In this document: in pieces, positions 1 through 64,000 of the stretch | Layout: the number at the start of each line of letters is the position of its first letter | Numbering within the stretch: position 1 is the stretch's first letter | Source: Oscillospiraceae bacterium | GTDB lineage: Bacteria > Bacillota > Clostridia > Oscillospirales > Acutalibacteraceae | Length of the DNA stretch: 64,000 nt | NCBI GenBank assembly: GCA_910574995.1 | Contig: CAJTCS010000009.1 | Location: 62,001-126,000 of the forward strand | Reading direction: 5' to 3' | Program-made: the position numbers and the translations under genes | The notes under the pieces: generated by a model | Database searches by the model: none | What the model was told of the DNA's origin: nothing | The model's input: the letters and a program-made list of their open reading frames with translations, nothing else

Positions 1-621
1 GCAATACTCCGTTGCGGCCTTGGCCCATGCGGAGGGATTGTCTCCCGTCCCGGCGGGAGCCGTGGGCTCGGCGGGCTTATCCGCCGCCGCGAGCCGCTTT
101 GTAACCTCCGCCGCGATTTCCCCGTGTCGGCTATACAGATACTCGCCGGGACACGCCTTATTTGCAAACCAACGATGAACGGTCAAAACCATTTCGTCAG
201 CTTTCGGCGTGTAGGCGAGCGTTTTGTCCTTGTCGCCAAACCAAAGGAGCCGCTTTTTCCCGTTCCTCTTGCAAATGTCGGTACAAAGGTCGAGGAGGGC
301 GGAGAAAGCCGCGTCTTTCACGGCGTAGGGGTGTGCGGTATCGCTGGCGACCTCGATAGTTACCGCCCTGTGGTCGTTCGCCCCGCTCGAGGTACACCAC
401 GAGCGGTCTTTCTCCTCGACGTACATACCGATACGCCCGTCGAGGCCGATACCGTAGTTAGAGCTCGCCTCTTTGCTCGAGGAGGCGAAAATCTCTCCGA
501 TACGCTCCGCCGTACACTGTCCCACGACACAATGAATAGAGATACGGTCGATAGCCTGATTTCGCGGGCTGTTCCTGTTCGGTGAGATTTTGGTATAGCT
601 CACCAATGCGCTATTGCTCAT
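1..621 (-). CDS. Phage endolysin, N-acetylmuramoyl-L-alanine amidase (partial)
   Basis: This gene is open at the left edge: 207 codons are visible with no stop. The start is the ATG at 621, preceded by GGAGGT. The protein resembles Amidase_2 enzymes that cleave the amide bond between muramic acid and the stem peptide at lysis. Likely zinc ligands are H30 (in ISIHCVVG), H149 (in TVHRWF) and C157 (in ACPGEYL). After about residue 165 comes an Ala/Pro-rich linker that probably leads to a wall-binding domain beyond the edge. It follows the holin gene, as in a lysis cassette. A plus-strand ORF over the same bases is a shadow. Confidence 0.85.
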   Translation of the reverse strand, partial: MSNSALVSYTKISPNRNSPRNQAIDRISIHCVVGQCTAERIGEIFASSSKEASSNYGIGLDGRIGMYVEEKDRSWCTSSGANDHRAVTIEVASDTAHPYAVKDAAFSALLDLCTDICKRNGKKRLLWFGDKDKTLAYTPKADEMVLTVHRWFANKACPGEYLYSRHGEIAAEVTKRLAAADKPAEPTAPAGTGDNPSAWAKAATEYC

Positions 622-639
622 TTTCTTTACCTCCGTTTA

Positions 640-1089
640 TTAGTTGGTCTTGCTGTCCCCGGTATCCTCTACGGTCTTTTTGAGCTTTTCAATGAGTTTC
701 AGCAGAAAAGCGGGGAGCGGTACGCCGATTTCCGAGAGGTTTTCGAGGATAGAAATACACTCGTTCAAAATGAGCCAAATTGTCACGAGCAAGCCGAAAA
801 AGTAAAAGCCGCCGAAATCTACCCCGATTTCTCCCGCCGCCGTCTGTACGACCCAATCCGCGACGATTGCCACGGCTACGGCGAGGAGATAGGCGACCTT
901 TTTCACAATGCCCAGCACCCCCACGCGGGAGGAGAGCTCCCGCCTAATCCATGCCTCCGTCATGCCCGAGATATAGTCGATAGACATAACCACGGCGAGG
1001 ATAATCACCGGGAGGGCGAGCTCCTTAAAGTAGGCCGTGGCCCCCGCCACTGCGACGGCGATAACTGTTTTCAATGCGCTTTCTTTCAT
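640..1089 (-). CDS. Phage holin (holin_4_1 / Cph1-type)
   Basis: 149 residues with three or four hydrophobic segments (about residues 8-40, 60-85 and 90-112) and the family-like stretch around LILNECISILENL, then a charged C-terminus. Holins of this family form the membrane lesion that lets the endolysin reach the wall. It lies immediately upstream of the amidase and each gene has its own GGAGGT-type ribosome-binding site. The length is typical for the family. Confidence 0.85.
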   Translation of the reverse strand: MKESALKTVIAVAVAGATAYFKELALPVIILAVVMSIDYISGMTEAWIRRELSSRVGVLGIVKKVAYLLAVAVAIVADWVVQTAAGEIGVDFGGFYFFGLLVTIWLILNECISILENLSEIGVPLPAFLLKLIEKLKKTVEDTGDSKTN

Positions 1090-1107
1090 TTTCTTTACCT
1101 CCGTTTT

Positions 1108-1320
1108 TTATTCTTCGATGTAATCGAGTACGACGGTCTCTTTCCCCGGCAATAGGGCGCACCCGCGAACGTGATAAATCTCCCCGCCCACGATAACGCC
1201 CTCGCCCTCGTCCTCGTCGCACACGAGATAAACGCCGGGAGCTGTCAACCGTACCCATATCAAAGCCTTTAACCGGGCGATTATTACGCCGCCTTTCGCG
1301 ACCGTGTAGACTGCGCTCAT
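1108..1320 (-). CDS. Small phage protein of unknown function
   Basis: 70 residues from the ATG at 1320, which overlaps the stop of the upstream gene in an ATGA arrangement; this decides the start over a longer in-frame option. It looks like a small beta-rich protein with no motif I recognise. Its position between a chitin-binding-like protein and the holin suggests a distal virion or lysis-region accessory. Function unknown. Confidence 0.6.
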   Translation of the reverse strand: MSAVYTVAKGGVIIARLKALIWVRLTAPGVYLVCDEDEGEGVIVGGEIYHVRGCALLPGKETVVLDYIEE

Positions 1321-1733
1321 AACGCAATCACCGCCCAGCCCGCCGGATACTCCTCCGGCGACCATGTATTACCGTCTATCGTGCTCTCGTAGACGGAGCC
1401 CTCATAGAGAACGCGGTCGCCCTTTTTATATGCGTTGTGTCCCCCGGTCGGCCTCGTCCACTCGTCGAGGCCCGTCTCCTCGTCCACCTTTACCGGGCTC
1501 CAAAGAGACGCGGCGGCGGGTGGAGTCCACTCCTCCGCCGACGTGTGGGCGGTCGCGCACTCATAGAGCCGCCCGTTATGCCGTACCCGTGTCCCGGCGG
1601 CGTACCCCTTGCCCGGCTCCCATGCCGGGAAAAGCTCGACGGCCTCGAGCGCGGTCTCGTCGTCCAGCCCGGCGGCGGATACACTCCGCTCGATAACTGC
1701 CCGGAGCTTTCTCGCTTTCTCTACGGTAATCAT
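1317..1733 (-). CDS. Phage protein with two CBM5/12-like carbohydrate-binding modules
   Basis: 138 residues. A short helical N-terminus (about 1-30) is followed by two tandem modules (about 38-75 and 98-135). Each has the pattern Y-x-x-G-x-R/D-V-x-x-x-G-x-x-Y-E and ends in Trp, as in carbohydrate-binding module family 5/12. Such modules often sit on phage tail or lysis proteins and bind chitin-like or wall glycans. It is translationally coupled to both neighbours. The exact ligand cannot be told. Confidence 0.65.
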   Translation of the reverse strand: MITVEKARKLRAVIERSVSAAGLDDETALEAVELFPAWEPGKGYAAGTRVRHNGRLYECATAHTSAEEWTPPAAASLWSPVKVDEETGLDEWTRPTGGHNAYKKGDRVLYEGSVYESTIDGNTWSPEEYPAGWAVIAL

Positions 1734-2044
1734 TCGCTCCCGCCTCCCGTCAAAATGTTAATTACCTCCTCGGCCTGTTCGACGAGGAGCGTCCCGCTCG
1801 TCTCCTCGAGCGTGGCCTCCTGTTCCATTCCGAGGAGCTCCCCGCCGGGGAGCTTGAAAACAATGTCCTCGGCGGTCTTGACCGTATTCCCGTCCTCGTC
1901 TGTGTGCTCATAGGGGAGCTTGACGCATACGCCCCCGGCCTCCGCCGGGTCGCACGGGACATACGAGCCATTTTCGGCGACCTTGACGTAAACCGCCGTA
2001 TCGGAGTATCCGGCGAAAACGCCCTCGACTGTGACTTTATACAT
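1730..2044 (-). CDS. Hypothetical phage protein
   Basis: 104 residues, acidic and without Cys clusters or membrane segments. It overlaps the next gene by 4 bases and abuts the previous one, so it belongs to the same late transcript. The N-terminal half is predicted beta-rich (MYKVTVEGVFAGYSDTAVYV). I do not recognise the family. Confidence 0.6.
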   Translation of the reverse strand: MYKVTVEGVFAGYSDTAVYVKVAENGSYVPCDPAEAGGVCVKLPYEHTDEDGNTVKTAEDIVFKLPGGELLGMEQEATLEETSGTLLVEQAEEVINILTGGGSE

Positions 2045-2425
2045 TTACCGACCCTCCCTCGGCGGCTCCCCGAGCCTTGCCCGGTAGAACGCCGTTAATT
2101 TCTCCGTCTGCATAGTGCGGAGGAGGTTTTTCCAATAGGTGTTATCGGCCTCGGGCCATTTTGCCGGGTCGAAATCCTCGGCGGTGAGCGCCGGGCTCCG
2201 CTCGTAGTGCTTATAAAGGCGGTCGAGCATAGCTTGACGGAAAGCGCCCTCGGTTGTGTTCGGTCGGAAATGCCCCCAGCCGTTTTCACTCGTAGCGGCG
2301 CAAATGCGGCGACCGTCCGGGGCGAAAAGGTAGCCGCCCCGCTCCTCGCACACTGTACCGTATCGGAGATTAAAATAGCCGTCGAGCCCCTTGTCCTTGA
2401 AACGCTTATAGACGATATACTCCAT
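2045..2425 (-). CDS. Hypothetical phage protein next to the DGR reverse transcriptase
   Basis: 126 residues, rich in aromatic and charged residues, with no clear motif. It lies 12 bases downstream of the reverse transcriptase gene and begins the string of small genes leading to the lysis cassette. It could be a tail accessory or an unknown DGR partner; the sequence does not decide. Confidence 0.55.
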   Translation of the reverse strand: MEYIVYKRFKDKGLDGYFNLRYGTVCEERGGYLFAPDGRRICAATSENGWGHFRPNTTEGAFRQAMLDRLYKHYERSPALTAEDFDPAKWPEADNTYWKNLLRTMQTEKLTAFYRARLGEPPREGR

Positions 2426-2437
2426 ACTGTGGCCTCC

Positions 2438-3619
2438 CTACGCGGCGAATAGCTCGCGGTATTCTCTTTCGACCGTCTGCACGGCGAAATAGCTGTTAAA
2501 TCTGCTCATGTGGCCCCGCCATGACGTGAGGGACGTTTTTACGTCCTCCTCCGTCATTCTCCCGGAGTCCACCCAACGACGAAAAATCTTGAGCTTTTCC
2601 CTCATGTGCTTTATGCTCTTATAGCAAGCACGGCGGACGACCGCGCCGTTTTCCCCGTACCGAAATCGTACCTTGAGGAAAGTAAAGCCCCGCGAGAGTT
2701 TGATTATCTGCGTCTTTTTCTCGTTGAGCTTTATCCCAAACTCGGCACATAGCCGCCGGATATGCCCGAGGCACTCCCGGAGCTTTTTCTTTGACCTGTG
2801 AACGGCGAGCCCGTCGTCCATATACCGCTCGTAAAACTTTATCCCGAGCACATCCTTGACGAAATGGTCGATTTTGTTCGGGAGCGCGATAGCGGCAATC
2901 TGTGAGACTTGACTCCCGAGGCCGAGGCCCACGTCCCCAAAGCATTTTATAAAATACTCGGAGAGGGATACGAGGCGGTCGTCGAGGCCGCTCTTTTCAA
3001 TCTCCCGAAATACCGGGCCGTGTTGCGCGGTATCAAAGTATTTCGAGAAGTCGAACACGAGAGCGTAGCCCTCGCGCCCGTTCTGTCTGTAATGCTGTGT
3101 GAGAAAGCCCGAGACCCGCCGGACGGCGAAATCGTAGCCTTTCCCTCGGAGGCTCGCCCCGTTGTCGTAAATAAACGTCCGGGAGAGCATAGGTACAAGG
3201 GAGTAATCGCATAGGCACCGCTGGACGACGCGCTCGCTTATGTGGACGCTCCGAATATGCCGGGGCTTTCCGCGCTCGACTAAATCGAACTCGTAAAACC
3301 CCTTTGACCGAAAGCGCCCGGCGAGTAATTCGTTATGCGTTTTGTTGATGTTCGCGAGTGCGCTCGCCTTGTACCTCTGTGTGCTCGCTTTCCAGCCCAC
3401 GCCCTTGACGGACTCCCGATAGGAGCCGTACAAGTGCTCGAACGAGAAAACGCGCTCAAAATCTCCGTATTGTTTCGCAAGCTCCGCCCGCCGTTTGAGT
3501 CGGGCGGCTTTGCGGCGCTGGTAGCGCCGCTCGTGTCTTTCTGCGCTATTCATAAAAGAAAATACCTCGCACAATTCTTTCTCTGTCGCGTTGTCTAAAT
3601 TGCGTAACGGGGGAGTCAT
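2438..3619 (-). CDS. DGR reverse transcriptase
   Basis: 393 residues. The catalytic palm motifs are visible: motif A around D190 (VFDFSKYFDT), the B-type motif SQVSQIAAIALPNKID (236-251), and the catalytic YMDD at 266-269. The absence of an X/maturase or endonuclease domain, a basic N-terminal region, and the adjacent Avd-like gene and template repeat identify a diversity-generating retroelement enzyme rather than a group II intron or retron RT. It copies the template RNA with errors at adenines and supplies cDNA that replaces the variable repeats. An alternative start at residue 23 cannot be excluded. Confidence 0.93.
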   Translation of the reverse strand: MTPPLRNLDNATEKELCEVFSFMNSAERHERRYQRRKAARLKRRAELAKQYGDFERVFSFEHLYGSYRESVKGVGWKASTQRYKASALANINKTHNELLAGRFRSKGFYEFDLVERGKPRHIRSVHISERVVQRCLCDYSLVPMLSRTFIYDNGASLRGKGYDFAVRRVSGFLTQHYRQNGREGYALVFDFSKYFDTAQHGPVFREIEKSGLDDRLVSLSEYFIKCFGDVGLGLGSQVSQIAAIALPNKIDHFVKDVLGIKFYERYMDDGLAVHRSKKKLRECLGHIRRLCAEFGIKLNEKKTQIIKLSRGFTFLKVRFRYGENGAVVRRACYKSIKHMREKLKIFRRWVDSGRMTEEDVKTSLTSWRGHMSRFNSYFAVQTVEREYRELFAA

Positions 3620-3787
3620 GAAACGGCGATAACGCGCAATCCGCCGCCATGCAAGGAGCGTCCGGCTCCCCGTGTCGCGGTATAAATTTGTCGTCCCGCC
3701 CGTAGGCGGTCGGAGGGGTCGTATCCCCCTTTTGCAAGGGCGCGGCTTTAACTCATTTCGAGCTATTCGGTCTGGCCCGTGCGAAAT
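3620..3787. other. Non-coding DGR flank between RT and template repeat
   Basis: 168 bases between the RT start and the template repeat. It contains no supported gene. A weak CCCTT/AAGGG hairpin lies near 3727-3740, but there is no counterpart of the 11-bp hairpins that follow the variable repeats. It is probably part of the template RNA that the RT uses for priming. Confidence 0.5.
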
Positions 3788-3905
3788 CCCGGCGCGAAAG
3801 CGAGCGAATTGTTCGCGTTCGTGTTGTTGACCGTGCCGTCTGTGTTCACATTCACAAAGTTAGTGGAGTTGCTCCGATTCGGGGAGCGGAGCCACCAATT
3901 AACGG
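3788..3905 (-). repeat. DGR template repeat (TR)
   Basis: A 118-base non-coding copy of the ends of two target genes (matches at 4450-4567 and 14308-14425). Read on the minus strand in the target frame it spells WWLRSPNRSNSTNFV and continues with many AAC/AAT (Asn) codons, ending SLAFAPGF. This adenine-rich codon use is the hallmark of a DGR template, where adenines are the mutable positions. The GC-rich left end (3788-3808) is identical in all three copies and fits the initiation-of-homing end. Confidence 0.95.
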
Positions 3906-3945
3906 CGAAACGGGATACGGCCCAATCGAAACGGAGCGCGAGGGC

Positions 3946-4365
3946 CTATCGGCTCTTGTCGCTCCGCTTGATTTTGGATATTTGAGAAATTTCGTCGGTT
4001 ATCTTTCCGACCCATTCCTTGAGGACGCTCGCCGGGAGCTTTTCACGGTTTACGCTCATAAAAGCGAGGTCGAGTACGTCCAGCATGGAATTATAATAGC
4101 CTTGCGCGTCCTCGTAGAGCTCCCTCCGCCGCTGGATAGTCCGGCGGCGTATCTCGTCCGGCGCTTTCTCGTCGATATAGACGAGGTTAGCCGTTTTCAC
4201 GAGCCTATACGCTCTTTGTGCCGCATTGTAGAGCGGCAAGGAAAAATAGAACGTGTGGGATTTCGGGAGTATCTTCACGCGGTCGTATGTAAAGACGTAG
4301 ATTTCCCGCGCAAGGTCGAGATAGTCGGCGGGGCTTTCACCTCGCCGGGATTTTGGCACACTCAT
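3946..4365 (-). CDS. avd: Avd-like DGR accessory protein
   Basis: 139 residues, basic and almost all helical, as in the four-helix-bundle accessory variability determinant that forms a ring and binds RT and template RNA. The N-terminal MSVPKSRRGES and the spacing of basic helical segments match the family as I know it. It sits in the usual order target gene, avd, TR, RT. It is needed for mutagenic homing in the well-studied Bordetella phage system; the same role here is inferred. Confidence 0.85.
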   Translation of the reverse strand: MSVPKSRRGESPADYLDLAREIYVFTYDRVKILPKSHTFYFSLPLYNAAQRAYRLVKTANLVYIDEKAPDEIRRRTIQRRRELYEDAQGYYNSMLDVLDLAFMSVNREKLPASVLKEWVGKITDEISQISKIKRSDKSR

Positions 4366-4397
4366 ATAGCACCGCCTCTTTTCCTATGTTCTCCGTG

Positions 4398-4424
4398 GAA
4401 TTGCGCCCATTGAGGGCGCAATTC
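4398..4424. other. VR1-associated DGR hairpin (perfect 11-bp stem, ATTGA loop)
   Basis: A perfect inverted repeat: left arm 4398-4408, loop ATTGA at 4409-4413, right arm 4414-4424. It starts 12 bases after the stop codon of the target gene (minus strand), 25 bases from the conserved end of VR1. A second hairpin with the same stem length and the same loop follows VR2. In known DGRs such hairpins or cruciforms just past the VR promote target recognition. Confidence 0.85.
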
Positions 4425-4436
4425 TGAAAGCCCGAA

Positions 4437-5669
4437 TTATACGCAAAAGCCCGGCGCGAAAGCGAGCGAATAGCGCGCGCTCGCGAAGCTGACCGTGCCG
4501 ACTGTGTACACAAGCACAAAGGAAGTGGAGTTGCTACGACCCGGGGAGCGGAGCCACCACTGAACGGCGGTCGTCGTCGCGTCGTGCCGATACTTTACCT
4601 TGCTGTTTCCGGCCTTGTAATAGTCGTATTGCGCTTGCTTGTTGGCCTCGTAGGTGTTCGCGTATGTGATAGTCCCGAAAACCTCATACTCCGCGAGAGG
4701 GAAAAATTTTTCCGTCGTCGCGGTTACATTCGCCTCGGCTGTCGAGGCGCTCCCGGTGTTGTCCGTGTACTTTGTAGCCGTCTTGAGGTTAGAGCGGAGG
4801 TCAGACGGGACGACGTTCTCGAACGCCGGGCAAATGGTTTTTTTCATGTACGACCCGGCCCAGCCGCCCGCGTTGGTGTTGCTGGTGTTCATGCGGAAAG
4901 CCGCCGAGGAGCCCGTCGAGTTATACGAGCTATCGCAAAGGGCTACGTCTGTCCCGCCGGAAACAGCGGTCTTTGCAAGCTGGAAGTGGATACGGTTAGA
5001 GCCCTCATAGCCCGCGTTATGGTTAAACCCGAGGATAAAGGCATACGTCGCAAAGTTGGAGAGAGTGAGGGAGCCGACCGTCCCGTTAAGGGTAACGGCC
5101 TTTCGGTCGCCGACGCTCCAATAGTTGGCCCCCTGTCCATTGTCGGAGACGCTCCGAATTGTGGCCCACGAGTTACTATTGAGCGTCGCGCTCACGAAAG
5201 AGAGCGTCAGCGAGTACGAGGTCGTGCTCGAAACAACATTGACCGTCCCGCTCGTGCTCTGTCCGTTCTGTGTGGCCTCGACCGTATACGTCCCGGTCTC
5301 TGTCACGGTAAACGAGACCGTCCCCGTGCTCGTCTTTGTGGCGACCGTAGAGCCGCCCTTTTTGAGTGTGACGGTCGCGCCGGAGGGCGCGGTTACGTTA
5401 ATCGTCGCCGAGTAGAACGCCAAAGAGACGGCGTAGCTATCGACGACGCTAACCGTTTTCGTGTCGGAGGTCTGCCCGTTGAGCGTTGCCTTGACCGTCC
5501 ACGTCCCGGCCTCCGGGAGCTTGAGGGTACACGAGCCGGAGGAGGAGGCCGTCCCCGAGACCGTCCGGCTCCCCTTTGTCGCCGTGACGCTGGCCCCGGC
5601 CTTGACCGTTACGACGAGAGAGAGGCTTGTCCCCGCCGCTCCGCCCGTCGCGTTTGTTCTGCCTATCAT
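4437..5669 (-). CDS. DGR target protein 1: Ig-like repeats plus C-type-lectin-like variable domain
   Basis: 410 residues. About 12-155 form two beta-sandwich, PEGA/Ig-like repeats rich in Thr/Ser/Gly. About 165-410 form a DUF6273-like, C-type-lectin-type domain ending in the variable region (369-410: WWLRSP motif, then SLAFAPGF). The variable residues are encoded by VR1. Its position after a fibre gene suggests a tail-tip adhesin whose binding face is diversified for host or surface switching. The domain assignment is from recognised motifs; the virion location is inferred. Confidence 0.88.
   Translation of the reverse strand: MIGRTNATGGAAGTSLSLVVTVKAGASVTATKGSRTVSGTASSSGSCTLKLPEAGTWTVKATLNGQTSDTKTVSVVDSYAVSLAFYSATINVTAPSGATVTLKKGGSTVATKTSTGTVSFTVTETGTYTVEATQNGQSTSGTVNVVSSTTSYSLTLSFVSATLNSNSWATIRSVSDNGQGANYWSVGDRKAVTLNGTVGSLTLSNFATYAFILGFNHNAGYEGSNRIHFQLAKTAVSGGTDVALCDSSYNSTGSSAAFRMNTSNTNAGGWAGSYMKKTICPAFENVVPSDLRSNLKTATKYTDNTGSASTAEANVTATTEKFFPLAEYEVFGTITYANTYEANKQAQYDYYKAGNSKVKYRHDATTTAVQWWLRSPGRSNSTSFVLVYTVGTVSFASARYSLAFAPGFCV
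4450..4567 (-). repeat. DGR variable repeat 1 (VR1)
   Basis: A 118-base match to the TR at a constant offset of 662. I count 19 differences; 17 fall where the plus strand of TR has T (template adenine on the coding strand). The two exceptions correspond to TR positions 3874 and 3898, the latter near the upstream edge. The GC-rich end 4450-4470 is unchanged. This shows that the locus has been mutagenised at least once. Confidence 0.95.
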
Positions 5670-5672
5670 GCC

Positions 5673-6635
5673 TTACACCGCCTTTTCACATTTGATAACC
5701 GGGAGCGTGATCGCGCCGCCCGGTTTTTCCGCCGCGTAAATCGTGACCGTCCCGGCCCCGGAGAGGGCGACCGGGGCGAAATTGCCGCCCGTGGCCTCTG
5801 TCACTCCGAAAGTGACCTCCGGGACGTGCTCCGCCGTTACCCCAGCGCACGAGATAACGGCGGCGAACGGATACCCCGCATAGGTGGAGCTATTCGCCCA
5901 CGCCGAGGCCGCGACCGCCACGTTTTGGAAAATCTTTACCTCCGCGTATCCGGCGTGAGAATGGGAGGCGGCGGCGAAATCCGCCGCTTTCTTGCCGCTG
6001 TCCTTTACGGCCCCGGTCGTGCCGTCAAACGCGGCGAGGTTGCCCGAGACCGGGGAGGCGGGCTTTTGGATATATTTGTCGTGCTCGTGGGAGGCCGGGG
6101 CGAAATCGTCCGGCTTTTTCCCGCTGTCCTTTACGGCCCCGGTCGTGCCGTCAAACGCGGCAAGGTTGCCCGAGACCGGGGAGGCGGGCTTTTGGATATA
6201 CTTGTCGTGCTCGTGGGAGGCCGGGGCGAAATCGTCCGGCTTTTTCCCGCTGTCCTTTTGCGCCCCGGTCGTGCCGTCAAACGCGACGAAATTCCCCGCG
6301 ACCGGGGAGGGGACTATATCGGGCTTTCCAGCGTCGAGGGCCTTTACGTTTTCTTGTAATGCCGTTTGGTCTGCCGCCGTGAAATAGCGCCCGATAATAT
6401 CGCCCTTTACCCATGAGCGCGGGCTCGTGCCGTCGTAGCCCCGCTCGATGGTGAGGACGTTTCCGGCTTTCGCCGTCATGAGGACGGTTTCCGCCGTAGT
6501 GGTATCCGCGCCAATCGTCAAAATATTAGGCGCGTCCGGCAAGATAGAGCCGTCGAGGACGGTTACGCTCGTGTCGGAGGTCGTGAGAGACCCGGCGAGC
6601 GTCGTCTCCGGCGTGTTCGGCTGTGCCGGGTACAT
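5673..6635 (-). CDS. Phage tail-fibre-like protein with repeated His-pair segments
   Basis: 320 residues. An N-terminal virion-protein-like region (1-105) is followed by 42-residue repeats (about 108-220) carrying PASHEHDKYIQ, then a C-terminal beta-rich domain. H-x-H pairs in fibre shafts bind metal in trimeric tail fibres such as T4 gp12, and a similar trimeric shaft is likely. It lies directly downstream of the protease with no capsid or tail genes in between, and 3 bases from the DGR target gene, which may share its particle. Confidence 0.8.
   Translation of the reverse strand: MYPAQPNTPETTLAGSLTTSDTSVTVLDGSILPDAPNILTIGADTTTAETVLMTAKAGNVLTIERGYDGTSPRSWVKGDIIGRYFTAADQTALQENVKALDAGKPDIVPSPVAGNFVAFDGTTGAQKDSGKKPDDFAPASHEHDKYIQKPASPVSGNLAAFDGTTGAVKDSGKKPDDFAPASHEHDKYIQKPASPVSGNLAAFDGTTGAVKDSGKKAADFAAASHSHAGYAEVKIFQNVAVAASAWANSSTYAGYPFAAVISCAGVTAEHVPEVTFGVTEATGGNFAPVALSGAGTVTIYAAEKPGGAITLPVIKCEKAV
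5995..6340. repeat. 126-bp tandem repeats inside the fibre gene
   Basis: Units begin at 5995, 6121 and 6247 (period 126 bases = 42 codons). The first two are almost identical; the third diverges toward its end. They encode the shaft segments with the ASHEHDKY motif. Such near-identical units can expand or contract by recombination and so change fibre length. Confidence 0.9.
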
Positions 6636-6672
6636 TACTGTACCTCCAAAAAATTTTTAGTGTTGGTCGGTC

Positions 6673-7260
6673 TTAATACGTCAAAGCTATGAGTTTTCTC
6701 CGCCGCCGGGCTTGCTCCAAAGCCGCGAGCTCTTTCCCGTGCTCCTCCGTGAAAAAGCTCCGCGCGGAGATAGACGTTTCCTCATAGGCGGGAATATCCA
6801 CCGCCGAAACGTCGTATAGCTTTTTGACCTTTGTAATTGTGCGGGTATGGGTAACGGAGTCGTATTTCGACTCGCGCACCGAAAAGGAAAACGACATTTT
6901 ATCGACATACCCGCCGTCGATTTCCTCGTAGAGCTCCCGGCCCGCCTGTGTGCCGGACAAGTCCGCCTCGACCTCGAGGCCCCGCTCTGTGACGCGGAGC
7001 GCGAGGGTCTTGTTACGGAGCCGGGCGACGACTTTCCCGCCGTGGTTGTAGTTGAAAATCACGTCGGAGGTATCGCACCCGTCGAAAGCGTGACGGTCGA
7101 TAATCTCGCAATATTTCACGCCGTCGCACTCATAGAGCACGGTCGGCGTATCGAACACGACCGCCGTACCCTTTACCCGGTATTCCTCGGAGCCCTCCTC
7201 GCGGGGGACGAGGCTAAAATCCTGCAAAGAGCGGTATTCCCGCCCGTCTTTGAGCGTCAT
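6673..7260 (-). CDS. HK97-type prohead protease
   Basis: 195 residues. The family signature is visible: a buried catalytic His in VIFNYNHGGKVV and the Ser in the MSFSFSV strand, followed by a DVSAVDIPAYEETSISAR segment. It cleaves capsid precursor during head maturation. The start overlaps the portal stop by 4 bases. A major capsid gene should follow, but the next gene is the fibre, so its substrate is missing from this cluster. Confidence 0.9.
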   Translation of the reverse strand: MTLKDGREYRSLQDFSLVPREEGSEEYRVKGTAVVFDTPTVLYECDGVKYCEIIDRHAFDGCDTSDVIFNYNHGGKVVARLRNKTLALRVTERGLEVEADLSGTQAGRELYEEIDGGYVDKMSFSFSVRESKYDSVTHTRTITKVKKLYDVSAVDIPAYEETSISARSFFTEEHGKELAALEQARRRRKLIALTY

Positions 7261-8549
7261 TGTTTACCCTCCTCTCCGCCGTCCTCCGGCGGTTTTTCAT
7301 CGTCTGGCGGTTCGCCGCCGCCCTCCGGCTCCGGCGGCGGGTCTTTTTTCGGGCCGTCGCCGCCTGTTTGGTATTTGTCCGCGAGCTCGGCGTTTACCAT
7401 GTTCAGCGTCTGCACCCGCCGGGAGCCCTCGTCGCCGCCGATAGTCGGCATATCAAACATAGTGAGGATTTGGTCGAGGGTCGCGGCCCCGATTTCCGTT
7501 AAGAATTTCGCCGCCGATACCTTTTCCGTGAGGGTCGCGAACTGTATCGAGTTGGAGGAGAATACGATACGGTTTCCGTGACCGACCTCCCGCTCCGTAA
7601 AAATGCAATTTGTAAACGCCTGTGTCAGCTTGCGGAAAAACGGAGAAATCTCGCCGTTATAAAAAGCGGACTCTTGCGCCGGGGTCGCCGTATTCTCGAC
7701 GATTTCTTTCGATACCCCGAAATAGTCGTAAATCTCCTCTTTGACATAGGAGAGTTGCGTCGAGGGTATCGGGGTCGTTTTGTCCGAAATCGGCGTATAT
7801 TTATATTTTGCGTCGGTTACGATAACGCCCGCGCCGTTGTTCTCCATGCGGAGATTGTCCCGGATAAAATCGTCCCGCCGCTTGTTCAAGTCCTCCGTTT
7901 TGACCGCGTTAGAGACCTCGAGAACGCCCCGGATAACTGCGATAAGCTCCGCGAATTTGCTCATAGACTGATTAAACGTGTTCGCGGTCTTGAGCACGGT
8001 CTCGAGTGGCTTGTTACTGTCCCCGAAAATATCGTTTTCGAGGAAGTGCCGCCGGATATGGATAAGCCGGGAATACTCGCAAATGTACGAGCTCCCGGTC
8101 GCAAAGCGAAAACGGCAATATAAAACGCCCATGTACTCGAGGAGCTCGAAATACTGCGCGTTAATGGGATATATCGCCGTCAGCCTCGGCCCGTCAAAGA
8201 CGGGATAGGCTATCGCGTTGTTATAGATTTTGTATTGTGCCGCGAGCTTGTAATAAAACTCGGAGGCCGTCATATACGGATTTGGCTTGAACTGTAAAAC
8301 CCGGTCGAGGTAGTCGTTTACCGATACCGTCGTCTCCGCGTCCGTGCGGACGTGCCGAGGCTGTGCCGTGGATACCCGCCGGGCGAAAGCGTCCACCGCC
8401 GAGCGCACGGTATTTATATCCCATGCGTTACCCGAGTAGGGGACGAAAGTAGACTCCCACGAGCTCAAGAGCCGATAGGCCGAGTAACCCTTGTCGTCGT
8501 CTTTCCGCCCGCCGAAAATCGTTTGAAATAACCCTCGTTTTTCTTTCAT
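7257..8549 (-). CDS. Phage portal protein (HK97 family)
   Basis: 430 residues, typical length. It resembles HK97-like portals: an N-terminal Arg/Lys-rich segment, YSAYRLLSSWESTFVPY, a central region with IHIRRHF, and an acidic/Pro-rich C-terminus after residue 385. It forms the dodecameric DNA channel at one capsid vertex and docks the terminase. It lies between the large terminase (4-base gap) and protease (4-base overlap), the canonical order. Confidence 0.92.
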   Translation of the reverse strand: MKEKRGLFQTIFGGRKDDDKGYSAYRLLSSWESTFVPYSGNAWDINTVRSAVDAFARRVSTAQPRHVRTDAETTVSVNDYLDRVLQFKPNPYMTASEFYYKLAAQYKIYNNAIAYPVFDGPRLTAIYPINAQYFELLEYMGVLYCRFRFATGSSYICEYSRLIHIRRHFLENDIFGDSNKPLETVLKTANTFNQSMSKFAELIAVIRGVLEVSNAVKTEDLNKRRDDFIRDNLRMENNGAGVIVTDAKYKYTPISDKTTPIPSTQLSYVKEEIYDYFGVSKEIVENTATPAQESAFYNGEISPFFRKLTQAFTNCIFTEREVGHGNRIVFSSNSIQFATLTEKVSAAKFLTEIGAATLDQILTMFDMPTIGGDEGSRRVQTLNMVNAELADKYQTGGDGPKKDPPPEPEGGGEPPDDEKPPEDGGEEGKQ

Positions 8550-8553
8550 TCAC

Positions 8554-10209
8554 TCACCCCACAAGGTACATATAATCCTCGAAATCCCGGACGTAGACGA
8601 CCCACGCGTTAAGGAGCGAGACCGCTCCGTCGATACGGCGGCGGTCGGAAATCTTCACGGGCTGGATATTGTTTACCCCGCTCTTTTTCGCCGCTGTATT
8701 CGAGAGGCACCATACGAGAATAGGATTTTTATTGTAATTTACTTTCTTGTCCGTAAAAGCCGCGCCCATTTCTCGCATAGGTTGAGACCATGTAAAAGGC
8801 CCTTGCGCGACAGCGCACATATCAAAGCCGTTTGACTTCATTTCATCGACCCAATACCCAGCGAGGGCGCGGTCGTATCCGACCTTGAAAGCGTCTATCT
8901 TGAACTCGTCCCGCATTTGGCAAAACCACGCCGTAACGATGGAATAGTCCACGCGGGAGCCGTCGCATATCGTGAGGAGCCCCCGCTCGGCCCATATCTT
9001 GTAAGGGGCCTCTTGCGAGTTATGCTCCGATAGTTGGTCTATCCGCTTTTGCGGTATAAAATAATGCTGGACGACGTAGATAATCGGGTCGTCGGAGCTC
9101 CGGCGTATGAGGAGCGAGGCGCACGTTAAATCCGTCGTCGCCGAGAGGTCGCACCCGCCGATAGCGTAGGTATTATATACGTCCTGCATGGTGAAAACCG
9201 CGTCGCTCTTTATGTCCTCGAACGAGAGCCACACGGTAGCCGCGACCTCCGGGACGTTGAAATCTTTACACAAAACGCCGGGCAAGTCCTCGGGATTTTT
9301 CTTTGCTCGCTCGACGAAATCGGCGAGGGTCGCGTACTGCTTTATCGTCCCGAGCCCCGGATTTGCCTTTATCCATTTTTGCGGGTCTGTCCATTCTGCC
9401 CGCTCGTCGAGCTCATAGAGCACGGGGAGGAAACGCTCGTCGTCCGTTTTCCCGTCCGCGACCTCGCAAGCGTAGCCGTATAGATTATCGAAAACCGACT
9501 CCCGTACCGTGCCGCTCGTGGTAATCATGATAACCAGCGGTTGACGACGGCTCGAGGTCGATTGTTTCATGACCTCGTAGAGATTTCGGTCTCGTATCGC
9601 GTGGAGCTCGTCGATAATGACGGCGTGAGAGTTGAGGCCGTCCAGCGTGTTAGAGTCGCTCGCGAGCGCCTCGAAAATGGAGGCCGTCGCCGGGAAATAA
9701 ATATCATTCCGCCGCTTTTTCAGCACGGCCCGGAGCTCCGGGCTTTGCTTTACCATGTTCACGGCCTCGGTGAGCGTCTTTTTCGCTTGGTCTTTTTTGG
9801 TCGCGACGCTATAAATCTCCGCCGCGCCCTCGTAATCTGCTATGAGGAGATAGAGGGCGAGGGCCGCGAGGAGCGTAGACTTTCCATTTTTCCGCCCAAC
9901 AAGAAAGAGTGTCTCTCGAAAACGACGGTATCCCGTCGCCCTCTCGAGCCACCCGAAAAGCGTTTGTATGAAAGCCTTTTGAAAGAGGTCGAGCTCGAGG
10001 GTAGCCCCGAGCGTCCCTTGTGACTGTTTGCAAAACCGCTCGACGAAAATAATCGGGCGCTCGCCCGTCTCCTCGTCGAAATAGTAGGGCGAGCCCGTCC
10101 CCGGCTCGTCCATTTCCCGCACGAGGCGACCGTAAACGGCCTTGACCCGGCGGGACGTGATTATCTCCCCGCTCTCGATTTTCCGCCAATACTCGCGGAC
10201 ATAATTCAC
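8554..10209 (-). CDS. terL: Phage terminase large subunit
   Basis: 551 residues. The ATPase domain has Walker A GRKNGKST (105-112) and Walker B VIIDE (197-201). The C-terminal nuclease domain has the acidic motif GGCDLSATTDLT near residue 355 and a second acidic site (KVGYDRALAGYW). It pumps DNA through the portal and cuts it. It overlaps terS by 4 bases. It is intact, so the packaging motor looks functional even though capsid genes are absent. Confidence 0.95.
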   Translation of the reverse strand: MNYVREYWRKIESGEIITSRRVKAVYGRLVREMDEPGTGSPYYFDEETGERPIIFVERFCKQSQGTLGATLELDLFQKAFIQTLFGWLERATGYRRFRETLFLVGRKNGKSTLLAALALYLLIADYEGAAEIYSVATKKDQAKKTLTEAVNMVKQSPELRAVLKKRRNDIYFPATASIFEALASDSNTLDGLNSHAVIIDELHAIRDRNLYEVMKQSTSSRRQPLVIMITTSGTVRESVFDNLYGYACEVADGKTDDERFLPVLYELDERAEWTDPQKWIKANPGLGTIKQYATLADFVERAKKNPEDLPGVLCKDFNVPEVAATVWLSFEDIKSDAVFTMQDVYNTYAIGGCDLSATTDLTCASLLIRRSSDDPIIYVVQHYFIPQKRIDQLSEHNSQEAPYKIWAERGLLTICDGSRVDYSIVTAWFCQMRDEFKIDAFKVGYDRALAGYWVDEMKSNGFDMCAVAQGPFTWSQPMREMGAAFTDKKVNYNKNPILVWCLSNTAAKKSGVNNIQPVKISDRRRIDGAVSLLNAWVVYVRDFEDYMYLVG

Positions 10210-10586
10210 GGCTTGCCCGCCGCTTTCGGCTGTGTAATAAAGCCCATGAGCTCATTACCCGCCTGTTTTTGTGCTTTCTCGGGGAGGAGGTCGAGGAGGC
10301 TTTTCGAGAGCGTGGTAAAGGATTTTATCGTCGTGTTGTAGCTCTTGAGGGCCGGAGACTCACGCCGTAGGCTCTGCGAGCCTTGGACGAAATCCTCTAT
10401 CAAGTCGCCGCTGTTGATTTCGTCGGCGAGGCGTTCCAGCGTGACGGAGGTAACGGCGAATTGAGCTATCAAGCCGTCGGCAAATTGAGCCTTGTCCGAG
10501 GGCAATTCTTTGAAAAGTTTTTTGATTTTCCGCTTTTTTACCTCGATTTTTTCGGCTATATCCATGTCTTGATATTTTTTCGCCAT
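10206..10586 (-). CDS. terS: Phage terminase small subunit
   Basis: 126 residues, helical and very basic at the N-terminus (KKRKIKKLFKEL), with a C-terminal helix for oligomerisation, as in P27-type small terminases. It recognises packaging sites and recruits TerL. The assignment rests mainly on size, helical character and position directly before terL. Confidence 0.8.
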   Translation of the reverse strand: MAKKYQDMDIAEKIEVKKRKIKKLFKELPSDKAQFADGLIAQFAVTSVTLERLADEINSGDLIEDFVQGSQSLRRESPALKSYNTTIKSFTTLSKSLLDLLPEKAQKQAGNELMGFITQPKAAGKP

Positions 10587-10712
10587 ATAATGTAAGCCTC
10601 CTCTCTTTTGGCCTTATACCCCCCCTCATGTACGCGCTCGGGGCGGTTCTAAAGGGGATTGAGAGGCGGTTACGAGCGCCGCCTCTTTTTCGTGGGGAGT
10701 GGGGGGGAGTGG

Positions 10713-11066
10713 TTAATAAAATTCGTCGTCGTCGATTTGCGGTCGCGGCATGAGCGCGGCCTCGACGACATTCCCGTTTTCATCGAACGCGAGCCCGTCC
10801 GCTATCGGCGGCGCGGCTCCGTGCGCTATGGCATGACAAGCGCGGCAAAGCGTCTCGAGATTGTTTTCGTTCAGCGAGACGAGAGGGTCGTCGATGTTGC
10901 TCGGCGTGAGCGGCCTCTTGTGGTGGACGATAACCCCCAGCGCACCGCAACGGACACAAAGCCCCGCGTCTCGCTTGATGATATACGCCCGTGTGCTCCG
11001 CCACGCCGGAGACTCGTAAAAGGCTTTTGCAAATGCCCGCATTATTCGCGCCCCCTGTCTGTGCAA
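10713..11066 (-). CDS. Phage HNH endonuclease
   Basis: 117 residues. It shows CVRCGALGVIVHHKRPLTP, the NLETLCRACH segment and two CxxC pairs that bind zinc: the HNH nuclease fold. In HK97-type phages an HNH protein beside terminase is often required for terminase cutting. A later start at residue 9 (MRAFAKAF) is equally possible. It begins the packaging module downstream of the late regulator. Confidence 0.88.
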   Translation of the reverse strand: MHRQGARIMRAFAKAFYESPAWRSTRAYIIKRDAGLCVRCGALGVIVHHKRPLTPSNIDDPLVSLNENNLETLCRACHAIAHGAAPPIADGLAFDENGNVVEAALMPRPQIDDDEFY

Positions 11067-11160
11067 AGAGAACGCCCCGCATAGCTACAAGCCCTCTCGT
11101 GTACGGCGGGCTCGTGGCTATGTGAGGCGCACGGCGGCGAGGCTTTCCCTCGACCTCTCT

Positions 11161-11240
11161 TTACGGGTACATGATAACACGGGCTAAAAGCAAAAATCTA
11201 TGTACTCTTTTTTTAGTACGCTATAAAACGCTATAAAAGA
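11161..11240 (-). promoter_or_regulatory. Candidate late-gene control region with 10-bp direct repeats
   Basis: The non-coding stretch 11067-11240 separates the late regulator from the HNH/terminase module. It is AT-rich next to GC-rich coding sequence and holds two perfect tandem copies of CGCTATAAAA (11219-11228 and 11229-11238) followed by a partial third. This is where a RinA/ArpU-type activator would act. The repeats are seen; the role is inferred. Confidence 0.4.
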
Positions 11241-11684
11241 CTATACAGACGGGAGCGCGACCGCGCCGAAATAGCGGAGCGCAAACTCCGCGACGGCTGT
11301 ATTTCGCAAGTCGTATATGCTCCGCGTGGAGGCATAGTTTACCGCCGCCGCTATCTCGTCTTTGCTCTTGCCCTCAACGTACCAAAGCCGGATAATATCC
11401 CGCTCCGCCTCGCCGAGCTGTGAGATAACCGCGTCTATCTCCTGTATCTTTTCCTCCGTGGCCTTGATTTCCCGGACGACCTCCGCGAGCTCGAGGCACT
11501 CCGCGAGCGTGTCGTTTACCGCGCTCGTGCTGGCGTATGGCTTGGAGAAATCCGGCGACGGATACCCCGACGGGCCACCATGCGCGATAATGCGCTCTCT
11601 CCGGCGCTCAAGGTTTTTTAGGGCGGAGTCGAGATAGCCCCGGCCCCGGAGCGTATTCTCCGCCGCGTCGAAATAGTTTATCAA
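11241..11684 (-). CDS. Phage late transcription regulator (RinA/ArpU-like, sigma region 4-like HTH)
   Basis: 147 residues. The N-terminal half is helical/coiled-coil (about 20-85). The C-terminal half (about 88-140) is a sigma-70 region 4-type helix-turn-helix with AERDIIRLWYVEGKSKDEI. Such proteins activate late morphogenesis genes in Gram-positive phages and typically lie just before HNH/terminase, as here. Direct repeats just downstream may be its target. Confidence 0.75.
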   Translation of the reverse strand: MINYFDAAENTLRGRGYLDSALKNLERRRERIIAHGGPSGYPSPDFSKPYASTSAVNDTLAECLELAEVVREIKATEEKIQEIDAVISQLGEAERDIIRLWYVEGKSKDEIAAAVNYASTRSIYDLRNTAVAEFALRYFGAVALPSV

Positions 11685-11716
11685 TTTTTTGCCTCCTCTC
11701 GCGGGCTCCGCCGCTT

Positions 11717-12118
11717 TTACAGTTTTTTGCCGCCGTGCCGATACGGTCTCCCGGTGTTATAGGCGTATTTCGCCTCGAGCACGGCCTCAATGTCTACGCC
11801 CGAATAGGCGAGGTAATCGAAAATCCTCATAACTGCGTCGCAAAGCTCCACGGCTACGCCCTCCGGCTTGCATGGGCCGTCTACGCCCTCGCCCTCCGGC
11901 TGTCCGACCCTATCGCACACGCCGAAGAATTTACACCCCTCCGCCGCAAGCGCACACGTCCCATAGACGAGCGGATTTCCCTCGCGCCACTCCTCGACGG
12001 CCTCCGAGATTTCCGCGTGTACCATGACCGCGACCTCCGGGAAATCGACGGGGGTATCATACCACCCGTGCGCGACCGCGTTCTCGTGTATGGCCTTTGC
12101 AAATTCGTTTACTGTCAT
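11717..12118 (-). CDS. MazG-like nucleotide pyrophosphohydrolase
   Basis: 133 residues. The metal-binding EISEAVEEW helix (about 36-44) and the ELCDAVMRIFDY helix (about 92-103) fit the all-alpha NTP pyrophosphohydrolase superfamily. An inserted Cys-containing loop (about 53-75) lies between them. It probably hydrolyses non-canonical or signalling nucleotides during infection. It overlaps the downstream end of the HUH gene by 4 bases. Confidence 0.8.
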   Translation of the reverse strand: MTVNEFAKAIHENAVAHGWYDTPVDFPEVAVMVHAEISEAVEEWREGNPLVYGTCALAAEGCKFFGVCDRVGQPEGEGVDGPCKPEGVAVELCDAVMRIFDYLAYSGVDIEAVLEAKYAYNTGRPYRHGGKKL

Positions 12119-12894
12119 TTTCGAGACCTCCCTTTCTTGTTTGGCTTGATAAATTTCCCGTCCTGTCGGTAATACCGGGCGACGAGATAAACGCCGCCGT
12201 TTACGTCATTGTGAAAAGCCCCAGCGTCGGCGAGGAAATAGCCCGGATAGAGCTTTTCAAATTCCCGGTTGTCGGTCGTGTCCCGTGCGAGCTCCCGCGC
12301 CTGTCTCGCGGAGATATGCCCGTCCCGCGTTTTCGGCTCCGGGTCTACGAGGTTTTTCGAGGCGTTCCACGCCTTATAGCCGACCGGGGATTTCGTGATA
12401 TAGTGCGCGAGCCCGGCGAGGCCGTTCTCCGTGAACTGCAAGCGGCGGGAGTTTGCATAGCCGAGCCCCCAAAGGCTTTCGAGCTCGTCCCGGTCGATAC
12501 CGCCGTTTACCGTGATGTGGTGATGGATACGACCGCCCTTTTTGCCCCGCTCCGTTACGACTATGTACTTGAGCGGCGGGAGCCCTCTCTTTTTGCGGAG
12601 CCTTTGTATCCGGCGGATATAATTCCGCAAGTGGCGAGCGGCCTCCTCGTCGCTTTCCGGCTGGACGGTATACGTCAAGTGTATCTCTAAATCCTCCGGG
12701 GTAAAATTCGTGTGGAGGAGGCGGGCGAGCTTTTCCTCCCTGTGCCGCTGATTGAGTTTCTTTTGAGCCGCCGAGGAGGGCTTTCTCTTTCTCCGCCCTC
12801 CCGAGCTCCGCCGCCCGGTCTCGAACGTAGGGAAGATATACACGTCGAGATATTCCCCGCAATAATACCGCTTTTCCCGATAGACTGTCCTCAT
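12115..12894 (-). CDS. HUH-type replication initiator-like endonuclease
   Basis: 259 residues. Three motifs of rolling-circle Rep/HUH nucleases appear in order: motif I IHLTYT (71-76), the metal-binding HHH at 124-126 (RIHHHI), and a Y-x-x-K motif YITK with Tyr165. The basic N-terminal tail may bind DNA. It probably nicks phage DNA to start replication. No helicase or polymerase gene is visible nearby, so host enzymes would be used. Its role is inferred from motifs. Confidence 0.8.
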   Translation of the reverse strand: MRTVYREKRYYCGEYLDVYIFPTFETGRRSSGGRRKRKPSSAAQKKLNQRHREEKLARLLHTNFTPEDLEIHLTYTVQPESDEEAARHLRNYIRRIQRLRKKRGLPPLKYIVVTERGKKGGRIHHHITVNGGIDRDELESLWGLGYANSRRLQFTENGLAGLAHYITKSPVGYKAWNASKNLVDPEPKTRDGHISARQARELARDTTDNREFEKLYPGYFLADAGAFHNDVNGGVYLVARYYRQDGKFIKPNKKGRSRK

Positions 12895-13106
12895 GCTTAT
12901 ACCTCCGAGCGTTTACCCGTTGCGAGGGGGAGAGGGCTCATATATCGCCCCCTCCCTCTCCCCCTCGCGCACCCCCTCACCCTCGGCGGCGTTTTGCTTG
13001 CTTTGTTTTGAGGGAATGAGGCGAGGGAGGGAGTCCCCCTCTTGGTCGGTTAGTTAATATTCCATACGAGCCCGAAAAAGCGCCTTGCGCTTTCTCTTTT
13101 TCGCCC
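12895..13106. other. Non-coding phage segment upstream of the candidate small RNA
   Basis: About 210 bases between the HUH gene and the plus-strand promoter. I see GC-rich, low-complexity sequence around 12926-12980 and no supported gene. Together with the small RNA it forms the longest gap in the prophage apart from the TR region, so it could also hold a replication origin for the HUH protein; no iterons were recognised. Confidence 0.4.
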
Positions 13107-13135
13107 TTGCAAACCGCCCCGGAGTGTGATATTAT
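13107..13135 (+). promoter_or_regulatory. Sigma-A-like promoter on the plus strand of the prophage
   Basis: TTGCAA at 13107-13112 and TATTAT at 13130-13135 with a 17-base spacer. An overlapping TATAAT (13133-13138) would give a 20-base spacer. It points opposite to all phage genes and toward a short transcript ended by a terminator-like hairpin. Confidence 0.55.
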
Positions 13136-13140
13136 AATAA

Positions 13141-13207
13141 AGGTATAAGTAATCACCTTTCGGGGCGGTTACGCCTCCGGCGCTCTCGCAAAGTGCCGGA
13201 GGCTTTC
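13141..13207 (+). ncRNA. Candidate antisense small RNA
   Basis: A short region after a plus-strand promoter that ends in a strong hairpin (GCCTCCGGC / GCCGGAGGC arms near 13172-13202) followed by a T-rich run, a rho-independent terminator. Bases 13142-13163 match 18295-18316 at 21 of 22 positions. That second site is the antisense of the ribosome-binding site and start region of the early gene 17917-18294, so the RNA could pair with that mRNA. Promoter, terminator and complementarity are seen; expression and function are inferred. Confidence 0.5.
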
Positions 13208-13221
13208 TTTTTGCCCGCCGA

Positions 13222-13470
13222 CTATTTTCGCCGAAAGCGGTCGGCGGCGGTACACGTTTTCCAGTGGGGGACGAACGCAACCGGGAGCGTCCGGCGCTCC
13301 TCCTCCGGCAAGGCCCGCCGCCCGGTAATAACCTCGCCCTCGTCCGTGATAAAATGGTCTTTCCCCTCGCCCTCGATAATGAAAACGGGCTCCGGGTCTA
13401 CGGGCATAGTGCGCCCCGCCTCCGTCCGTATCCATTCCAGTGGAGCGCCGCACCCTTTACATACGCTCAT
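13222..13470 (-). CDS. Small zinc-ribbon phage protein
   Basis: 82 residues from the ATG at 13470, which overlaps the stop of the upstream gene. The N-terminal CKGCGAPLEW and a second Cys near the C-terminus (WKTCTA) suggest a metal site; the rest is beta-rich. Proteins like this are common early genes of Clostridia phages with unknown role. Confidence 0.65.
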   Translation of the reverse strand: MSVCKGCGAPLEWIRTEAGRTMPVDPEPVFIIEGEGKDHFITDEGEVITGRRALPEEERRTLPVAFVPHWKTCTAADRFRRK

Positions 13471-13736
13471 TTTTCGGCCTCCTCGTATTTGTAATCTACA
13501 AAATAGCCCTCCGGCGTTATATCGAAATCCCCAATTCCCCAATTTGCGCCGCACTCGCACCCGGCGACCGTTGCCTCCATTGAGCCGCAATCTCTTTTTA
13601 TGTATCTTTTAGAAATGCGGCCCGATTTTGTTATTTTGAAATCGTGGGAATATTGATATAACTCTGATATTTCGATTTCCCCTCCGCATAGAGGGCATTT
13701 CTCCCGTTGTACTCCGGGAGTTGCAAACCGTTTCAT
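13467..13736 (-). CDS. Small phage protein with two Cys pairs
   Basis: 89 residues from the ATG at 13736 (purine-rich RBS upstream). CPLCGGEIEI near the N-terminus and CGSME/CECGANW near residue 60 form a likely zinc-binding domain. A longer in-frame reading upstream overlaps the next gene and is not supported. Function unknown. Confidence 0.6.
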   Translation of the reverse strand: MKRFATPGVQREKCPLCGGEIEISELYQYSHDFKITKSGRISKRYIKRDCGSMEATVAGCECGANWGIGDFDITPEGYFVDYKYEEAEK

Positions 13737-14230
13737 ATACTCGCCCCTCTTGCTTTCTCCGGCGGCGGCATATCGGCGGGGAGGAGTTGGAGGGCAAGTA
13801 GCCCGCCCTTTGTTTCCCCGACGGGCCGAAAGCCCGCGAGCTCGTAGGTACGGCCCCACGTTTTAGCGCCGTGCACCATTGTCGGCCTTACTTTCCGCCT
13901 GTCGATAAATGTAATCATACCTAATTCCGGCGGCTCTCCAAAGTGCGCCCGAGTAGCGGCGACGGCCTCCCGTATCATTTCCGAGGCTACGCCCGCGCCC
14001 TCATTTCGGAAAGCGGAGCAAACCCACGCCCCGGCCCATGCGTGGCGCACATACTCGGCATACGGATACGATGTTATCCAAAAGGCGCGGCCTGTTTCCG
14101 TCTCCGTGTAGAGCACGAGGGCGCGGCCCGGCGGGACAAATTGAGGAGTCCCCGGCTTTTGCCTGTTATAATGCCTGTCTGCTACGTCTCGAGCTCGCGG
14201 GTCGGCTTTCCATGACGTTTCCCATATCAA
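13733..14230 (-). CDS. Conserved phage protein, possibly GNAT-like
   Basis: 165 residues if translation starts at the TTG at 14230, which has AAGGGGG upstream; longer readings would run through the VR2 hairpin and are rejected. The N-terminus WKADPRARDVADRHYNRQKP and the stretch KTWGRTYELAGF recall a widespread phage protein family with an acetyltransferase-like fold. Its job is unknown. It starts just past the VR2 hairpin. Confidence 0.6.
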   Translation of the reverse strand: MIWETSWKADPRARDVADRHYNRQKPGTPQFVPPGRALVLYTETETGRAFWITSYPYAEYVRHAWAGAWVCSAFRNEGAGVASEMIREAVAATRAHFGEPPELGMITFIDRRKVRPTMVHGAKTWGRTYELAGFRPVGETKGGLLALQLLPADMPPPEKARGASI

Positions 14231-14251
14231 AAGCGTTTCCCCCTTTGCCTT

Positions 14252-14278
14252 ACCTCCCCGGCATTGAGCCGGGGAGGT
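14252..14278. other. VR2-associated DGR hairpin (perfect 11-bp stem, ATTGA loop)
   Basis: Left arm 14252-14262, loop ATTGA at 14263-14267, right arm 14268-14278. It starts 16 bases after the stop of the second target gene and 29 bases from the conserved VR2 end. Stem length and loop equal those of the VR1 hairpin, but the stem sequence is entirely different, so structure and loop are kept rather than sequence. The plus strand continues with TTTT, so a terminator role is an alternative. Confidence 0.8.
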
Positions 14279-14294
14279 TTTGTAATTCCGAATT

Positions 14295-15134
14295 TTACAT
14301 ATCAAAGCCCGGCGCGAAAGCGAGCGAATAGTGCGCGTTCGCGTTGGTGACCGCGCCGCCTGTGTACACACCCACAAAGTTAGCGGAGTAGCCCCGAGCC
14401 GGGGAGCGGAGCCACCAATTAACGGTTTCCCCGTTGCGCTCCTTTACCCGGCTCCGCTCCGTCTTGAAAATCTCGAGTTGAACGGAGTCCGGCTCCTCGG
14501 CGTACCGCTCCGGGTGAGGCCCGAAAACGTCCGTCCCGGAGGGTATCCATAGCGGGTCGCTATACTCGACGCGCTCCCCGTCGATAACCTCCACGAGCGG
14601 GCGGGGCTCGATAACCTCCCGGAGCTCCGGCGGCAAGTGCGGGTAAATCTCCTCGAGGACGTGCCGCCGTCCCTTACTCTTATAGTAGCCGCCCGCGTTG
14701 GTCGCGTCCTCGTTCATGGGAGCGTCGCCGAGCGCGTCCTTAAAGACGAAACGCGCCCGCGTCGGCGTGACATACCCGCCGCACACAGCGGTAACGGCCT
14801 CCCCGGTATCGAGCTTAAACTCGAGCTCGTCGCCCGGCTGGATAACCTCAAAGCCGCGCCCGCTCGCGATAGCGGCCTTTATATCCGTGAGGCTCACCGC
14901 CCCGCTCACACGCTCGACGAGCTTAAACGGGCTCTCGCAAACGTCCTCCTCTGGCTTGTGCATGATACCGACCGCCGCCGGAGCCTCCGGGAGTACGACC
15001 GTCCCGAGATACTCGAGCCGCCCGTCCAGCAGTACGAGACCGTCGGCAAACTGCGCCTTGAGCCGCTCGCGGAGCTTGTCCGCGTCCGTGGTGGAGAGGA
15101 CGGTCGAATTTTTGATGATAGATACCGATTTCAT
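14295..15134 (-). CDS. DGR target protein 2 (C-type-lectin-like variable C-terminus)
   Basis: 279 residues from the ATG at 15134 with GGAGGG upstream; the longer upstream reading overlaps the hydrolase gene and is rejected. The N-terminal 1-90 has no recognised domain. Residues 100-279 form a DUF6273-like domain with NAGGYYKSKGRRH and a C-terminus (238-279) encoded by VR2, with WWLRSP and SLAFAPGF. Unlike target 1 it has no Ig-like stalk. It sits among early or accessory genes next to a membrane-anchored hydrolase, so it may act outside the virion; this is inference. Confidence 0.85.
   Translation of the reverse strand: MKSVSIIKNSTVLSTTDADKLRERLKAQFADGLVLLDGRLEYLGTVVLPEAPAAVGIMHKPEEDVCESPFKLVERVSGAVSLTDIKAAIASGRGFEVIQPGDELEFKLDTGEAVTAVCGGYVTPTRARFVFKDALGDAPMNEDATNAGGYYKSKGRRHVLEEIYPHLPPELREVIEPRPLVEVIDGERVEYSDPLWIPSGTDVFGPHPERYAEEPDSVQLEIFKTERSRVKERNGETVNWWLRSPARGYSANFVGVYTGGAVTNANAHYSLAFAPGFDM
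14308..14425 (-). repeat. DGR variable repeat 2 (VR2)
   Basis: A 118-base match to the TR at offset 10520. I count 14 differences and all 14 are at template adenines of the coding strand (T on the plus strand of TR). VR1 and VR2 share changes at several sites but mostly carry different bases. This shows that the single TR has written to a site about 10 kb away. Confidence 0.95.
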
Positions 15135-15138
15135 TTTG

Positions 15139-15747
15139 TTACCCTCCGATTTCACAAAAATAATGGTTTCCGATAATTGCGGTAATGTGCTCGTTATACG
15201 GCTCCGTGGAGAAAAACACGGTTTCCGGCGTGACGACGGGCTCCTCGGCGTTATATGCGTACATGACCGCGCTATACTGTACCTCGCTCGGCTCCGCCGT
15301 GTATAAGTAGGGCGCGGGGGAGAACTGCCACACGTCGCCGTATTTCTGAAAGACGACCTCCTCGACCGTATCCGGGAAAGCGTCGGAGAGGCAACGGTTA
15401 AACACGACCTCCACAACGGCGGCTTGTCCCTCGAACGGCTCGCCCCGTGCCTCATGGTAGACGAGGCAAGCGAGGGTATAAGCGTCCTCCTCTGTGAGCT
15501 CGACCGCCGCGTACCGCGAGACGGGCTCCGGCTCTGGCGTTGCCGCCGGGGTCGGAGCGGGAGCCATGCTCGCCGCCGGAGCGGATACCTCCGCCGAGGG
15601 CGGGGCTCCGTACATGACCTCGGCGAGCTTTGCGCTCGCAAACGATAAGGTTATGACGAGCGTAGCGGCTACGAGAGCAATCGCCCCGGCGATAAATGGG
15701 AGGTAATCGCTCATATCGAGCGGGCGGCGGGGGCGCTTATGTTCCAT
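15139..15747 (-). CDS. Membrane-anchored SleB-like cell wall hydrolase
   Basis: 202 residues. A transmembrane segment (about 18-40) is followed by a Pro/Ala-rich spacer (50-78) and a Hydrolase_2/SleB-type domain (82-202) with LACLVYHEARGEPFEGQ and AAVVEVVFNRC. SleB-type enzymes act on peptidoglycan. In a prophage this could help DNA entry, lysis or wall remodelling in the lysogen. It ends 4 bases before the second DGR target gene, so the two are probably co-translated. Confidence 0.85.
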   Translation of the reverse strand: MEHKRPRRPLDMSDYLPFIAGAIALVAATLVITLSFASAKLAEVMYGAPPSAEVSAPAASMAPAPTPAATPEPEPVSRYAAVELTEEDAYTLACLVYHEARGEPFEGQAAVVEVVFNRCLSDAFPDTVEEVVFQKYGDVWQFSPAPYLYTAEPSEVQYSAVMYAYNAEEPVVTPETVFFSTEPYNEHITAIIGNHYFCEIGG

Positions 15748-15991
15748 TCTCCGCCGCCTCCTCGCCCGGTAACATGGTCTCGTCGAAAAGCTCGATAAAC
15801 TCGGCCTCCCGTGCGAGCTTTGTCCAGCGCGTTCCCCATTTCCGGGCGACGACGAGCACGGCCTCGTACTTTGTGTGCCCGTTTACGGTCGTCTCTCCGT
15901 GTTCCGGGTGACGGACGAGGTATAATTTCATAGGCCCGGCCCGCCGAGCGCGGTTTACCGGGGCTCCCACGCCCGCCGCTTTCCGGCTCAT
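15737..15991 (-). CDS. Small phage protein of unknown function
   Basis: 84 residues with a basic N-terminus and an acidic C-terminus (MLPGEEAAENGT). It overlaps the hydrolase by 11 bases and the upstream gene by 4. No family recognised. Confidence 0.55.
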   Translation of the reverse strand: MSRKAAGVGAPVNRARRAGPMKLYLVRHPEHGETTVNGHTKYEAVLVVARKWGTRWTKLAREAEFIELFDETMLPGEEAAENGT

Positions 15992-16479
15992 TCGACGACC
16001 TCCTCGCTACTGGCCCCCGCCGCCGGAGGCGTAGCCGGGGGAGCGGTCGGGGCTGTCTGCATAAAGGCCGCGCTCATGAGCGACCCGAGGAGCGATTTCT
16101 TGAGGCCCTCCGTCAAGAGCGCCGCAAATGGGGAGGCGGTCGCGCCCTCCGCCGGAGCCGCCGCTTTCGGCCTGTCCGGGTCGGCCCGCTCCGCCTGTCC
16201 CTTGAGGAGCGCCGCCTTGACGATTTCGCCCACGAGAGCGCCGTACTCGTTCCCTCGGAGCGTACACGTCTTGACCCGGACGAAAAACTCGCCCGCCTTG
16301 AAGTCAAAGGCCACATACGCCCGCTCGCCCTCCGGCGGCGTGAGCCTGACCGCGCCCGCGTCGGCGATAACCTCCTCCGCCGTCGGGGTCTCGTAGCCCG
16401 CGCTCTTGAATACTGCGAGTTGCTCCGGCGCGAGTGCGAAAACCTCCGTACTCGCCTTTTGAGAATAAACCTTTTTCAT
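15988..16479 (-). CDS. Hypothetical phage protein with Ala/Pro-rich tail
   Basis: 163 residues. Residues 1-95 look like a compact alpha/beta domain. Residues 98-163 are low-complexity Ala/Pro/Thr with a short hydrophobic helix. It is coupled by 4-base overlaps to both neighbours. No motif recognised. Confidence 0.55.
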   Translation of the reverse strand: MKKVYSQKASTEVFALAPEQLAVFKSAGYETPTAEEVIADAGAVRLTPPEGERAYVAFDFKAGEFFVRVKTCTLRGNEYGALVGEIVKAALLKGQAERADPDRPKAAAPAEGATASPFAALLTEGLKKSLLGSLMSAAFMQTAPTAPPATPPAAGASSEEVVE

Positions 16480-16874
16480 TCTGCTACCTCCTCATTTGTC
16501 TGTCCGTCCGGCTGTTCGCCCTCCGGCTCGTCTGCTGGAATATATACCGACTCGCCGAGAACGGCGATTTTTGCGAGGGCGGACGTTTGCGCCCACTCCT
16601 CGGCGAGCCGCGTCGCGCTCCGCTCGAACTCTTGCGCGAGGGCGGTAAAAGCGTCGCCGTTTCGCTCTTTTACCGCGTCCCACATTTCCTTATGGACTTT
16701 CTCAATCGCCGAGTGCATTTGTTTGGTACGCTCTACGCACTCTTTGAGCTCCGCCCATGCCTCCCGCTCCGAGGCAAAGCCGCGACCTCGTTCCCGGAGC
16801 GTCCCGGTCAAAGCCTCCGTTACCGCCGCTTGCAAGTCTCCCATGAGCCGGACTCTTTCGCTAATTCCGTTCAC
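16476..16874 (-). CDS. Hypothetical helical phage protein
   Basis: 132 residues, mostly alpha-helical and charged (about 15-105), with coiled-coil-like heptads in ECVERTKQMHSAIEKVHKEM, then an acidic Gly/Pro tail. It could be a DNA-binding or scaffold-like accessory. Function unknown. Confidence 0.55.
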   Translation of the reverse strand: MNGISERVRLMGDLQAAVTEALTGTLRERGRGFASEREAWAELKECVERTKQMHSAIEKVHKEMWDAVKERNGDAFTALAQEFERSATRLAEEWAQTSALAKIAVLGESVYIPADEPEGEQPDGQTNEEVAE

Positions 16875-16887
16875 TTGTACGACCTCC

Positions 16888-17094
16888 TTAATTTTCTTGG
16901 TCTCTTTCTGCTATCAATTTCGGACACCACGCCGGGATATACGGAAAAAATCTCTCGATACCGACGGTATAGCCCCGCCGAGGCCCCGGAGCCCCGCAAC
17001 GATACCCCGTCTTGCCTTTTGCCCACGGCTCCGAAAGCACGAGCTCGCACCCCTCACACGTCCGGGAGAAATCCGCGCATACCCCGCCGCTCAT
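16888..17094 (-). CDS. Small Cys-containing phage protein
   Basis: 68 residues from the ATG at 17094, which overlaps the methyltransferase stop (ATGA). Four Cys (CADFSRTCEGC ... YRCG, later WC) suggest a small metal-binding fold. Function unknown. Confidence 0.55.
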   Translation of the reverse strand: MSGGVCADFSRTCEGCELVLSEPWAKGKTGYRCGAPGPRRGYTVGIERFFPYIPAWCPKLIAERDQEN

Positions 17095-17594
17095 GGCCCG
17101 CCCTCTCTTTTCGGTTTCATAAAGCAAAGCCAATGAGTATTATTGTTTTTCCCGCTCCTGTTTCCAAAGAGAGGCGGGTACGGGGATAGCGGTAATATCT
17201 CTTTGAGCGGGACTTGTACCTCCGACCATTTGAAAATTAAAACGCCGTCGTCGTCCAGCACTCGAAAGCACTCCTCAAAACCTTTACGGAGCATTTCTTT
17301 CCAATCTCCCGAGAGGACTCCGTATTTTAAGGCCGTCCACGATGTTTCCCCCGCCCTCGTCAAATGCGGCGGGTCGAAAACTACCAGCTTATACGAGCCA
17401 CTTTCAAACGGGAGGGCGGTAAAGTCGCAAACTGTATCCGGGGCGACCTCGATATACCGTTTTGGATAAAACTCGTGATATTCCACTGTCCGCTTGTCGC
17501 AAAATTCCACGTCGGGGTTATGTTTATCAAACCAAAACATTTTGCTCCCGCAAGCTACGTCTATAATTCGTTTGTGGCCACTTTCGCCGCTCAT
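17091..17594 (-). CDS. SAM-dependent methyltransferase (DPPH motif)
   Basis: 167 residues from the ATG at 17594. The N-terminal IIDVACGSKMFWFD resembles the SAM-binding loop. VVFDPPHLTRAG supplies the catalytic DPPH tetrapeptide typical of amino-group methyltransferases acting on DNA or RNA bases. Phage copies often protect DNA from host restriction. Short length and lack of a target-recognition domain leave the substrate open. Confidence 0.75.
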   Translation of the reverse strand: MSGESGHKRIIDVACGSKMFWFDKHNPDVEFCDKRTVEYHEFYPKRYIEVAPDTVCDFTALPFESGSYKLVVFDPPHLTRAGETSWTALKYGVLSGDWKEMLRKGFEECFRVLDDDGVLIFKWSEVQVPLKEILPLSPYPPLFGNRSGKNNNTHWLCFMKPKREGGP

Positions 17595-17920
17595 GCTCCG
17601 ACCTCCTCGACCATATCGAACGCCCGGAGCTCGTCCAGCGTGAGAGCGTGGCACTCCCAACGAGAGACCCGCTCGCCGTCGTCGTTGTAGGTAGAGCAAT
17701 CGTCGCCGAGGCGAGCTTTCCCGCCGACGACCGACAAAAATAAATGGTGATGGTACTCGCCGACTGTGAAATCGAGAGCGTAGTCTCGAGAGCGCGGGTA
17801 TTTTACAAACTCCGCCGCTTTCATGGGGCCTATTTCCGGGTATCTGTCCTTGGCGAGCTTGTAAAATTTCGTCTTGTTCACGTTCAGACGGTAGACCGTT
17901 TGAAATATCAATTCTCTCAT
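17591..17920 (-). CDS. Hypothetical phage protein
   Basis: 109 residues from the ATG at 17920. It overlaps the methyltransferase start and the upstream stop by 4 bases each. It contains a HHHLFLSVVGGKARLGDDC segment; otherwise no recognised motif. Part of the early operon. Confidence 0.55.
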   Translation of the reverse strand: MRELIFQTVYRLNVNKTKFYKLAKDRYPEIGPMKAAEFVKYPRSRDYALDFTVGEYHHHLFLSVVGGKARLGDDCSTYNDDGERVSRWECHALTLDELRAFDMVEEVGA

Positions 17921-18294
17921 ATACCCGCCTCCGCCGTGAGGCCGAGCCACCAAAACGGATTGCCCCGCTCCTCTTTTTTGCACTCGTCGCACTCCTCCGC
18001 CGAGCAATCGTCGCAAAACGCCCGGTAAAAAGCCGTATCCCACGGGGCCGTATGTACCGGGAGCGAGCGGAGGAAAGCGGCGAGGGCCTCCGGGCTTGCC
18101 GTGATTTTCTGGAAGTTGGTCGGCGCGGCCTCCTCGCTCAAGCTGTGCTCGATAATCAGCGGCAAGGCCGGATTTTTCCGCAAGTACGCCCGCCGAGCCC
18201 GCTCCGCGTCCTCGTACTCCTCGCACTCCCGGAGCGGTAGGTATCCAAAGCCGCCGCACGGCTCCACGACCGCCACCTTTACAATAAATTTCAT
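17917..18294 (-). CDS. Hypothetical early phage protein with Cys cluster; candidate sRNA target
   Basis: 125 residues with a C-terminal FCDDCSAEECDECKK cluster that could bind zinc or an Fe-S cluster. The start ATG at 18294 follows GGAG at a normal distance. The 22 bases just before the ATG (18295-18316) are mirrored almost exactly by the 5' end of the candidate plus-strand small RNA at 13142-13163, so translation may be blocked by pairing. Function unknown. Confidence 0.6.
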   Translation of the reverse strand: MKFIVKVAVVEPCGGFGYLPLRECEEYEDAERARRAYLRKNPALPLIIEHSLSEEAAPTNFQKITASPEALAAFLRSLPVHTAPWDTAFYRAFCDDCSAEECDECKKEERGNPFWWLGLTAEAGI

Positions 18295-18316
18295 GGTATA
18301 AGTAATCTCCTTTCGG
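18295..18316 (-). promoter_or_regulatory. Ribosome-binding-site region complementary to the candidate small RNA
   Basis: This site holds the GGAG Shine-Dalgarno of the 17917-18294 gene. Its plus strand equals 13142-13163 except at one base (T at 18308, A at 13155), so an RNA from 13141 would pair over the whole SD-to-start interval. Confidence 0.55.
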
Positions 18317-18318
18317 TT

Positions 18319-18564
18319 TTATTTTTCCGCTTTCCTCCGACCTCTGTTTCTGATAGAGAGCCGTACCGCCCGCTCCGCCGTCTCCGCCGAGTACGCCGGG
18401 CGGAAATGCTCGTCGAGCTCTCCCGTCTCGCCCCGCTTGAGCTCCCGGTAAATGGTCGCCGTCGTTACGCCGACCGCCGCCGCGATTTCGCTCGGCCTCG
18501 CGTCCTCGTTATAGAGCCGCTCGATTTCCCGCCGCTTGCCCAGCGTCAAACAAATTCCCGCCAT
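18319..18564 (-). CDS. Small helix-turn-helix phage protein
   Basis: 81 residues from the ATG at 18564 (GGAGGCGG upstream). KRREIERLY ... RPSEIAAAVGVTTATIYREL is a helix-turn-helix like that of IS30-type or terminase-small-type regulators, followed by a basic tail. It is the first gene of the visible phage transcript and may regulate it. Confidence 0.7.
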   Translation of the reverse strand: MAGICLTLGKRREIERLYNEDARPSEIAAAVGVTTATIYRELKRGETGELDEHFRPAYSAETAERAVRLSIRNRGRRKAEK

Positions 18565-18589
18565 TTTTCCGCCTCCTCTCGCTGTTTTA

Positions 18590-18633
18590 GGATAAAAAAA
18601 TAGTGCGTCCGAGCTAAATAGCTCTTTCGCACT
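18590..18633 (-). terminator. Minus-strand terminator or attenuator at the prophage edge
   Basis: On the minus strand, AGTGCG-AAA-GAGCTA ... TAGCTC-GGA-CGCACT (18602-18633) forms a long hairpin with one symmetrical internal loop and is followed by a run of seven Ts. It lies just before the first phage gene. It could insulate the prophage from host transcription or attenuate the early operon. Confidence 0.6.
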
Positions 18634-18676
18634 TAATGATAAACCGCACATTTGGCAGCTTCTGGGGAAAAAACCC

Positions 18677-18705
18677 TTGACGAAAGGCTTTGGCTGTGGT
18701 ATAAT
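18677..18705 (+). promoter_or_regulatory. Promoter of the tRNA operon
   Basis: TTGACG (18677-18682), 17-base spacer, TATAAT (18700-18705). It stands 45 bases before the first tRNA and is near-consensus, as expected for stable RNA genes. Confidence 0.85.
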
Positions 18706-18750
18706 TCATTTTGCGCAGTGGGTATAGGGCTGCTTCCGGCTGCTGTATGT

Positions 18751-18824
18751 GCGGGTGTAGTTCAATGGTAGAACCCCAGCCTTCCAAGCTGGTCGTGTGG
18801 GTTCGATTCCCATCACCCGCTCCA
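18751..18824 (+). tRNA. tRNA-Gly(TCC)
   Basis: Acceptor arms GCGGGTG and CACCCGC pair fully; CCA is encoded. The anticodon loop CTTCCAA carries TCC. The T arm GGGTTCGATTCCC is present. First gene of a four-tRNA operon. Confidence 0.97.
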
Positions 18825-18861
18825 CTTCCTTACTGGGGGCTTGTGCTGAGATATATTTTAT

Positions 18862-18938
18862 GCGCCAATAGCTCAGCTGGATAGAGCAACTGCCTTCTAA
18901 GCAGTAGGCCAGGGGTTCGAGTCCCTTTTGGCGCGCCA
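18862..18938 (+). tRNA. tRNA-Arg(TCT)
   Basis: Acceptor arms GCGCCAA and TTGGCGC pair; encoded CCA. The anticodon loop CTTCTAA carries TCT. The T arm GGGGTTCGAGTCCC is intact. Confidence 0.97.
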
Positions 18939-18942
18939 ATAT

Positions 18943-19020
18943 GGTGAGTGTAGCTTAGCTGGTTAAAGCGCCAGATTGTGGCTCTGGAGACCGTGGGTTC
19001 GAATCCCATCACCCACCCCA
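18943..19020 (+). tRNA. tRNA-His(GTG)
   Basis: The anticodon loop TTGTGGC carries GTG. The extra 5' G (18943) opposite the C discriminator fits tRNA-His. The acceptor stem GTGAGTG/CACCCAC has one A-C mismatch in the middle; otherwise canonical, with encoded CCA. Confidence 0.95.
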
Positions 19021-19070
19021 CACAGGAACGCGGAGTTTAATTCTTGCAATTAGGCTCCGTGTTTGCATAT

Positions 19071-19146
19071 TGGGCCGTCGCCAAGCGGTAAGGCAACGGA
19101 CTTTGACTCCGTCATCCCGTGGGTTCGAATCCCGCCGGCCCAGCCA
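19071..19146 (+). tRNA. tRNA-Gln(TTG)
   Basis: Acceptor arms TGGGCCG and CGGCCCA pair; encoded CCA. The anticodon loop CTTTGAC carries TTG. Last gene of the operon. Confidence 0.97.
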
Positions 19147-19150
19147 GTAG

Positions 19151-19188
19151 AAAAGGCGTGCATCCATTTTCGTGGGTGTACGCCTTTT
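19151..19188 (+). terminator. Terminator of the tRNA operon
   Basis: AAAAGGCGT ... ACGCCTTTT hairpin directly after tRNA-Gln, with the U-rich right arm serving as the run. Confidence 0.8.
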
Positions 19189-19236
19189 GCCTATCGCGCT
19201 AATATAGCCTTTGCATTTTTCCAGGAGGTATTACCC

Positions 19237-19785
19237 ATGAAATGGATGGTCGCGTCTGACCTGCACGGCTCCGCCCTGTACTGCCAAGAAATGCTGGAAG
19301 CTTTCCGCCGGGAACAGGCGGGAAGGCTGCTCCTGCTAGGAGACCTGCTTTACCACGGCCCGCGCAACGACCTGCCGGAAGGCTATGCCCCCAAGGAGGT
19401 TATCGCCTTGTTAAACGCCCAGAAGGGGCGGGCCTTCTGCGTACGGGGCAACTGTGAGGCCGAGGTGGACCAAATGGTGCTGGACTTCCCGGTGTTGGCC
19501 GATTACTGCCTGCTGGAAGCGGACGGGCACATGGTCTTCGCCACCCATGGCCACCTGTATAACCTGCAAAACCCGCCGCCCCTGGGCCCTGGGGACGTGC
19601 TGCTGCACGGCCACACCCATGTCCCCGCCAACGAAGAGGCCCCAGGGGGGTGGCGTTATCTGAACCCCGGCTCTGTGTCCCTGCCCAAAGAAGGTTCCGC
19701 CCGCGGGTATATGACCTTGGAAAACGGCCTTTTCACTTGGAAAACCCTGGACGGCCAGGCATACGACGCGTTCCCGCTCGGGTGA
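19237..19785 (+). CDS. yfcE: YfcE-type metallophosphodiesterase
   Basis: 182 residues from the ATG at 19237 (AGGAGGT upstream). Metallophosphatase motifs in order: ASDLHG (6-11), LLLGDLLYHG, VRGNCE, FATHGH and LHGHTH, all the metal ligands of the MJ0936/YfcE family. It hydrolyses phosphodiesters in vitro; its physiological substrate is unsettled. It stands alone after the tRNA operon. Confidence 0.92.
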   Translation: MKWMVASDLHGSALYCQEMLEAFRREQAGRLLLLGDLLYHGPRNDLPEGYAPKEVIALLNAQKGRAFCVRGNCEAEVDQMVLDFPVLADYCLLEADGHMVFATHGHLYNLQNPPPLGPGDVLLHGHTHVPANEEAPGGWRYLNPGSVSLPKEGSARGYMTLENGLFTWKTLDGQAYDAFPLG

Positions 19786-19791
19786 CGCCCG

Positions 19792-19968
19792 TCACCCGAT
19801 GATGGAGTATGCCAGGTTTTCCCACAAAAGCCGCGTCCCCACGTCTGTGCCCTCGGGCAGCAAAGCCATGGCAATCATCATGGGCTCGCCCGGGTCATAG
19901 ATGTCTGTACGCTTCAGATAGGCGTAATCGCCCACGATGGTCTCTACCAGATATTCATAAGGACCCAT
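19792..19968 (-). CDS. Small 58-residue protein of unknown function
   Basis: The ATG at 19968 is preceded by AAAGGG; stop at 19792-19794, 6 bases from the yfcE stop in tail-to-tail orientation. The composition is protein-like (GPYEYLVETIVGDYAYL near the N-terminus, GTRLLWENLAYSIIG at the end). No family recognised. Confidence 0.55.
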   Translation of the reverse strand: MGPYEYLVETIVGDYAYLKRTDIYDPGEPMMIAMALLPEGTDVGTRLLWENLAYSIIG

Positions 19969-20054
19969 TTACCCTTTCACCCCCTTTTGCCCCGCCCGTT
20001 CTATATAAAGTGTATCCGAAATCCCGGGAAAACACAAGCCGGAAAGGAGAGCCT

Positions 20055-20867
20055 ATGCAAATTATCCATTTCAAGCCCTTTGCCCATTCCGACGGGGAGG
20101 TAACGGGCTACCTCCACACACCCCTCACCGAGATGGAGGACTGCCGGAAAGCTTTCCCCGCCGTGGTGGTGTGCCCAGGCGGGGCCTACCGTTTCTGCTC
20201 CCAGCGGGAGGACGAACCTGTGGCCGCGGCCTTTTTTGCCAGGGGGTACCAGGTGTTTTCCCTGCATTATTCCGTGGGGGAAAAGGCCAAAGGCTTCCTC
20301 CCCCTGGCCGAAGCCTCCCGCACGGTACAGCTTCTGCGGGAAAACGCCGCCCAGTGGGGCGTTGAGGGGGACCACATCGCTGTGTGCGGCTTCTCTGCCG
20401 GCGGGCACCTGGCCGGCTCGCTGGGTTGTATGTGGAACGACCCTGGGCTTTTGCGGCTTTACGATTTCCCCAACGGCTGCAACCGTCCGGACGCCATGGT
20501 CCTTTGTTACCCTGTCGTCACGGCGGGCCCTTTTGCCCATGCAGAATCCATGGAAAACGTCAGCGGCTGTAAGCCGGGGGAACCTGGCTACGATTATTTT
20601 TCCTTGGACAAACAGGTGGATGGGGAGACCTGCCCGGCATTCCTGTGACACACGGTGGCAGACCAGGCCGTCCCTGTAGAAAATTCCTTGGCCATGATGG
20701 CCGCCCTGCGCCGGGCGGGCGTACCCTTCGAGGCCCACCTGTTCCCAGAAGGGGGCCATGGCATGTCCATATGCACCCAGGAGACGGGCAGCCGGGACGA
20801 CTACAACGCCCGCTGGCTGGGCCTCTGCGCGGCCTGGCTGGACAGGTTGTTCGGCCACTGCCTGTAA
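20055..20867 (+). pseudogene. Alpha/beta-hydrolase (esterase) interrupted by an in-frame TGA
   Basis: The reading frame runs 270 codons but holds a TGA at 20646-20648. Before it, CGFSAGGH carries the nucleophile Ser and VVCPGGAYRFCS the oxyanion loop of the acetyl-xylan-esterase-like/BD-FAE family. After it, HTVADQAVPVENS and FPEGGHGM supply the catalytic Asp and His regions. The TGA sits where relatives have Trp (FLWHT), so one TGG-to-TGA change explains it. The product would lack Asp and His and be inactive. A sequencing error is possible. Confidence 0.8.
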
Positions 20868-21124
20868 AGCGGGGGCCCGATTGACTGTGCCGCCAGGATT
20901 TGCTATACTGTTCCATACATAAAGTAGGCAGGGCTTGTTTGAAAATAGAAGAGGCGCTGGTTTTTTGCGCAAGGCAGGCGGGCTATTAAGGCTGGGGCAT
21001 GTACGGCCCCCAACCTTGGAGACGCCGTGCATGGGCATAAAGGCGGCGCCCCGATTTTTCAAACGGGCTCTATGATATTGGGCCGGCGGGGCGGAAGCCC
21101 CGCCCCCTTGACAAGGAGGAGCTT
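20868..21124. other. Intergenic region with partial inverted repeat
   Basis: About 257 bases. I see TTTGAAAAT near 20938 and ATTTTTCAAA near 21053 as distant inverted arms, but no gene or RNA that I can name. It may be a decayed repeat or the leader of cinA. Confidence 0.35.
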
Positions 21125-22378
21125 ATGAACGCTGAGATCATTTCCGTAGGCACGGAACTGCTGTTAGGCCAGGTGGTGAACACAGACGCCGCCATCGTGG
21201 CCCAGGCCCTTTCCGGGCTGGGCATCAACCTTCTGTATTCCGCCGTGGTGGGCGACAACGAAGAGCGCCTGCGCGCCGCCGTGGAAACGGCCATCTCCCG
21301 CAGCGACCTGCTGGTCATGACCGGGGGCCTGGGTCCCACTGCCGACGACCTTACGAAAGAGACCACCGCCGCTGCCGCCGGGAAAAAGCTGGCGCTCCAT
21401 CAGGAGAGCCTAGAGCGCATCCAAAACTATTTTAATGAGAAAAAAGTCAGCGAAAACCAGGAAAAGCAAGCCTGGCTGCCCGAGGGCTGCACCGTGCTGC
21501 AAAACGACAACGGCACCGCCCCCGGCTGCGCTTTCCAGGCGGAAAACGGCTGTACCATCATCATGCTGCCCGGCCCCCCCTCCGAGCTTGCCCCCATGCT
21601 GCACCATTATGCGGTCCCCTACCTTGCCCAAAACCAAGATTCCGTCATCGTCTCCCACAACATCCACATCTATGGCCGGGGCGAAGCCCCTGTGGCCCAG
21701 ATGATGGACGACCTGATGGACGGGGAGAACCCCACCCTAGCCCCCTATGCCAAAGAAGGGGAATGTATGCTGCGGGTGACGGCCAAGGCCCCCACCCCAG
21801 AGGAAGCCGACAAAATGTGCCAGCCCCTTATGGATGAGATCCGCCGCAGGCTGGGGGACTTCATCTACAGTGTGGATGTGGAGACCCTGGAAGAGCTGGT
21901 GGTGCAAGAGCTGCAAAAGCAAGGCAAAACCCTGGCCACGGCGGAATCCTGCACCGGCGGCCTGCTGGCCAAGCGCGTCACCGATATCCCCGGCTCTTCC
22001 GCCGTGTTCCAAACGGGCTGCGTCACCTATGCCAATTCTGCCAAAGAGGCCTTGCTGGACGTGCCCCACGACGTCCTGGCGCGGCACGGCGCCGTTAGTG
22101 AGGAGACGGCCCGGGCCATGGCCCAGGGCATCGTCAAGCGCGCCGGGGCCGACATCGGCATTGGCATCACGGGCATCGCCGGGCCAGAGGGCGGCACCTC
22201 CGAAAAGCCTGTGGGGCTGATTTACATCGCCCTGTCTGACGGCAAGGACACCTGGGTGGCCAAGCGTTCCCCCATCGGCCGCACAAAGTCCCGCCAGTGG
22301 CACCGCCACTGCGCCGCCTCCCAGGCGCTGGACATGACGCGCCGGTACCTGGCCGGCCTGCCTGTCCTCTTTGACTGA
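21125..22378 (+). CDS. cinA: CinA, competence/damage-inducible NMN deamidase-like protein
   Basis: 417 residues, full family length. The N-terminal MoaB/MogA-like domain (1-170: ISVGTELLLGQVVNTDA, TGGLGPTADDLTKE) is followed by a linker and the C-terminal CinA domain (about 255-410: LATAESCTGGLLAKRVTDIP, GITGIAGPEGG). The C-terminal domain deamidates nicotinamide mononucleotide; the N-terminal part has ADP-ribose/CoA pyrophosphatase activity in relatives. The RBS AAGGAGG lies just before the ATG. Confidence 0.95.
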   Translation: MNAEIISVGTELLLGQVVNTDAAIVAQALSGLGINLLYSAVVGDNEERLRAAVETAISRSDLLVMTGGLGPTADDLTKETTAAAAGKKLALHQESLERIQNYFNEKKVSENQEKQAWLPEGCTVLQNDNGTAPGCAFQAENGCTIIMLPGPPSELAPMLHHYAVPYLAQNQDSVIVSHNIHIYGRGEAPVAQMMDDLMDGENPTLAPYAKEGECMLRVTAKAPTPEEADKMCQPLMDEIRRRLGDFIYSVDVETLEELVVQELQKQGKTLATAESCTGGLLAKRVTDIPGSSAVFQTGCVTYANSAKEALLDVPHDVLARHGAVSEETARAMAQGIVKRAGADIGIGITGIAGPEGGTSEKPVGLIYIALSDGKDTWVAKRSPIGRTKSRQWHRHCAASQALDMTRRYLAGLPVLFD

Positions 22379-22468
22379 TGGGGGAGCTGCCCCAACGCCC
22401 CCGGCCAGGGGCCAGCCCCTTTGGCAGGGTTCAGGGACGGAGTCCCTGGCAACCAAGGAGGGATAGGT

Positions 22469-23395
22469 ATGGCTATACTGGGGCGGTTTGCGCCCACGCC
22501 CAGCGGGCGGATGCACCTGGGCAACCTGCTGTGCTGCCTGCTGGCATGGCTTTCCGCCAAAAGCGCCGGGGGGCGCATCCTGCTGCGCGTAGAAGACCTG
22601 GACCAAGCGCGTTCCAGCCCGGCCCATATCCATCAGCTGGGAGAGGACCTGCAGCTTTTGGGCCTCGCCTGGGATGAAGGCGGCCTGGGCAACTGCCAAG
22701 GGGGGCGCGGGCCTTATTACCAGCAGCGGCTGGACAAGCTGGCTTCCATGGGCCTGGTGTACCCTTGCTTCTGCTCCCGGGCCGAGCTCCACGCGGCCAG
22801 CGCCCCCCATGCCGCCGATGGCGAGCCCGTCTATTCTGGCAAATGCCGCGCCCTTTCCCCAGAAGAGGCGGCCGAATTGGCCCAAAAGCGGCCCCCGGCC
22901 CTGCGGCTGCGCGTGCCCGACAAGGTAATATCCTTCCACGACGGCCATTACGGCTTTGTCAGCCAAAACCTGCAGGCCGGCTGCGGCGATTTCATCCTGC
23001 GCCGGTCAGACGGGGTATTCGCCTACCAGCTGGCCGTGGCCGCAGACGACGGGGCCATGGGGGTCACCCAGGTGGTACGCGGCCGGGACCTGCTCGCCTC
23101 CACCCCCCGGCAGCTGTACCTATACGGCCTGCTGGGCCTTACGCCGCCCCAGTTTATCCACACGCCCCTGCTGCTGGCCCCAGACGGCCGCCGCCTTTCC
23201 AAGCGCGACCAGGACGTTAGCCTAGACGCCCTTTTGGCCCGGGGGTTTACCCCAGAAGACATCACTGGCAGGCTGGCTTTCCTGGCAGGCCTGCTGGACG
23301 CGCCCCAGCCCGCCTCCCCCCAAGAGCTGCTCCCCCTTTTCTCTTGGGGCAAGGTGCCCTTAGCGGACATCCGCCTTCCCACGGGCCTCTTTTAG
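22469..23395 (+). CDS. gluQ: Glutamyl-Q tRNA(Asp) synthetase
   Basis: 308 residues from the ATG at 22469 (AAGGAGGG upstream). It is a class I synthetase catalytic core without an anticodon-binding domain: FAPTPSGRMHLGN (HIGH-like), the zinc-binding CFCSRAEL and GKCRAL segment, and the SKRDQD KMSKS-like loop near the C-terminus. It attaches glutamate to queuosine in the tRNA-Asp wobble position. It is in line with cinA 90 bases upstream. Confidence 0.93.
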   Translation: MAILGRFAPTPSGRMHLGNLLCCLLAWLSAKSAGGRILLRVEDLDQARSSPAHIHQLGEDLQLLGLAWDEGGLGNCQGGRGPYYQQRLDKLASMGLVYPCFCSRAELHAASAPHAADGEPVYSGKCRALSPEEAAELAQKRPPALRLRVPDKVISFHDGHYGFVSQNLQAGCGDFILRRSDGVFAYQLAVAADDGAMGVTQVVRGRDLLASTPRQLYLYGLLGLTPPQFIHTPLLLAPDGRRLSKRDQDVSLDALLARGFTPEDITGRLAFLAGLLDAPQPASPQELLPLFSWGKVPLADIRLPTGLF

Positions 23396-23454
23396 GCCAA
23401 GCTGCCTTACGGCGCCCCCAGAGCCCCCATCCATACCCAGGCTACGCGACAAAC

Positions 23455-23501
23455 AAAAAAAGGGCCCCTTGGAAAATCCGTTTTCCAAGGGGCCCTTTTT
23501 T
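23455..23501. terminator. Bidirectional terminator between gluQ and carboxylesterase
   Basis: Perfect AAAAAAGGGCCCCTTGGAA stem with its complement and A/T tracts on both sides; it can end transcripts from both converging genes. Confidence 0.9.
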
Positions 23502-23519
23502 GCCTTGCGCGTCTAGGCT

Positions 23520-24803
23520 TTACAAAAAGGCGAAGGGTTCCCGGTTATCCGGGGAGTAGGGCTGCCAGGACGGAAGGCCTGGGCCGTTGGGATCACCAGA
23601 CTTGACAAAATTGGCCCAATAGCCGGACATAGCGGCGGACAGCCCGTAATCGTGCTGCCCCCAGGGGCGCCAGCAGCGGGGCAGGGTCTCGAATACATAC
23701 CACAGTTCGCTGGAATGGAAAGAGCCCGCATCGTCGCCCGGAAGCTTGCGGTCGAAGAAATAGAGGTAAGCCGGGGGCATGCCCAGCCTTTGCAGGTTTT
23801 CACACCAGGCGGCCGTGCCCTTTTGCAGCACGCCGCCGCCGATATCATCCCCAGTGCACCCTACCATATAAGGGATTCTATGTATCTTCCCCTGCTCTGC
23901 CAATTCGTCCACATGGCCAGGCAGCAGCCAGCCGTCCTGGTGCGGCTGCCAGCACAGGGGCCCGCCCCCCTGCACGGCATAGGCAGCCTGCATTAGGGCG
24001 CTGGCAGGCACACGGCGCAGCTCTTCTATCGTTGTAACTTGCAGCTGGCCCATCAGCTTTTGGGAAACCCCAAAGGCCTGCTCTTTCGTCGGGGTAGACC
24101 GCCGGGCAGGCAGGCCCACGCCGCTTTGCAGGATAGCCGCCCGCACCATCCCTTCCGTCAAGGGGGAAGAAACGATGGCCTGCACGCTCATACACCCGGC
24201 GGACTGGCCCGCCACGGTGATTTTCCCCGGGTCCCCCCCAAAGGCCCCTATGTTCTCCCGCACCCACCGCAGGGCGCAGGCCTGATCCAATATGCCATAA
24301 TTGCCGGAAACCCCTTCCGGGTTTTCCTTTTCCAGTTCCGGGTGGGCGAAGAAGCCGAACGCGTTCACCCGGTAATTGACGGTGACCAGGATTACGCCCT
24401 TTTTGGCAAACCCTTCCCCGTCAAATTCCTTTTCACTTCCACAGCCGTGCATGAAAGCCCCGCCGTGTATCCAGAACAGCACGGGCAGCCCGCTGCCCGG
24501 GGCCGCGTCCGCCGGGGCCCAGACATTCAGGTACAGGCAGTCCTCATTGCAGGGGGGCACCATCCGGTCATAAAATTCCTTACCGTAAAAGTCCATAGAC
24601 GCCAGGTCGGCCTGGGGGCACCGGGGGCCAAATTCCTTACAGGCCAGCACGCCTTCCCAGGGCTTCCGGGGCTGGGGCCTGGCAAACCGCAGCGCCCCTA
24701 TGGGCGGCTGGGCGTAGGGCACGCCCCGGAAAATGGCCGTTTGCCCGTCCTGGCTTGACAGGCCCTCTATCCGCCCCTGTTTCGTCTCTATAATCGTTTG
24801 CAT
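23520..24803 (-). CDS. Type B carboxylesterase (para-nitrobenzyl-esterase-like)
   Basis: 427 residues from the ATG at 24803 (GGAGGG upstream). Oxyanion loop HGGAF (113-117), nucleophile elbow GQSAG (199-203, Ser201), and the catalytic His in FHSSELWYVF. It is shorter than the usual 480-500 residues because the region before the catalytic His is compact, as in some Clostridia relatives. It cleaves carboxylic esters; the natural substrate is unknown. No signal peptide. Confidence 0.9.
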   Translation of the reverse strand: MQTIIETKQGRIEGLSSQDGQTAIFRGVPYAQPPIGALRFARPQPRKPWEGVLACKEFGPRCPQADLASMDFYGKEFYDRMVPPCNEDCLYLNVWAPADAAPGSGLPVLFWIHGGAFMHGCGSEKEFDGEGFAKKGVILVTVNYRVNAFGFFAHPELEKENPEGVSGNYGILDQACALRWVRENIGAFGGDPGKITVAGQSAGCMSVQAIVSSPLTEGMVRAAILQSGVGLPARRSTPTKEQAFGVSQKLMGQLQVTTIEELRRVPASALMQAAYAVQGGGPLCWQPHQDGWLLPGHVDELAEQGKIHRIPYMVGCTGDDIGGGVLQKGTAAWCENLQRLGMPPAYLYFFDRKLPGDDAGSFHSSELWYVFETLPRCWRPWGQHDYGLSAAMSGYWANFVKSGDPNGPGLPSWQPYSPDNREPFAFL

Positions 24804-25039
24804 AATAGAACCCTCCTTGTTTTGAATCGCCATGTGATAGGGGACCCGCATAAAAGGCCATAAAAAGCGCGGCCTTTTATCTTCCCTTCCTTTATAATTT
24901 CCGCGCCATATCGTTAACGCGGTTCAAAAAAGGCAGAATACCTCTTTACGAACCAGGCGGCTACGCCGCCCAGCTTGCAAATCGGTATATCCCGATTTGC
25001 AAGGGTGTTTACTATATTACAGCGCCGTACCGTATGCGG
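24804..25039. other. Intergenic region with a strong hairpin
   Basis: About 236 bases containing CTTGCAAATCGG ... CCGATTTGCAAG (about 24973-25002), a 12-bp perfect inverted repeat. It lies past the stop of the exporter gene and may be its terminator or a repeat relic. Promoter for the esterase is expected near 24890. Confidence 0.45.
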
Positions 25040-26308
25040 TCAGGCGTCCCCCGGCGCCTGCTGCCCGGCCTCTTCCATTTCTTTGGAAGCCTCTTCCGCA
25101 TAAGACGGCGCTACCAGCCTGGGATCCTGGGGGTTGATGTGCTTTTTCCGCAGCCGCGCCCGCACAGAAGTGCGGAACAACCGGTAGATCACCGCTGTAA
25201 AGGGGGTCCCCAGCCAAATACCCGGGATACCCATCACCCCGCCCCAGAACAGCACCGCAAACAGCGTCCACACGGGGGGCAGGCCGATGGAAGACCCCAC
25301 CACACGGGGGTAGATCAGGTTGCCCTCTACCTGCTGCAGGACTACCAGGAAAACCAAAAAGATCAGCGCGTCTAATGGGTGTACCAGCAGCAGCACCACC
25401 ACGCCCACGGCCGCCCCGATATACGCCCCCAGGATAGGGATCAACGCCCCCAGCGCCACCACGGACGAGATGAGCAGGGCGTAATCCAACCCCAATACCA
25501 TCATGCCCAGATAGCACAGCACCCCCAGGATGACGCATTCGGTCAGCTGCCCTTTGATAAAGGAAAAGAACACCCGGTTGGTCACGGCCCCTACCCGCCC
25601 CAGGCTGCGGGCCGCCTTATAGGGCAGAAAGGCCAGCAAGGTAGACCGCACCCCCCGCAGCAGCTTTTCCTTGCCCACCAGCATGTAAATGGAGAAGATA
25701 AAACCCATGATCATGCTGAACACGCCGGAGGCCACGTTGGACATGATACCCACCAGAGATGTGACAAAGTCTGAGGTCGCTTTCGTCACGCTGGAAAGGA
25801 TGGACGTCCAGTTAAAACCTTTCAGGAAGTCCTGGATAAACGTCAGGTCGTTTTCTTGGGCGAACCGGTTCACCCACTGCATGCCGCTGTTTACATACCC
25901 GGGCAGGGTCTTCTGGGCCGTTTCCGCCAGCACCCCCATAGATTCAATCAGCCCCGGGATGATGAAGCATGCAATGAACACCATCACCAGCAGTACCACC
26001 ACATAAGCCAGCAGCACAGCCAATGGCCTGCGCAGCTTCATCCACAGCTTGCTTTTGGAATTGCGGAAGGGCTGGAAGACCACGTCCTCGAACAGGTGCA
26101 CGAACACGTTCAGCACATAGGCGATGACGATGCCGCCCAGCACGGGCAGCAGCGTGTTGAACACCGCCTGCATGGCGCCCCACACCGCGTCGAACCGCAA
26201 AATAAGCATCACCAGGGCCGCCCCGAAAGCCAACAGGAACATGCCGGTACGCAGTACCTTTTTGTCGTCGTGCAGGTTCTTTTCAAAGTCGCTCCACCGC
26301 ATAAGCAC
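25040..26308 (-). CDS. AI-2E/PerM-family membrane transporter
   Basis: 422 residues with about eight membrane segments: paired N-terminal helices (26-75), a long central extramembrane part (100-170), then LGALIPILGAYIGA and the conserved C-terminal VVGSSIGLPPVWTL segment. Family members are exporters for AI-2, glycine or Na+/H+; the substrate cannot be assigned. It is 9 bases downstream of the glycerol-1-phosphate dehydrogenase gene and probably co-transcribed. Confidence 0.88.
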   Translation of the reverse strand: MLMRWSDFEKNLHDDKKVLRTGMFLLAFGAALVMLILRFDAVWGAMQAVFNTLLPVLGGIVIAYVLNVFVHLFEDVVFQPFRNSKSKLWMKLRRPLAVLLAYVVVLLVMVFIACFIIPGLIESMGVLAETAQKTLPGYVNSGMQWVNRFAQENDLTFIQDFLKGFNWTSILSSVTKATSDFVTSLVGIMSNVASGVFSMIMGFIFSIYMLVGKEKLLRGVRSTLLAFLPYKAARSLGRVGAVTNRVFFSFIKGQLTECVILGVLCYLGMMVLGLDYALLISSVVALGALIPILGAYIGAAVGVVVLLLVHPLDALIFLVFLVVLQQVEGNLIYPRVVGSSIGLPPVWTLFAVLFWGGVMGIPGIWLGTPFTAVIYRLFRTSVRARLRKKHINPQDPRLVAPSYAEEASKEMEEAGQQAPGDA

Positions 26309-26317
26309 TTCCCTTTC

Positions 26318-27487
26318 TTATTCTGAATAGAACCGGTTGGCCAATTCCACCGCGCAGGCGGGCAGCAGGCCCTGCCTGTCCAAAAAGCGCAAAATCGTAA
26401 ACCGTTCCCGTATCTCCATGGCATGCAGCACGCTTTCCAGGAACAACCCCCGGGATATGCCCAGCTCCTTGGGGCCGGCGGGCGAGCCCGCCTCCTTTAG
26501 GCAAGACAGGATGCGCCCCTTGTCCGGCAGGGGGAACCCGTCTGGCAGGTAAGGGGCGGCCATCTCATACAGGCTGGCGGAAATCACCGCCCCTACCCCT
26601 ACCGAGTTGCCGTGCAAGGGGTGCGCTTCCCCCCGGGACAGGGCGTCCACCTCCCAGAAATGGGAAAAATGGTGCTCTGCCCCCGAGGCCGGCCGGGAAT
26701 TGCCCACCATGCCCATGGCAACCCCGGCCAACACCAGGGCCTCGGTAACGCACTCTACCGCCCGGCTGTCCCGGGCCCGCAGCCCGGCGGCGTTCCGGGC
26801 GCATTTTTCCACCGCCTGGGCCATCAGCCCCGCGCATTCCGCACAGTAGTATTCCCCCTGCAGCGCATAGGCCAGCTGCCAGTCTGCCAAAGCTGCGTAC
26901 TTGCCGATAATATCCCCAAAGCCGGCTGTCAGCATGGGCATGGGGGCTTCCCGCAGGATGCCCGTATCCGCCAGGATGGCCGCCGGGTATACCCCCGGTT
27001 TGGTGACCTTCTGCCCGTCCAGGATCAACGGGCACACGGTAGAGGCGTACCCGTCCATAGAAGGGGCCGTGGCTACAATCACGTAGGGGAGGCCGGTGCG
27101 GGCGCTGAGGAACCGGGCGGTATCGTTCAGCGTGCCAGAGCCCACCGCCACGACCACATCGTCGTCCGGTTCCAACGCGGCCAAGGCCGCGCCCAGGGTA
27201 CGCTCGTCCGGTACCAGGGGCTTGTCTGTTTCAAAAAGCTTGCCGTGAAAAGCTACCCCCGCTTCCCGCAGCAAGCCCGCGGCCTTGTCGCCCGCCGCTT
27301 TCCTGGTAAAGCTATCCGCCAGCAGCAGGACGTGGGAAACCCCCAGCCCCTCCAGCACCTGGGGCAGCGCCCCGATGCACCCGCCGCCTATGTGTATCTG
27401 CCGGATCCCCACCCTGTGGGTGCGCCCGCATGCGCAGGGGTATGAAAGCCCGGGGAAATCCGCCGGGCGCAGCTGTGTAAGGTCCAT
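26318..27487 (-). CDS. egsA: sn-glycerol-1-phosphate dehydrogenase (AraM/EgsA-like)
   Basis: 389 residues. NAD(P)-binding VVVAVGSGTLNDTARFLS, the TAPSMDGYAS segment and metal-ligand segments GDIIGKYAALADWQL and SGAEHHFSHFWE match the iron-alcohol-dehydrogenase-like G1PDH family. It reduces dihydroxyacetone phosphate to sn-glycerol-1-phosphate. In Firmicutes this feeds heptaprenylglyceryl phosphate; the partner prenyltransferase is not in the window. Confidence 0.88.
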   Translation of the reverse strand: MDLTQLRPADFPGLSYPCACGRTHRVGIRQIHIGGGCIGALPQVLEGLGVSHVLLLADSFTRKAAGDKAAGLLREAGVAFHGKLFETDKPLVPDERTLGAALAALEPDDDVVVAVGSGTLNDTARFLSARTGLPYVIVATAPSMDGYASTVCPLILDGQKVTKPGVYPAAILADTGILREAPMPMLTAGFGDIIGKYAALADWQLAYALQGEYYCAECAGLMAQAVEKCARNAAGLRARDSRAVECVTEALVLAGVAMGMVGNSRPASGAEHHFSHFWEVDALSRGEAHPLHGNSVGVGAVISASLYEMAAPYLPDGFPLPDKGRILSCLKEAGSPAGPKELGISRGLFLESVLHAMEIRERFTILRFLDRQGLLPACAVELANRFYSE

Positions 27488-27553
27488 CTTCCGTCCCCTC
27501 CCTTTCGGTGTCGAGCCCTTCCCCTTTTTCCGCTGGCCTGGCCGTTGGGCCCG

Positions 27554-27949
27554 TCATACTTTCCGCTGGAAGACGTGGCGGCACTTCTGGCAGGTCACCT
27601 CGATCTTCCCACGGCCCCGGGGCGCCCGCAGCTGCTGCCTGCAGCGGGGGCAGCGGAAATACCGGTATACCCCGCGCTGGGCAACCTTCTGCTTTTGGAA
27701 GCGGGCCCATTTCTCCACTGGGCCCCACAGCTTCAGGAAGCCATAATATTCCCGCTGCCGGGCAGGGATGTTCCTGGAAAACATGCGGAACAGGGCGTAA
27801 AGGTACACCAAGTCTGCCAGCAGCACCAGGGGGCGGAAGAACAGCCCGCCGCAGAAGGTCAACACAAGCCCCAGGACCAACAGGGCCAGGTTCAGCTTGT
27901 CGCCTCCATAGCGGCCGTACATAAACCGTTGGAACTTTTGAAACAGCAA
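27554..27949 (-). CDS. Membrane protein with C-terminal zinc ribbon
   Basis: 131 residues. Two membrane helices (about 20-55) are followed by a basic linker and a C-terminal CPRCRQQLRAP ... CQKCRHVF zinc ribbon. A conserved type in Clostridia with unknown role. It has its own upstream region and lies 66 bases before egsA in the same direction. Confidence 0.75.
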   Translation of the reverse strand: MLFQKFQRFMYGRYGGDKLNLALLVLGLVLTFCGGLFFRPLVLLADLVYLYALFRMFSRNIPARQREYYGFLKLWGPVEKWARFQKQKVAQRGVYRYFRCPRCRQQLRAPRGRGKIEVTCQKCRHVFQRKV

Positions 27950-28099
27950 AACACAACACGACCTTTCCTTGCCGGGGCACGCCCCGCTTTCCTTTAAGTA
28001 TACCCCCTGCCCCCCAGATTTGCAACGGCCACAGCCCGGGCTTCACGATAAGTTTACATTTCCGCCCAGAAAAATTTCCGGAAACTTTCCCGCCCTGTG

Positions 28100-28128
28100 T
28101 TGACTTTCCCGCTTTTACGGGGGATAAT
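28100..28128 (+). promoter_or_regulatory. Promoter upstream of rubrerythrin
   Basis: TTGACT (28100-28105), 17-base spacer, GATAAT (28123-28128), followed by the leader hairpin and the gene at 28239. Confidence 0.75.
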
Positions 28129-28139
28129 ATCCTAAAGAC

Positions 28140-28184
28140 GGGCCCGGCGCCACCATCTTAAAAAAATGCCCTGGCGCCGGGCCC
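28140..28184 (+). promoter_or_regulatory. Leader hairpin of the rubrerythrin mRNA
   Basis: A perfect 13-bp inverted repeat (28140-28152 and 28172-28184) with a 19-base A-rich loop, just after the -10 box. It has no T run, so it is more likely an operator or mRNA-stabilising 5' hairpin than a terminator. Confidence 0.55.
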
Positions 28185-28238
28185 CAGGTACGCTATTAAG
28201 GTTTTTATGCGTTTATTCAAAGAAAGGGGACTTGCGCC

Positions 28239-28778
28239 ATGCCAGAACTGAAAGGAAGCAAAACAGAGGCCAACCTGCTTACCGCCTTTGCCGGGGAAAG
28301 CCAGGCCCGGAACAAATACACCTATTTCGCCTCTAAAGCCAGGAAGGACGGCTACGAGCAGATTGCCGAGATTTTTGAGGAGACCGCCAACAATGAAAAA
28401 GAACACGCCAAAATGTGGTTCAAGCTGCTTCATGGCCAGGTTGGGGATACCCTGCAGAACCTGAAGGAAGCCGCGGACGGGGAGAACTACGAATGGACAG
28501 ACATGTACGCGGGCTTTGCCGAAACCGCCAAGGAAGAGGGCTTCGACCAGATCGCGGCGCTGTTCCAGTCTGTGGCCGCCATTGAGAAGGAACACGAAGA
28601 ACGCTACCGGAAGCTGGCCGCCAACATCGAGGGCGGGATGGTCTTTTCCCGGGAGGGTGACGCCGTGTGGCAGTGCCGCAACTGCGGCCATGTCGTGGTG
28701 GGCAAGCGCGCCCCCCAGGTATGCCCCGTGTGCGCCCATCCCCAGGCATATTTCCAAATAAAGCCTGCAAACTATTGA
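28239..28778 (+). CDS. rbr: Rubrerythrin
   Basis: 179 residues. The N-terminal four-helix diiron domain has ExxA/ExxH-type glutamates ([49 protein letters not shown]). The C-terminal rubredoxin-like domain has CRNCG and CPVCA. It reduces hydrogen peroxide in anaerobes using electrons from NADH-linked rubredoxin. Single-gene unit with its own promoter and terminator. Confidence 0.96.
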
Positions 28779-28810
28779 GCCCCGCTTAAGGGACGTCCAC
28801 AGGGCCCTGC

Positions 28811-28851
28811 AAAACAGCGCAGAAAGGCCATGCGGCTTTTCTGCGCTGTTT
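28811..28851 (+). terminator. Rubrerythrin terminator
   Basis: AAACAGCGCAGAAA and TTTTCTGCGCTGTTT arms around an 11-base loop, followed by T-rich sequence. Confidence 0.8.
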
Positions 28852-28973
28852 GCGTCCCTTTTTGCATTTTGGGCTTCCAAAAGGCTCCGCTTTTTACGCG
28901 GGCCCCTTGCTTTTACCGTCATTTTCCCACTGTCCAAACCCCAATACATAATTATACAGGAGAATTTTTCACC

Positions 28974-30566
28974 ATGAAGCGCGTCCTTTCCCTTTTCCTC
29001 TCCGCACTATTGCTGCTCTCCTCCCTTTCGGGCTGCGGGGGCGGCTACAAGCGGGACATGGCTTTTACGTACCTGCTGCCCCAAGGGGTGGATACCCTGG
29101 ACCCCCAGACGGCCTCGGGGGAATCGGCCGCTGTTGTCATCGGCTCTGTTTTCGAGGGGCTGTGCCGCATCGACGAGGACGGGCAGATCGTGCCTGGCGT
29201 GGCCAAGCGGTGGGAGTCCAGCCATGACGACACCCAATTTACCTTTTACCTGCGCGGCGGCGCCAAATGGAGCAACGGCGAACCCGTTACGGCGGACGAC
29301 TTCGTCTTTGCCCTGCAGCGGGCCCTGCGCCCGGAGACGGCCACCCCCTCGGTTGACGACTTGTTCATCCTGCGGGGGGCCCGGGCCGTCCACGGGGGGG
29401 AGGCCCCGGAAAGCAGCTTAGGCGTGTGGGCCGAGGATACCCTGACCTTAGTGGTGCAGCTAGAGCGCAGCTACCCAGACTTCCCGGCCCTGACGGCGGG
29501 CATGCATTATATGCCCTGCAACCGGGCCTATTTCGAAGAGAGCGCCGGGCATTATGGCCTGGGCTCGCAATACCTGATTACCAACGGGCCCTTTACCTTC
29601 TCTTCCATCTATTCCTGGAATACAGAACCCGGCAAACAGGCCATTGGGCTTTCCCGGTCGGAACACTATAAAGGCGCGCTGGATGTGCAGCCCGCCTCCC
29701 TTACCTTCCGCATCGACTATGACGCCTCCCTGCTGGCGGACCCGGTGCAGGCGCTGGTAAACGGGGAGGCAGACATATTGACACTGCCGGAAAAGCTGGC
29801 CTCCCAGGCGGAGGAACAGGGCTGCCAGGTACAGGTATTGGACGACGCCGTAACCGGCCTGCTGCTGAATCCCCAGGCCGCGGCCCTGGAATATGTGACC
29901 ACCCGGGAGATCTTCTTCAAGACCTTGGACCGGGCAAACCTGTTGGACCGCCGGGCGGACAAAGACAGCAACGAAGCCATGGGCATTATGGCGGATTGTG
30001 TGGTATGGAACCGCTCGCCCTACTATGCCGACGGCGCCAAGCTGTTCGCCGCCCAGGACGATACGGTATTGGAACGGGTGCCCTCGCTGCTGGAAATGCT
30101 GAAGGCAGAGCAGATGCCCAGCATCACGGTGATTTGCCCGGACGATGCGGAGTCCATCGACATAGCCAACGGCTTCCTGGTCTCCTGGAACGGCAAACTG
30201 GGCAACGCCTACAATATCGAGCCCCTGCCAGACGAGGAGTTCGAGCAGCGCATCGCCGCCGGGGAATATGAAGCGGCCCTATACACCCTGCGGGCCGGGG
30301 GCACCACGCCTTACCAGGTGCTGAAAGCTTTCGAGAGCAGTTCGTACCCCTGCCTGCTGCAAGACGAGCAGTATGACGCGGACCTGCATGCCCTCACCTT
30401 CGAGCTGCCCTCTTACCGCCAGCTGGAAAGCAGCCTGCAGGAACGGTATGTGTTCTACCCGCTGTTCAGCGACAAGACCTACTACGTTACCGCGCCCAAC
30501 ACCAGGGGCATCGCCGGGTCGCCTGACCAGGGCGTGAATTTCATATCCGCCAAAAAGAAGGATTGA
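28974..30566 (+). CDS. Oligopeptide-type ABC transporter solute-binding lipoprotein
   Basis: 530 residues. Lipoprotein signal peptide with LSSLSGC lipobox (Cys about residue 21). It then has the family 5 solute-binding fold: TLDPQTASGESAAVVIGSVFEGLCR, VAKRWESSHDDTQFTFYLR, GAKWSNGEPVTADDFVFALQR in adjacent segments. It binds peptides or similar solutes at the cell surface. No permease or ATPase genes are adjacent, so it works with a transporter encoded elsewhere. Confidence 0.92.
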   Translation: MKRVLSLFLSALLLLSSLSGCGGGYKRDMAFTYLLPQGVDTLDPQTASGESAAVVIGSVFEGLCRIDEDGQIVPGVAKRWESSHDDTQFTFYLRGGAKWSNGEPVTADDFVFALQRALRPETATPSVDDLFILRGARAVHGGEAPESSLGVWAEDTLTLVVQLERSYPDFPALTAGMHYMPCNRAYFEESAGHYGLGSQYLITNGPFTFSSIYSWNTEPGKQAIGLSRSEHYKGALDVQPASLTFRIDYDASLLADPVQALVNGEADILTLPEKLASQAEEQGCQVQVLDDAVTGLLLNPQAAALEYVTTREIFFKTLDRANLLDRRADKDSNEAMGIMADCVVWNRSPYYADGAKLFAAQDDTVLERVPSLLEMLKAEQMPSITVICPDDAESIDIANGFLVSWNGKLGNAYNIEPLPDEEFEQRIAAGEYEAALYTLRAGGTTPYQVLKAFESSSYPCLLQDEQYDADLHALTFELPSYRQLESSLQERYVFYPLFSDKTYYVTAPNTRGIAGSPDQGVNFISAKKKD

Positions 30567-30723
30567 TATGTGGGGCGCGCGCATAGCCGGCTTCCTTTCC
30601 CCCTTATACCAGGGTTTATACAGCGCAAGCCCGCGCGGCGCGGCTATACCAAACACGAAAGGGCAGGAGGGACCCTGTCCCCCCCCCGCCCTGTTTGGAC
30701 GTACAGACGCGGATTGGGCGCGC

Positions 30724-31353
30724 TTACCCCTGGTGGTATTCTTCGATCAGCCGCCTGGCCAGGCGGGCGTCGATGACGGCAAACCCCGGGGGGTCCGTAA
30801 AGTCCAGGGCGCGCAGCACCTCCTGGGCCTGCTTGTAGACTTCCATGCGGGTAGAATGCCGGGCCGGGTCCGGCCTGCCGGGAATGAAGATAGCAAACTC
30901 CATCTCATTGCCCCCGATGCGGCTGAAATAGGCGTGGACGCGGCTGCCGCCGTATTTATTCTTGATGATGGTGCACAGGGCGTTTTTCACCACCTCTACG
31001 GCCACGTCGTCCATACCCGTGTCAAAGATACGGATCTTTTCCTTCAGCTCGGCCAAGTTCTTCACCCGGCGTTTCACGAAATCCTGCACCTGGGGGGTGG
31101 CCTCGGCCCCAGGCCCCGCCCCGCCGGGCGTGACGCAGATGGCGTAGCCCACATCCGGGTCCAGGTACAGGAACGGGTAAGCCATGGCGGCGAAATACCC
31201 GCACCGCTGGCACTGCCAGTCAAAAACAGTCTCCTCCAGGGCCTGCTGCTTCAGCTCGGGGTTGTCCCTGGCGTTTATGCTGGCATACAGCCGGTATTTC
31301 TGGGAAACCCCGCACTGGGGGCAGATGATATCCTTGATAATCTCCGTTGACAT
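30724..31353 (-). CDS. CpXC-domain protein
   Basis: 209 residues. The N-terminal CPQCG and the later WQCQRCGYF pair fit the CpXC zinc-binding domain; the remainder is alpha/beta. Role unknown. It lies 34 bases from the next gene in the same direction, so both may form an operon. Confidence 0.75.
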   Translation of the reverse strand: MSTEIIKDIICPQCGVSQKYRLYASINARDNPELKQQALEETVFDWQCQRCGYFAAMAYPFLYLDPDVGYAICVTPGGAGPGAEATPQVQDFVKRRVKNLAELKEKIRIFDTGMDDVAVEVVKNALCTIIKNKYGGSRVHAYFSRIGGNEMEFAIFIPGRPDPARHSTRMEVYKQAQEVLRALDFTDPPGFAVIDARLARRLIEEYHQG

Positions 31354-31387
31354 TCCCTATGTCCCCTCCCAACTACTGCCCGGGCGT

Positions 31388-31840
31388 TCAGCCCTCGAAA
31401 GGCAGGTCGCAGTCCTCCTGGGGAGCGGCTGCCTCCGCCGCCCGGGGGGCCGTGGCCTCTTTTGTAACCGTTTCCGCTTCCAGCGCGGGGTCCTGGTCGT
31501 AAACCTCTATGCCAGCCAGGTCCACCTCCTCGCAAAGCTCCGCCTGGGGGCAGCCTGGCGCCTGGATAAAGCCGATGGCATTCTCCTGGGAAAGCTGGCA
31601 CATCTTATCCAGGGCGCTTTCCAGCCGGGCCTCGATCCCGTCCAGCTGGACACAGTGGGGCTCTGTAATAGGGTCGGCCCGGTCCCGCAGGCTGTTATAA
31701 TAATACCGCCCCAAGGCCGCATACTCCCTTTGCGCGGCCCGTTCCTCACAGCGGATGACCGTGCGGATGCGGTTCAGGCTGGCGGCCTTGTGGTTTTTCT
31801 GCCCGATGGCCCTGCCCAGGCTTTTGAAAATATTTTCCAT
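31388..31840 (-). CDS. Hypothetical protein
   Basis: 150 residues. A basic helical N-terminal half (1-75) includes a REYAALGRYYYNSLRD segment, typical of small Clostridia proteins found with CpXC genes. The C-terminal half is acidic and Ala-rich, ending EDCDLPFEG. No function assigned. Confidence 0.6.
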   Translation of the reverse strand: MENIFKSLGRAIGQKNHKAASLNRIRTVIRCEERAAQREYAALGRYYYNSLRDRADPITEPHCVQLDGIEARLESALDKMCQLSQENAIGFIQAPGCPQAELCEEVDLAGIEVYDQDPALEAETVTKEATAPRAAEAAAPQEDCDLPFEG

Positions 31841-31964
31841 GCGATGACATCCTTTCCCCAGGGCCGCGTTTCACAGCAGCCCTGGCCTATAAGCATAGTA
31901 TAACGCATTTCCCCAAAAAATAACAGCCCCTTTTTAAGGGGCGTCAAAGAAAGGGGCTTTCTGT

Positions 31965-32354
31965 ATGTCTCATTGGTTTATGATGCTGTTTTTTGACCTG
32001 CTCGTGCCCGCCACCATGCTGGGGTTTGGCGCCCTGTTCCGCCGCGGCATCCCAGGCCGGATCAACGGCATGTTTGGATACCGCACCAAAATGTCTACTA
32101 AAAACGACTTGACCTGGGCTTTTGCCCATCAATATATAGGGCGCTTGTGGAAACGCTGGGGCCTGGTGACGCTGGCGCTTACCATTGCGGCGTTCCTGCT
32201 CCTCCTGGGCCGGGACAAGGATGCCGTTTACAACGTAGGCGGCTGGATATGTATCGCCCAGTGCCTGCCGCTGGTAGGCAGTATTTTCCCCACCGAACGG
32301 GCCTTAAAACGCCACTTCGACCAGGACGGCAACCCTTATCCCCCAGAGGAATAG
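31965..32354 (+). CDS. SdpI-family membrane protein
   Basis: 129 residues with three to four membrane helices and the family motif INGMFGYRTKMSTKN (SdpI C-terminal-type domain). Bacillus SdpI gives immunity to the SdpC toxin, but most family members are uncharacterised. A poly-A/T hairpin (31920-31945) precedes it. Confidence 0.8.
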   Translation: MSHWFMMLFFDLLVPATMLGFGALFRRGIPGRINGMFGYRTKMSTKNDLTWAFAHQYIGRLWKRWGLVTLALTIAAFLLLLGRDKDAVYNVGGWICIAQCLPLVGSIFPTERALKRHFDQDGNPYPPEE

Positions 32355-32408
32355 GGGCAAGGCCCTTGCCCCGCCCATCTTTTTTAAATCGGGTATGGGG
32401 CCCAGGTG

Positions 32409-32630
32409 TCATTCGCCGCCTGCGGCCAACGCTTCCCCATACAGCTGGGAATATTCTTCCTCTGCCCAAGCCGCCCGCTCCCGGCCCCTGCCGCAACGGG
32501 GGCTTAATAAGGGGCAAGCCCGGCCGCAGCCTGTGCAATATAGGGCAGACAGGTACTCCTCCAGCGTGGGGGGCGGCCTGTTTTTGTGCCGGCCCCTTGC
32601 CTTTTGTATCTTAAAAAGGCAAGGCGGCAA
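32409..32630 (-). CDS. Small Cys-rich protein
   Basis: Up to 73 residues. The conserved-looking core CTGCGRACPLLSPRCGRGRE is followed by an acidic helix. The pattern CxxCxxxCPLxxPxC suggests a metal site. The true start may be inside the frame. It follows sigK at a 3-base gap on the same strand, consistent with co-transcription. Confidence 0.5.
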   Translation of the reverse strand: MPPCLFKIQKARGRHKNRPPPTLEEYLSALYCTGCGRACPLLSPRCGRGRERAAWAEEEYSQLYGEALAAGGE

Positions 32631-32633
32631 GCC

Positions 32634-33344
32634 CTAGGCCCCACCCTCCCCGCCGTCGAATTCCGCCCGCAGCTTCTCCAGGGCCTTTTTTTCAATGCGC
32701 GATACATAGCTTCGGGAAATCCCCAGCTGCTTTGCCACCACCCTCTGTGGCAGGGGGGCGTAGCCGCACAGGCCATAACGCATGCATACGATGTCCTTTT
32801 CCCGGTCGGTAAGGGCCTGGCGGATAAAGCCGTACAGCTTTTCGCTTTTCATGCGTATATCTATGTTGTCGATGATATTGTCTTCTACCGCCATGGTGTC
32901 CATGATGGTCAGGGCGTTCCCGTCTTTGTCCGTGTCAATGGGCTCGTTGATAGAAACATCCTGGGCGCTCTTTTTCCCGTTCCGGAAAAACATCAGTATT
33001 TCATTTTCTATGCACTTGGAAGCATAGCTGGAAAGGCGTATCCCTTTCCCTGGGTCAAAGCTGTCGATTGCCTTGATCAGGCCGATGGTCCCGATGGAGA
33101 TCAGGTCTTCCTGGTCGTTCTGGCTGGCATAATATTTTTTTACGATGTGCGCCACCAGCCGCAGGTTATGCTCAATAAGCGTACGGCGGGCTGCCTGGCT
33201 GCCCTGTGCCATTTCGTCCAGGGCTTTCTTTTCCTGGGCGGAGGAAAGGGCCTTTGGGAAAGAGCCGCTGCCTGTGACGTGCAGGATCAGATAAAAAAAG
33301 CTGGACAGAATGTCCAGCAGCTGTGCGAAAAACACGGCTGCCAC
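32634..33344 (-). CDS. sigK: Sporulation sigma factor K
   Basis: 236 residues. A hydrophobic N-terminal pro-sequence (1-25) is followed by region 2 (HNLRLVAHIVKKYY, DLISIGTIGLIKAIDSFDP) and region 4 (YGLCGYAPLPQRVVAKQLGISRSYVSRIEKKA in parts). It directs late mother-cell genes for coat and cortex formation and is activated by cleavage of the pro-sequence. The gene is intact, with no skin-type interruption. This supports a spore-forming host. Confidence 0.93.
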   Translation of the reverse strand: MAAVFFAQLLDILSSFFYLILHVTGSGSFPKALSSAQEKKALDEMAQGSQAARRTLIEHNLRLVAHIVKKYYASQNDQEDLISIGTIGLIKAIDSFDPGKGIRLSSYASKCIENEILMFFRNGKKSAQDVSINEPIDTDKDGNALTIMDTMAVEDNIIDNIDIRMKSEKLYGFIRQALTDREKDIVCMRYGLCGYAPLPQRVVAKQLGISRSYVSRIEKKALEKLRAEFDGGEGGA

Positions 33345-33512
33345 CTCCTTTTGGTTCTTTCCGATATCTATGCCCGCCGCATACCAAAACTGCCTGTACC
33401 GCGGGGAATCTTAACAAAAGCTGAATTTGCCCTAGGGAAATTGACTTTTCCCGGCGGGGCGGGTATACTTATTTTTATAGAAAATTGCGCGTACCAGGAG
33501 TTGAGTTACCCT

Positions 33513-34253
33513 TTGAAAACAGACGATATCGCGGGCCTGGCTTTCCGCCGCGGCCTGCCCAAAATCTGCGTGCCCCTTACAGAAAGCCGCCTGCCCGCCC
33601 TGCTGGAGGAAGCCGCCCAGGCGTCCGTCCTGCCTGCCGACCTATACGAATGGCGCATGGACGGTTTCCTGGAAGACCTGGGCCAGGCCCTGGCGGGGTT
33701 GCCGCCCCGGCTGGCAGGGAAGCCCCTTTTATGCACCTTACGCACCCAGCGGGAGGGAGGCGCCTGCAAGCTGGATCCCCAGGGCTATGAGGAGGCCCTT
33801 TCCGCGCTGCTGGATAAGGACGGCTTCCAGCTGATAGATATCGAACTTGCCTGTGGGGAAGGGCGGGCAAAGCGGTTGATTGAAAAGGCCAAGAGCCGGG
33901 GCGTCGCCACAGTGGTCTCTAAGCATGATTTTCAGAAAACCCCGCCTGTGGAAGAAATCGCCGGGACCCTGCTGCACATGGCGGAACTGGGCGCAGACCT
34001 GCCCAAATATGCCGTTATGCCCCACACGCCCCAGGATGTGCTGGATTTGCTGCAGGCCACTTTACTGGCCAGCCAGGAAGCCGGGCCGGTCGTCACCATG
34101 GCCATGGGGCCTTTAGGCAAGCTCAGCCGGGTGGCGGGTGGGGTGTTTGGCTCCTGTATAACCTTTGGCGCAGGGCAACACGCTTCCGCCCCCGGCCAGC
34201 TGGATGTGGAGGACCTACAGGCCATTTTGCAGGATCTGGACCCCCTGCTGTGA
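33513..34253 (+). CDS. aroD: Type I 3-dehydroquinate dehydratase
   Basis: 246 residues from the TTG at 33513, chosen because AGGAG lies at 33496-33500 and the family length fits; the in-frame upstream extension covers the sigK gene and is rejected. Family motifs: CVPLTESR, YEWRMDGF, TLRTQREGG, the catalytic His in VVSKHDFQKTP and the Schiff-base Lys in KYAVMPHTPQD. It dehydrates 3-dehydroquinate in the shikimate pathway. Confidence 0.92.
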   Translation: MKTDDIAGLAFRRGLPKICVPLTESRLPALLEEAAQASVLPADLYEWRMDGFLEDLGQALAGLPPRLAGKPLLCTLRTQREGGACKLDPQGYEEALSALLDKDGFQLIDIELACGEGRAKRLIEKAKSRGVATVVSKHDFQKTPPVEEIAGTLLHMAELGADLPKYAVMPHTPQDVLDLLQATLLASQEAGPVVTMAMGPLGKLSRVAGGVFGSCITFGAGQHASAPGQLDVEDLQAILQDLDPLL

Positions 34254-34278
34254 AACCCAACCGAAAGGAGCTGCCATT

Positions 34279-36432
34279 GTGAAGAACGACATCGATTCGA
34301 TTCTGGAGTCCATGTTCCGGGGCGGGAGGCTGCACTTCAAAAGCGTACCGCCTTATACGGCGCCTGCCGCGCCGAACGGCCCAAAGCATGCCCAGCCGCC
34401 CCTTACAGAAGCCCCGGCCCAGAAAAAAGACGCCCCCGCCGCAAAAGAACCGCCCCAGCCCTTAGCCGCCGCGGAAGAAGGCTTGGCAAAGGCCTCTTCC
34501 CGGCTGGCAGAGGCAGGCAACGCATTGGCGGCGGCGGAACAGGCCGGCGGAGGGCTGTCCCAATCTTTGCAGGAGAGCATACAGCGGCTGACCCAAGAGG
34601 CCAAGGCCGACATGGCGGACCTGCAGCGCCGCCTGGAGGAGGATGGGGCAGAAAGCCAGTCGGCGGGCAACGGCGGCCCGCCCGCCGACCTGGACGCCGC
34701 ATTCGAGGCGGCCCGTGTGGAAACTGCCTGCAAGGTGCTGGGCCAGGATGATTTCCTCGCGGGCCTTGCGCTGGCTTTCAAGCGGCCCTTTGTGGCCGGC
34801 GCCGACCAGAAGGCCCCCCTTTGCCGGGCGGCCCTGCTGGGGGCCAAAGGTACAGGCCGGCACAGCGCCGTCCGGGCCATGACGGCCTCTTTGGCCCGGC
34901 AAGGGGTGCTGAAAAGCCCCAAGACAGCGCCGCTGGACCTCTCTGCCTATAACGCCGCCGGGATGGAAAAGCTTTTCGTCCAAGACCTGTACGCCGCCCT
35001 GAAAGGCGGGGCCAGCGCCCTACTGCTGGACTCTTATGAAAAGTGCCATCCCTCGGTGCTTTCCATGGTGTCCGCCCTGTTCCGGCAAGGGGAGGCCCCT
35101 TTGCCCGGCCGGTATGTAGAGCAGAAGGGCATTTTGGCGGATATTGGCACGGCCTTGGCGCCCGGGGCGGTATCTACCCTGTCTGTGGGGGGCAAATACC
35201 TGTTTTTGATCACCGAGCAGTCCGAGGCCCGCCTGGGGGATGCTTTCGGCGGGCCCTTCTTGGCCGCTTTGGACGATTTGCTTTCCACCAGGCCCTTCTC
35301 CCAGGAAAGCCTGGGGCAGATAGCGGGGCAGGCTTTGCAGGGGCTGTGCCAGCGGGCCCAGAAGCAGCTGGGCTTTACCCTCTCCTATGGGCAGGAGGCC
35401 GTACAGGCACTGGCCGCTTCCTTTTCCCCGGCGCTGGGGGCAGGCGCCCTGGGCCAGGGGGCCGAGCTTCTATACCGGGCCCTTAGCGAGGAAAAGCTGC
35501 GCAAGGCCCTTCCCAGCCCTCAGCAAGGGCGGATCCTCCCCGGGCAGGACGGGCTGCGCATCGCCTATACCCACAACGGGCTGGAAACCTCCGTAACGCC
35601 GGAGGCGGCGGGGGAAGCCAGCCAGGCGGCCCTGGGGCAGGTCAAGCAAGAGCTGGCGGAGATTGTAGGGCTGGATTCGGTAAAAGATTACATTTTGTCC
35701 TTAGAGGACAATTTTAAGATACAGCAGCTGCGCCGGGCCCGGGGCCTGAAAGCGGACTCCCCCTCTATGCACATGATCTTTACCGGCAACCCCGGCACCG
35801 GCAAAACCACGGTAGCGCGCATCGTTTCCCGGTACCTGAAAGCCATCGGCCTGCTTTCCGGCGGCCAGCTGGTAGAGGTGACCCGGGCCGACCTGGTGGG
35901 CCAGTATGTGGGCCACACCGCCCCCCTGACGCAAAAGGCCATCCAGGCGGCCTTGGGCGGGGTGCTGTTCATCGACGAGGCCTACGCCCTGTACCGGGGC
36001 AAAGACGACAGCTTTGGCTTAGAGGCTATCGACACCCTGGTGAAGGGTATGGAGGACCACCGGGAAAGCCTGGTGGTGATTTTGGCAGGCTATTCCCGGG
36101 AGATGGAGGAGTTCCTTACGGCCAATTCGGGCCTGCGCTCCCGGTTCCCCCACATCATTCCCTTCCCGGACTATACCCCGGAGGAGCTGCTGGAAATTAC
36201 CAAGAGCATTGTGAAAAGCAAGGGCTACCGGCTGGACCCCGCTTGCGAAGGGCCCCTAATCGCCCATTACGCGGCCGTGGCCCCGGCAGGGGACGCCCGG
36301 GCCAACGGCAACGGCCGCATGGCCCGCAACCAGGTGGAACAGGCGGTAATCGCCTGTTCCCGCCGCAACGTGAAGGAACCGGAGGAGGCCCAGGACCTAG
36401 AGCTGCTGCTCCCCCAGGATTTCGGCCTGTAA
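34279..36432 (+). CDS. SpoVK/CbxX-type AAA ATPase
   Basis: 717 residues from the GTG at 34279 (AAAGGAG upstream). The N-terminal 1-160 is Ala/Pro-rich and helical. The middle (160-420) looks like a degenerate ATPase module. The C-terminal AAA domain has Walker A GNPGTGKT (503-510), Walker B VLFIDEAY (about 560) and an arginine-finger segment SGLRSRFPH. Relatives include stage V sporulation protein K. It is 25 bases downstream of aroD, so the two are likely co-transcribed. The name SpoVK is by similarity only. Confidence 0.8.
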   Translation: MKNDIDSILESMFRGGRLHFKSVPPYTAPAAPNGPKHAQPPLTEAPAQKKDAPAAKEPPQPLAAAEEGLAKASSRLAEAGNALAAAEQAGGGLSQSLQESIQRLTQEAKADMADLQRRLEEDGAESQSAGNGGPPADLDAAFEAARVETACKVLGQDDFLAGLALAFKRPFVAGADQKAPLCRAALLGAKGTGRHSAVRAMTASLARQGVLKSPKTAPLDLSAYNAAGMEKLFVQDLYAALKGGASALLLDSYEKCHPSVLSMVSALFRQGEAPLPGRYVEQKGILADIGTALAPGAVSTLSVGGKYLFLITEQSEARLGDAFGGPFLAALDDLLSTRPFSQESLGQIAGQALQGLCQRAQKQLGFTLSYGQEAVQALAASFSPALGAGALGQGAELLYRALSEEKLRKALPSPQQGRILPGQDGLRIAYTHNGLETSVTPEAAGEASQAALGQVKQELAEIVGLDSVKDYILSLEDNFKIQQLRRARGLKADSPSMHMIFTGNPGTGKTTVARIVSRYLKAIGLLSGGQLVEVTRADLVGQYVGHTAPLTQKAIQAALGGVLFIDEAYALYRGKDDSFGLEAIDTLVKGMEDHRESLVVILAGYSREMEEFLTANSGLRSRFPHIIPFPDYTPEELLEITKSIVKSKGYRLDPACEGPLIAHYAAVAPAGDARANGNGRMARNQVEQAVIACSRRNVKEPEEAQDLELLLPQDFGL

Positions 36433-36467
36433 AAACCTAAACGGAAAGCCTTTTGGAGGTGCGGGCC

Positions 36468-36839
36468 ATGGAAGCACGGCCAGGAAAAGAACTGCTGACG
36501 CCGGCCGACGCGCCGGCCCTGGCCGCCTCCTTCCACGACTGCGTGGAAGAGCTTGCGGATGCGCAGCCCTATGTGGGGGCTGTGCGGGATGGGCAGGTCG
36601 TATCCATTTGCCGCAGCGTGCGGAAAGGCGCGGCCCACGAAGCGGGGATTGAGACCCTTCCGGCCTTCCGCAGGCAAGGCTACGGGCTGGCCGCCCTGGG
36701 TTGTTGGACGGCTTCGGTACAACAGGCTGGGGCTGTCCCCCTTTACAGCGCCAGCCTACATAACACGCCTTCTGTATCCCTGGCGCAAAAGGCCGGGTAC
36801 ACCCTATACGCGCACACATTCCAAATAGCCGCGCCATAA
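36468..36839 (+). CDS. GNAT-family acetyltransferase, short form
   Basis: 123 residues from the ATG at 36468 (GGAGG upstream). The acetyl-CoA-binding loop FRRQGYGLAA is preceded by GIETLPA and followed by SLAQKAGYTLYA, the usual C-terminal GNAT half. The N-terminal part is shorter than usual. Substrate unknown. Downstream of the AAA ATPase in the same direction. Confidence 0.75.
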   Translation: MEARPGKELLTPADAPALAASFHDCVEELADAQPYVGAVRDGQVVSICRSVRKGAAHEAGIETLPAFRRQGYGLAALGCWTASVQQAGAVPLYSASLHNTPSVSLAQKAGYTLYAHTFQIAAP

Positions 36840-36852
36840 AGGGGCCCAACGC

Positions 36853-36883
36853 AAATCCCCCCGCGCGGCGCGCGGGGGGATTT
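36853..36883. terminator. Strong GC hairpin terminator
   Basis: AAATCCCCCCGCGC and GCGCGGGGGGATTT arms with a 3-base loop, flanked by A and T runs. It ends the aroD-AAA-GNAT unit and possibly the converging small gene. Confidence 0.85.
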
Positions 36884-36903
36884 GTTATAAAAGCTTACCT
36901 CTT

Positions 36904-37167
36904 TTACCGCCTGCGGCGGCGCAGGGTACACACCATTGCCAGGACCACCAGGACCGACAGCAGCACGGCCAGCACCAAGCACAGCCCGGCGAACAGGGGC
37001 GTCCAGCTAAGTGTGGCGCCCAGCAGCCCGAACACCGCCTTTACTGGCCAGCTGAGCACCGCAGCCACCGCGGACAACAGCCCCCAGCCCAAGTGCGCCA
37101 AAGCGCACAGGAGGTCCCAGACGAAGTGAACGGATGCCCCCATCATATCCAATATAACCCTTATCAT
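36904..37167 (-). CDS. Small membrane protein
   Basis: 87 residues with two or three hydrophobic helices and a C-terminal LRRRRR tail, which would face the cytoplasm. It lies 50 bases downstream of the ABC permease and may be its last cotranscribed gene. No family recognised. Confidence 0.55.
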   Translation of the reverse strand: MIRVILDMMGASVHFVWDLLCALAHLGWGLLSAVAAVLSWPVKAVFGLLGATLSWTPLFAGLCLVLAVLLSVLVVLAMVCTLRRRRR

Positions 37168-37217
37168 AGCCCCAACTCCTTTTTATCTTAAATGTTGCCT
37201 TTTGGGGCAGGCACCTG

Positions 37218-39206
37218 TCACGCCTGCTGCACGATTTTATAATAGGTACGGGCGGTGCAGGCATAGATAATGAAATAAAACAGGGCAAAGACCGCTACGC
37301 ACCCAATGGTGGAAAAGAGGATCAAGTTGAAGTTCACCAAATTCAGCAATGCCAGTATCTTTTGCAGCATGGGGAAGGCAAAAGCCAAATGCAGCACCGC
37401 CGCAAACAGCGGCAGAAAGAACACCAGGATGATCTGGCTGTGGATGCTGCGCTTTACTTCGCCGCGGCTCATGCCCACTTTCTGCATGATGGAGAACCGC
37501 TTCGCGTCTTCATAGCCTTCGGATACCTGTTTGTAGTAGATGATCAGCGCGGTACCCATCAGGAATAACAAGCCCAGGAACATGCCCAGGAAGAACAGCC
37601 CGCCGTATAGGGAAAGGAAATCTTCACGGGTGTTGACGGAGTTTTCATAGTTCAGGGCCATAAATTCCACGCCCTCCCGGGGGAATTCCGATTCAACGCG
37701 GGCATAGAACGCGTCTGAAAAAGCTTCCAGCTCCTGGTCGTCCTTGCCGATGTCAAAATAGTAATAGTGGGTGGGCTCATCCATGCGCATGACCTCAATC
37801 TCCTCCTGGCCCAGCACGGACAGCAGGGCCTCCTCGTCCGGGAAGACCATGGCATAGACCTCGTACACCAGGGAATTGATGTCCCCCTCCAGCTGGTAGT
37901 CGATGCGCCTGACAGGGAACGCTTTCCCGCCTATTTCCACCGTGTCGCCGGGGAAGGTGCTGCGGGGGTCGGCCAGCAGGACTTCGCCAGGGCCCATGGT
38001 TTCGCCGCGGCCGGTGTCCCGGTTGAATTCCTCCAGGGTACAGGCCTGTATGACAGAGTAGGTGGTCGAGTAGGCCTCATCGAAAGCGAAGGAGGTGCCC
38101 AGGCGGGCGGCGGTCCAGTACCGGGCCGTGAACTGGAAGCCGTTTTCCGGCGCAAGGCCCAGCTTGGCGGCTTCCTCGTCCACAACAGCGCGCACGGCCT
38201 CCAAGGCGGCGTCGTTAGGCTTGCGCAGGCTGATGGAGAACTCCCTGGGGTAGCGGTCGTCAATAATGTCCTCCATGCCCGTGTAAAGGGAAAAGGTAGT
38301 GGAAACCGTTACCAGCAGGCAGGTGGACAGGATACAGATGGAGGCAAGGCCCGCGGCGTTCTGCTTCATGCGGTACAGCATGCCGGAGACAGCGGTAAAG
38401 TGGCGGGTTTTGTAATAGAAGGATTTATTCTTCTTCAGCAGCTTTAAAAGGGCTGTGATGCCGGTCATAAACAGCAAGTAGGTGCCCAGAATCACCAAAA
38501 CCACGGCAATGAAAAAGAACATAAGGGCCTCGATGGGGGACTGGATGGTGACAGCCAGGTAATACCCCGCCCCCAGCAACAGGACGCCCAGCACAGCCAG
38601 CAGCCAATGGGCCTTGGGCTCTTTCTCCCCCACCTCGCCGCCATGCAGCAGCTCGATAGGTTTGGAAAGCCGTACTTGTAGGACATTGTACAGCAAAATA
38701 AGGAAGAAAACGGCCAAAAACAGCGCCGCAGTAGCCGCTACCGCTTTTAAAGGCACGACAAAGGCAATGGGGACGGTAAGCCCCAGCACCTTGCCCAAGG
38801 CCAAAAACAGCACCTTTGAAAACAGTATGCCAAACCCCAGCCCCAGCAAGATGGTGGCAACCGCCACGGCCAGCGTTTCGGCCAGGATGACCCGGCCGAT
38901 GTGGCGTTTCTCCATGCCCAGGATATTGTAAAGGCCCAGCTCTTTTTTCCGGCGCTTCATGATGAAGCTGTTGGTATAGAACAGGAACAGCACGGCGAAA
39001 AGGCCGATGACGAAAACGCCCAGGCCCATCATGCTGGCAACGGATTCCCCGCCATACATGGCCTTTTTATCTATGCCCTCCCCCACGGAATACAGCATAT
39101 AAAACATCATGCAGATCCCGGTAGCGGAAAGCAGGTATGGCACTGTAACCCGGTAGTTTTTCCGCAGGTTGCCCAGGGCCAACCGCCAATATAGGCTTTT
39201 AGTCAT
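37218..39206 (-). CDS. FtsX-type ABC transporter permease (BceB/VraG-like)
   Basis: 662 residues from the ATG at 39206. About ten membrane helices with a large extracellular domain (about 310-510) between the seventh and eighth, the BceB layout. The N-terminal MTKSLYWRLALGNLRKNY is typical. With the adjacent ATPase it would remove or free antimicrobial peptides from lipid targets and often feeds a BceRS-type sensor. No two-component genes are next to it here. Confidence 0.88.
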   Translation of the reverse strand: MTKSLYWRLALGNLRKNYRVTVPYLLSATGICMMFYMLYSVGEGIDKKAMYGGESVASMMGLGVFVIGLFAVLFLFYTNSFIMKRRKKELGLYNILGMEKRHIGRVILAETLAVAVATILLGLGFGILFSKVLFLALGKVLGLTVPIAFVVPLKAVAATAALFLAVFFLILLYNVLQVRLSKPIELLHGGEVGEKEPKAHWLLAVLGVLLLGAGYYLAVTIQSPIEALMFFFIAVVLVILGTYLLFMTGITALLKLLKKNKSFYYKTRHFTAVSGMLYRMKQNAAGLASICILSTCLLVTVSTTFSLYTGMEDIIDDRYPREFSISLRKPNDAALEAVRAVVDEEAAKLGLAPENGFQFTARYWTAARLGTSFAFDEAYSTTYSVIQACTLEEFNRDTGRGETMGPGEVLLADPRSTFPGDTVEIGGKAFPVRRIDYQLEGDINSLVYEVYAMVFPDEEALLSVLGQEEIEVMRMDEPTHYYYFDIGKDDQELEAFSDAFYARVESEFPREGVEFMALNYENSVNTREDFLSLYGGLFFLGMFLGLLFLMGTALIIYYKQVSEGYEDAKRFSIMQKVGMSRGEVKRSIHSQIILVFFLPLFAAVLHLAFAFPMLQKILALLNLVNFNLILFSTIGCVAVFALFYFIIYACTARTYYKIVQQA

Positions 39207-39978
39207 GGTACGCGCCCCCTTCCTCCACGCCGGTGGCAAGCACGGTCAGGGCGTCCGAGATCTTCTGGTACATCTGGTCGTTCGTCATGTCCCCCCGGTA
39301 TATCTGATGGAATACCTGGCCGTCTTTGATAAAGAGGACGCGGCTGGCACAGCTGGCCGCCTGGATGGAGTGGGTGACCATCAGGATGGTTTGGCCCTGG
39401 CGGTTGACGTCAGAGAAAATCTGGAGTATCTGCCCGGCCGAGCGGGAATCCAGGGCGCCGGTGGGCTCGTCGGCCAAAATAAGCTGGGGGCGGGTAATGA
39501 TGGCCCGCGCGATAGCGGCGCGCTGCTTCTGCCCGCCTGAGACCTCATAGGGGAATTTCTGCAGGACGTCTGTAATGCCCAGGCCCTGGGCAATAGGCGT
39601 AAGGCGCTGGTGCATCTCGTCAAATTTTTTGCCGGAAAGCACCAGGGGCAGGAAGATGTTGTCCTGGATCGAGAAGGTATCCAACAGGTTGAAGTCCTGG
39701 AAGACGAAGCCCAGGTTGTCCCGGCGGAAAGCGGAAATCTCTTTTTCCCCCAGGGTGCAAATGTTGCGCATGTTCAGGAACACCTGGCCGCTGGTGGGTT
39801 TATCCAGCCCAGCCAGGATATTTAACAAGGTAGTCTTGCCAGAACCGGACTCGCCCATAATGGCGCAGAATTCCCCTTCCTCTACGGTGAATTCCACATC
39901 GGCCAGCGCCTGTACTTTCGCGCCCCCCAGGCGGGTGGTGTATATTTTTTTTAAATGTTCCACGCTTAATAAAGCCAT
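39199..39978 (-). CDS. ABC transporter ATP-binding protein (BceA-like)
   Basis: 259 residues from the ATG at 39978. Walker A GESGSGKTT, signature VSGGQKQR, Walker B LILADEPTGAL and the switch His (MVTHS) are all present. It overlaps the permease start by 8 bases, so both form an exporter of the MacB/BceA type. Upstream region 40015-40176 holds no other gene. Confidence 0.93.
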   Translation of the reverse strand: MALLSVEHLKKIYTTRLGGAKVQALADVEFTVEEGEFCAIMGESGSGKTTLLNILAGLDKPTSGQVFLNMRNICTLGEKEISAFRRDNLGFVFQDFNLLDTFSIQDNIFLPLVLSGKKFDEMHQRLTPIAQGLGITDVLQKFPYEVSGGQKQRAAIARAIITRPQLILADEPTGALDSRSAGQILQIFSDVNRQGQTILMVTHSIQAASCASRVLFIKDGQVFHQIYRGDMTNDQMYQKISDALTVLATGVEEGGAYHD

Positions 39979-40176
39979 ATGCAGCCTCTCCTTTTTCTGG
40001 GGGCCTGTTGCCACCCCTTGTTTCTGGCTCCCAGTATACCCGGGATTTTTTACAAAAACCTTACAGCGGGTTTACAAATCAGGCGCAAGGGCTTACATTT
40101 TTGTAAGGGCTCAGCAACGCGCCTGGCGTTTAGGCGGGGAATAGCCGGACGCGCTTCACCATCTTGGCGGGGGAAA

Positions 40177-40205
40177 TTGACAAACGTAGCCAAGTGTGGT
40201 ATACT
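40177..40205 (+). promoter_or_regulatory. Strong promoter before the 6S-like RNA and tRNA-Leu
   Basis: TTGACA (40177-40182), 17-base spacer, TATACT (40200-40205). Consensus -35 and near-consensus -10, 250 bases ahead of tRNA-Leu. Confidence 0.85.
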
Positions 40206-40210
40206 AAAGG

Positions 40211-40395
40211 ACAACATCGTAGTCGTTGGTTATCCAAAGAGCGCCGTATACAAAAAGGCCCTATGGTAGAAGCGAGAGTTTATCTGCGGTGCTGGCGCAA
40301 GCCGGGCCCCGTAGCCGTCTATAGGGGATGTCCAGCCAGCTGGTGGCGCTTATTGGGGACCATCGGTAAGGAAAGCCTTATTATGTGTTGTGGTT
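40211..40395 (+). ncRNA. Structured RNA, 6S-like
   Basis: About 185 bases right after the promoter fold into one long rod with nested pairs: ACAACA (40211) with TGTTGT (40386), AGCGCC (40240) with GGCGCT (40345), CCCTAT (40259) with ATAGGG (40321), and an apical CTGGC-GCAA-GCCGG hairpin. A large central bubble and a small TAAGG/CCTTA hairpin on its 3' side recall 6S RNA, which binds sigma-A RNA polymerase. The fold is read by eye and the family assignment is tentative. Confidence 0.5.
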
Positions 40396-40455
40396 AAGGA
40401 GAGGGCATATTGCAAAGCCCCCTGATTTGTCGATATGCGTCTACAAGATAGATAT

Positions 40456-40538
40456 GCGGGCGTGGCGGAATTGGCAGACGCGCCAGATTTAGGTTCTGGT
40501 GGGAAACTGTGCAGGTTCGAGTCCTGTCGCCCGCACCA
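40456..40538 (+). tRNA. tRNA-Leu(TAG)
   Basis: Acceptor arms GCGGGCG and CGCCCGC; long variable arm (GGTGGGAAACT region); anticodon loop with TAG; encoded CCA at 40536-40538. Its 3' end abuts a repeat that recurs at 48450, so this gene is probably an integration site. Confidence 0.97.
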
Positions 40539-40578
40539 TCCTAGGAAAACCAAAAAGATATTTGGGCAAAAAACCGCG
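40536..40578 (+). repeat. 43-bp direct repeat, copy A (att-like) at the tRNA-Leu 3' end
   Basis: Identical to 48450-48492 over 43 bases, starting at the CCA of tRNA-Leu. Beyond the perfect core the two regions stay similar for about 270 bases, including two hairpins. This is what an attachment site or a tandem element end would look like. Confidence 0.85.
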
Positions 40579-40595
40579 TAACCACGCGGTTTTTT
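40568..40595 (+). terminator. tRNA-Leu terminator
   Basis: AAAACCGCG and CGCGGTTTT arms with a 6-base loop followed by T5. The same hairpin, with a different loop, recurs after the second repeat copy (48483-48510). Confidence 0.85.
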
Positions 40596-40753
40596 GCATC
40601 TCAAAACGCTGGATTTCAAAAGTGCAGAAATGTGGATGGCAAAACGGCGTTTTGGCTTTGCGGCAGGAAGTGAACCCTCACAACAACAGAATAAAGAGAA
40701 AAGAGAGGGCCAGCAGGAGAAAAACTGCTGGCCCTCTTGCTACAAAAATACAT

Positions 40754-40803
40754 AGCCGGTCGCTGGAGAGCAATCCCCAAAACAAGCGACCGGCTTTTTT
40801 TAT
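40754..40803 (+). terminator. Hairpin terminator ahead of the ArdA-like gene
   Basis: AGCCGGTCGCT (40754-40764) and AGCGACCGGCT (40785-40795) followed by T8. A diverged copy lies at 48681-48727. Another hairpin (GGGCCAGCAG / CTGCTGGCCC) lies at about 40702-40736. Confidence 0.8.
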
Positions 40804-40823
40804 TTCAGGAAGGAGCTGAATCT

Positions 40824-41954
40824 ATGATAACCCTAAAAATGTGGCACGGCCCCATGCGGACCACGCTGGCCCTCCCTCTGCGCGAAGCAGAGATTCAAAA
40901 GGCGCTCGTCAAGGCGTTCCGCACTGCGCCCTTCAAGGTCACCGCCGACGATGTGTCCCCAGAGGCCCTGGCCATGCTGAATGGGAAAGAAATTGATCTG
41001 GACGAACTGAACTTTCTTGCCAAAAACCTCGACCGGTTTACCCCGTATGAGCAAGACCAGTTTTGGGCGGCTGTACAGGTGGAGCAGCCGTCAGACCTCA
41101 AAGCGCTTATTAACCTCGCCTTTAATATGGATAGGTACACGCTGGTGCAAAACGTCACCGACCTGGCTGCTGTGGGCAGGAAATACTTGCTCAATAAGAT
41201 GGGGGCTCTGCCCGCTTCCGAAATTGATAAACTCGACTTCGAGCAGGCGGGCCGCGAACTGCTGACCAGCGGGGATGGGACTCCTACCACCTGTGGCCTG
41301 CTCTTCACGATCAAGGATGTGCCGCACCGTGAAGTCTATCACAGTACCACGTTCCCCTACTACGAACCCCGCCGGGACATTATTGCCGTCGCGCAGATGG
41401 AGTACGGCCCCAAAACCGAGTACCTGCACCTGCCGGAAGATGAACTCGCTGTCATCAAAGCGGCCAGGCGGATGGGTGCGCCCTCCCCGGATATGTGCAA
41501 GGTGGCTTTCATGGATTTCATGCTGGACGATCCAACCTGGATACAGCACCTGGAAACTATGCTGCGGGATCATGGCCTCGGGGTGGCCAACGAACTGGCT
41601 GACGCATTTCCGAGAACCACAGAGGGCTTTGAAAAACTGGCGGCGGTGGTAGAGTACGCCGATGTTTCCAGTAGCGGAGAGGTCATGAGAATAGCCCGGC
41701 ATCTGGAGGATTTTGTGTTTATCAAGGGCGCTGAAACGGACGAGGACGTGGGCCGTCACTTTGTCAGTTTTGACAGCGAGTATCGCGCTTCGCCAGAATT
41801 GGAGGACTATATCGACTTCGATGCCCTGGGCAATCAGATCAGCGAGGATCGAGAGGGACAGTTTGTTGACGGCGGTTTTGTCTGCATGGACAGCGGCTGT
41901 TCGCTGGAAATGATTTTGGACGATGACCTGGACCTTGCAATGAGGGGGATTTAG
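40824..41954 (+). CDS. Element-borne protein, ArdA-like antirestriction family (tentative)
   Basis: 376 residues from the ATG at 40824 (GGAGCTG upstream). Acidic, with repeated LDELNFLAKNLDRF-like segments. It resembles large acidic proteins that stand at the start of Clostridia conjugative elements and are annotated as antirestriction proteins; these mimic DNA. Its charge supports this, but I cannot confirm the family. It heads an operon with the next gene (1-base gap). Confidence 0.55.
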   Translation: MITLKMWHGPMRTTLALPLREAEIQKALVKAFRTAPFKVTADDVSPEALAMLNGKEIDLDELNFLAKNLDRFTPYEQDQFWAAVQVEQPSDLKALINLAFNMDRYTLVQNVTDLAAVGRKYLLNKMGALPASEIDKLDFEQAGRELLTSGDGTPTTCGLLFTIKDVPHREVYHSTTFPYYEPRRDIIAVAQMEYGPKTEYLHLPEDELAVIKAARRMGAPSPDMCKVAFMDFMLDDPTWIQHLETMLRDHGLGVANELADAFPRTTEGFEKLAAVVEYADVSSSGEVMRIARHLEDFVFIKGAETDEDVGRHFVSFDSEYRASPELEDYIDFDALGNQISEDREGQFVDGGFVCMDSGCSLEMILDDDLDLAMRGI

Positions 41955-41955
41955 C

Positions 41956-42390
41956 ATGATAAAAGTTAAAATCGCCAACAAAAACGGGGCAGAACTTGAG
42001 CGGGAACTGCCCACCGACATTCATCAGCTCTACCATGATATGCGGGATGCCGGTATCAGCAAGCCCCCGAAAAACATCCTGCTCCATGACGATAAGGACG
42101 TGGAAGTCACCCTGTTCTCCGACAGCAAGATCGGTAACCGCCTGCTGCGGGTCTTCGGCAAGAATGATACTTTGGCCGACGCCAACACCGTGGCCTTCGC
42201 CGTCAGCACTGCCAGAGAAGAAATTCTCACAGACCTGGAACAGAATATCGTCCACAATCAGTACCTCACCAAAGAAAAGCCGTGCGCTTCCGCTACGGCT
42301 TCGGAGACGGTAAAGATAAGGCAAAAGCAGCGGAAACGCTACAGACAAACAACAATAACAGGGAGGAATAAAACGAATGAAGATGAATAG
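41956..42390 (+). CDS. Small element protein; family also present as a relic at 52853
   Basis: 144 residues. The core KNILLHDDKDVEVTLFSDSK and LLRVFGKNDTLADANTVAF recurs in diverged form at 52853-53080. The C-terminal 30 residues are basic and may be a frame-slip product. It follows the ArdA-like gene with a 1-base gap. Function unknown; the pairing appears to be a fixed element module. Confidence 0.6.
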   Translation: MIKVKIANKNGAELERELPTDIHQLYHDMRDAGISKPPKNILLHDDKDVEVTLFSDSKIGNRLLRVFGKNDTLADANTVAFAVSTAREEILTDLEQNIVHNQYLTKEKPCASATASETVKIRQKQRKRYRQTTITGRNKTNEDE

Positions 42391-43333
42391 GACAAATACT
42401 GCCGGCAGAATTCTGGCGCTGCTGCTTACTGCACTGATGGTGCTCTCTCTGGCAGCCTGCGGCACAAAGGGCGGAGACAAAATGGACGGAATGAGCAGCG
42501 AACCGAAGGATGCCGAGGAAGCGGTTGCCATGCACAAGGAGCTGATGGCGCAGGAAAATGCCATTCTCTCGGAGGACACAGCGCTTTGGGAAAAGGTTTT
42601 CATGGCGGCCGACAAGGGCATGACCATGCAGGAGGACGACAAAAACTATGGTGAGTTCTTGTTGGACACCATCGAAGGTTCCAAAGATCAGTTTACGGAG
42701 GATGAGCTGAAGCTGCTCAAGGAGGCGGCGGAGAAGATCCGCGAGATTGAAAACAAGCTGACCATGATAGAGAAAAAGTACCCCGAGGCGGCACAGCAAT
42801 CTACGGATGGCGCTATGAGCGTGCCCGCGGGCAGCGACATGACCACGCCGCCTGATGACGGCAGCATGCAGAAATTCCCCGCCTTTGAGGGCAAGGACCT
42901 GGATGGCAACACGGTGAAGAGCGACGAGCTGTTCTCCGCCAACGCCGTCACCGTGGTGAATTTCTGGTTCACCACCTGCAATCCCTGCGTGGGCGAGCTT
43001 TCCGAGCTGGACGCACTGAACAAGGAGCTTGCGAAGAAGGGCGGCGCACTCATCGGTGTCAACACCTTCACATTGGATGGCGATGAAGCGGCAATTTCCG
43101 AAGCAAAAGATGTACTGGCCAAGAAGGGTGTGACCTACCAGAATGTGTATTTCGCTTCCGACGGTGAGGCGGGAAAGTTCACTACAAACATTTTTGCCTA
43201 CCCCACCACCTATGTGGTTGACCGCAACGGCAATATCGTGGGTGACCCCATCGTAGGCGCCATCACGGAAAAGAAGCAGGCGGAGACGCTGCAAAAGCTC
43301 ATCGACCAGGCTCTTGCCGCCGATATGGGCTGA
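42377..43333 (+). CDS. TlpA-like thioredoxin-fold lipoprotein
   Basis: 318 residues. Lipoprotein signal peptide with LSLAACG (Cys about residue 28), a helical acidic spacer (45-130), then a TlpA/ResA-type thioredoxin domain (about 165-315) with active site CNPC in NFWFTTCNPCVGEL. It acts as an extracytoplasmic thiol reductase or oxidase. Such genes usually precede a CcdA-like partner: an RBS and ATG follow at 43361-43372, but that frame ends after 28 codons, so the partner was cut off. Confidence 0.85.
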   Translation: MKMNRTNTAGRILALLLTALMVLSLAACGTKGGDKMDGMSSEPKDAEEAVAMHKELMAQENAILSEDTALWEKVFMAADKGMTMQEDDKNYGEFLLDTIEGSKDQFTEDELKLLKEAAEKIREIENKLTMIEKKYPEAAQQSTDGAMSVPAGSDMTTPPDDGSMQKFPAFEGKDLDGNTVKSDELFSANAVTVVNFWFTTCNPCVGELSELDALNKELAKKGGALIGVNTFTLDGDEAAISEAKDVLAKKGVTYQNVYFASDGEAGKFTTNIFAYPTTYVVDRNGNIVGDPIVGAITEKKQAETLQKLIDQALAADMG

Positions 43334-43607
43334 CAAACGAATTTATCTTCTCAGAAAGGAGGGATACACCATGTATGTCGGTTTGTTCAAACAGGACGTT
43401 CAGCTTGCTGTTCAGAATCAGATCGGCATAAGCAAGCGGGTCGTTGTAGATCAGATAATCCAGCTCTGACCGCTGGAAGCGGTTATCGGCAACTTCGTTT
43501 TCAACGGCGGTGAAGTCAATGGAAATCTGGCTTCTATCGTCAAAAACCAATTCTACGCAGGCTGTGTCGATGTTGAATTGATAGGATATAAGTTTGCTCA
43601 TGGTCAT
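43299..43607 (-). CDS. DUF6061-family small protein, 3' end altered
   Basis: 102 residues. Residues 1-70 (ACVELVFDDRSQISIDFTAV, YLIYNDPLAYADLILN) match the DUF6061 family of Clostridia mobile elements. After residue 72 the sequence reads through the TlpA 3' region, so the native C-terminus has been replaced at a junction near 43385. Confidence 0.65.
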   Translation of the reverse strand: MTMSKLISYQFNIDTACVELVFDDRSQISIDFTAVENEVADNRFQRSELDYLIYNDPLAYADLILNSKLNVLFEQTDIHGVSLLSEKINSFVSPYRRQEPGR

Positions 43608-43860
43608 ATCTCCAAGATGTTTTTTGAGGTGAATCAGGCGGTCAATTCCGGGTGATTATTGGCAGGAATCATACCGAAACCCGCTGCAAATCATTCAAAA
43701 TAAGTCGTTGCGAACGGTTAGTACGTATAAAATAGCTGGCTACAAAACGGCTACAAAATTCGTAAGAAACCTATGTACAGCCCGAAATACGTGGATTATT
43801 TGGACAAAATGCGTATCGAGAGTGCATTTTATAACCCTAAATCAAAGCCCAAGACTTGAG

Positions 43861-44460
43861 TGGGAATTATTCGAAGAGAAGATGTTTTTGTTATCACGAA
43901 AATCTATCCGGGGAGCGAGATGGAGGACCCGGAAGAATCCATACAAGCCTGCCTTGACCGGCTGGATATTGGCTATGTGGACATGATGCTCCTGCATCAC
44001 CCAGATCGGAACGATGTGAAAGCGTACAAGGCGATGGAGCAGTTTGTGAAGGAAGGGAAAATCCGCTCCATTGGCTTCTCCAACTAGTATGTGGAGGAAT
44101 TGGAGAGTTTTCTCCCCCAAGTGAACATCACTCCCGCTCTGGTGCAGAACGAGATACACCCCTACTACCAGGAAAATGACGTTATCCCGTTCATTCAGGA
44201 AAAAGGCATTGTGGTGCAGGGCTGGTACCCACTGGGTGGCCGGGGGCATACGGCTGAATTGCTGGGAGATGAGACTATTAAAGGAATCGCGGCGGCTCAT
44301 GGCGTTTCCTCAGCGCAGGTGATTCTGCGCTGGAATTTGCAGAAGGGTGTGGTGGTGATTCCAGGCTCCAGCAATCCAGACCACATTAAAGAAAATACGG
44401 AGCTTTATCATTTTACCTTGACCGAGGATGAAATGAACCGGATCAATGCTCTTGACAGAA
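43861..44460 (+). pseudogene. Aldo/keto reductase remnant (5' truncated, in-frame TAG)
   Basis: The frame encodes REDVFVITKIYPG, LDIGYVDMMLLHHP, GKIRSIGFSN and, after a TAG at 44086-44088, YVEELESFLPQ, QNEIHPYYQEN, VVIPGSSNPDHIKEN: the aldo/keto reductase barrel from about its second strand on. The N-terminal 60 or so residues with the catalytic Asp-Tyr are missing, so it is inactive. Confidence 0.85.
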
Positions 44461-44780
44461 AAGCCAAGGGAGAGGGCCTGCCCTTCTGTGCCCAGATAAA
44501 AATCCCGCTGGACGCCCCGGAGAAAGCCTTCGTCCGGGCGTGGAACCTGGTGGTCAGCAAGAAACTGCAATACGGCGCGGCTCTGCGCCGGAGAGCGGAA
44601 ACTGCCGGGGACGCGCTCACAAGCTATCGGGCAAGGGAGATGCTCCGGCTGCTGGACGAGGTGGGCAAGCTGGCAGCGTTCAACTACTACTTCTCGCTGA
44701 AGGCGCTGGATCACATGGAACTGACGCCGGACGGAAAACTGGCGGTGGTGTTTCTGTCCGGGATTCGGCTGACGATCTGA
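44461..44780 (+). pseudogene. Recombinase-like C-terminal fragment fused to the reductase remnant
   Basis: The same frame continues without a break into KAFVRAWNLVVSKKLQYG and LKALDHMELTPDGKLAVVFL, which resembles the C-terminal tail of large serine recombinases of Clostridia elements, not an aldo/keto reductase. The join (near codon RKAKGEG) marks a deletion or insertion scar. The recombinase assignment is moderate. Confidence 0.5.
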
Positions 44781-44786
44781 TAATAC

Positions 44787-45275
44787 TCAGCGCGGGAGCA
44801 GGATTACCGGCACGTTGCACCGCCTTGCGTATTCTATGGTGTTCCGCGTCCCGCTGGGCTGGCTGTTGTAGACGGCGATCACCCGCGCCGAGTGGTCCAC
44901 CATCCATTGGTTCCGCCGCTGAAAACAATCCCCGCTGTATCCGGGACAGATGAACCGTACCAGATCAGCCCGCTTCATCACCCGGCAGTACTGTTCCTGC
45001 CACTCCCGGTTCCAGCGGCTCTCAAAGCCCCGGTAGGGGCTGGCGCAGATGAGCCGCACCGCCGCTCCCTCGTCCCGGAGGGCCAGCACGATTTCCGCTG
45101 CCCAGAGATCGACCCCTCTCGCCACCCCTGATATAAATGTTTGAAATCCGTCAGTGATCGCTGTGCGGATTTCTTCTTTTAAACCGAAAATGACATCCGA
45201 CTCTGGCATTCTCAGCCGTTCCGGCCTATGCCCGGTGAAACAGCACCGATGCTGCCGCAGCTCCTGTTCTGACAT
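44787..45275 (-). CDS. SLOG-family (DUF1273-like) protein
   Basis: 162 residues from the ATG at 45275 (AAGGAGG upstream). CCFTGHRPERL at the N-terminus, SGVARGVDLWAAE and VIAVYNSQPSGTRNTIEYA form the Rossmann-like SLOG nucleotide-binding fold. SLOG proteins bind nucleotide-derived ligands and are common on mobile elements and in conflict systems. Role here unknown. Confidence 0.8.
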   Translation of the reverse strand: MSEQELRQHRCCFTGHRPERLRMPESDVIFGLKEEIRTAITDGFQTFISGVARGVDLWAAEIVLALRDEGAAVRLICASPYRGFESRWNREWQEQYCRVMKRADLVRFICPGYSGDCFQRRNQWMVDHSARVIAVYNSQPSGTRNTIEYARRCNVPVILLPR

Positions 45276-45392
45276 TTTACCGTCCTCCTTCGCAAGTTGA
45301 TACAGTTTAATATAACGGTATATCCCGTACAAATCAACTGTATAAAACCGTTTAAGTGAACGGTAAAATATTGATAAGAGGGAGGTGGCATC

Positions 45393-45701
45393 ATGGACAC
45401 ACATTCCAGACTGCGGCGGCTAATGGCGGAGCGGGGCTGGACGGCTTACCGTTTGGCGAAAGAGAGCGGCCTTTCCGAGTCCACGCTGGCGAATATCTTC
45501 AAGCGAAACACGGTTCCTTCTATCGGAACCTTGGAGTCCGTCTGCTCCGCCTTTGGCATCTCCCTGGCGCAGTTCTTCGCCGAGAGCGAGATGGTGGAGC
45601 TGACGCCGGAACTGAAGGAACTGTTCGATAATTGGGTGTCGCTCACCCCGGAGCAGAAACAGGCGGCGCTACAGATGATCCGGGCGATGAATACAAAATA
45701 A
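45393..45701 (+). CDS. XRE-family regulator
   Basis: 102 residues. Helix-turn-helix TAYRLAKESGLSESTLANIF (20-39) followed by a helical dimerisation tail. A close paralogue lies at 47697-47975. Divergent from the SLOG gene; the 117-base gap between them probably holds both promoters. Confidence 0.85.
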   Translation: MDTHSRLRRLMAERGWTAYRLAKESGLSESTLANIFKRNTVPSIGTLESVCSAFGISLAQFFAESEMVELTPELKELFDNWVSLTPEQKQAALQMIRAMNTK

Positions 45702-45719
45702 AGCTGGAGTTTATTGCCG

Positions 45720-45769
45720 TTGATTTTTCTTCCGTATTGGTATATAATATGAGTAGGGAAATCCCTACT
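45720..45769 (+). promoter_or_regulatory. Promoter and operator of the toxin-antitoxin pair
   Basis: TTGATT (45720-45725), 17-base spacer, TATAAT (45743-45748). An 8-bp perfect inverted repeat AGTAGGGA-AA-TCCCTACT (45752-45769) covers the likely start site, fitting autorepression by the antitoxin. Confidence 0.75.
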
Positions 45770-45798
45770 TTTCCGCAAAGCAAGGAGGTGCTGATATC

Positions 45799-46074
45799 AT
45801 GCGGGCAAACGCTTTTGTGGACAATGCCAAGGTAATGGCAAAGGGGCAGATTACGATTCCCAAAGATATCCGGGAGGTACTTGGCGTATCCAGCGGAGAC
45901 CGTGTTTCATTTGTGGTCGAAGGAAATACCGTCCGGCTTGTCAATTCCGCCGTCTACGCAATGCAGGTATTGCAAAGCGAAATGTGTGGCGAAGCGGAGC
46001 GCGCAGAACTGACCTCAGAGGATGACGTAATGGCTCTGGTCAAGGAACTGCGCGATGAGGATGAGGGTGTATGA
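45799..46074 (+). CDS. AbrB/MazE-type antitoxin
   Basis: 91 residues. The swapped-hairpin DNA-binding domain is VMAKGQITIPKDIREVLG (12-29). The C-terminal acidic half would bind the toxin. It overlaps the PIN gene by 4 bases. RBS AAGGAGG. Confidence 0.9.
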   Translation: MRANAFVDNAKVMAKGQITIPKDIREVLGVSSGDRVSFVVEGNTVRLVNSAVYAMQVLQSEMCGEAERAELTSEDDVMALVKELRDEDEGV

Positions 46075-46484
46075 GGGTATTGATCGATACGAATGTGTTG
46101 ATTTCCGCCGCTCTCAATCCGGACGGCGTTCCCAGCCAAGCCTATCGAAAGGCGGCATCCTATCCCAATCGAGGGCTGATTTGTGAGCAGAACGTGGATG
46201 AACTGAAACGGATATTCAACAAGAAATTTCCCAGCCGGTTAGCCGCACTGGATAAATTTCTATCCATGGCACTTCTGACACTGGAACTGGTACCTACTCC
46301 GTCTGATGAGATGGCAGCGGAATCGCTGATCCGGGATGTAAAAGACCGGCCCATTCTGCGGGCAGCCATAGATGCACAGGCAGATGTGCTGCTTACGGGA
46401 GACAAAGACTTCCTTGAATCCGGTGTGGAACATCCGGCAATTATGACTCCCACAGAGTTTGTCAATACCACATTTGAGACGTAA
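46071..46484 (+). CDS. PIN-domain toxin
   Basis: 137 residues. Conserved PIN acidic residues: D6 (VLIDTNVLISA), Glu in CEQNVDEL, Asp in DRPILRAAID and Asp in LLTGDKDF. It likely cleaves RNA and is held inactive by the AbrB-type partner. The gene is complete and ends at a terminator. Confidence 0.9.
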   Translation: MRVLIDTNVLISAALNPDGVPSQAYRKAASYPNRGLICEQNVDELKRIFNKKFPSRLAALDKFLSMALLTLELVPTPSDEMAAESLIRDVKDRPILRAAIDAQADVLLTGDKDFLESGVEHPAIMTPTEFVNTTFET

Positions 46485-46523
46485 AAGGGGCATGGAATCT
46501 AAAGCGGATTCCATGCCCTTTTT
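46484..46523 (+). terminator. Terminator after the toxin gene
   Basis: GGGCATGGAATC (46488-46499) and GATTCCATGCCC (46507-46518) with a 7-base loop and T5. Confidence 0.9.
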
Positions 46524-46802
46524 ATAGTCACACCCTCGGAATTTTGGCCCCATTTTAAATTCCATATACCCAGGGATTGATACAATTTTTGCGGCGGAAA
46601 AGAAAGTCACATCTGGCTTTTGAGGCGGGTGAGTTACCTCATTTTTCGCCGACTGAGCAATAACACATCTCGTATTTGTAGTTTTCTATAGATATAATTC
46701 TACCTTAAAAACATAGGAAAAGCCCCATATTCAGCGGATTTTTGCCCATTGCACCCTCTCTAAGAAATTTGAACCCCCTTGCACCCTGCCCCGAAGGAAT
46801 AA

Positions 46803-47633
46803 TTGAATTGTATCGGTGATTGGGTCATAACGCAGAAATGTTTTACAGTGGATTTCCTCAATAAAGTCAAAAAGGTGAATGAAGGGGAGGTTCCGCAATA
46901 TTACATTGAAAGGAGCCACCAGCCTATCATCGACCCGCAGGAGTTCGATTTGGTGCAGATCGAATACGAGCGGCGCAAAAAGTTAGACCACCGCTACAGC
47001 GGAAACAGCATCTTTTCCTCACGAATCTTCTGCGGCGATTGCGGTGCTTTTTACGGAGCCAAAGTATGGCATTCCAACAGCAAGTACCGCCGCATTATCT
47101 GGCAGTGCAACGAGAAGTTCAAGGGCGACCATAAATGCCGGACGCCGCATTTGTACGAGGAGGACATCAAGGCTCGTTTCCTGGCGGCATTTAATAAGCT
47201 CATTGCGAACAGCGAAACGATTCTGGAGGACTGCCGACTGATGCAAAGCCATCTCACCGATTGCTCCGCTATTGATGCCGAACTGGAGGGGCTGCTCCAG
47301 GAAATCGAGGTGGTGACGGGGCTGACCCAGCGGTGCATACAAGAAAATGCCCACAGCGCCCAGAGCCAGGAAGAATATACCGAACGGTACAACAGTTATG
47401 TGGCTCGGTACGACGCGGCAAAAGACAGGGCCGACAATCTTCAGAGGGAGAAAAAGGAGCGGCAGGCCAAAGCGGACGCGATGGGCGCGTTCATGTTTTC
47501 CCTTTCCGAGCGCAAAAACATTATCACCGAATTTGATGACCGGCTCTGGCTGACCATACTGGAAAAGGCCACGGCCTATCATGACGGGCGGCTGATATTT
47601 ACGTTCAGGGGAGGCATCGAGATAGAGGGCTGA
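46803..47633 (+). pseudogene. Large serine recombinase, N-terminally truncated
   Basis: 276 residues corresponding to the C-terminal half: a recombinase domain remnant (KCFTVDFLNKVKKVNEGEVP), the zinc beta-ribbon CGDCGAFYG ... WQCN ... CRTPH, and a coiled coil (about 155-235). The catalytic Ser domain is missing, so it cannot recombine. The upstream 46524-46800 holds no intact part of it. It marks the element that built island 1. Confidence 0.85.
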
Positions 47634-47640
47634 CACACAT

Positions 47641-47680
47641 AAAACCCGTTGATTCCGCAAAATGGGATCAACGGGTTTTA
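47641..47680. terminator. Bidirectional terminator
   Basis: AAAACCCGTTGAT (47641-47653) with its complement ATCAACGGGTTTT (47667-47679), between the recombinase fragment and the converging XRE gene. Confidence 0.85.
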
Positions 47681-47696
47681 CATTGTGTCCATAAGC

Positions 47697-47975
47697 TCAG
47701 CAGAAGGTCCTCTGCCTGTCCGACAGGGAACTCCACTTTGCATACAACGCCTGTTGCTCCTCAGTCAGTTCCAGAGGATTCCCTTCGGCGAAGAATTGTG
47801 CCAAAGTAATACCGAACGCCGCACACACCGCCTCCAAGGTCGGCAGCGTGGGAGCGTTGTTTCTTTTGAACATATTTGTGACGGTGGAGTGGGACAGGCC
47901 CGATTCCTTTGCCAGCTGGTATTCTGTCCAGCCACGCTCCGCCATCATGTCTTTGATTCGGCCCTGTGTGTCCAC
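47697..47975 (-). CDS. XRE-family regulator (paralogue of 45393)
   Basis: 92 residues. Helix-turn-helix TEYQLAKESGLSHSTVTNMF, then ALYAKWSSLSDRQR. It is close in sequence and length to the regulator at 45393-45701, so the island holds two copies of one regulator type from related elements. Confidence 0.85.
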   Translation of the reverse strand: MDTQGRIKDMMAERGWTEYQLAKESGLSHSTVTNMFKRNNAPTLPTLEAVCAAFGITLAQFFAEGNPLELTEEQQALYAKWSSLSDRQRTFC

Positions 47976-48118
47976 ATCATCACCTATCTATCTGTAACTA
48001 TTATAGTTCCCGAAATGGTGCTATAATAGGCACGATAGGTAGACAGCACAAGGCCCAAAAAGGTCATAGCACTTTATTGGCCCTGGCTTGAGGATACTAA
48101 TAAGAACAGGAGGTTGTC

Positions 48119-48370
48119 ATGGAAAAGCCTAAAACACTTTTTGAACGCTGGGCACAGGAGAGGAATATCACAGTAGAAGAAATGCGGGCCATCATCGCAG
48201 ACCGCATTGAGGCTGGGATGAACGACCCTGACCCGGATAAACGAGCGTCATGGGAGCGGATACCACACGCCGGGGAAATTCCCACACCGGAGGAATGGCT
48301 CCGCTATGCGGTGGAACGGCTGGAGGAGGAAGGACGCGGCGACCTGCTGCGTCGGTACAAAATCTTCTGA
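48119..48370 (+). CDS. Small conserved mobile-element protein
   Basis: 83 residues, helical and charged. The central NDPDPDKRASWERIPHAGEI pattern resembles small proteins of Clostridia elements that look like a Spo0A-type C-terminal fragment. GGAGG RBS at 48110. Function unknown. Confidence 0.6.
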   Translation: MEKPKTLFERWAQERNITVEEMRAIIADRIEAGMNDPDPDKRASWERIPHAGEIPTPEEWLRYAVERLEEEGRGDLLRRYKIF

Positions 48371-48449
48371 TTCCGACCCTGCACCCTCAATAAAAATGCA
48401 CCACCTACAATAAAAAGGGGCGCATTTGTATTGACGTGAGATAGATTTG

Positions 48450-48724
48450 CCATCCTAGGAAAACCAAAAAGATATTTGGGCAAAAAACCGCGCCATGGCG
48501 CGGTTTTTTGCATCTCAGAAGCCTGGATTTGAAAAGTCAAAAACGTAGATGAAAAAATGGCGTTTTGGCTTTCCGGCAGGAACCAAACCCTCACAACAAC
48601 AGAATAGAGCAAATGGGAAAGTCATCGGAGATAATCTGCTTGCTTTTTTGCTTGCATAATGACAATAGCCCGTTGCATACATAGCCGGTCGCTGGAAAGT
48701 AATCTTCAAAACAAGAGACCGGCT
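48450..48724 (+). repeat. Direct repeat copy B with extended similarity to 40536-40800
   Basis: The first 43 bases (48450-48492) equal copy A. After this come the same terminator hairpin, a TTTTGGCTTT...GGCAGGAA segment, CCCTCACAACAACAGAATA and the CATAGCCGGTCGCTGGA hairpin. The loops and spacers have diverged. It marks the start of a second element of the same kind. Confidence 0.8.
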
Positions 48725-48734
48725 TTTTGGCGTT

Positions 48735-48839
48735 TTATACTGGGACAGAGAGGACGAGTACTTTCTCTGCACAGCAGATAAGTTCGAAGAGAACTGGCTG
48801 TTCGCCAAAGGTATGGACGGTATTGAGCCAGCGGGTTAG
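48735..48839 (+). pseudogene. Short coding relic
   Basis: 35 codons reading LYWDREDEYFLCTADKFEEN and a short acidic tail before a TAG, with no start codon or RBS. It looks like the end of an element gene cut off by insertion of the following cargo. Family unknown. Confidence 0.45.
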
Positions 48840-49298
48840 TTACGCCTCTTTAGTCACACTGTTCGAGGGTATCGGTAAACTTTTTCACATGTGGGTCCAA
48901 CATCAGCTGTAGCGATTGTTTTTGACAGCTTACCAGGATGCACATCATAGCCAAGTGTGAAGGAAAGCGGAGAAACCAACCAGGAAATTTTCGCATATTT
49001 CCTGGTGTAACTGAACTGGCCGTACAGTACCACAGGCCTTTTGCTATTTTGGGTAATCCCGTAGATTCGCACATATTATATTTGCTGCGGACAAAATAGG
49101 TTTGAAATCTCCCAACAGCATCGCCACTAATTCGGTGAAAAACCTTTCAAGAAAACTACCTGATTGCTTCTTATTGATTTATAACACCCTTGCATTCTGC
49201 TGATAATTATGATAATATAAAACACAATGATTCTTGCTTTTAAGGCTTTGCAGTTCCTCAGTTGGCGTTCTCTTTTCTCTTACTCTGAATGAAGTCTT
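48840..49298. other. Non-coding AT-rich spacer before the defence-like cargo
   Basis: About 460 bases with no supported gene. Base composition drops from GC-rich to AT-rich here, marking the left boundary of the NACHT-containing insert. No inverted repeat ends were seen. Confidence 0.45.
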
Positions 49299-49616
49299 TC
49301 AACTTTTTAGGCCCAATGCTACTAGAATGTGCTCTATTTCGAGAGCGATATAATATTCGATTGTTATCATACGCAAAATACTCTGCTTGCCTATCCCGCT
49401 GTCAATGAATTGGGCGATGCTCACAATGAGGAGCATAATTGCAATTCTTATGACGGTCTGTAGGCACTCACGCCTAGAATACCTGTGCTTATGTATTGCT
49501 AGAAGTACCGAGATAAATGTCTCAATCGTTGTCAGTATGACAAGAGCTTGCATGTGGCTATCCCAGCCGTTCCAAAACCATTGTGCTGTTTCCGCAATCA
49601 ACTTAGTTTCAAACAT
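49299..49616 (-). CDS. Holin_4-like small membrane protein
   Basis: 105 residues from the ATG at 49616 (AAAAGGGG upstream). Three hydrophobic segments, and ECLQTVIRIAIMLLIVSIAQ followed by IDSGIGKQSILRM recall phage holin_4 proteins, but the usual C-terminal tail is absent. It is divergent from the NACHT gene with a 139-base shared promoter region. A pore-forming partner for the NTPase is possible but unproven. Confidence 0.6.
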   Translation of the reverse strand: MFETKLIAETAQWFWNGWDSHMQALVILTTIETFISVLLAIHKHRYSRRECLQTVIRIAIMLLIVSIAQFIDSGIGKQSILRMITIEYYIALEIEHILVALGLKS

Positions 49617-49755
49617 ATCTATAGATCCCCTTTTGTATAGTGTCCCCAGGGGAAGACCCCGGGGCAATTTTAAGTATAGGGATTATAAGGCGGGTCATCT
49701 ATGGCTTGGACCTCGGTTGAAATCTGGAATACTCGGTTATGAAAAGGTGATTAAT

Positions 49756-52641
49756 ATGGTTCTTTGTTATGGAGTGCTCATCAAGATTCTCAATTTATGG
49801 AAACGAAGCAAACGGTATCCCTCCCAAAAACACCTGCAAGATACGATTCTCTCATCCATCTATCCGGAATATACCCATAAGGGGATTACTGATAGTGTAT
49901 TCACGGACTTGGCCAGATGTAAGCAGGGATTATTAAACGATATAAAGGATAGGGCAATAGATGCTATAGTTAGTGGGACAACCAAAGAGATTGCCGCATA
50001 TTTTCAGGAGAAATTGATAGATTCCGGTTTCCTTAAAGATGATGTAACATCCGCTACCAACATTGTTTCTTTGCTTTTGTACGTTATCGATAACGACAAC
50101 TCTATTTTACCTCCCACAGTGGTAGATAAAGTTGGTGGTGTTTCAAAACAGGAACTGCTTATGCAACACGATTTCGTCCTGTCGGATTTCTTGGCGGGGA
50201 TTTTTCTCTATACAGTCACTTGTGTAGATAACCGGAAGGGTAAAGATTTTTCGTCCCAGATTGATGAGAGTTTTGTACACAAATTTCCACAAAATGATAT
50301 CTGTGTTCGCGTACGCCCTGATTTTCCGATGAAAACAAATGAGATTCTACTTCCGCCAGAAGTAGAGAAACAGATTCTCTCATGTAACCGCACCCTTTTC
50401 GATTCCCAAAACAGGGTGCGAGTCTATGGATCTTGGGATGAGTTAGATTTTAATACTGTGTATGTGCCACCATACCTATACCGTGAACCTCTACAAAGCG
50501 GGTCGGATATTTCACTTTTCCCTGAATCCAAGAAAGGTATAGAGAAACCTGTAGAGCACACAAAAGAGCAATCGTCTAATCCAATTCTCCCTGAACCCAA
50601 GAAAAATACAGAGAAATCCATAGAGCGCACAAAAGTGCTATTGTTTACCCGACATTTACCTGAATCTAAAAAAGATACGGAGAAGTCTATGGAACTTATA
50701 AAAGTACCTTTAGGCTTGTCCGACATACACTTTGGGACACTTGGGGGATTTGAGTTTAAAGATGTTCCGGCGTTAAGGAAGTGTTCTTATAATGTACTGA
50801 GTATCGATACTCAATCTCAGCCAATATTTGTGACCAGACGTTCCCAACTGCTAAATGAAGATTTACAGGCTGAGCACAGTATTCCTGAGCGGCGGGAGCG
50901 GATCAGTTCTGTTTTTGAGAAGAACGATATCATTTATGTCGTTGGTGGTGCGGGGTATGGAAAGAGTCTGTTCCTAAAAAGTCTCTGCGTCAACCCAAGC
51001 ATTTTGAAAACATTTAATAAGAAGCCTTTGCTCATTGTTCGAGGGGATATCAAGCGGTTAATCCGTCCTGACGGACGTTTCAAAGCAATGATGGAATTTC
51101 TGGAAGAATGTTTCGTCCACGATTCCCTACGGAGTCTGGATGAGATGGGTTCTAGTTTTTTGAAGTTGTGTCTGCAAGCCGGACGGTGCTTAATATTATT
51201 GGATGCGCTGGATGAAGTTGGAACCGATCAACGCACTGAACTGCATCATCAAATCGTTTCCTATTTTAAAGAGACCTACCCCCATAACAAAGTCTGCATT
51301 ACATCCAGAGAGCGAGGGTTCATCCCCAAAAGAAATGTTACTTGTTTCTATATAGCCCCTATTACTACTAGCGACATTGAGGAGTATGTAGACCGGTTTA
51401 TCCAGTTAAGAAAATTTGATGTGAACGAAAAAAGTAGATTTGTCGAGCAGGCATCGGTTCTGATTAGTAAAAAGTTTATCAAAGGCTTTCTTACACTATC
51501 ATTGCTAGTAGCCATCTACAAAAATGAGCAGCAGCTGCCTGCAAACAAACTCCAGCTTTATCAGAAATGCTTTGAATATATGGCGACACACCGCGAGAAG
51601 GATAAAAGCCTCATTCGTAACAGTGTCACAGGCGGAGAATATGATTGGAAAATTTTGTTGAGACTGATGAGCGATGCTACCTTCATGGAGTTAGCGCGAC
51701 TTGGTTCCCCAAATAACACGGACATCCCGGACAACAAAATCAAGGCGCTAATTTTTTCTCTGTATCAGATGAAATTTGACAGCGAAGGGGAGTGCCATGC
51801 GGCTGCGGAAATGTTTTTGCAATTCTGCGCTGATCGGACAGAGGTGTTTATTCCTTCTCCCCACAGTAATTTGGATTACCGATTTTTCCATCGTTCTTTC
51901 TATGAATATTTCTATGCCAAATTTATTGACGCACGCACCCAGACCACTGCCGAAACCTATAGGGAATTGCGGCAATTCGATGTGGACTCAGAGGTGTTTG
52001 AACTGCTTCTGACCATATATGACCTGAGCAAACCGCTTTATTTGCGTGATCTTGTCTTTTATGCGTTTGAACAGGCAGAGAAGTTGTTGACCGTCTCAGA
52101 TTCTCAAAGTGCTGGGGCGTTGGATACTCTTGTAATTATGATGCAGGTCATAGATGACAAAGATTTTATTAAGCGAATAATTTTATTATTTCTAAAGGAG
52201 GGAAACAAAATTGAAAAACTGCATCTTTCCGTTAATATCGAAGCAATCAGCACTGTGATTAAAAGAAATATATCGTTTCTAAAAGAGAATCTCTATGCAA
52301 GTGAATCATTTTACCTTTTAAAAATTGAGTCATGGTTCATCGGTGATTTTCTCAAAAGGGAATCGTGCTATCGGGATCTATTATTGCAGAACCGTCAAAC
52401 GAGAGCAGATAAAAAAGCAGGGAATAGATTCGCGTATTCTGCGCTACTCAGTCTCTTACCAGAGCGGGATAGCATTCTGGATGACTGGTTTGTTAGATTC
52501 TCGAATGCAAAATATTTACTGGGTGTCAAAAAATTGCGCTCCTATCAGGCGGAGTCCCTTGCCTCTTTTGCGAAAGATTTGATTGACATTGAGCCTGGAA
52601 AACGTTTGTTAATTTATAATGTTATGTTGTCTGAAACATAA
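49756..52641 (+). CDS. NACHT-type STAND NTPase, probable anti-phage defence protein
   Basis: 961 residues from the ATG at 49756 (AAGGTG upstream). The N-terminal domain (1-210) is helical with no recognised effector motif. A linker (about 250-330) has three 23-residue repeats. The NACHT domain (about 385-560) has Walker A GGAGYGKS (397-404) and Walker B LLDALDE (481-487). A helical C-terminal region (600-961) lacks obvious LRR or TPR repeats. Bacterial NACHT proteins oligomerise on sensing phage and kill or arrest the cell. AT-rich against its surroundings, so horizontally acquired. Confidence 0.85.
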   Translation: MVLCYGVLIKILNLWKRSKRYPSQKHLQDTILSSIYPEYTHKGITDSVFTDLARCKQGLLNDIKDRAIDAIVSGTTKEIAAYFQEKLIDSGFLKDDVTSATNIVSLLLYVIDNDNSILPPTVVDKVGGVSKQELLMQHDFVLSDFLAGIFLYTVTCVDNRKGKDFSSQIDESFVHKFPQNDICVRVRPDFPMKTNEILLPPEVEKQILSCNRTLFDSQNRVRVYGSWDELDFNTVYVPPYLYREPLQSGSDISLFPESKKGIEKPVEHTKEQSSNPILPEPKKNTEKSIERTKVLLFTRHLPESKKDTEKSMELIKVPLGLSDIHFGTLGGFEFKDVPALRKCSYNVLSIDTQSQPIFVTRRSQLLNEDLQAEHSIPERRERISSVFEKNDIIYVVGGAGYGKSLFLKSLCVNPSILKTFNKKPLLIVRGDIKRLIRPDGRFKAMMEFLEECFVHDSLRSLDEMGSSFLKLCLQAGRCLILLDALDEVGTDQRTELHHQIVSYFKETYPHNKVCITSRERGFIPKRNVTCFYIAPITTSDIEEYVDRFIQLRKFDVNEKSRFVEQASVLISKKFIKGFLTLSLLVAIYKNEQQLPANKLQLYQKCFEYMATHREKDKSLIRNSVTGGEYDWKILLRLMSDATFMELARLGSPNNTDIPDNKIKALIFSLYQMKFDSEGECHAAAEMFLQFCADRTEVFIPSPHSNLDYRFFHRSFYEYFYAKFIDARTQTTAETYRELRQFDVDSEVFELLLTIYDLSKPLYLRDLVFYAFEQAEKLLTVSDSQSAGALDTLVIMMQVIDDKDFIKRIILLFLKEGNKIEKLHLSVNIEAISTVIKRNISFLKENLYASESFYLLKIESWFIGDFLKRESCYRDLLLQNRQTRADKKAGNRFAYSALLSLLPERDSILDDWFVRFSNAKYLLGVKKLRSYQAESLASFAKDLIDIEPGKRLLIYNVMLSET
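50521..50727 (+). repeat. Three 69-bp tandem repeats in the NACHT linker
   Basis: Units start at 50521, 50590 and 50659 and encode PESKKGIEK-, PEPKKNTEK- and PESKKDTEK-type segments of 23 residues. They are diverged, so the expansion is old. They form a charged, flexible spacer before the NACHT domain. Confidence 0.85.
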
Positions 52642-52653
52642 CATTCTGTCCAA

Positions 52654-52703
52654 AATACATGAACTCTTTCACATTCATTAAAATGCGAAAGAGTTCATGT
52701 ATT
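52654..52703 (+). terminator. Terminator after the NACHT gene
   Basis: A perfect 17-bp inverted repeat (52654-52670 and 52687-52703) with a 16-base loop and an A-rich continuation. Confidence 0.75.
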
Positions 52704-52852
52704 AAAAAGTCTATACAAGTTTAGAAAAAATAGCTTAGCTAGAGTTAATCAGAGAATTGGAAATGCAAAAAGGTAGCTATGGCGAATAGTAATGCTAACT
52801 GATGAGTTGACATCCTGCACTTTATGACGATAAATATGCTATTTACGAATAA

Positions 52853-53080
52853 TTGATCTACCCAAACTGTAGCACTATTGGAAATAGGTACCCGAAAACG
52901 CCCAGGAGCATTCTGCTGGAAGATGACAGTACTGTCAAAGTGGAGTTCGCATCTGACAGCAAAATCGACGGCCACCTGCTGCGGATATTTGGAAAGAACA
53001 ATACTTTGATCGACATCAACATCATAGCGTTTGTCATGCCCACTTTCAGAGAAGAAATCCTCACTATAGCGGTTCTCAAA
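52853..53080 (+). pseudogene. Relic of the 41956-type element gene
   Basis: The frame reads PKTPRSILLEDDSTVKVEF, LLRIFGKNNTLIDINIIAF and FREEILT, aligning with residues of the intact 144-residue protein of island 1. The 5' end lacks a start and the 3' end runs into unrelated sequence. It shows that a second, related element once occupied this place. Confidence 0.75.
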
Positions 53081-53587
53081 AATGATAATAAGGTTCAGCA
53101 GTTTATGAAACACAGAGCTATATTATCCGCCTTGGTAGGCACCATCCTGTCTGCGTTGTCTGTTTTGCCTTGTGTTCTACATCCCCGCACCCTTTTTTCC
53201 ATTATTTCCGGGACCTGCGCTAAACTGGAACAGAACATTATCTGTGACCAAGAAAATGGTGTTCAATGATATCAGTGACATAATCCAGGCTGTGCGGTCG
53301 AAAAAGCTGACATTTTACTGTCCCCTCACTAGGCAGTACGTTTCCTACTGGAACAATATGCCGAGTGCTACTTTGAGCGGTTGGAGAGCATCCTGCCACC
53401 GGATAAGAAAATCTGATGTGGCTACCAGCACCTCACCCCCTGTTGGCCCCATATCGGGGCTTGTAGGGCTGGGTCGGGAAAACACACGGCCCTGCCCCCG
53501 CGCGGGCCGTGCCGGGCCTGTGTGGGCATGGTTTGAAAAAGTGCTGGTTCCAAGGGAATTAAAGCGGCTTTGGGCAAGGCCAGAATA
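53081..53587. other. Decayed element debris without intact genes
   Basis: About 500 bases. One frame gives FLLEQYAECYFERLESILPP, a short relic ending at about 53415; the rest (53416-53580) is GC-rich and non-coding. It ends at a hairpin terminator. Confidence 0.45.
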
Positions 53588-53618
53588 AAAATTCCCCGGC
53601 GGAGCCGGGGAATTTTTA
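53588..53618. terminator. Bidirectional terminator
   Basis: AAAAATTCCCCGGC and GCCGGGGAATTTTT arms. It marks the right end of the accessory region and the 3' end of the LysR-linked locus. Confidence 0.85.
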
Positions 53619-53671
53619 TTGTCTATCGAAAACCACTTGCTAGGCAATTGCCAGACAAACTATCTTCCTTT

Positions 53672-53926
53672 TCATTTTGAAGCCCCTTTCTTCTCTTTTT
53701 CTTCCTTCTGAATGGCGTAGACCAGGTAGTCCAGACAGTCAATGCGTTTCTGTTCCTTGTGCAGCTCATCCAGCAGGCCCCGCCTATGACGGGCCAACAA
53801 AGGCAGCATTTTTGTCATGTCCCCCTCGTCAAAACAGGCCATACAGGACTCGGTGGTTTTGCCGTCGCACCCGGCGTCGATGAGGTTTTGCCGGACTCTG
53901 CCGTATTTGTCGTTGTAGTCTGCCAT
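53672..53926 (-). CDS. Small conserved protein
   Basis: 84 residues from the ATG at 53926 (GGAGGGA upstream). NLIDAGCDGKTTESCMACF is followed by a helical basic tail. Two nearby Cys may bind metal. It has its own control region (53975-54019) resembling that of the dehydratase gene, so both are probably in one regulon. Function unknown. Confidence 0.65.
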   Translation of the reverse strand: MADYNDKYGRVRQNLIDAGCDGKTTESCMACFDEGDMTKMLPLLARHRRGLLDELHKEQKRIDCLDYLVYAIQKEEKEKKGASK

Positions 53927-54375
53927 GGTGATTCCCTCCTTGGGTTCAAGTATAATAGCAATGGGTGGAAATACCAAATACACCTTTTATATAGAAACGA
54001 ATACCTAAAAGGTATTCGTGCGGCAGTGATCACAAAAGGCATTACTGCCAGCAGCAGATAAGAACACAGCCGGAACCAGCGTACCGCATGGGGGATCTCC
54101 CGGCCCATCTTTTTTGACAGCGCTCCGGTAATGACTACCAGCAGCAACACCGGGCTTACCATGCTGGCAGCGCTGAATGTCATGCCGGTCAGGGCGGCGA
54201 GCGGAACGGGGAGGGTAAAGCTATACCCGATCATCATCAAGAGTGGAACGCAGGGAGTGACCCCATATGTTATCCCGGCCAGAAGCATGGGCAGAAAGCC
54301 GGATTTACCCTCTTGCCCGCCGCAGCCCTTGCAGCCGGAGCAGCGCTTATGGCGTTTTCCGCTTGATAAGCTCAA
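53815..54375 (-). pseudogene. TauE/SafE-CcdA-like membrane protein remnant
   Basis: From a possible TTG at 54375 the frame encodes CSGCKGCGG and two to four membrane helices with GITYGVTPCVPLLMMIGYSF, like small DsbD/CcdA- or TauE-type permeases. After the last helix (near 54000) it has no stop and runs through the control region and into the next gene, so the 3' end is damaged. The N-terminus overlaps the dehydratase stop. Confidence 0.55.
53975..54019 (-). promoter_or_regulatory. LysR-type operator/promoter copy 1
   Basis: CAAATACACCTTTT, then the inverted repeat ACGAATACC-TAAAA-GGTATTCGT (53997-54019). It closely resembles the block at 55557-55598 in motif order and spacing. It stands before the 53926 gene on the minus strand. 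Confidence 0.55.
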
Positions 54376-55506
54376 TAAAAGCCTCGATACGGATGCGCAG
54401 CTGCTCCACATCTTCCTCGTTGTAGTCGCTCTCCACCCGGATGATGGGAATATCCAGCCTGCCCAGTTCTTCCTCCATCAGTTGGTATTCATAATCATAC
54501 ACCAAACAGCCCCGCAGCACATGGTACACCACGCCGTCCACCCCTCTTTTTCCTGCTAGTTCCTGTATCTGCCGGAAAAATGAGTTGTTACGCACATAGG
54601 CCGGGGAGGCTGCCAATAAAACCCGGCAATACCGCCTTGCAGCTGTAAGGAGCTGTAGTCTGCCTGACCGCTGATTTCCAAGCCAGCGTCCTCTATGAGA
54701 AGCGGCACCTTATAGTTGGGAAAATAGATGGGCGAGCCCAGCAGAAGAACTTTTCGTTTTTCCATCATGCGGGAGCTGAGCATATGCCGGAGCCGGGAAG
54801 ACCAGCTTTCAAGCTGTACGGCCCACAAAGACAAATCGTCCGCAAAGTAGAAGCTGTTTGCCACGAATAGACGTATACTTCCAGGCAGTACGTCCGCCGA
54901 AGCGCTGAAAAACTTTTGCAGCTCTCTCTTTGCCCGGCCCACAGTTTTAGCGGATTCTTTCAGCTGCCTTTTTGTTATCGGGCGCTTCAGGTGCATCGCA
55001 ATGGCCCGGCGGCAGAATTCATATTGGCGTTCCCATTCCGAAAAAGACGCTTCATCTTTCACCGGCGGGAAGTGGAACGTATGCACCTTGAATCCATCTG
55101 TTTTCAGCAGATAGGCCAGTTTCCGGCTGCTGTCGCTGACCAGCGGCAAAAGAATAAGGGAATCTTCTCCAAAGCCAGATTTGAAATATCCCAGGCTGGA
55201 GCGGCTTACCGGGTCGGTGTCCCTGGGAACGTCCCCGTCCGCCCACAAGCTGCTGGCCCGGCTGCCGCCCAATACCCAATAGGGAGAATGCCCGCCGGTA
55301 TAGACCAGTTCCTCCGGAATGTTCGGCCCCAGCACGAGGATCTTAGGCACTTGGCGCTGCTCAAATCTAAAAAAATGCTTTTTCGTGATTTCAACAAAAT
55401 AAGCCAGTTCCTCTTTCCATGCGCCGTCTTTTGCAAGCCTTTCAAAGCTGTCCGTCATTTCCCGCACATGGGCGGCAAAATCTATTTTCTGTTTATGCCC
55501 ACTCAT
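54347..55506 (-). pseudogene. 2-hydroxyacyl-CoA dehydratase-family protein, frameshifted
   Basis: Two overlapping frames make one protein of about 385 residues. The first (55506 to 54556) carries ILVLGPNIPEELVYTGGHSP and VLLLGSPIYFPNYKVPLL. The second (54616 to 54347) carries VDGVVYHVLRGCLVYDYEYQ and RVESDYNEEDVEQLRIRI. This is the Fe-S subunit fold of the HgdB/BcrC family. The frame changes in 54556-54616. One indel explains it; a sequencing error is possible. Divergent from the LysR gene. Confidence 0.8.
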
Positions 55507-55556
55507 ATGGCGTCACCTCCGATGGGTCTCATCATATAGTTCTCTTTGGTAAAAAT

Positions 55557-55598
55557 CAAATACATCTTTTGCATAGGTTTCCATACTTGAAAAGTATA
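55557..55598. promoter_or_regulatory. LysR-type operator/promoter copy 2
   Basis: CAAATACATCTTTT, then ATACTT-GAA-AAGTAT (55583-55597), a T-N11-A-type palindrome between the divergent dehydratase and LysR genes. TATAAT near 55610 would serve the LysR gene. Confidence 0.6.
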
Positions 55599-55644
55599 GA
55601 ACGTCCTGCTATAATAAAAGCACACCCGAAAAAGGAGGAACCAT

Positions 55645-56523
55645 ATGGACATCCGCGTGCTTAAATATTTCCTGGCGGTGGCCCGGGAGGAGAGCATTAC
55701 CAAAGCCGCTGAAAGCCTGAATATGACCCAGCCGCCCCTGTCCCGGCAGCTAAAGGATTTAGAGGATGAGCTGGGCAAGCAGCTGCTGGTCCGGGGCAAA
55801 AAAGTCACCTTGACCGAGGACGGTATGCTCTTGCGCAAGCGGGCTGAGGAGCTGGTGGGCCTGATGGAAAAAACAAAAGCCGAGCTCACCTCCCCGGAGG
55901 AGGGCATCGGCGGGGACGTGCATATCGGCTGCGGGGAGACGGAGGGAATTTCTTTCCTTGCAAAAACGGCCCAGGATCTGCAGGCAAAATACCCGCTGAT
56001 ACACTTCCACATTTACAGCGGGGACGGGATGCTGGTAAAGGAAAAGCTGGAAAAGGGCCTTATCGACTTCGGCCTGCTGGTGGGCTCGGACGTGTCAGAT
56101 TATGACTACATCAAGCTGCCCATAAAAGACACCTGGGGTATCCTCATGCACAAGGACGCGCCGCTGGCGGAGAAGGAGAGCATATCCCCCGAGGATTTGT
56201 GGGACAAGCCGCTGATCGTCTCTCACCAGAACGACCCCGGCGGTGCGGAATTTGATTGGCTGCAGCGGGACGTGCAGCAGCTGAACATCGTGGCGACCTA
56301 CGACCTGCTCTATAACGCCGCCCAGTTTGCCAAGCGGCGCTTTGGGTATGTGTTGGCGCTGGACAAGATCATCAACACCACCGGGGACAGCGATCTGTGC
56401 TTCCGCCCGCTGTCGCCAAAGCTGGAGGCGGAATTGTTCTTTGTTTGGAAAAAGTACCAAGTGCATTCACGGGCGGCAAATGCCTTTTTGAGCCAGATGC
56501 AGGCGGAGACAGCGAAAGAGTGA
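55645..56523 (+). CDS. LysR-family transcription regulator
   Basis: 292 residues. N-terminal winged helix-turn-helix SITKAAESLNMTQPPLSRQL (18-37) and an effector-binding domain (90-292) of the periplasmic-binding type. GGAGG RBS. It likely controls the divergent dehydratase locus through the palindrome between them, and possibly the 53926 gene. Confidence 0.93.
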   Translation: MDIRVLKYFLAVAREESITKAAESLNMTQPPLSRQLKDLEDELGKQLLVRGKKVTLTEDGMLLRKRAEELVGLMEKTKAELTSPEEGIGGDVHIGCGETEGISFLAKTAQDLQAKYPLIHFHIYSGDGMLVKEKLEKGLIDFGLLVGSDVSDYDYIKLPIKDTWGILMHKDAPLAEKESISPEDLWDKPLIVSHQNDPGGAEFDWLQRDVQQLNIVATYDLLYNAAQFAKRRFGYVLALDKIINTTGDSDLCFRPLSPKLEAELFFVWKKYQVHSRAANAFLSQMQAETAKE

Positions 56524-56526
56524 AAA

Positions 56527-56574
56527 GAAAAAAGGAGCCCACTTCCCACGTATCGGAAAAGGGTTCCTTTTTTA
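56527..56574. terminator. Bidirectional terminator between lysR and araC-type genes
   Basis: AAAAAAGGA-CCC and GGG-TCCTTTTTT arms separated by about 20 bases; weak in the middle but with strong A/T tracts on both sides. Confidence 0.55.
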
Positions 56575-57342
56575 TTGCTCCAGCATTTCCCCGCCCTGTC
56601 GGATCAGATACTCCCGGGGCGACGCGCCCGTTACCCTCCGGAACATCCGGGAGAAATACCGGGCATCATAATATCCGCACATCAGGCCGATATTTGAAAC
56701 GGACAGCCCCAGGTGCTTCTGCTGGTCCATGAGTTGCTTTGCATAGCCGACGCGCAGGCCGGTCAGGTATCCCCCGGGCGTCATGCCGGTCTCCTTGTGG
56801 AACAGGCGGCGGACATAGTCGGGGGTATAGCCACTCTTGTCCAAGAGCGCCCCCAGGTTCAGCTCTGGGTCGGTGAAAGACTCCACCAGCCGTGCCTGCA
56901 GCTGCTCCACAATGGGATTCAGCCGCTTTTTAGCCAGCCAGCTGTTTAAGAGCTGCATGGCGGCGGCATGCAGGGAGGTCACGGTCCCCTGGTTCCCCAT
57001 GGCATCCTGGTGGTGGAGTCTGACCATCAGCTGAAGTAGAGCCTCCAGGCTTTTGTCGCTGTCGTCTTGAAGGACGATTGGCCCCTTCCCATCCTGAGAC
57101 GGCGCGGCGATTGCGGAATTGGTGTGAAAATACAGGTCCGCAAAGCCTTCGTCAGACTCCTTCCCATGCACAAGCCCGGGCGGGATGCACATGATCGTGC
57201 CCGCCGAAAAGGGGTACCTTTGTCCGTCAATTTCAGCGGTTCCGCTGCCCTCCGTGTTCAGCACCACCTCCCAGGCCGTATGGCTGTGCAGATGGGCATG
57301 GGTCATGGTGCCATGGGAAACGCCGATAGAGTATAGGGCCAT
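56572..57342 (-). CDS. AraC-family transcription regulator
   Basis: 256 residues from the ATG at 57342 (GAAGGAGGGAG upstream). An N-terminal cupin (HLHSHTAWEVVLNTEGSG, IPPGLVHG) would sense a sugar. Two C-terminal AraC helix-turn-helix units (about 155-250: YTPDYVRRLFHKETGMTP, MCGYYDARYFSRMFRR). Divergent from the sugar operon 57513-60546, which it probably activates. Confidence 0.92.
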   Translation of the reverse strand: MALYSIGVSHGTMTHAHLHSHTAWEVVLNTEGSGTAEIDGQRYPFSAGTIMCIPPGLVHGKESDEGFADLYFHTNSAIAAPSQDGKGPIVLQDDSDKSLEALLQLMVRLHHQDAMGNQGTVTSLHAAAMQLLNSWLAKKRLNPIVEQLQARLVESFTDPELNLGALLDKSGYTPDYVRRLFHKETGMTPGGYLTGLRVGYAKQLMDQQKHLGLSVSNIGLMCGYYDARYFSRMFRRVTGASPREYLIRQGGEMLEQ

Positions 57343-57512
57343 ACATCTCCCTCCTTCTGTTCGTATTATAACACAAAAGGTCGGTTTTGTCCACCTTTTT
57401 TCTGGTTTTATTCTCACGGATTTTGCCTGCCTCCTGTTATAATGTGGACAGAAAAGCAAAACCGGGTATTACCGGAGTGATAAAAATCCAATGAAAAAAG
57501 GAGGAAATCAAC

Positions 57513-58478
57513 ATGAAAAAAATCGTTACCATCGAGCCTGGAAAGAGCATCGTGAAGGAGGTCGCCGAGCCGGTTATGAACGACGATTCTGTAAAAATCA
57601 AGCTGAAATATTGCGGCGTGTGCTATTCCGAGCATTACGACTGGAAAACAAAGGGCGGCAACTTCGGCCACGAGCCGGTGGGCGTGATCGTGGAGGTAGG
57701 CAAGAATGTTGAGGGTTACGCCGTAGGCGACCGGGTATCCGGCCTGTGGGGCAGCACCCTGCCCGGCGCGGGCGGCATGGTGGAGTTCGCCGTGGCCAAC
57801 CCCAAGACAGAGACCGTGGTCAGGCTGGCAGATAACGTGCCGGATACCGATGCCGCTCTGGAACCCCTGGCCTGCCTGTATTCCGCCGTGAGCAAGGTGA
57901 AGTGCCCCATGCCCGGCACACGGGTGTGCGTGGTGGGCTGCGGTTACATGGGCTGCGGGGCCATCAGCCTGCTGAAGGCCCGGGGCTGCTATGTGGTGGC
58001 GGTTGACATCCGGGAGAGCTCCCGGCAGGACGCTCTCAAGTACGGCGCGGACGAAGCCTGTTCCCCCCAGGAGGCCCTGGAGAAGTTCCGGGACAATTTC
58101 CCAGTGGTGATGGAGTGGGGCGAGACAAACGAGTCCTTGGACGAGGCCATCAACTTGACAGCCTTCTGCGGGCAGCTGTGCGTGGGCGCGTACCACACCG
58201 GGGAGAAGCGTCTGGTGGATGTGCAGCAGCTGAACATCAAGGCCGTTGAGATGCTCTCCACCCATCCCCGGCAGGCGGACCTCTCCGCCACAGGCGCCCG
58301 CAACGCCGCAGAAATGCTTGCCAGCGGCGCGTGGAATTTCAAGGGTGTGCCCACTATGATCTACCCCATGAGTAAATTCGACCAGGCCCAGGCGGACCTG
58401 GAAACCAAGTACGGCCACCACATGAAGGCCATGATCGACATGGAGCAGTTGGACGGCGAACCCTATCTGATCGGTTGA
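57513..58478 (+). CDS. Zinc-dependent medium-chain alcohol/polyol dehydrogenase
   Basis: 321 residues. Zinc ligands Cys in YCGVCYSEH and His-Glu in NFGHEPVGVI; Rossmann motif VVGCGYMGCGAI. The four-Cys structural zinc lobe is absent, as in some short polyol dehydrogenases. First gene of the operon, 14 bases ahead of the kinase. It may oxidise a sugar alcohol such as allitol to the ketose, but the substrate is inferred from neighbours. Confidence 0.85.
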   Translation: MKKIVTIEPGKSIVKEVAEPVMNDDSVKIKLKYCGVCYSEHYDWKTKGGNFGHEPVGVIVEVGKNVEGYAVGDRVSGLWGSTLPGAGGMVEFAVANPKTETVVRLADNVPDTDAALEPLACLYSAVSKVKCPMPGTRVCVVGCGYMGCGAISLLKARGCYVVAVDIRESSRQDALKYGADEACSPQEALEKFRDNFPVVMEWGETNESLDEAINLTAFCGQLCVGAYHTGEKRLVDVQQLNIKAVEMLSTHPRQADLSATGARNAAEMLASGAWNFKGVPTMIYPMSKFDQAQADLETKYGHHMKAMIDMEQLDGEPYLIG

Positions 58479-58491
58479 TGGAGGGTTTCTG

Positions 58492-59400
58492 ATGGAACGA
58501 TATGTGCTTGGCATGGATATCGGCGGCACAAATATCCGCGCCGCCATGCAAAAGGAGAAGGGCGGGACGGAGCATTTTGTGAAAGTCCCCCGGGATTCGG
58601 TGCTGACCGGGGAGCGCTCTATGGAGGCCCTGGCGGGGTTCATCCGGGATTATACCGGTCAGTACGCCGGTGGACGGCTCCCGGAGGCCATAGCCATCGG
58701 TTTCCCCGCCACGGTGGATGCCACCCGGCGCAGGGTGCTGCAGGCGCCTAACATTCCCGGGCTGGACGGGGTAGCGGTGGCGGATGAATTGGAACGGCTG
58801 CTGTGCGTTCCTGTCCACCTTGAAAAGGACGTGAACCTGCTCTTTTACAGCGACATGGCAGACCTGGGCCTGCCCTCCCGGGGCGTGGGCATCGGCGTGT
58901 ATGTGGGGACCGGCATTGGCAACGCTATCTTCTTTAATGGGGAGCCTCTGCCCGGAAAGAACGGCGTGTCCGGTGAGCTGGGCCACCTGCCCCGTGCCGG
59001 GGGCCGGGAGAAGTGCGGCTGCGGGAACATGGGCTGCTACGAGTGCTACGCCTCCGGCTGGCGGCTGGTGCAGCTACGGGACCAGTATTTTCCAGGGACA
59101 GAACTCTCCCAGCTGTTCACCCGGTACGGCGCGGTGCCCGAACTGGCGGAATATGTGGATGAGATCGCCTGCACCATTGCGGCGGAGGTGAACATCCTGG
59201 ACCCTGACTATGTGGTGCTGGGCGGCGGTGTGCTGAACATGGAGGGCTTTCCCCTGGAAGCGCTGAAAACCAACATCTACCGCCATGCCCGCAAGCCATA
59301 CCCCGCCCAGTCCCTGGAATTTTACCAGTCAAAGGACGCTGCCGAAAACGGTGTGCGGGGCGCGCTGGCCTTGGGATGGAAAAAAGCTATGGCCAGCTGA
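58492..59400 (+). CDS. alsK: ROK-family kinase, D-allose kinase-like
   Basis: 302 residues. Phosphate loop GMDIGGTNIRAA (7-18), catalytic Asp in LEKDVNLLFYSD, ROK signature with GELGHLP and the zinc motif CGCGNMGCYECY. The spacing and the DVNL and PATVDA segments follow E. coli AlsK closely. It phosphorylates allose, or possibly allulose, at C6. Confidence 0.85.
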   Translation: MERYVLGMDIGGTNIRAAMQKEKGGTEHFVKVPRDSVLTGERSMEALAGFIRDYTGQYAGGRLPEAIAIGFPATVDATRRRVLQAPNIPGLDGVAVADELERLLCVPVHLEKDVNLLFYSDMADLGLPSRGVGIGVYVGTGIGNAIFFNGEPLPGKNGVSGELGHLPRAGGREKCGCGNMGCYECYASGWRLVQLRDQYFPGTELSQLFTRYGAVPELAEYVDEIACTIAAEVNILDPDYVVLGGGVLNMEGFPLEALKTNIYRHARKPYPAQSLEFYQSKDAAENGVRGALALGWKKAMAS

Positions 59401-59430
59401 CGGCCGCTGTTGGATAGGAGGGAAAGGAAC

Positions 59431-60075
59431 ATGGAAAGACTGCTTTGCCCATCCATGATGTGCGCAAATTTCGACCGGCTTGCCCAGGAGACCCGTGCCC
59501 TGGATAAAGCCGGGGCTGACATCTTCCATCTGGACATTATGGACGGGAGCTTTGTACCCAACTTTGCCCTGGGGCTGGGAGACGTGCAATGTGTGCGACG
59601 CAACACAAAAAAGCCCGTGGATGTGCATCTGATGGTGGAAAACCCGGCGGCGGTAGTGGATTTGTTTGCCGGGGCCGGGGCGGATATCATCTACGTCCAC
59701 CTGGAGGCCGACCGCCACATCGCCAAGACCCTGGCCCATATAAGGGCGCTGGGCAAACGGGCCGGACTGGTGCTGAACCCCGGCAGCTCCTTGGAGCTTG
59801 CCAGCGAGGTGCTGCCCCTCACCGACTGCCTGCTGCTGATGACCGTGAACCCGGGGTTTGCCGGACAGGATTACCTGCCGTTTGTGGATGAGAAGATCCG
59901 CCGGGCCGTGGCGCTGAAGAAAAAGTACGGCTTCATGCTGGCGGTTGACGGGGCCATCGCCCCCGCCAAAGTGGAGGAACTTTCCCGGCTGGGTGTGGAC
60001 GCCTTTGTGCTGGGCACCTCGGCCCTGTTTGGAAAAGGGGAATTCGCCGGAAGCCTGACCGCTTTGCGGCACTGA
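59431..60075 (+). CDS. alsE: D-allulose-6-phosphate 3-epimerase
   Basis: 214 residues from the ATG at 59431 (AGGAGG upstream). A ribulose-phosphate-epimerase-type barrel: FHLDIMDGSFVPN, VDVHLMVENP, MTVNPGFAGQ, AVDGAIAP with the metal His-Asp pairs. In this operon with alsK and rpiB it most likely converts allulose-6-P to fructose-6-P. Ribulose-5-P as substrate is the alternative. Confidence 0.85.
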   Translation: MERLLCPSMMCANFDRLAQETRALDKAGADIFHLDIMDGSFVPNFALGLGDVQCVRRNTKKPVDVHLMVENPAAVVDLFAGAGADIIYVHLEADRHIAKTLAHIRALGKRAGLVLNPGSSLELASEVLPLTDCLLLMTVNPGFAGQDYLPFVDEKIRRAVALKKKYGFMLAVDGAIAPAKVEELSRLGVDAFVLGTSALFGKGEFAGSLTALRH

Positions 60076-60087
60076 CATACAGAAAGG

Positions 60088-60546
60088 ATGAAAGAAATGA
60101 TCGCGCTTGCGTCAGACCATGTGGGGATCGAACTGAAAAGCGCCGTGATGGAGCACCTGGACGCTCTGGGCCTCCCCTATAAAGATTTCGGTACATATGG
60201 CACGGATCGCTGTAATTACCCGGAGTACGCCTATCAGGCGGCGTCCGCTGTGGCTGGGGGAGAATGCGAGAAGGGCATCCTGATCTGCGGCACCGGGGTG
60301 GGGATCTCCATCGCCGCCAACAAGGTGAAGGGCATTCGCTGCGTGTGCTGCTCCGAGCCCTACTCCGCCCTGCTCTCCCGCCAGCATAATAACACCAATA
60401 TGCTGGCAATGGGGGCGAGGGTCGTGGGCCGGGATCTGGCTTTGATGATCCTCGATGCCTGGCTTGAGGGGCAATATGAGGGCGGGCGGCATCAGGTGCG
60501 GCTTGACCAGATCACGCAGATGGAAGAGGCGGGAAAAATCAAATAG
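60088..60546 (+). CDS. rpiB: RpiB-type sugar-phosphate isomerase
   Basis: 152 residues. LASDHVGIELK, GILICGTGVGISIAANK with the catalytic Cys, and the RQHNNTNMLAMGARV segment are the RpiB/LacAB family signatures. E. coli RpiB also interconverts allose-6-P and allulose-6-P, which fits between AlsK and AlsE here. Last gene of the operon. Confidence 0.92.
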   Translation: MKEMIALASDHVGIELKSAVMEHLDALGLPYKDFGTYGTDRCNYPEYAYQAASAVAGGECEKGILICGTGVGISIAANKVKGIRCVCCSEPYSALLSRQHNNTNMLAMGARVVGRDLALMILDAWLEGQYEGGRHQVRLDQITQMEEAGKIK

Positions 60547-60555
60547 GCATCATGT

Positions 60556-60590
60556 AAAAAGCAGGCAACGGGATATGTTGCCTGCTTTTT
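60556..60590 (+). terminator. Terminator of the allose/allulose operon
   Basis: AAAAAGCAGGCAAC (60556-60569) and GTTGCCTGCTTTTT (60577-60590). Confidence 0.9.
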
Positions 60591-60699
60591 CCTCTGCTGT
60601 GCGTATTTTCAGGTGGGTAGTTCCCTACACCCGCCACCATGACAGGAGGCACCTGCCACCGAAAGAGTATAGTAACCTCTTAGCGGTAGGTGCTTTCCG

Positions 60700-60994
60700 T
60701 CACATCTTCTTTAAGTGAAAAAGCAGGCTGCTCTTGCCGCCCTTGGCTCGATAGCGCTGCTCGGTTTCCAGCAAGTCTGCTTTCCGTAAATCCTGCAAAG
60801 CCCGATAGTTGACGGAGCGGCAGCAGAGACAACTATCGCGCACATGTAGACTGCGACAGCTTCAATTCCTTGGCAATGGTTGGAATGGCAGGCCAGCACT
60901 CGCCATCCTTATTCGCACGGTCAGCCAGATAGATATAGACAGTCACAGCACGGTGCTGCAAGTCCATCTTGTATAGAAAATCAAACCGGCCCAT
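60700..60994 (-). pseudogene. Element HTH/replication-type protein, frameshifted
   Basis: Starts MGRFDFLYKMDLQHRAVTVY and continues with IYLADRANKDGECWPAIPTI; the frame then breaks near 60835 at a TAG. The +1 frame completes it as NYRALQDLRKADLLETEQRY and a GGKSS tail. Such winged-helix proteins lie near the conjugation genes of Clostridia elements. The span is not a multiple of three. Confidence 0.7.
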
Positions 60995-61071
60995 CCTGCG
61001 TTACCTCTGGTTCAAATTCCCGGTTGCGGGGAGCAACCGGCTTGACCGGCCTTTTCTTCTGCGGTGGGCGT

Positions 61072-61383
61072 TTATTCTTCTTCTGAGTTGGAGCGCCCTG
61101 TTCTGGCCCTCCGGCAGGAATCCTCCGGGGGTGTGTCATCCTCTTTCAACCAGTCGGGGTGGTACTTCAGGATGATGGCCTGGAGCAGTTCGTTTTTCTC
61201 CGCGTAGGCCACCTTGCGGTTGCCGTTCTCTGGAACAGCATATTGCTCATCAAAATTGATGCCCCAATCGAAGTACAGCTTGAGCCTGACCTTCATGGGA
61301 TAGAACCCGGTTTTCATCACGATGAACTGACCCTTGGGCATAGACTTTAACTCGTCCGGCGTCATGAGAGGGCAGCTTATCAT
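61072..61383 (-). pseudogene. VirD4/TraG-type coupling protein, C-terminal fragment
   Basis: The frame reads LMTPDELKSMPKGQFIVMKT, RLKLYFDWGINF and VPENGNRKVAYAEKNELLQA, the C-terminus of a type IV coupling ATPase. The Walker motifs are missing because the 5' part has been lost at about 61384. A second frame shift near its end is likely, since coding-like sequence continues to about 61000. Confidence 0.75.
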
Positions 61384-61587
61384 TACAAAGAATGGAACAA
61401 CGAAAGATTCAGAAGAATAAAATTTTCTGCCAATCTTGGAAACCTCCTAACGGCGCAAAATGCGCCGCCCCTCTCCTGCGCGGATGTGCAGGAAAAAGCG
61501 ACCGCAGGGAGCGCAAAGCCACGCCAATAGGCGTGTTCGGTCGGACGCGCAAGCGGACGCCTGGGGCTTGGGGGAACCCCAACAAGC
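61384..61587. other. Non-coding segment left of the IS110-family element
   Basis: About 200 bases, GC-rich, with no supported gene. It contains GGCGCAAAATGCGCC (61452-61466), a small palindrome. It joins the coupling-protein fragment to the insertion element. Confidence 0.4.
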
Positions 61588-61620
61588 GAGCCGGAATATC
61601 CCAAAAGGATATTCCGGCTC
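61588..61620 (+). terminator. Strong hairpin upstream of the IS110 element
   Basis: GAGCCGGAATATCC (61588-61601) and GGATATTCCGGCTC (61607-61620) with a 5-base loop. Confidence 0.7.
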
Positions 61621-61904
61621 ATTGCTTGCTACAATGGTGACACCCCCAAAACGGGGGAAGATGACCGCCCTATGCAGTGGCCCATACCCAAGCTACAATG
61701 GGAGGGAACCGGACTGACGAGGCATTGCTTGAGCTATTCACGCTCGATATGGCAAACTGTCAGCCGGCCCTCCCATTGCGGCGTTCGATTTGCGCAGGTT
61801 GAGAAGCGGACAACACCGCACACTCGTGTCACAAAGCAAGCTGAATCGGTGGTGGGCAGCGGTGGGCGCCGGTTGAAACCATTTTTGATTCGGGAGACTT
61901 TCAA
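61621..61904 (+). ncRNA. IS110 left non-coding end, candidate bridge RNA region
   Basis: About 280 bases before the transposase hold several short hairpins and a GCTACAATGG repeat (about 61628 and 61692) but no gene. In the IS110 group this region encodes the bridge RNA that pairs with donor and target DNA. The location fits; the loops were not resolved by eye. Confidence 0.4.
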
Positions 61905-63145
61905 ATGAACTATGAACCAATCACCGCTGTCGGCATTGATGTATCCAAGGGGAAAAGCACCGTTGCTGTACGCCGTCCGGGCGGCGAAGTGGTGCTGACG
62001 CCATTCCAAGTGAATCACGATGCCGCTGGGTTGTCTGTCTGATCAAGACACTGCAGGATGTGGGCGGAAACATTCGCATTGTCATGGAACACACTGGGAT
62101 GTACTGGCGGCCCATCGCCCTGGCTCTGAAAGAGGCGGGCTTTTTTGTCAGCGTGGTCAACGCCATGCTCATCCATGACTTCAGCGACAACTCCCTGCGT
62201 AAGGTCAAAACAGACAAGGCCGACTCTATGAAGATCGCCAACTATGCCCTGTCCTTCTGGGCGGAGCTGCGGGACTACTCGCCGGAGGACGAGATCCGGT
62301 AGATGCTGAAAATGCAGAACCGCCTGTACCTGCGCACCAAGAAATCCAGTGTGGTCCTCCGCAACGGCCTGATCTCCCTGCTGGACCAGACCTTCCCCGG
62401 CATCAACACGCTTTTTGACAGCCAGCCCAAGCGTTCCAACGGGCATTTCAAGTGGGTAGATTTTGTGAAACGCTTCTGGCACAAGGACTGCGTGGCGGGC
62501 ACTTCCCTCGCCGCTTTCTCGGACGCTTACCGCAAATGGTGCGCCAAATCCGGCTATCGCTTCTCTCAGTCTGACGCCGAAAAGTTCCATACCGCCGCCA
62601 GAAACGCTGTGGCTACATTTCCCAAAAACGACAGCGCCAAGCTGCTCATCGCTCAGGCCGTGGACAGCCTGAACGCTGTTTACGATGCGCTGCATATCCT
62701 GCGGGGCGAGATGCTCCGGCTGGCCTCCCTACTGCCGGAATTTGATGTGGTCATGGAAATGCAGGGCGCTGGTGATATCACCGGGCCGCAGTTCATGGCG
62801 GAGATCGGCGATGTGCGGCGGTTTACCCACAAGGGCGCTCTGGTGGCCTTCGCGGGCATGGACGCGCCGCCTTTCCAGTCCGGCACATTCGACTCCAAAT
62901 CCCGCCGCATCTCCAAGCGCGGCTCTCCTCATCTGCGAAAAACCCTGTTCATGGTCGCAAGCACGATCCTCCAGCACTCTGACCCGGCCAATCCCATATT
63001 TCAGTTCATGGACAAAAAGCGGGCCGAGGGCAAGCATTTTTATGTCTACACCGTGGCCGGTGCCGCCAAGTTTCTGCGCATCTACTATGCCAGGGTAAAA
63101 ACGCATCTGGCGATGCTTGACAGCGGAGCAAATTCCGCCGCTTAA
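61905..63145 (+). pseudogene. IS110-family transposase, broken
   Basis: N-terminal AVGIDVSKGKSTVAVRRPGG (DEDD domain, first Asp) from the ATG at 61905. A frame shift near 62030 is followed by IKTLQDVGGN, IVMEHTGMYW and KADSMKIANYAL; a TAG at 62300-62302 then precedes the C-terminal domain (GAGDITGPQFMAEIGDVRRF, PFQSGTFDSKSRRISKRGS with the catalytic Ser). Two lesions make it inactive unless supplied in trans. Confidence 0.88.
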
Positions 63146-63399
63146 CCGAACAGACAGAACACTTTCAGCTGGTTTGCAAAAATTCCTCGCTGACCGGCTT
63201 AATTTGCTATACCCATTTTCATGCCGCAAAAATTGTGCTGTCTTTTTTCATTTTGGGGCTTGACACCTATTTGCAGGTTTGCGAAGTAGCGACCCCCCCC
63301 CCCGTAAAATCCCCTGCCACTATAACTTCGTTCTCTGGCAGGCCGCAGTGTAGCAGGAAGGGGGTTGTGGCAATCGGGGCTTGGTTTATTGCAAGAAAA
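63146..63399. other. Right flank of the IS110 element with poly-C tract
   Basis: About 250 bases with no gene. A run of 11 to 12 C near 63290 is prone to slippage or sequencing error. The relaxase frame loses similarity near 63430, which may mark the insertion point of the element or a deletion scar. Confidence 0.4.
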
Positions 63400-63885
63400 T
63401 CAGGAGGAGGCTACGGATTGGAGCCATGCGGCCTTATGGTTTTCAAATTTCCTGCTCGTCTTAAAGGATACAGAGTTTACAACAAAATGATTATGGACAT
63501 TGTCTGTATTAAGGTGTGTAGTAACGACGATTTCGTACTTGTTTCCCCACATTCGCCTTGCGGTTTCCATGCCGATTTTGTGCGCTTCTTCGGGCGTGGC
63601 TTCGCCGGTCTGGAAGCTTTGGTAGCCGTGGTACGCCACGTTGCCGCCTGTTTTCCCGAAGCGTTTTTTCGTTGCCGTCATACGCTCATACGCCCGCTTT
63701 GCGTTGCAGTTGATGCCGCTGACATACATACGCTCATCGGTCTTTTTGCCATTGGAAACATACTGCAGGGCGGCGTATAAATCGCTGTCCACATACTTTT
63801 TATCAATGGTTTTGTCGAGATTCTCCGCATAGTCAATCACTTCCTTCAGCCTGTCTTTGACAGGCCAGAAGCCGGTAGTCGCCAT
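63400..63885 (-). pseudogene. Relaxase (mobilisation nuclease), C-terminally truncated
   Basis: 161 residues. MATTGFWPVKDRLKEVIDYA at the N-terminus and the metal-binding HLNTDNVHNHFVVNSVSF (HxxxxxxHxH-type) motif match MobP/Tn-type relaxases of Clostridia. The frame ends soon after KFENH, so the C-terminal half is missing. It starts 1 base after the partial upstream gene. Confidence 0.85.
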
Positions 63886-64000
63886 TTATACCACCAGCCT
63901 TTCACGCTTTGGCAGTATCAGTTCCTCGGTAATACTGTCAATGAGTCCAATAATTTTTTCTTCCGTATCCGCTGTAATTTTGCCTTCGACAGCGACGCAG
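63886..64000 (-). CDS. Partial gene upstream of the relaxase
   Basis: Open at the right edge; 37 codons are visible, reading VEGKITADTEEKIIGLIDSI and LPKRERLVV before the TAA at 63886-63888. The tight coupling to the relaxase suggests a mobilisation accessory protein, but the family cannot be named from this piece. Confidence 0.5.
   Translation of the reverse strand, partial: CVAVEGKITADTEEKIIGLIDSITEELILPKRERLVV

Follow-up and report, generated by a model that had tools for sequence, protein, structure and literature searches.

The window, by which we mean the whole 64,000-nucleotide stretch of an Oscillospiraceae genome that was analyzed, very probably carries a prophage with a diversity-generating retroelement (DGR) of the type of Bordetella phage BPP-1, with one template, two targets, a loop-marked hairpin at each of them, and the second target placed among early genes. 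Judging from its sequence, the element is a DGR in which one template repeat (TR) is paired with variable repeats (VR1 and VR2) in two target genes. The features on which this reading rests are listed in Table 1.

Table 1. Features of the DGR and its prophage in the window (positions in the window; E values from profile searches)
Feature	Position	Strand	Details
Holin-like gene	640-1089	-	after RT
DGR-type reverse transcriptase (RT), 393 aa	2438..3619	-	Pfam RVT_1 E 3e-15; phrog_1423 E 3.3e-76; intact
TR	3784..3905	-	member of 122-nt repeat family; mismatches to both other copies sit on TR adenines (counts below)
Avd-like accessory protein, 139 aa	3946..4365	-	profile match to annotated Avd of Roseburia phage Shimadzu
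Hairpin downstream of VR1	4398..4424	-	11-bp stem, loop TCAAT; score 14.5
VR1 target gene, 410 aa	4437..5669	-	DUF6273 E 2.5e-11; phrog_37900 E 3.7e-92
VR1	4446..4567	-	3' end of adjacent target gene; 17/19 differences at template A
Fibre-like gene	5673-6635	-	
Junction	6636..6672	.	without ~10 kb of relatives' capsid and tail genes
Prohead protease	6673-7260	-	
Portal	7257-8549	-	
Terminase	8554-10209	-	
Replication initiator, ORF2/G2P type	12115..12894	-	PF23343 E 3.1e-12; phrog_3584 E 1.1e-76; downstream of VR2 gene
Hairpin downstream of VR2	14252..14278	-	11-bp stem of different sequence, loop TCAAT; score 15.5
VR2 target gene, 279 aa	14295..15134	-	DUF6273 E 1.5e-10, scanned inside longer ORF 14295-15641
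VR2	14304..14425	-	3' end of remote target gene; 14/14 differences at template A
Cell-wall hydrolase (Hydrolase_2)	15139..15747	-	PF07486 E 1.1e-14; directly upstream of VR2 gene

An earlier note on this DNA had aligned TR with both VRs over 118 bases and had proposed a mismatch table by template base as a check. Its matches and counts proved exact: between TR 3788-3905 and VR1 4450-4567 there are 19 mismatches, 17 of them at template adenines, while all 14 mismatches between TR and VR2 14308-14425 are at template adenines. This excess is well past chance, with hypergeometric P values of 5.0e-11 for VR1 and 1.5e-10 for VR2, given 29 adenines among 118 positions. All three repeats reach 122 bases, and the adenine sites, which are A on the minus (coding) strand, read as T on the plus strand. 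The two VR1 differences that do not involve adenine are a T>G at position 8, at the 5' edge, and a G>T at position 32. Ten of the 29 template adenines are altered in both VRs, five of these to the identical base, and the remainder comprises seven altered in VR1 only, four in VR2 only, and eight unchanged in both. Since the sets of changed adenines differ, VR1 and VR2 have been rewritten separately, as the earlier note had it. A search of the strain's own genome at E <= 0.001 returned these three copies and no others. Translation of TR shows that the residues at variable sites are mainly Asn, encoded by AAC or AAT, which is the usual design in DGRs. An Asn-codon design at variable sites is also described, in PMC10743442, for phages nd4 and nd12.

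As for the proteins that would act on these repeats, the RT is of the DGR type, as indicated by its family (phrog_1423), its YMDD and LGSQVSQ motifs, and its best solved relative. Its gene has no internal stops. The counterparts of the two motifs in the BPP-1 RT are YMDD and IGSLTSQ, and motifs of the LGSQVSQ/IGSLTSQ type mark DGR RTs. The best solved relative is 8ub7_A (E 5e-19, length 328), which we take to be the BPP-1 enzyme, its length being consistent with this. In a profile comparison, the Avd-like protein matches the gene annotated as Avd in Shimadzu (probability 96.75, E 3.2e-10). The same approach did not link it to BPP-1 Avd, and a Pfam search returned no family. Matches of the Avd profile to PDB sequences were at chance level and were discarded. 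The gene positions bear out that the RT and Avd-like genes adjoin VR1 only.

The two target proteins share DUF6273 but differ in size and architecture. In target 1, this domain occupies residues 261-410 of 410 and is preceded by weak Ig-like-type matches, whereas target 2, the start of which (15134) was inferred from relatives, consists of DUF6273, a domain with a C-type lectin fold, plus ~70 N-terminal residues. A predicted model of the target 2 core, built from 20 sequences (pLDDT 89.7), matches C-type lectins, and the variable residues are carried by a C-type lectin or similar scaffold. A Foldseek search with this core returned one chain at E <= 0.001 (9qa6). The core replaced a full-length fold predicted from eight sequences, which had a pLDDT of 59.7 and no significant Foldseek match. 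A target 2 profile run against PDB sequences returned only three arsenate-reductase sequences (E 0.012), which we judged to be chance matches.

Read along the minus strand, the prophage presents the hydrolase (the N-terminal segment of which is hydrophobic by hydropathy), target 2, further early genes, the replication initiator, terminase, portal, protease, fibre-like gene, target 1, Avd-like gene, TR, RT, and holin-like gene. This order agrees with that of two related IMG/VR records, G002 and G005, on either side of a junction between the protease and fibre-like genes, where a block of ~9.9 kb (by comparison with G002) or 10.3 kb (with G005) is absent. In G002, the block encodes the capsid protein, connectors, and tail proteins. 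The apparent deletion is read from the assembly and could be either a real deletion or an assembly error. When two block proteins (the capsid protein and a 917-aa ORF) were sought elsewhere in the strain's own genome, only distant matches were found, the closest in another prophage on contig C3, with identities of 43-49% over longer stretches and 32-35% in two short segments, together with a 21% capsid match on contig C7. The distance of 10 kb between targets given in the earlier note holds for this copy, where VR1 and VR2 are 9.7 kb apart, but it is not native since the capsid/tail block is absent; in the intact relatives G002 and G005, the spacing is 19.1 and 19.0 kb, respectively. The RT, Avd-like, and both target frames are still open. 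Because the capsid and tail genes are absent, this prophage copy is probably unable to form virions by itself, and the idea that its two diversified proteins alter phage behavior fails for this copy without a helper. The earlier note's further proposal, that the two proteins diversify together, may apply to this strain.

A remote second target is no accident of this strain, since it recurs in 14 other records. Relatives of the RT were found at 30 loci in IMG/VR, 20 of which were analyzed in full or almost in full (G019 minus its last 854 bases), and a second, remote VR is present in seven of these 20 (G001, G002, G004, G005, G014, G015, and G018). The other 13 have a single VR each, except G013, which has no TR/VR pair, and as some of them are long (45-57 kb for G008, G010, and G012), a second target is not universal. 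Among 15 phage records, which were picked from RT and target-2 matches and not at random, and three of which (Lelie, Pioen, and MT835491) were examined across 48-50 kb of their length, a remote target is present in seven (Shimadzu, Dulem virus 34, Lelie, Fontainebleau, nd12, nd4, and MT835491). In all 15 two-target elements, the window included, VR2 is on the same strand as TR, and 221 of their 230 VR2 mismatches are at template adenines. Moreover, VR2 has recently been rewritten in a close relative, as judged from relatives rather than from this strain. The target-2 genes of a metagenome-assembled Bacillota genome (L086) and of G001 (L089) show 17 differences over 837 bases, of which 16 fall in the 122-nt VR2 and one in the other 715, and 14 of these 16 are at adenines of TR, the reference being the TR of G001 and not that of L086. 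This pattern is what population data should show.

Both VRs in the window are followed by a GC-rich hairpin, and while the two stems differ in sequence, the TCAAT loop is identical. Hairpin scores of at least 14 and at least 15 occur in 0.6% and 0.2% of random windows, respectively, and no such hairpin follows TR in the window. In BPP-1, our positive control, the known hairpin was recovered, with its GAAA loop. In the description of Guo et al. (2011), a 4-nt GRNA loop closes a GC-rich stem of 7-10 bp that is located 4 to 34 bp downstream of the VR (PMC3240598). The hairpins in the window, which lie 25 and 29 nt beyond the end of the 118-nt repeat, agree with this description in stem and distance, albeit with 11-bp stems that exceed the published range by one, but not in their 5-nt loops. 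In the TCAAT clade, 7 to 12 bases are paired. Hairpins scoring at least 10 follow 22 of 30 VRs but 0 of 13 TRs of two-target elements, against 3.0% of 3,000 random windows and 7.0% of 242 control stretches past stop codons, and in a second set that overlaps the first they follow 15 of 16 VR1 and 0 of 16 TRs.

The loops are frequently shared between the two targets of a phage. As in the window, TCAAT is found at both VRs, and no hairpin after TR, in G001, G002, G004, and G005, while nine of ten further target-2 genes have TCAAT, the tenth (L155, a target 2 relative without known partner) having GTCTA. Of the 12 two-target phages with hairpins, 7 have one and the same loop at both VRs, including Dulem virus 34 (GAAA) and MT835491 (CCCACGGA). 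In the other five, the two loops are only similar or partly alike, namely CTGTGT and TTGTAT in G018, TTGTAT and CGATGT in G014, TTGTAT and GTTTT in G015, CTCGT and CTATGT in Shimadzu, and CTTGC and CCCGC in Fontainebleau. Such hairpins are missing after the VRs of three two-target phages (Lelie, nd12, and nd4). Loops of the GAAA or GGAA type are found in BPP-1, Dulem virus 34, Roos, Pioen, and MT835543. For six lineage representatives, which are partly dependent, with G018 and not G015, the loops of which show weaker agreement, standing for lineage B, the within-phage match of loops was reached by 2 of 720 permutations and the likeness of stems by 15 of 720.

On the RT tree, loops of one type group together almost perfectly, loop type requiring 10 changes against a minimum of 9 and a shuffled mean of 17.4. 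This tree was computed without L014 (an out-of-frame translation with 11 internal stops and an earlier branch of 9.67) and the near-duplicates L020, L028, and Pioen, and with one stop letter removed from each of rows L015 and L036. For VR1, following the RT tree may be mere linkage; the informative part is the match at VR2, a remote site that lacks this kind of linkage to the RT. Dulem virus 34 is telling in this respect: compared with the window, target 2 is identical at 44% of residues and the RT at only 30%, and the loops are of the type of the phage's own RT clade. In another genome (G039), taken as an out-of-sample case for the loop idea, a target-2 relative has a GAAA hairpin but is matched by neither TR found there, and it is possibly an orphan target. 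The TCAAT hairpin common to both targets in the window looks like an address label.

We propose that the TR transcript would be copied by the RT together with its Avd-like partner, that errors would arise at template adenines during copying, and that the resulting cDNA would replace the 3' end of either target gene. A target would bear two marks: its 3' end has sequence in common with TR, and past the homology follows a GC-rich hairpin in which the stem is free and the TCAAT loop constant. Target 1 would be a late, tail-type protein with a C-terminal C-type lectin domain (DUF6273), encoded next to the RT, and target 2 a small protein with the same domain that belongs to the early/replication module and is presumably produced early. 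The two VR1 differences outside adenines and the missing hairpins of Lelie, nd12, and nd4 are counterpoints to this scheme, as are the capsid and tail genes absent from this copy, the five phages with similar rather than identical loops, the likeness of stems within a phage, the five phages in which target 2 has no replication or methylase gene nearby, and the lack of a match between the Avd-like protein and BPP-1 Avd.

Two other explanations concern the marks themselves. VR2 might be a dead fossil, that is, one old copy of TR made by retrohoming or gene conversion that has drifted since, as could befit a prophage without capsid and tail genes. However, drift would strike all bases, yet every change in VR2 is at an adenine, two near-identical relatives differ almost solely within VR2, and adenine-specific changes recur at this target in 14 other records, so that we regard a fossil as very improbable. 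Similarly, the hairpins might be ordinary transcription terminators that share a loop by coincidence, and hairpins past stop codons are common enough, with 7.0% of 242 post-stop-codon control stretches scoring at least 10. We consider this unlikely, as neither hairpin in the window is followed by a T run in the hairpin sequences inspected, both sit within a series of same-strand genes, and the loop is identical at both sites in five related phages but different between lineages.

The role of target 2 is more finely balanced. There is a nearly even chance that it is a second virion receptor-binding protein, Mtd-like and encoded apart from the tail genes. It shares its domain with target 1, its predicted C-type lectin fold resembles known binding proteins, and receptor binding is the reading argued for, and preferred, in PMC10743442 for target 2 of nd4 and nd12. 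Against this, 7 of the 12 two-target phages checked encode target 2 not with the tail genes but at most 3 kb from a replication, recombination, or methylase gene; in the remaining five (G005, G018, MT835491, Lelie, and nd12), neither a replication nor a methylase gene was found over the same distance. In most two-target phages, target 2 has no attachment domain besides DUF6273, and the nd12 protein is a fusion with DUF3310. A virion protein is nevertheless compatible with these objections, as virion proteins, too, do without a signal peptide. More tentatively, and in our view doubtfully, the second DGR target of many Bacillota gut phages would be a conserved non-virion protein, a bare C-type lectin acting early inside the cell, and the loop would be an address read in trans. 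If so, the binding face of target 2 would be re-randomized by the template of the tail protein, for example against proteins of host defense or of rival phages. The RT complex would read the hairpin loop in trans, each RT lineage having its own, and any gene with that loop and the shared 3' sequence would become a target. With two natural targets for a single DGR, the requirements of the machinery can be told apart from the features it tolerates, the stem varying between the targets and the loop being kept. In BPP-1, both stem structure and loop sequence matter, and what reads the hairpin was left open in the same work (PMC3240598). This becomes testable by comparison because the loop is kept between VR1 and VR2 and its type follows the RT lineage. 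The recurrent early-gene place of the second target also questions whether phage DGRs serve receptor binding only.

Multi-target DGRs are common, as 271 of 948 DGRs have several VRs, in 235 of these 271 located in several genes (PMC6642488), and remote targets escape metagenome surveys (Roux et al., PMC8144416). A layout with one template and two targets is in print for Lelie and CP11 (PMC11792537) and for nd4 and nd12 (PMC10743442). Being already published for several gut phages and recurring in 14 records, this layout is not exceptional here. What we did not find in print, and is apparently new, is a loop shared by two targets of one DGR and a recurrent second target in the early module. In the portions available to us of the open-licence literature (PMC11792537, PMC10743442, PMC6642488, PMC3240598, PMC8144416, and PMC12875486), neither a TCAAT-type loop nor a shared loop at two targets is stated, nor, with the original Shimadzu paper outside this scope, a recurrent early-module second target.

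Among known systems, Shimadzu (LR596903), for which two DGR targets had been reported previously according to PMC11792537, resembles the window in its RT (49% identical), its Avd homologue, its adjacent VR (17 of 18 differences at adenines), and its remote VR (15 of 15) in orf43, a target 2 relative that lies among methylase and recombination genes. It differs in its loops and in the structural gene set, which is complete in the phage record. The Faecalibacterium phages Lelie and CP11 have two VRs, one in a large target and one in a small target, and DUF6273 occurs in both targets (PMC11792537). In Lelie, we recovered both VRs, the small target being remote as in the window, but the RT is only 31% identical and the VRs lack hairpins. 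For nd4 and nd12, PMC10743442 describes one TR and two C-type lectin targets, target 2 being a single DUF6273 domain. We recovered both targets, with target 2 remote and, in nd4, near replication genes. In contrast to the window, their VRs have no hairpins, and target 1 is a tentaclin with its VR near the 5' end rather than the 3' end. Tentaclins have an N-terminal C-type lectin domain followed by Ig-like domains (PMC10743442), an arrangement that target 1 of the window does not share, its DUF6273 being C-terminal to the weak Ig-like-type matches. BPP-1, finally, has a single TR-derived target, since the "variable region 2" annotated in bbp36 gives only a 17-nt match to TR (E 0.017), and it differs further in its GAAA loop and in an Avd with no recognizable profile relationship. 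It nonetheless shares with the window the gene order target-avd-TR-RT, adenine-specific changes, and a hairpin that follows the VR and not TR.

At window position 3787, just beyond the 118-nt repeat, TR carries an A where both VRs carry a C (GGGATTT vs. GGGCTTT). The same TR-A/VR-C difference is also present at the repeat edge in records G001, G002, G004, and G005 and in the phages Shimadzu, Dulem34 (Dulem virus 34), and Fontainebleau, and is absent, in the same comparison, from G014, G015, and G018. It is probably a fixed difference between IMH* and IMH.

A second DGR is found in the same genome (GCA_910574995.1), on contig C3, which carries another prophage. All 15 of its TR-VR differences are at template adenines, and a hairpin was sought after its VR but not found. 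In the C3 prophage, the reading frame of the capsid homologue is interrupted by a TGA stop, and this prophage may therefore be damaged, like that of the window.

Coordinates of the features described
Feature	Location	Remark
Second DGR, contig C3	L149 10189-12425
RT	L149 11130-12146	35% identical to RT of the window
TR	L149 12324-12425
VR	L149 10189-10290	single, downstream
Capsid homologue	C3:67894-68625
Target-2 relative, G039	L151 10219-10818
Fibre-like gene	window 5673-6635
Three 126-nt direct repeats	window 5947-6324
Four tRNA genes	window 18751-19146
BPP-1 "variable region 2"	L126 33229-33558	in bbp36

Genome G039 contains a relative of target 2 with a GAAA hairpin, and the parts of that genome that were examined yielded no TR to match it. 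This relative could be either an orphan target or one whose partner has been lost.

Within the window itself, the fibre-like gene contains direct repeats in immediate succession, the second and third copies being 87% and 73% identical to the first. Just past the early end of the prophage lies a cluster of tRNA genes (Gly, Arg, His, and Gln), a possible integration site.

The "variable region 2" annotated in the Bordetella phage BPP-1 record shows no clear copy relationship to that phage's own TR (17-nt match, E 0.017). As for the two-target phages nd12 and Lelie, they have no hairpin but instead a linear motif, ∼40 nt downstream of each VR and common to both VRs of one phage (in nd12, for example, ATCTTGGTATC).
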